From positions 1-11,729 of the forward strand of contig JACCTK010000201.1 in assembly GCA_013812465.1 (NCBI GenBank): DNA of 11,729 bases, read 5' to 3'. The number at the start of each line of letters is the position of its first letter. Position 1 is the stretch's first letter. This document shows positions 1 to 11,729 of the stretch, piece after piece. The notes below the pieces were generated by a model. The model worked only from the letters and a program-made list of their open reading frames with translations, did no database searches and was not told where the DNA came from. Made by a program: the position numbers and the translations under genes. This DNA comes from Actinomycetota bacterium. GTDB taxonomy: Bacteria > Actinomycetota > Thermoleophilia > Gaiellales > Gaiellaceae.

Positions 1-37
1 ATTCAGAACCGCCTGGCAGTCGTTACGGCTGTCAGCC

Positions 38-449
38 TCAGCCCTGATCGTCATGGGCCGTTTCGAGCTGCCAACGGAGTTGGCCGTCGCTCTCGCTGGT
101 GAGGACGAAACCAATGCGTTCGAGCACGCGGATTGACGGCAGATTCTCCTTCTCGCAACCGGCGACGACCGAGCCCACCCGTGGCTGTCGGAGCGCCCAA
201 TCGACGAGGGGCGCTTGCTGCTTCGGTACCCGCGACCCGGCCGATCTGGGATCACGCTGTAGCCGATCTCGACCGCTCTGTCGTCTCCCGGCGGCCCGAT
301 AAAGCCGATATCGCCGACCAGAGTCTTCGACTCCCACTCGATGATCACCCACACGCCGAAGCTCTCCTCGTCGCGAGCGGCTGCAGCCTGAAGAGGCAGT
401 ACGTCTAGGAGGTCAGCGTGCGGCCAATCAGTTGGTAGGACCGCGCTAA
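38..449 (-). pseudogene. GNAT acetyltransferase, C-terminal part (split and frameshifted)
   Basis: This is the C-terminal three quarters of a RimJ/RimL-type GNAT N-acetyltransferase, a family that moves an acetyl group from acetyl-CoA to an amine. On the minus strand from 449 the reading runs SAVLPTDWPHADLLDVLP, then FGVWVIIEW, then VGDIGFIGPPGDD, VEIGYSVIP and RPGRGY, which is the acetyl-CoA binding strand and loop. Near 220-245 the frame breaks: a short TEAAS piece is in a second frame, and LVDWAL, ENLPSIRVLERIGF and the end are in a third, stopping at 38-40. One or two small indels explain this. The N-terminus is missing here and is found at 11553-11646. The family call is firm; the substrate is unknown. 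The ATG at 471 lies outside the conserved region, so it is not taken as a real start. Confidence 0.8.
446..449. repeat. CTAA, left copy of a probable target-site duplication
   Basis: The GNAT homology stops exactly at this CTAA. The same four bases at 11553-11556 begin the other half of the gene. Overlapping the two copies restores the reading ARLL-SAVLP in frame. CTAA fits the YTAR target preference known for IS5-family elements. Unlike the IS left end at 10654, the sequence from 450 onward shows no IS5-type terminal repeat. Confidence 0.6.
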
Positions 450-553
450 CTGTGCCTGGCACTGGAGGCATGAAATGTGTGCGCCGATCGTTCCACACCG
501 CACCTGTTCGAATCGGACGGGTGGGCTCGGTGGAGTTGACCCGCTTGGGCTGA

Positions 554-706
554 CAGCCACGTAGGGAGTGCAGAACGAGCGGATCACCGCCTGTCTCGCG
601 AACGACGGTCGTTTTCTCCGCGTTCATCGTCTGGCGCTGGTGGGCGATCGCCCTCTACCACGCCTGGCAGGACCGCCGAAGCGGAGGCCCCGAACCGGAC
701 TCGTAG
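554..706 (+). pseudogene. Possible remnant of a small membrane protein
   Basis: Between a TGA at 551-553 and a TAG at 704-706 one frame is open but has no ATG, GTG or TTG start. Its second half reads TVVFSAFIVWRWWAIALYHA followed by WQDRRSGGPEPDS. This looks like one transmembrane helix with a charged C-terminal tail. A GTG at 568 in the neighbouring frame could supply a start if one base were out of place near 600-610. It may be a truncated or frameshifted first gene of the downstream operon. I do not recognise a family. The rest of the 450-742 stretch shows no convincing gene or RNA. Confidence 0.25.
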
Positions 707-709
707 CTC

Positions 710-733
710 GTTGGACCGGGAAGAACCGGGTAG
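710..733 (+). promoter_or_regulatory. Candidate stress-sigma-like promoter of the six-gene operon
   Basis: GTTGGA (710-715) and GGGTAG (728-733) are separated by 12 bases and lie just before the ATG at 743. The -10 resembles the SigB/SigF type, and its distance to the ATG (9 bases) equals that in front of ku. The -35 is a weak match, so this is tentative. No good ribosome binding site precedes the ATG, which would fit a leaderless transcript. Confidence 0.25.
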
Positions 734-742
734 TAAATCCGG

Positions 743-1144
743 ATGGACGCTTGGGACGACTGGCCCTTTGCCCGCGTGTACCTGCTGTTCCTCGTAATCG
801 CCTTCGTGAGCCTCGGCGCCCAAGTGCTGCTCTTCCACTGGCGGGCCGGATTCAGCCGCTGGACGATGTACGGACCGGTGTTCCTGGCGCCCGTGATCGC
901 CCTCGCAGCCGTGGTCGCGGCGATCGCGCGGGACGGCATCGTCGGCTGGTTAGCTCTCGTCGTCTTCGCGCTCGGAGTCCTCTCCGGACTCGTCGGCGTC
1001 TACGAGCACTTCAACGGCATCCGACGGCGGATCGGCGGCTTCTCGTTGCGCAACCTGATGAGCGGCCCGCCGCCTTTTCTGCCCGGGGCGTACCTGTTGC
1101 TCTCTCTGACCGGGGGCGTCGCCCTCATCTGGCAGGCGCTATGA
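743..1144 (+). CDS. Small four-helix integral membrane protein
   Basis: A 133-residue membrane protein whose family I do not recognise. Four hydrophobic segments are visible at about residues 12-32, 43-62, 66-87 and 114-132. A basic loop containing GIRRRIGG lies between the third and fourth. There is no cleavable signal peptide. The start is the ATG at 743; there is no clear Shine-Dalgarno site. The stop overlaps the next start (ATGA at 1141-1144), so it is translationally coupled to the gluconate-dehydrogenase subunit-3-like gene and, through it, to the GMC dehydrogenase. A membrane anchor or quinone-side partner for that dehydrogenase is a reasonable inference from position alone. No heme-ligand pattern stands out. 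Confidence 0.75.
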   Translation: MDAWDDWPFARVYLLFLVIAFVSLGAQVLLFHWRAGFSRWTMYGPVFLAPVIALAAVVAAIARDGIVGWLALVVFALGVLSGLVGVYEHFNGIRRRIGGFSLRNLMSGPPPFLPGAYLLLSLTGGVALIWQAL

Positions 1145-1686
1145 AGCCGCTCGACCGGCTAGGACGGAAGGAGCGGGCGATCGTCGAGGAGCGCCAAGAG
1201 ACCGGCTACCGGAAGGACAACCTCGAGCACTTCGGAGGCGAGCTCGAGCCCGAGCTGCGCGCGTTCGTCGCGCGACTACTTCCCGGTGTCCCGGAATCGA
1301 TCGATCTCTCCGCGTTCGTGGATGCGCACGCAGAGGACCCGATCGGCCGCGGCGACCGTTCCCCGGGGTTGCCGGCGAACGCCGCGTTGCTTCGGCTGGG
1401 CCTGAGAGCCCTTCTCAGGCAGGGGTTCTCTCGGCTGGCCGAGGACGAGCAGAACGAACTGATCGGCCGCATGCGTCGCGGCGAAGCCGATCAGGAGCTT
1501 GGCCTGCCCGCCAAGGAGTTCATCGACCGCCTGCTCGTCAAGGCTCTCGCCGGGTACCTCGCCCATCCCGACACCTGGGAGCGGATCGGCTTCAACGGCC
1601 CGGCCTATCCCGAGGGTTATTCCTGGATCGGGCGAACCGGCGTCGCGAGGCGTCACGAGAAGTTCCCCGGAGCGACCCGCCTGTGA
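1141..1686 (+). CDS. Gluconate 2-dehydrogenase subunit 3-like protein
   Basis: A 181-residue soluble protein resembling the small (gamma, subunit 3) partner of membrane-linked gluconate and sugar dehydrogenases. The strongest signature is the C-terminal stretch around residues 134-165: LAGYLAHPDTWERIG, then PAYPEGYSWIG. In known complexes this subunit accompanies the GMC flavoprotein and often carries a Tat signal. None is visible here, so this version may work in the cytoplasm. The start at 1141 overlaps the previous stop by ATGA, and its own stop overlaps the GTG of the GMC gene (GTGA at 1683-1686). This is the arrangement expected for a stoichiometric complex. The open frame extends upstream to 568, but that part is out-of-frame readthrough of the membrane-protein gene. 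Confidence 0.75.
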   Translation: MKPLDRLGRKERAIVEERQETGYRKDNLEHFGGELEPELRAFVARLLPGVPESIDLSAFVDAHAEDPIGRGDRSPGLPANAALLRLGLRALLRQGFSRLAEDEQNELIGRMRRGEADQELGLPAKEFIDRLLVKALAGYLAHPDTWERIGFNGPAYPEGYSWIGRTGVARRHEKFPGATRL

Positions 1687-3261
1687 CGAGCGCGCCTCCC
1701 GTACGCGTTGACGAGCTGAAACGCCTCATGCAGCACCACGACGGGCCGGTTGACGCCTGCATCGTCGGCTGCGGAGCGGGTGGCTCCGTTCTCGCCAAGG
1801 AGCTAGCCGAGGGTGGGATGAGCGTGGTCGTGATCGAGGCCGGCGATTGGATCGACTCGCGCGAGGACATGGTCAACGACGAGCTCTCGATGATCGGGCC
1901 GCTCGACTGGGACGACCTAAGGATCAGCGGGGGTCAGCGATCCGATCAAGACGGGCAGGGTGAACACGGGTCGCGCGGTCGGAGGGACCACCGTCCACTT
2001 CACCGCGATGTCACTTCGGCTCGACCCGAGCGACTTCGAGATCGCCACGCGCGATGGCGTGGGCGTCGACTGGCCGTTCGGCTACGACGAGCTCGCTCCC
2101 TACTACGCCGAGGTTGAACGCGCGCTGCCGGTTTCGGGCCCGCGCCGTTCGGCCTGGCCCTCCGGTGCGCCCTATCCGCACGGCGCGCTCCCCTGGTCGG
2201 CGAAGGACCACACGCTCGGCGCGGGCATGGCCGAGTGCGGGCTGCACGTCGAGATGACGCCCCACGCGATCGCGACGACGCCCGTCGACGGTCGCAGCGC
2301 GTGCATGTACTACGGCTTCTGTATGGACGGCTGCAAGAGCGATGCGAAGGGCGGGATGCAGGTCACCTACGTTCCGAAGGCTGTCGCGGCAGGCGCGGAG
2401 ATCCGGGCCAACTGCTTCGCGCTTCGCGTCGAGACGGAGCAAGGGCGCGCAACCGGCGTCACGTACCTCGAGGAGGGCGTGGAGCGCTTTCAGCCTGCAG
2501 CGCGGGTGTTCGTCTGCTGCTACGCGATCGAGACTCCGCGGCTCCTCCTGAGCTCGGGCAATCTTGCCAACTCGAGCGACCAGGTGGGGCGGAACCTGAT
2601 GGTGCACTCGGGACCGATCGTGTACGGCCGCTTCGACCGGCCGCTCGACAGCTTCGTCACGCCTCCGGTCGGGGTGATGACGCGCGACCCCTACGCATCC
2701 GACGAGTCGCGCGGCTTCGTCCGCGGGTTTCTCCTCAACACCTATGCCCAGTTCCCGATCAACTTCGCGCAGAGCCTCGTCGGGAGCAACCCAGACCTGT
2801 GGGGCAACGACCTCATGGAGGTGCTCGACGAGTACGCGCACTGGGGACTTGTCGCGAGCCTGGGCGAGGTGCTGCCGAATCCGGAGAACCGCGTCACGCT
2901 CGCCGACGAGGTGGACTCGAACGACGTCCCGGTTGCTCGGATCACGTTCTCGTACGGCGAGAACGACAAGGCCATCGTCGAGGCCGAGCGGGCGCTCTCC
3001 GAGCAGGTCGTGCAGGCGGCCGGCGCGACGAGGACGCTTGTCAGCGAGGGGACGCACCACGTCCTCGGCACGGCCCGCATGGGAACGGATCCCGAGACGT
3101 CGGTCGTCGGCCCGGACTGCCGGACGCACGACGTCTCCAACCTGTGGATCTGCGACGGCTCGGTCTTGCCCTCGGTCGGCGCGGTCAACCCGAGCCTGAC
3201 CATCGAGGCGCTCGCACTGCGCACCGCGCGACTCGCCCTTACGAATAGAGGTCCCTCGTGA
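1683..3261 (+). CDS. GMC-family FAD-dependent sugar/alcohol dehydrogenase, large subunit (one-base frameshift)
   Basis: The catalytic flavoprotein of a glucose-methanol-choline type dehydrogenase, which oxidises a sugar, polyol or aldonate and passes electrons to a carrier. The N-terminus has the FAD-binding GCGAGG motif (residues 29-34) and VVIEAG. Residues near 98-106 read AVGGTTVHF. Three cysteines (about 207, 213, 217, in ACMYYGFCMDGC) sit where bacterial FAD-glucose dehydrogenases hold an iron-sulfur cluster. The C-terminus has the GMC catalytic His (HHVLGTARMG, about 458-459) and Asn (AVNPSLTIEA, about 502). The frame shifts at a run of five Gs (1929-1933). Removing one G gives RISGVSDPIKTGRVNTGRAV and a full 525-residue protein, so a sequencing indel is likely. 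GTG start at 1683, with GGAG at about 1669. The stop overlaps the next GTG. Confidence 0.85.
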
Positions 3262-5048
3262 GCGAGACAGTGTCCGACTTCCTCGTCCAGCGCCTCCACG
3301 ACTGGGGCATCAGGCGTATCTATGGCTACCCCGGCGACGGCATCAACGGGATCATGGGCGCGCTCCAGCGAGCCGAGGAGCGCATGGAGTTCGTCCAGGT
3401 GCGGCACGAGGAGATGGCCGCCTTCATGGCCTGCGGGCACGCGAAGTGGACCGGCGAGGTCGGCGTCTGCCTCGCGACCTCGGGGCCCGGCGCGATCCAT
3501 CTCCTGAACGGGCTCTACGACGCGAAGCTCGACCACCAGCCGGTCGTGGCGATCGTCGGCCAGCAGGCCCGAGCCGCTCTCGGGGGCTCGTATCAGCAGG
3601 AGGTCGATCTCACGACGCTGTTCAAGGACGTGGCCAGCGAGTACGTGCAGATGGCGACCGAGCCGAGCCAGATGCGGCACGTCGTCGACCGAGCGCTTCG
3701 CATCGCGCAGGCGAAGCGCACGGTGACCTGCATCATCGTCCCCAACGATCTCCAGAACGAGCCGGCCGAGGAGCCGCCCCGCGAGCACGGGACGATCCAC
3801 TCCGGCATCGGCTACAGCCGGCCGGAAGTGGTTCCACGCGATGACGACCTCCGCCGCGCCGCCGAGGTGCTGAACGCTGGCGAGCGGGTCGCCATCCTCG
3901 TCGGCCAGGGCGCGCTCGCCGCGACCGGGGAAGTCGTCGAGACCGCGGACGTCCTCGGGGCCGGGGTCGCCAAGGCGCTCCTCGGCAAGGCGGCGGTACC
4001 CGACGACCTGCCCTTCGTCACGGGCTCGATCGGGTTGCTCGGCACGCGGCCGAGCTGGGAGCTGATGACGGGCTGCGACACGCTCCTGATGGTCGGGACG
4101 AGCTTCCCGTACTCGGAGTTCCTGCCCGAGGAAGGCCAGGCGCGGCGCGCGGCGTTCAGATCGACATCGACGCCGCGAGGCTCGGCATCCGCTACCCGAC
4201 CGAGGTCAACCTGGTCGGTGACAGCGCCGCCACGCTGCGAGCGCTGCGGCCGTACCTGGAACGCAAGGCAAGCCGCTCCTGGCGAGAGCAGGTCGATGAG
4301 AACGTCAACCACTGGTGGCAGGTGCTGGAGGAGCGGGCGCTGCAGGACGCCGATCCGATCAACCCGCAGCGCGTCTTCTGGGAGCTGTCGCAGCGTCTTG
4401 CCGACCGCTGCATCCTGACCTCCGACTCGGGCACGGCCGCGAACTGGTTCGCGCGCGATCTTCGGCTCCGGAGCGGGATGATGGCCTCGGTCTCCGGCAA
4501 CCTGGCGAGCATGGGGTGCGGCGTCCCCTACGCGATCGCGGCCAAGTTCGCCCCACCCGGACCGGGTCGCCATCGCCCTCGTGGGCGACGGCGCCATGCA
4601 GATGAACGGCCTCGCCGAGCTCGTCACCATCGCCAAGTATTGGAGACGCTGGTCGGACCCGCGTCTCGTCGTCGCGGTCCTGAACAACCGTGACCTGAAC
4701 ATGGTCACCTGGGAGCAGCGGGTGATGGAGGGCAATCCGAAGTACGCCGCCTCACAAGAGATCCCGGACGTCCCGTATGCCCGCTTCGCCGAGATGGTCG
4801 GCCTCCAGGGCATGCGCGTCGAGGAGCCGGGAGAGATCGCGTCGGCCTGGGAAACGGCGCTCGCCGCCGATCGGCCGGTCGTCCTCGACGTCGTCACCGA
4901 TCCTGAGGTGCCGCCGCTGCCGCCGCACATCACTCTCGAGCAGGCAAAGAACTTCGCCCTCGCCGTCGCCAAGGGCGATCCGGGTCGGCGCGGCATGATC
5001 GAGAACTCGCTCAGGCAGAAGGTCGCGGAGCTGCTGGCCAGGAGGTAG
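3258..5048 (+). CDS. Thiamine-diphosphate-dependent enzyme, pyruvate oxidase/acetolactate synthase-like (two frameshifts)
   Basis: A ThDP enzyme of about 596 residues with the usual three domains, acting on a 2-oxo acid. Domain 1 has GYPGDGINGI and the catalytic Glu (E51 in VRHEEMAAFMA), then ATSGPGAIHLLNGLYDA. The middle domain contains VAILVGQGA and RYPTEVNLVGD. The C-terminal domain has the GDG...NN cofactor motif (VGDGAMQMNG to VLNNRDLNMVTWEQR). The reading changes frame twice: in a GC-rich stretch at about 4136-4157, and at CCCC (4551-4554), where dropping one C restores FAHPDRVAIALVGDG. These look like sequence indels rather than decay, since all motifs survive. It resembles the actinobacterial group annotated thiamine pyrophosphate-requiring protein. 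It may cleave or decarboxylate a 2-oxo acid made by neighbouring enzymes; the substrate is not known. GTG start with GAGG seven bases upstream. Confidence 0.85.
5040..5045 (+). promoter_or_regulatory. Ribosome binding site of the enolase-superfamily gene
   Basis: A perfect AGGAGG overlaps the end of the preceding gene. It lies 5 bases before the GTG at 5051 and 8 bases before a second GTG at 5054, so either codon could be the start. The second has the more usual spacing. The proteins differ by one residue. Confidence 0.7.
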
Positions 5049-5050
5049 CC

Positions 5051-6151
5051 GTGGTGACGGTTACGCGTCACGTCGAAGCCCCGATCGAACAGCTGGACGT
5101 CGCTGCGTACACGATCCCGACCGACGCGCCAGAGTCCGACGGGACGCACGAGTGGAACTCGACGACGATCGTCGTCGTCCACGTCGAGGGAGGCGGCAAG
5201 CGAGGTCTCGGATACACGTACTCGCACGCTGCGGCTGCTGCGGTCGTCGCCGATCCACTTCGTGCCCTCGTCGAGGGGCGAGATGCATTCGGGATCCCCT
5301 CGATCTGGGACGCACTCGGACGGCAGGTTCGCAACCTCGGCCGCCCCGGAGTCGCCGCATCAGCGATCTCGGCGGTCGACGCAGCGCTGTGGGATCTGAA
5401 GGCTCGAGTACTCGACCTCCCACTTTGCACACTCCTGGGAGCGGCCCGCGAAGACGTTCCCATCTACGGAAGCGGCGGGTTCACGTCGTACTCGCCGGCC
5501 CGACTCGAGGAGCAGTTGGGCGGCTGGGCGGCAGATGGCATAGCGCGAGTGAAGATGAAGGTGGGACGGGAGCCCGCCGGCGATGCCGACCGGGTGCGGC
5601 TGGCGCGGGAGGCGATCGGCTCGGCGGAGCTCTTCGTCGACGCGAACGGCGCGTACACGCCGAAGCAGGCGCTCCTTCATGCGGAACGGTTCGCCGAGCA
5701 CGAGGTCACGTGGCTCGAGGAGCCGGTGAGCTCGGCCGACTTCGCGGGACTGGCGTTCGTACGTGAGCGCTCGCCCGCCGGAATGGACGTCGCCGCCGGC
5801 GAGTACGCGTACGTCCCGGCCGACTTTCGCCACATCATCGGCGCGGTCGACTGTCTCCAGGCCGACGCCACCCGCTGCCTCGGCATCACCGGGTTCCTGC
5901 GAGCGGCGGCGCTGGCCGATGCGCACGGCCTCGACCTTTCCGGTCATACGGCGCCCTCGCTCCATCTGCATCCCTGCCTCGCAGTCCCCAGGCTTCGGCA
6001 TCTCGAGTGGTTCCACGATCACGTCCGGATCGAGCGCCTGCTCTTCGACGGGTTCGTCGAGCCCGTCGCCGGCTCTCTCCATCCGGACCTCTCCAGGGCC
6101 GGACACGGCCTCGAGCTGAAGGAGACCGACGCGGAGCGCTTCGCGGCATGA
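5051..6151 (+). CDS. Enolase-superfamily enzyme, mandelate racemase subgroup (probable sugar-acid dehydratase)
   Basis: A 366-residue mandelate racemase/muconate lactonizing enzyme-type protein. All mandelate-racemase-subgroup active-site residues can be placed: the Lys-x-Lys base K168/K170 (RVKMKVGR), metal ligands D197 (FVDANGAYT), E223 (WLEEPV) and E251 (AAGEYAY), the His-Asp dyad D272 (LQADATRCLG) and H299 (SGHTAPSLH), and a Glu at 319 (HLEWF). These positions are within a few residues of mandelate racemase numbering. The subgroup mostly removes the alpha-proton of a carboxylate sugar. Aldonate dehydration to a 2-keto-3-deoxy acid is the most common role and would suit a neighbouring sugar dehydrogenase. 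Racemase or epimerase activity is not excluded. It follows the ThDP gene by two bases and its stop overlaps the next ATG. Confidence 0.87.
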   Translation: MVTVTRHVEAPIEQLDVAAYTIPTDAPESDGTHEWNSTTIVVVHVEGGGKRGLGYTYSHAAAAAVVADPLRALVEGRDAFGIPSIWDALGRQVRNLGRPGVAASAISAVDAALWDLKARVLDLPLCTLLGAAREDVPIYGSGGFTSYSPARLEEQLGGWAADGIARVKMKVGREPAGDADRVRLAREAIGSAELFVDANGAYTPKQALLHAERFAEHEVTWLEEPVSSADFAGLAFVRERSPAGMDVAAGEYAYVPADFRHIIGAVDCLQADATRCLGITGFLRAAALADAHGLDLSGHTAPSLHLHPCLAVPRLRHLEWFHDHVRIERLLFDGFVEPVAGSLHPDLSRAGHGLELKETDAERFAA

Positions 6152-6576
6152 GGACAAAGCTCCTTCACCGAAACGGCGAGCGGACGTACGTGCTCGTCTT
6201 CGACAAGGACGACGCGGTGATCGAGGAGCTCGAAGGGTTCGCGCGCGAGTGCGAGCTCCCGGCCGCCCGCTTTACCGCGATCGGTGCATTCAGTTACGTG
6301 AAGCTCGGCTACCTTGACCGGGGGCGGACCGGATATCTCGAGATCTCGCTCGAAGAGCAGGTCGAGGTGCTCTCGTTGCTCGGTGACATCGCCGAGCACG
6401 AGGGACAGCCGAAGGTGCACGCGCACGTCGTCGTCGGTCGCCGTGACGGCCGCACGCGCGGCGGCCATCTGCTCGAGGCGCATGTGTGGCCGACGCTCGA
6501 GCTGATGCTCGAGGAGTCGCCCGAGCACCTGCGCCGACGGATCGACGAGGAGACCGTTCCGCTGATCGTGCTTTGA
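6148..6576 (+). CDS. PCC/DUF296-domain protein
   Basis: A 142-residue single-domain protein of the PCC (plant and prokaryote conserved, DUF296) family, which forms trimers and in plants is fused to AT-hooks. Recognisable parts are the start YVLVFDKDDAVIEELEGFA, then FTAIGAFSYVKLGYLD, HAHVVVGRRDG, GGHLLEAHVWPTLELMLEE and the ending RRIDEETVPLIVL. H91, H93 and H107 match the family's presumed metal-binding histidines. No DNA-binding hook is present, so the bacterial role is unclear. The start is the ATG at 6148 overlapping the previous stop (ATGA), and GGAG lies about 12 bases upstream. It is the last gene of the operon, followed by a hairpin terminator. Confidence 0.85.
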   Translation: MRTKLLHRNGERTYVLVFDKDDAVIEELEGFARECELPAARFTAIGAFSYVKLGYLDRGRTGYLEISLEEQVEVLSLLGDIAEHEGQPKVHAHVVVGRRDGRTRGGHLLEAHVWPTLELMLEESPEHLRRRIDEETVPLIVL

Positions 6577-6614
6577 GCTGTTCCGAGTCGGACGTGATGG
6601 ATTTCCTGCGCGTC

Positions 6615-6641
6615 GGGCGGACCGGCGATGTCGGTCCGCCC
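6615..6641. terminator. Bidirectional hairpin terminator
   Basis: A perfect 10-bp stem (GGGCGGACCG paired with CGGTCCGCCC) with a 7-base loop lies between the stops of two converging genes, 38 bases after the PCC gene and 13 bases after the Gly/Ser/Gln-rich gene. There is no strong T tract, as is usual in high-GC actinobacteria. Confidence 0.7.
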
Positions 6642-6654
6642 TCGTGCTACCGAC

Positions 6655-6921
6655 TCACCTCGCGCCACTGGACTCTTCGTCCTGGGGGCTCTCCATTTCG
6701 CCTTGGCCCCCGGTGCCGTTCTCGGAACCGCCGCTCTGCGAGCTCCCGCCTTGCGAGCCGCCGCCCTGCGAGCCCCCGCCCGAAGAACCGCCGGTCTCCG
6801 GTCCACCCTGCGAGCCGCCGCTCTGGGAACCGCCCTGCGAGCCGCCGCTCTGCGAACCGCCTTCCTGACCACTCTGTGAGCTGCCGCCTTGGCCGCTCTC
6901 TCTTTCCTCCTCGGGGTTCAT
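6655..6921 (-). CDS. Small Gly/Ser/Gln-rich low-complexity protein
   Basis: An 88-residue protein built from short repeats of the GGSQSGGSQG kind (about residues 18-66), flanked by acidic ends (NPEEERES and EMESPQDEESSGAR). Met is its only large hydrophobic residue: there is no Phe, Tyr, Trp, Leu, Ile, Val, Cys, Lys or His. It is therefore almost certainly disordered and soluble. The gene is supported by an AAGGAG site ending six bases before the ATG at 6921, a stress-sigma-type promoter upstream and a terminator downstream. I know no defined family. Small hydrophilic proteins of this composition in other bacteria are often induced by stress or drying, so a protective role is possible but unproven. 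Overlapping plus-strand frames are artefacts of the repeat. Confidence 0.75.
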   Translation of the reverse strand: MNPEEERESGQGGSSQSGQEGGSQSGGSQGGSQSGGSQGGPETGGSSGGGSQGGGSQGGSSQSGGSENGTGGQGEMESPQDEESSGAR

Positions 6922-6952
6922 CTCGTCTCCTTTCCCTCGAGGTTACGCGGAT

Positions 6953-6978
6953 TTACCCGTGTGTGCTCGACGGTAAAC
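6953..6978 (-). promoter_or_regulatory. Stress-sigma (SigB/SigF-type) promoter, leftward
   Basis: On the minus strand GTTTAC (6978-6973) and GGGTAA (6958-6953) are separated by 14 bases, close to the SigB/SigF consensus GTTT...GGGTA. Transcription would start near 6946, leaving a leader of about 25 bases with the AAGGAG site before the ATG at 6921. Its -35 lies in the left arm of a 10-bp inverted repeat shared with the ku promoter. Confidence 0.65.
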
Positions 6979-7003
6979 GGACACGAACGCCGCCCGTTTA
7001 CCG
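6971..7003. repeat. 10-bp inverted repeat carrying both -35 elements
   Basis: CGGTAAACGG (6971-6980) and CCGTTTACCG (6994-7003) form a perfect inverted repeat with a 13-base spacer. Each arm holds the GTTTAC -35 of one of two divergent promoters. The symmetry may simply come from two back-to-back -35 boxes or may also be an operator. Confidence 0.7.
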
Positions 7004-7022
7004 GTCACGTGAGATTGGGTAC
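6996..7022 (+). promoter_or_regulatory. Stress-sigma (SigB/SigF-type) promoter of ku
   Basis: GTTTAC (6996-7001) and GGGTAC (7017-7022) are separated by 15 bases. The ATG of ku is only nine bases after the -10, so the transcript would be leaderless or nearly so. That agrees with the lack of any Shine-Dalgarno sequence before ku. Confidence 0.65.
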
Positions 7023-7031
7023 CCGGACTTC

Positions 7032-7865
7032 ATGCCGCGTGCGATCTGGTCGGGCAGCATCGCCTTCGGGCTCGTCAACGCTCCGGTGAAGATGTACAGC
7101 GCGATCGACGAGCACGATCTCGAGCTCCACCTCGTCCACGAGAAGGACGGCTCGCCGATCGGCTACGAGAAGGTCTGCAAGAAGGAAGGGCGCGAGGTCC
7201 CCGCGAACGAGATCGTCAAGGCGTACGAGGTCGAGGACGGCGAGCTCGTCTACCTCGAGGAGGAGGATTTCGAGGCGGCCGAGGAGGAGGGATACCGCAC
7301 GATTCAAGTCCTCGATTTCGTCCAGCGCGAAGAGATCGATCCGATCGTCTTCCAGCGGAGCTATTACCTCGGCCCGGCGGAGGGAGCCGAGAAGGTGTAT
7401 CTGGTCCTCGTTCGTGCGATGGAGGACTCGGGTCTCTCTGCGATCGTCGAATACGTGTTCCAGCAGAAGCAGCAACTCGGGTGCCTACGGGTGCGCGAGG
7501 GCCTTATCTTGCTCGAGGCGATGTACTTCGCCGACGAGATACGTCCAGTCAAAGGCATCGCGCCGAAACGCAGCTCGAAACTCGACAAGCGCGAGCTCGA
7601 GATGGCGCAGACCCTCATCGACCGCTTCACGTCCGACTTCGATCACGGCAAGTACGAGGACGAGTATCGAAAGCGTCTTTTGAAGATCGTGAAGCGCAAG
7701 CTTCGCGGCGAGGAGGTCCATGCGCCTCCGCGCGAGAGGCAAGAGGCACCCTCCGACCTCCTCGAGGCGTTGCGCGCGAGCGTGGAGGCGGCGAAAGGCG
7801 TAAAGAACGGACGCTCGAAGAGGCATGCAACCAGCCGCCGCAGACCGAAAGCACGGAAGCGGTAG
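7032..7865 (+). CDS. ku: Non-homologous end-joining DNA-binding protein Ku
   Basis: A 277-residue bacterial Ku, the homodimeric ring that binds DNA double-strand ends and recruits LigD. It begins MPRAIWSGSIAFGLVNAPVK, typical of the family. It continues with IGYEKVCKKEGREVP, RTIQVLDFVQREEIDPIVFQ, RSYYLGP, VYLVLVRAMEDSG and REGLILLEAMYFADEIR, then RELEMAQTLIDRF with a conserved helix. The C-terminus is a basic tail (KNGRSKRHATSRRRPKARKR), as in Ku proteins that contact DNA beyond the ring. The open frame extends far upstream, but the family start is the ATG at 7032, just after a SigB/SigF-like -10. No ligD is present in the window. The next gene begins 28 bases downstream and is probably co-transcribed. 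Confidence 0.95.
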   Translation: MPRAIWSGSIAFGLVNAPVKMYSAIDEHDLELHLVHEKDGSPIGYEKVCKKEGREVPANEIVKAYEVEDGELVYLEEEDFEAAEEEGYRTIQVLDFVQREEIDPIVFQRSYYLGPAEGAEKVYLVLVRAMEDSGLSAIVEYVFQQKQQLGCLRVREGLILLEAMYFADEIRPVKGIAPKRSSKLDKRELEMAQTLIDRFTSDFDHGKYEDEYRKRLLKIVKRKLRGEEVHAPPRERQEAPSDLLEALRASVEAAKGVKNGRSKRHATSRRRPKARKR

Positions 7866-7893
7866 CACCGCGTAGGGAAGACGGAGCAAGCAC

Positions 7894-8856
7894 ATGGTCG
7901 AACTCGGCTATCAGCTGTCGAGCGAGGAGCACTCCGCTCCCGACCTCGTCGGTTACGCGCGGCGCGCCGAGGAGGTCGGATTCTCGTACGCGGTCCTCTC
8001 CGATCACTACCACCCGTGGACGCATAGGCAGGGACAGTCACCGTTCGCCTGGGCCGTACTCGGCGCGGTTGCACACGCGACTCGGCGACTGCGCCTCGGC
8101 ACGGTGACCGCGCCGATCCGCCGTACCCCGCCGTACCTCGTCGCTCAGGCGGCGGCTACAGTGACCACGCTGATGCCGGGTCGCTTCTTTCTCGGCGTCG
8201 GTACCGGCGAGAACCTGAACGAGCACGTCACCGGCGAGTGGTGGCCGCCCAGTGAGATTCGACGCGAGATGCTCGAGGAGGCGGTCGACGTGATGAGGAA
8301 GCTGTGGGCCGGCGGAACCGTCGAGCACTTCGGCCGGCACTACACGGTTGACAACGCACGTATCTACTCGCGCCCGCTCGAGCCGCCGGCGGTCGTCGTC
8401 GCCGCCACGGGCGCCGACGGAGCCGAGTTCGCGGGCCGGATCGGCGACGGGCTGATGGCCGTCTCACCCTCCGAGGAGCTCGTGCAGGCGTTCGAGGAGG
8501 CAGGCGGCAGAGGGAAACCGCGCTACGCGCAGATCGACGTCTGCGTCGCCGACGACGAGGCCGAGGCGCGCCGGATCGCGCGGGCGCAGTGGACGGCGCC
8601 TGCTGCGATTCCATCGAGGCTCCTGAGCAAGCTCCGCGTCCCGGCCGACTTCCAGGCTGTCGCCGAGCTCGTGTCCGAGGAGGAGGTGTGCGAGCGCATC
8701 CTCTGCGGCGCCGATCCGGACGCGCATCTTGCCCGGATCGGAGAGTTCGTCGACGCCGGCTTCGACCACGTGCACGTGCACCAGGTCGGGGCGGATCAGG
8801 AGACGTTCTTCCGCTTCTACGAACGCAACGTGCTCCCGCGCGTGCGGGAGCTCTGA
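7894..8856 (+). CDS. F420-dependent LLM-class oxidoreductase (TIGR03557-like)
   Basis: A 320-residue TIM-barrel flavin/F420 oxidoreductase of the luciferase-like class. Signatures include ELGYQLSSEEHSAPDLVGYA, FSYAVLSDHYHPW, RLRLGTVTAPIRRTPP, LMPGRFFLGVGTGENLNEHV and the C-terminal FDHVHVHQVGADQETFFRFY. It resembles the group related to F420-dependent glucose-6-phosphate dehydrogenase, which transfers a hydride between coenzyme F420 and an unknown substrate. The start is the ATG at 7894, with GGAG about 9 bases upstream. It sits between ku and the rhodanese-CBS gene with gaps of 28 and 14 bases, so all three probably share the ku promoter. The substrate cannot be read from sequence. Confidence 0.9.
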   Translation: MVELGYQLSSEEHSAPDLVGYARRAEEVGFSYAVLSDHYHPWTHRQGQSPFAWAVLGAVAHATRRLRLGTVTAPIRRTPPYLVAQAAATVTTLMPGRFFLGVGTGENLNEHVTGEWWPPSEIRREMLEEAVDVMRKLWAGGTVEHFGRHYTVDNARIYSRPLEPPAVVVAATGADGAEFAGRIGDGLMAVSPSEELVQAFEEAGGRGKPRYAQIDVCVADDEAEARRIARAQWTAPAAIPSRLLSKLRVPADFQAVAELVSEEEVCERILCGADPDAHLARIGEFVDAGFDHVHVHQVGADQETFFRFYERNVLPRVREL

Positions 8857-8870
8857 AAGGAAGGTTTGCG

Positions 8871-9572
8871 ATGCCGGAGATGATCGAGCTCGAGGAAGTC
8901 CAAAGTCTGGTCGACGAAGGTGCGCAGCTGCTCGACGTGATGTCGCGCGGCGAGTACGAGGACAGCCACCTCCCTGGAGCGATCCACATCTCGCTGAAGG
9001 AGCTCGACGCGCAGAGCGCGGCAAAGCTCGATCGTGACCGGCCGGTGATCGCGTACTGCTACGACTACCAGTGAAACATGAGCGCACGAGCCGCGTGGCG
9101 GCTCGAGCAGCTCGGCTTCGAGCGGGTCTACGACTACGTCGGCAGCAAGGCCGACTGGTTCGCCTGCGGCATGCCACGGGAGGGAAAGTCAGCCGAGGTG
9201 CCGTGGGCGGGAGATCTCGTCCGAGACGACGTCTCGACGTGCGCCCCCGACGACCGTGTCGGCGAGCTACGCGACCGAGTCGTTGACAGCGGGTACGACT
9301 TTTGCGTGGTCGTGAACGAGCATCGGATCGTCCTGGGGCTTCTGCGCGGCGACGCGCTCAGCAAGGACGCAACTGCCCGAGCAGATGAGGTGATGGAGCT
9401 CGGTCCGAAGACGATCCTCCCGAGCAACCCCGTCGAGAAGCTGCTCGGGTCGAGATCGAGTCAGGGCGTGAAGCACTGGGTCGTCGCCACATCGCACGGA
9501 GCTCTCCTCGGAGTCCTGAGCCGCGCGGAGGCCGAAAGGGCGCTCGAGGACAACCGAGCGCGAGCCGAGTAA
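8871..9572 (+). CDS. Rhodanese-CBS protein with in-frame TGA in the active-site loop (candidate selenoprotein)
   Basis: One continuous 233-codon frame is interrupted only by TGA at codon 68 (9072-9074). Residues 1-105 form a rhodanese domain: LLDVMSRGEYEDSHLPGAIH, then VIAYCYDYQ with the predicted catalytic Cys63. After the TGA come N-MSARAAWRLEQLGFERV and YDYVGSKADWFACG. From my memory of related rhodaneses, a second Cys often stands at this position (C-x4-C). Residues about 110-228 form two CBS motifs (LVRDDVSTCAPDDRVGELRD and DEVMELGPKTILPSNPVEKL), which commonly bind adenine nucleotides. A GAAAGGAAGG site precedes the ATG at 8871. Either selenocysteine is inserted at codon 68, or the gene has a nonsense change, with reinitiation at ATG 9078 giving a rhodanese cut within its active-site loop. 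A nearby tRNA-Sec gene favours the first reading. Confidence 0.8.
9087..9105 (+). promoter_or_regulatory. Candidate bacterial SECIS hairpin
   Basis: A perfect 8-bp stem (CGAGCCGC with GCGGCTCG) closes a GTG loop. The loop begins 20 bases after the in-frame TGA, inside the coding sequence. The bacterial SECIS model asks for a stem-loop shortly downstream of UGA, with a G among the first loop bases at roughly 16-37 bases, and this fits. High GC content and the codons for RAAWRL can also make such a hairpin by chance. Confidence 0.45.
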
Positions 9573-9594
9573 CGCCGGGTGGATCAGGCAACTC

Positions 9595-10308
9595 TCAGTC
9601 GATCCGCTCGAGCTTGGCACGTATCGAGGTGACAGCTCGCTCGCCGGATTTCCGCTCACGCTCGGCTCTGTGCGCCGACTGGACGGTCTCTTGCAGGTGT
9701 CGCTCGGCTTCAGCAAGCTCCTCGCGCAGCGCCCGCTCGTGCTCATGCCGCTTCGCTTCCTGCTGCTCCGCTCGGCTCGGTCCGGACTTCCGCCTCGGGC
9801 GCTGCGTCGACGCCGGGACCATCCCTGCGAACGGCGAGAAGCCGACTGCCTCGAGCTCCTCGGTGAGCGCTCCGCGAACGAGCGCCTCGCGTGCGTCGTC
9901 GTCTGCGACAGCGCTCCTAAGCAGATCGCGAACGCGCCGGCGCATCGCGTCGCTCGGAGCCTTCCCCCGCGGAGCGACGTGCGCAACGGCGACCTCGGCC
10001 AGCAGATCCAGCGATGCCTCCGACCCATCGAGCGCGCGCTTAAACGCTTCCGGCTGGTTACCGACTTGCGTCTCCTTGACGTGAAGAGCGGCCTCGGCCG
10101 CGGAGCGGGCAGCCTTGGGACGGTCGCGCGCCGCACGGTTGACGGCGAAGACGACGACCGTCGGCTTCCGCAGGCGGGCGAGCGTAGCGGTTTCGTCCGA
10201 GCGGTCGGCGGCGCGCAACTCCCGAACGAGCCGTTGCCGTGCGGCTACGAACTCCTCTGGCGCGATGGCCAGTAGGAGCTTTTCGGCCTCAGGCGGCAGG
10301 GCGTTCAT
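9595..10308 (-). CDS. Conserved actinobacterial-type protein of unknown function with coiled-coil tail
   Basis: A 237-residue protein. The N-terminal part (about 1-60) reads IAPEEFVAARQRLVRELRAA and then LARLRKPTVVVFAVNRAARD. This pattern is familiar from uncharacterised actinobacterial proteins with an EEFVAARD...LRKPTVAAWALN core. Residues about 160-237 are highly charged (RAEQQEAKRHEHERALREEL) and likely form a long helix or coiled coil. No catalytic motif, signal peptide or membrane segment is visible. The start is the ATG at 10308, with GGGAGGGAG about 10 bases upstream. It lies 32 bases downstream of selC on the same strand, so it may share that transcript, and it converges on the rhodanese-CBS gene with a 22-base gap. 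A role cannot be assigned. Confidence 0.75.
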   Translation of the reverse strand: MNALPPEAEKLLLAIAPEEFVAARQRLVRELRAADRSDETATLARLRKPTVVVFAVNRAARDRPKAARSAAEAALHVKETQVGNQPEAFKRALDGSEASLDLLAEVAVAHVAPRGKAPSDAMRRRVRDLLRSAVADDDAREALVRGALTEELEAVGFSPFAGMVPASTQRPRRKSGPSRAEQQEAKRHEHERALREELAEAERHLQETVQSAHRAERERKSGERAVTSIRAKLERID

Positions 10309-10340
10309 CCTGGTAACACTCCCTCCCGCGGACGGATCTA

Positions 10341-10436
10341 CGGAGCGGCGCCGGAGTCGAACCGACCGAGCCGTGCTCTACACGACCGCACTGGTTTTGA
10401 AGGGACCAGCTGGGCCACCGGGCCTAATGCCGCTCC
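10341..10436 (-). tRNA. selC: tRNA-Sec, anticodon TCA
   Basis: A 96-nt tRNA that carries selenocysteine to UGA codons. Read on the minus strand it has a perfect 8-bp acceptor stem (GGAGCGGC with GCCGCTCC), a 6-position D stem with the 4-base loop CGGT as in E. coli selC (one A-C mismatch), an anticodon stem CTGGT/ACCAG, a long variable arm (stem GTCGTG/CACGGC, loop TAGAG) and a T arm GTCGG-TTCGACT-CCGGC. The 8+5 bp acceptor branch, long variable arm and TCA anticodon (10398-10400) together identify tRNA-Sec and rule out an ordinary tRNA-Ser. Oddities: the anticodon loop is 9 rather than 7 bases (two extra Cs), and CCA is not encoded after discriminator G. It implies selA, selB and selD elsewhere in the genome. 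Confidence 0.92.
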
Positions 10437-10452
10437 GCCGCTCAGGCTAGAG
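10416..10452. repeat. Degenerate direct repeat, copy 1 (selC 5' end and upstream)
   Basis: This segment covers the first 21 bases of selC and about 16 bases upstream, including TAGCCT as a possible -10. It is repeated with a few changes at 10584-10620 (CACCGGGCCTAATGCCGCTCC here, CACCGGGCCCATGCCGCTCC there). Confidence 0.6.
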
Positions 10453-10649
10453 CGGAGTCGGCTGGCTGTGCGCAAGCTTCACGAGGCCGGAGGGCGATTC
10501 ACTCGCCCCGGAGGCCAAGAAAGGCCGATCCGTCCTCCAACCAGAAGAAGGGCTCGCGGGGGAAACATGGTTCCCCCGCGCTACACCGGGCCCATGCCGC
10601 TCCGGCCCCAGACTAGATCACGTGCGTCGCACGGCGCGGTGCGGCCACG
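10437..10649. other. Hairpin-rich intergenic region upstream of selC
   Basis: No convincing protein gene is present here. Structures seen include a 6-bp hairpin GGGCGA/TCGCCC at 10492-10508 with flanking GGCC pairs (10485-10488, 10513-10516), GGCC-AAGAAA-GGCC at 10513-10526, and a perfect 10-bp stem CGCGGGGGAA/TTCCCCCGCG at 10555-10580 with loop ACATGG. On the minus strand the last is followed by a pyrimidine-rich TTCTTCT, so it could be a terminator. The region could also be a structured RNA leading into selC. It matches no SRP RNA, tmRNA, RNase P RNA or second tRNA that I can recognise. Confidence 0.45.
10584..10620. repeat. Degenerate direct repeat, copy 2 of the selC 5' end
   Basis: On the minus strand this reads a TAGTCT element followed by GGAGCGGCAT and GGGCCCGGTG, near-identical to the selC start. 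It then diverges, with no matching anticodon arm, T arm or 3' acceptor. It is a partial duplication or a relic of an older selC copy, not a second tRNA. Confidence 0.6.
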
Positions 10650-10653
10650 CTAA

Positions 10654-11552
10654 GAGCGCCTAACAAAATGACTCCTCCTTGGTGAGGAGCTTGAGGCAGA
10701 TGAGGCAACCGGCGATCTGGAGGAAGGCTTCGTGGATGTCGGCGCGGCGTTCGTAGCGGACGCGCAGTCGTCGGTATTGGTGAAGCCAGGCGATCGTGCG
10801 CTCGACGACCCAGCGCTGCTTGCCGAGCCCGGATCCGTGCGACTGCTTCGGGCGCGAGATCGCCGCCTCGATGCCGCGGGCGCGCAGCTCCTGGGGTGAC
10901 GGCGGGAGTGGTAGGCGCCGTCTGCGAGCAGCCGCCCTGGCCGGCGGCGGGGTCGGCCGCGCTTGCCCCGCACCGGCGGTATTGCATCGACGAGCGGCAG
11001 CAGCTCGAGGACGTCGTTGTGGTTGCCGCCGCTGAGCGAGAGCGCGAGCGGGGTTCCACGTCCACAGGTCAGCGTATGGTGCTTGGAGCCGCTCCTGGCG
11101 CGGTCGACAGGGCTTGGTCCCGTCTTCTCGCCCCCCCGACAGCGCGCACATGCGAGCTGTCGATCACCGCCCGCGACCACTCGATCCGGTCGGCCTCGTT
11201 CAGCTTCGCCAACAGCAGCTCGTGCAGCTGCCGCCAAACACCCTGCTCTTGCCACTCCTTCAACCGGCGCCAGCAGGTCATCCCCGATCCGCAGCCCATC
11301 TCCTTGGGCAGGTACTCCCACGGAATCCCCGTCTGCAGCACGAACAGGATCCCCGTCAACACCTTCCGATCGTCGATCCGCCTGCGCCCCGGGAACCGGT
11401 AGCGACGCTCGACCTTCGGAAGCAACGGCTCGAGGAGCTGCCACAGCTCGTCGCTGACCAGCGTCTTTGCCATCTGCGCCCATCCTTTCAAGCGAGGGTG
11501 ACGCAGCAGTATTCGCCGCCCAACCGCAGGACTCTTCTTTTCGTTAGGCGCT
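10654..11552 (-). mobile_element. IS5-family insertion sequence
   Basis: An element of about 899-900 bp. Terminal inverted repeats share GAGCGCCTAAC at both ends (10654-10664, and 11543-11553 reversed), after which similarity is patchy. It is flanked by CTAA on both sides (10650-10653 and 11553-11556). Depending on whether the last C is counted in the element, the duplication is TAA or CTAA; both fit IS5-family groups. It carries one transposase gene, read leftward, whose stop lies inside the left repeat. Confidence 0.85.
10660..11473 (-). pseudogene. IS5-family (IS427-like) transposase in three frames
   Basis: A DDE transposase of about 270 residues when the frames are joined. Frame 1 (from ATG 11473) begins AKTLVSDELWQLLEPLLPKV, has the helix-turn-helix part GILFVLQTGIPWEYLPKEMG, and reaches the first Asp in AVIDSSHVRAVGG. 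Frame 2 reads EKTGPSPVDRARSGSKHHTL, then LSGGNHNDVLELLPLVDAIP, and the second Asp in LLADGAYHS. Frame 3 gives QELRARGIEAAIS and the Glu segment WVVERTIAWLHQYRRLRVRY. The first change is a -1 shift at seven Gs (forward C run 11131-11137), like the programmed shifts of two-ORF IS427-group elements. The second, near 10893-10901, has no such excuse and probably inactivates the gene unless it is a base error. Confidence 0.85.
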
Positions 11553-11556
11553 CTAA
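11553..11556. repeat. CTAA, right copy of a probable target-site duplication
   Basis: This pairs with CTAA at 446-449 across the split GNAT gene, and with CTAA at 10650-10653 across the IS. Confidence 0.6.
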
Positions 11557-11646
11557 GCAGACGAGCGGCAGTCTCCCGATCGTCGGGTAACGCGCCGCGG
11601 CCGCTGAGGGCAGTGGGCGGAGCTCAAGACGCGTCGTCTGGATCAT
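11553..11646 (-). pseudogene. GNAT acetyltransferase, N-terminal part
   Basis: From ATG 11646 the minus strand reads IQTTRLELRPLPSAAA, the classic first strand of a RimJ/RimL-type GNAT. In the next frame it continues ALPDDRETAARLL up to TTAG at 11556-11553, where the IS begins. A small indel in the GC-rich run near 11594-11604 explains the frame change. Joined to 449 and below, it restores RETAARLL-SAVLPTDWP in frame, so this is the missing front of the gene at 38-449. The sequence from 11647 to the window end shows no other gene. Confidence 0.72.
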
Positions 11647-11729
11647 TCGATTGCGCCATAGCTCAGCACAGATGCTCGTCATTCAGCGACGAGGTCTAAC
11701 GAGCATTCGTGTTCCATGCTTCCGTGTTT

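Follow-up and report, generated by a model that had tools for sequence, protein, structure and literature searches.

The window, defined as the whole 11,729-nt stretch of DNA analysed (contig JACCTK010000201.1 of an Actinomycetota bacterium), contained a gene predicted to encode a selenoprotein composed of a rhodanese domain and a CBS pair (Table 1). Translation gave a single frame of 233 residues in which codon 68 was the sole in-frame TGA, as claimed in the original prediction made from the sequence. The gene started 14 nt after the end of an F420-dependent LLM-class oxidoreductase gene, and the two likely share a transcript. Furthermore, a tRNA-Sec gene was located 769 bp past the end of the rhodanese-CBS gene, which agrees with the distance of less than 0.8 kb given in that prediction.

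Table 1. Features of the rhodanese-CBS locus in the window
Feature	Position	Strand	Evidence and remarks
F420-dependent LLM-class oxidoreductase gene	7894..8856	+	TIGR03557, 394 bits (cut-off 210); TGA end codon
Ribosome-binding-like purine-rich stretch	8857..8864	+	6 nt 5' of the start codon; sequence
Rhodanese-CBS selenoprotein gene (predicted)	8871..9572	+	233 codons and TAA; TGA 68 read through
Rhodanese domain, residues 7-98	8889..9164	+	Pfam PF00581, E 6.4e-17
Cys63 codon TGC, rhodanese catalytic-loop Cys	9057..9059	+	TGA in 22/80 readable sites
In-frame TGA, predicted Sec68 of the C-x4-U loop	9072..9074	+	TGA in 69/79 related loci, Cys in 10/79
SECIS-like hairpin within the coding sequence	9087..9105	+	8-bp stem, GUG loop
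CBS pair, residues ~109-225	9195..9545	+	Limits from structure matches; PF00571 at 113-158
tRNA-Sec (UCA) gene	10342..10436	-	Rfam RF01852, 57.6 bits (cut-off 47), E 1.2e-10

Elsewhere in the window, a Ku DNA-end-binding protein gene (Pfam Ku) was found at 6486-7865 on the forward strand. Transposase-like ORFs in overlapping frames, recognized from their translations, were located near the tRNA-Sec gene at 10613-11491 on the reverse strand and probably represent an insertion sequence. A thiamine-pyrophosphate enzyme gene (3258-5048) and a GMC oxidoreductase gene (1683-3261) each seemed to extend across two or three reading frames, which points to indels or assembly errors in the record. Because of these apparent frameshifts, single bases of the window were not considered trustworthy alone.

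The read-through protein passed the curated Pfam cut-offs for both domains of the proposed rhodanese-CBS fusion. The rhodanese model PF00581 scored 62.3 bits against a cut-off of 22.2, and the CBS model PF00571 passed narrowly with 24.4 bits against a cut-off of 24 (E 3.8e-5). In addition, CBS-pair structures matched the read-through structure model over approximately residues 109-230 in VIA-align. This model, in which residue 68 was modelled as Cys, had a pLDDT of 94.1. Residues 63-69 formed a loop between a strand (residues 59-62) and a helix (residues 70-80), and the TGA-encoded residue was located in this catalytic loop. In the model, the nucleophile position 63 is placed in the strand-helix loop as in the rhodanese domain.

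When the window protein was used as the query of a protein search, 255 relatives were obtained, and the following figures refer to the 120 matches listed. The alignments of 104 of these homologs began at query residues 69-73, just past the TGA, and those of 10 others at residues 76-101. Such a clustering of starts right after the TGA is the pattern left by gene calls that an in-frame stop has truncated. Only six of the 120 were full-length, and all six had Cys at position 68. A plasmid search gave four records, in which the Rubrobacter marinus gene (identical with locus L032) and two Pseudonocardia genes carried TGA and one Nonomuraea gene carried Cys. In the two Pseudonocardia plasmids, the annotation shows a 'rhodanese' gene and a 'CBS domain' gene separated at the TGA. 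That of the R. marinus plasmid gave the CBS half only, in a gene table that is incomplete by its own account. If the selenoprotein assignment is right, these split or halved genes, together with the 104 of 120 listed homologs that begin after the TGA, imply that public annotation is wrong for this gene.

The codon aligned to position 68 was then read from genomic DNA. One genome per species was scanned with peptide patterns downstream of codon 68, a procedure that does not select for the codon itself, and 82 relatives were found, 80 of which were kept as 79 loci. The Cys codon was TGC in nine loci and TGT in one, and all of the others carried TGA. Addition of the window and of the second L030 copy brought the set to 81 sites (71 TGA and 10 Cys); the stop was TGA in 71 of 71 cases and never TAA or TAG. 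The interchange of TGA and Cys at codon 68, which had been proposed as a check of the prediction, was thus observed directly. The Cys loci belonged to eight Streptomyces, one Nonomuraea, and one metagenome-assembled genome (MAG; L071). The family occurs in Actinomycetota, Chloroflexota, and, judged from record titles, some bins of other phyla. The two copies in L030, both of the double-Sec form described below, were located on one contig at 4131 and 11511, ~7.4 kb apart. Locus L062 contained three stops in the aligned stretch, and both L062 and L079 had short C-terminal parts.

When 129 genomes belonging to the same order as the nearest genome were scanned as a further sample, 12 matches were obtained from 10 of them. 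Each of the 12 contained one in-frame TGA, with a TAG besides in one of them, and in the nine whose TGA was located it was placed at the Cx4U site. At least four of the 12 matches repeated loci of the first set; three of these were among the nine located, and the fourth was L091, which shares its genome with L019 and has coordinates that fit.

The locus of the nearest genome, L001, encoded a protein with 75% identity to the window protein. Comparison of the two genes gave dN/dS values of 0.165/0.637 before the TGA and 0.138/0.581 after it (~0.24 after), which indicates purifying selection on both sides. Decay after the stop, an outcome named in the original prediction as contrary to it, was not observed. 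These rates also bear on the possibility that the TGA reflects a pseudogene or a sequencing error. Genes elsewhere in the window have apparent frameshifts, and TGA is one base away from TGC or TGT. However, TGA occupied the site in 69 of 79 loci, and the sequence after the stop remains constrained. The TGA carriers include named isolates and complete plasmid records, so a read error is not the cause, and the chance that codon 68 is a defect of either kind appears negligible.

An alternative is a real stop followed by a second, translationally coupled protein starting from an ATG two codons past it. Codon 70 was ATG in the window and in 54 of the 71 TGA sites in all, and the two Pseudonocardia plasmid copies have been annotated as two genes. 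However, codon 70 was CTC, CTA, or ATC in 11 of the 71 sites, none of which is a usual start, and CTG in five and TTG in one. The stop was TGA at every site, the aligned halves lay in one frame, and the Cys homologs were continuous. Moreover, a split here would sever the rhodanese loop just past its catalytic Cys. Two coupled proteins are therefore considered very unlikely, and the in-frame TGA is better explained as a codon that is read through.

The hairpin downstream of the TGA, noticed in the original prediction as a perfect 8-bp stem with a loop starting with G, was confirmed. Its sequence was CGAGCCGC-GTG-GCGGCTCG, with eight perfect pairs, G as the first of the three loop nucleotides, and a distance of 20 nt past the TGA. 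The 25-nt element at 9084-9108 had a folding energy of -16.5 kcal/mol, and none of 200 dinucleotide shuffles folded as well. When the 42 nt after the TGA were considered, one of 200 shuffles did so. The bacterial SECIS rules given in PMC13188914 are a loop of 3-9 nt, a stem of 4-16 pairs, G within the first two loop positions, a spacing of 16-37 nt, and a minimum free energy of -7.5 kcal/mol or lower; the window hairpin, with 8 pairs, a 3-nt loop beginning with G, a spacing of 20 nt, and an energy of -16.5 kcal/mol, falls within all of them.

Covariation in the hairpin was weak, with one compensatory cell. Because the hairpin hardly varies, covariation says little, and a synonymous-codon test was used instead, in which codons were drawn at the usage of each gene and the stem pairs were counted out of eight. 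The 71 TGA sites retained a mean of 7.51 pairs against 5.20 expected, whereas the 10 Cys sites had 5.5 against 4.9. Taken singly, 53 of the 71 TGA sites had P < 0.05 (0.029 for the window) and just seven had P < 0.01, and none of the 10 Cys sites reached P < 0.05; because of the relatedness of the loci, the single-site values cannot be multiplied. The codon choice at individual residues was consistent with this result. Arg73 was encoded by CGA, CGG, AGG, or AGA in all 71 TGA sites and never by CGC or CGT, Leu78 by CTC or CTT and never by CTG, and Ala74 by GCC in 70 of 71. Residue 76 had the codon TGG, TGC, or TGT in 57 of the 71 TGA sites compared with none of the 10 Cys sites, as though the choice of amino acid were imposed by the RNA. 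By this measure, the hairpin is kept by codon choice in the TGA loci and not in the Cys loci. At 67 of the 71 TGA sites, a G stood within the first two loop positions; the remaining four, L030 (two copies), L039, and L052, had the loop UUG and formed one branch of the tree. On the other hand, total folding energy over the 57 nt after the site did not separate TGA from Cys loci (-21.0 vs -21.1), and of three further TGA loci folded singly, two gave a z-score near -0.8.

The window tRNA-Sec, as judged from the alignment to the Rfam model, had the anticodon UCA in the loop CUUCAAA, a variable arm that was long, and an acceptor stem of eight pairs; it was not found by ARAGORN. In the genomes, the tRNA-Sec model gave many matches of 40-54 bits per genome set, which we take to be other tRNAs. 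In addition, five of the 14 control genomes gave matches above the model's own cut-off, and a line of 60 bits was adopted for these reasons. The window match lies under that line, and its identity was decided by the UCA anticodon.

The Sec machinery was searched in 50 of the 75 genomes with loci (40 TGA and 10 Cys) and in the 14 controls. SelB was over its cut-off in 31 of the 40 TGA genomes, tRNA-Sec exceeded 60 bits in 24, and at least one of the two was present in 34. The four named TGA isolates, Rubrobacter marinus, Haloechinothrix halophila, Pseudonocardia sp. N23, and P. nigra, each had both. In the nearest genome, that of L001, SelA, SelB, and tRNA-Sec were located together on one contig. 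Six TGA genomes, all MAGs according to their titles (G014, G016, G023, G029, G041, and G042), gave no SelB, no tRNA-Sec above 60 bits, and no SelA over the cut-off. Five of the 10 Cys genomes had tRNA-Sec above 60 bits together with a SelB match, which in four of them fell slightly short of the cut-off. Neither was found in the remaining five, and SelA was absent from these as well. Among the controls, SelB was over the cut-off in 2 of 14. As background, of 100 genomes from the phylum to which the nearest genome belongs, 65 had SelA over its cut-off, so that the presence of Sec machinery is only mildly informative. The machinery agrees with the selenoprotein reading but does not carry it. At one locus, L043, a selD gene (selenide, water dikinase; 751-1764, reverse strand; TIGR00476 over its cut-off) adjoined the rhodanese-CBS gene on the opposite strand.

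A UGA codon decoded as another amino acid, for example as Cys or Trp by an unusual tRNA, would also give a continuous protein, and a reading as Cys, the aligned residue in the relatives, would keep its function. However, 41 of the 71 TGA-type genes (including the short L062 and L079) end with UGA, as does the LLM oxidoreductase gene in the window, so that a general reassignment of the codon does not apply. The presence of a SECIS-like hairpin and of a tRNA-Sec also speaks against this explanation, which is regarded as highly improbable.

Taken together, the interchange of TGA and Cys, the truncated gene calls, the hairpin held by codon choice, the selection on both sides, the machinery, and the structure model all favour the proposal that the UGA encodes Sec, and codon 68 is almost certainly a Sec codon, as far as comparison of genes can establish it. 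That 8871-9572 encodes a Cys63-x4-Sec68 rhodanese-CBS selenoprotein working by the mechanism outlined below is considered highly probable, in a judgement weighted to the decoding. The original prediction of a single new selenoprotein was supported in its core, and the case proved wider, since by the comparative evidence the gene belongs to a widespread family, part of which would contain two Sec residues.

The second Sec would occupy the position of the catalytic Cys. At codon 63, 58 of the 80 readable sites had Cys, and the sites with TGA correspond to a U-x4-U pair with Sec68. The UGA at codon 63 would be 35 nt from the loop of the same hairpin, which is within the published range of 16-37 nt (PMC13188914). 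If the reading is right, the double-Sec branch offers a test of how one hairpin serves two UGAs, 15 nt apart in step. In a rapidly built tree of 80 rows, many of whose forks had weak support, both site 68 and site 63 required three changes. The Cys68 form L071 was sister to the Sec form L076 with an SH-aLRT support of 100%. The genome of L071, a MAG, gave no SelA, no SelB over the cut-off, and no tRNA-Sec above 60 bits, which may reflect incompleteness of the MAG. The natural Sec and Cys forms would allow a direct test of the contribution of Sec to a rhodanese.

The gene neighbourhood was compared among the loci. Immediate-neighbour ORFs were picked by codon-scored gene choice, giving 147, of which 135 were scanned with Pfam; false genes may remain among them. 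MFS_1 was the commonest family with six occurrences, followed by MerB, ArsR-type HTH_5, Usp, and luciferase-like oxidoreductase (window included) with four each, glutaredoxin and Pyr_redox_2 with three each, and MerR with two; most families occurred once or twice. No conserved single operon around the gene was found in this analysis. Relatives of the LLM oxidoreductase adjoined the gene on its upstream side in L001 and on its downstream side in L071 and L076. On the Pseudonocardia autotrophica plasmid, the gene was preceded, in order, by MerR, alkylmercury lyase, and a small DF-family protein, and relatives of this small upstream protein were found within 4 kb in nine loci. Among the loci tested with the DF-family model NF049942, the proteins of L012, L020, and L028 and that of the plasmid passed, and that of L058 fell just under the cut-off (59 vs 70). 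In Chloroflexota loci, a conserved putative membrane protein of ~300 residues was encoded directly downstream of the gene in L009, L013, and L023 and upstream in L039; its L013 copy had no Pfam or NCBIfam match. The neighbours, though variable, fit redox or soft-metal stress.

These neighbours bear on the substrate. Sec could be real, with the protein handling organomercury or metalloids instead of sulfane sulfur; Sec68 and Cys63 would then bind or release a soft metal as part of a MerB-like detoxification set. The MerB, HTH_5, MerR, glutaredoxin, and Pyr_redox_2 genes counted above and the gene order on the P. autotrophica plasmid speak for this assignment. However, the neighbourhoods vary, most loci are without these genes, the commonest neighbour family is MFS_1, and the window gene adjoins an F420 oxidoreductase. 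A soft-metal role is accordingly judged unlikely, although it deserves to be kept in mind.

As supported by the gene comparisons, UGA 68 is probably read as Sec by tRNA-Sec and SelB, guided by the hairpin within the gene. For the predicted Cys63-x4-Sec68 protein acting on sulfane sulfur, the following mechanism can be sketched; it is tentative and stands well below the decoding in confidence. Cys63, or Sec63 in the double-Sec branch, would take up sulfane sulfur or another soft electrophile. Sec68 would then attack the adduct on residue 63, releasing the product and leaving a selenylsulfide. The selenylsulfide would be re-reduced by a thioredoxin-like partner, perhaps the DF-family protein that adjoins the gene in some loci. 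The combination of a sulfane-sulfur nucleophile and a further redox residue five positions later suggests a cycle of the persulfide or thiol reductase type in preference to simple sulfur transfer. Adenine nucleotides are frequent ligands of CBS pairs. The CBS pair of this protein probably senses an adenine nucleotide, and that it gates the activity is a guess. The final steps, namely resolution, re-reduction, and nucleotide sensing, are inferred from the fold, the motif, and the neighbours. The most extended form of this proposal, a widespread and so far unlisted family with either a Cys/Sec or a diselenide (U-x4-U) pair, one hairpin for both UGAs, and a CBS pair that sets a nucleotide-gated persulfide, thiol, or organometal reductase, is doubtful as a whole.

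Known Sec-containing rhodaneses were compared with the protein. A 2026 inventory (PMC13188914) counts 119 prokaryotic selenoprotein families, and its Table 1 contains five rhodanese forms with the motifs UxxS, UxxG, CxU, UxxG, and UxxxxU (TsoB). In the text of that paper, CxxxxU and 'CBS' had no occurrences, and a term search of the deep-Sep paper (PMC12013277) gave no hits for rhodanese or CBS. No single paper combining a selenoprotein, a rhodanese, and a CBS domain was found in a search with most subscription papers outside its coverage. Among the models of NCBIfam release 20.0 listed at E <= 0.001, none was passed by the window protein or by any of nine relatives.

TsoB (NF045694, rhodanese/DsbD fusion-like; 'rhodanese form 5' in Table 1 of PMC13188914) has the UxxxxU spacing of the double-Sec branch. 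Its model weakly matched the rhodanese part, with 26.3 bits for the window protein and 47 for L033. However, the model has 572 positions and a cut-off of 805 bits, and the window protein matched positions 49-162 only. TsoB has a DsbD-like part, according to the model name, whereas the protein described here has a CBS pair and, in the window, a Cx4U motif. The source for TsoB is Haft and Tolstoy (2025; PMC12013261). A search of 151 genomes from the phylum to which genome G033 belongs gave no TsoB match over the cut-off. In genomes of that phylum, two loci, L097 and L101, matched the DsbD-like part of the TsoB model and had one in-frame TGA each; they are possibly further selenoproteins.

The rhodanese-related (seleno)protein NF041203 ('form 3' in PMC13188914) resembles the predicted protein in having Sec beside the catalytic Cys of a rhodanese. 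However, its spacing is CxU compared with Cx4U in the window, its model has 126 positions and so lacks the CBS pair, and the window protein scored 33.7 bits against its cut-off of 115. BH2092, whose structure is solved (PDB codes 3nhv and 3o3w), is a stand-alone rhodanese that has Cys where the window has the predicted Sec and no CBS pair. This structure, the six full-length homologs, and the ten Cys loci confirm the second loop Cys that the original prediction attributes to related rhodaneses. The DF-family (seleno)protein NF049942 is another selenoprotein family recently listed in Table 1 of PMC13188914. Its members are separate proteins of ~100 residues, neighbours and not relatives of the rhodanese-CBS protein, and the forms upstream in several loci are without an in-frame TGA.

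Sec-containing rhodaneses are thus known, and the predicted Cx4U rhodanese-CBS protein is a form absent from PMC13188914, with TsoB compared by profile, motif, and name. If the assignment is true, it adds a Sec-rhodanese form, occurring in Actinomycetota and Chloroflexota, to those of that inventory.
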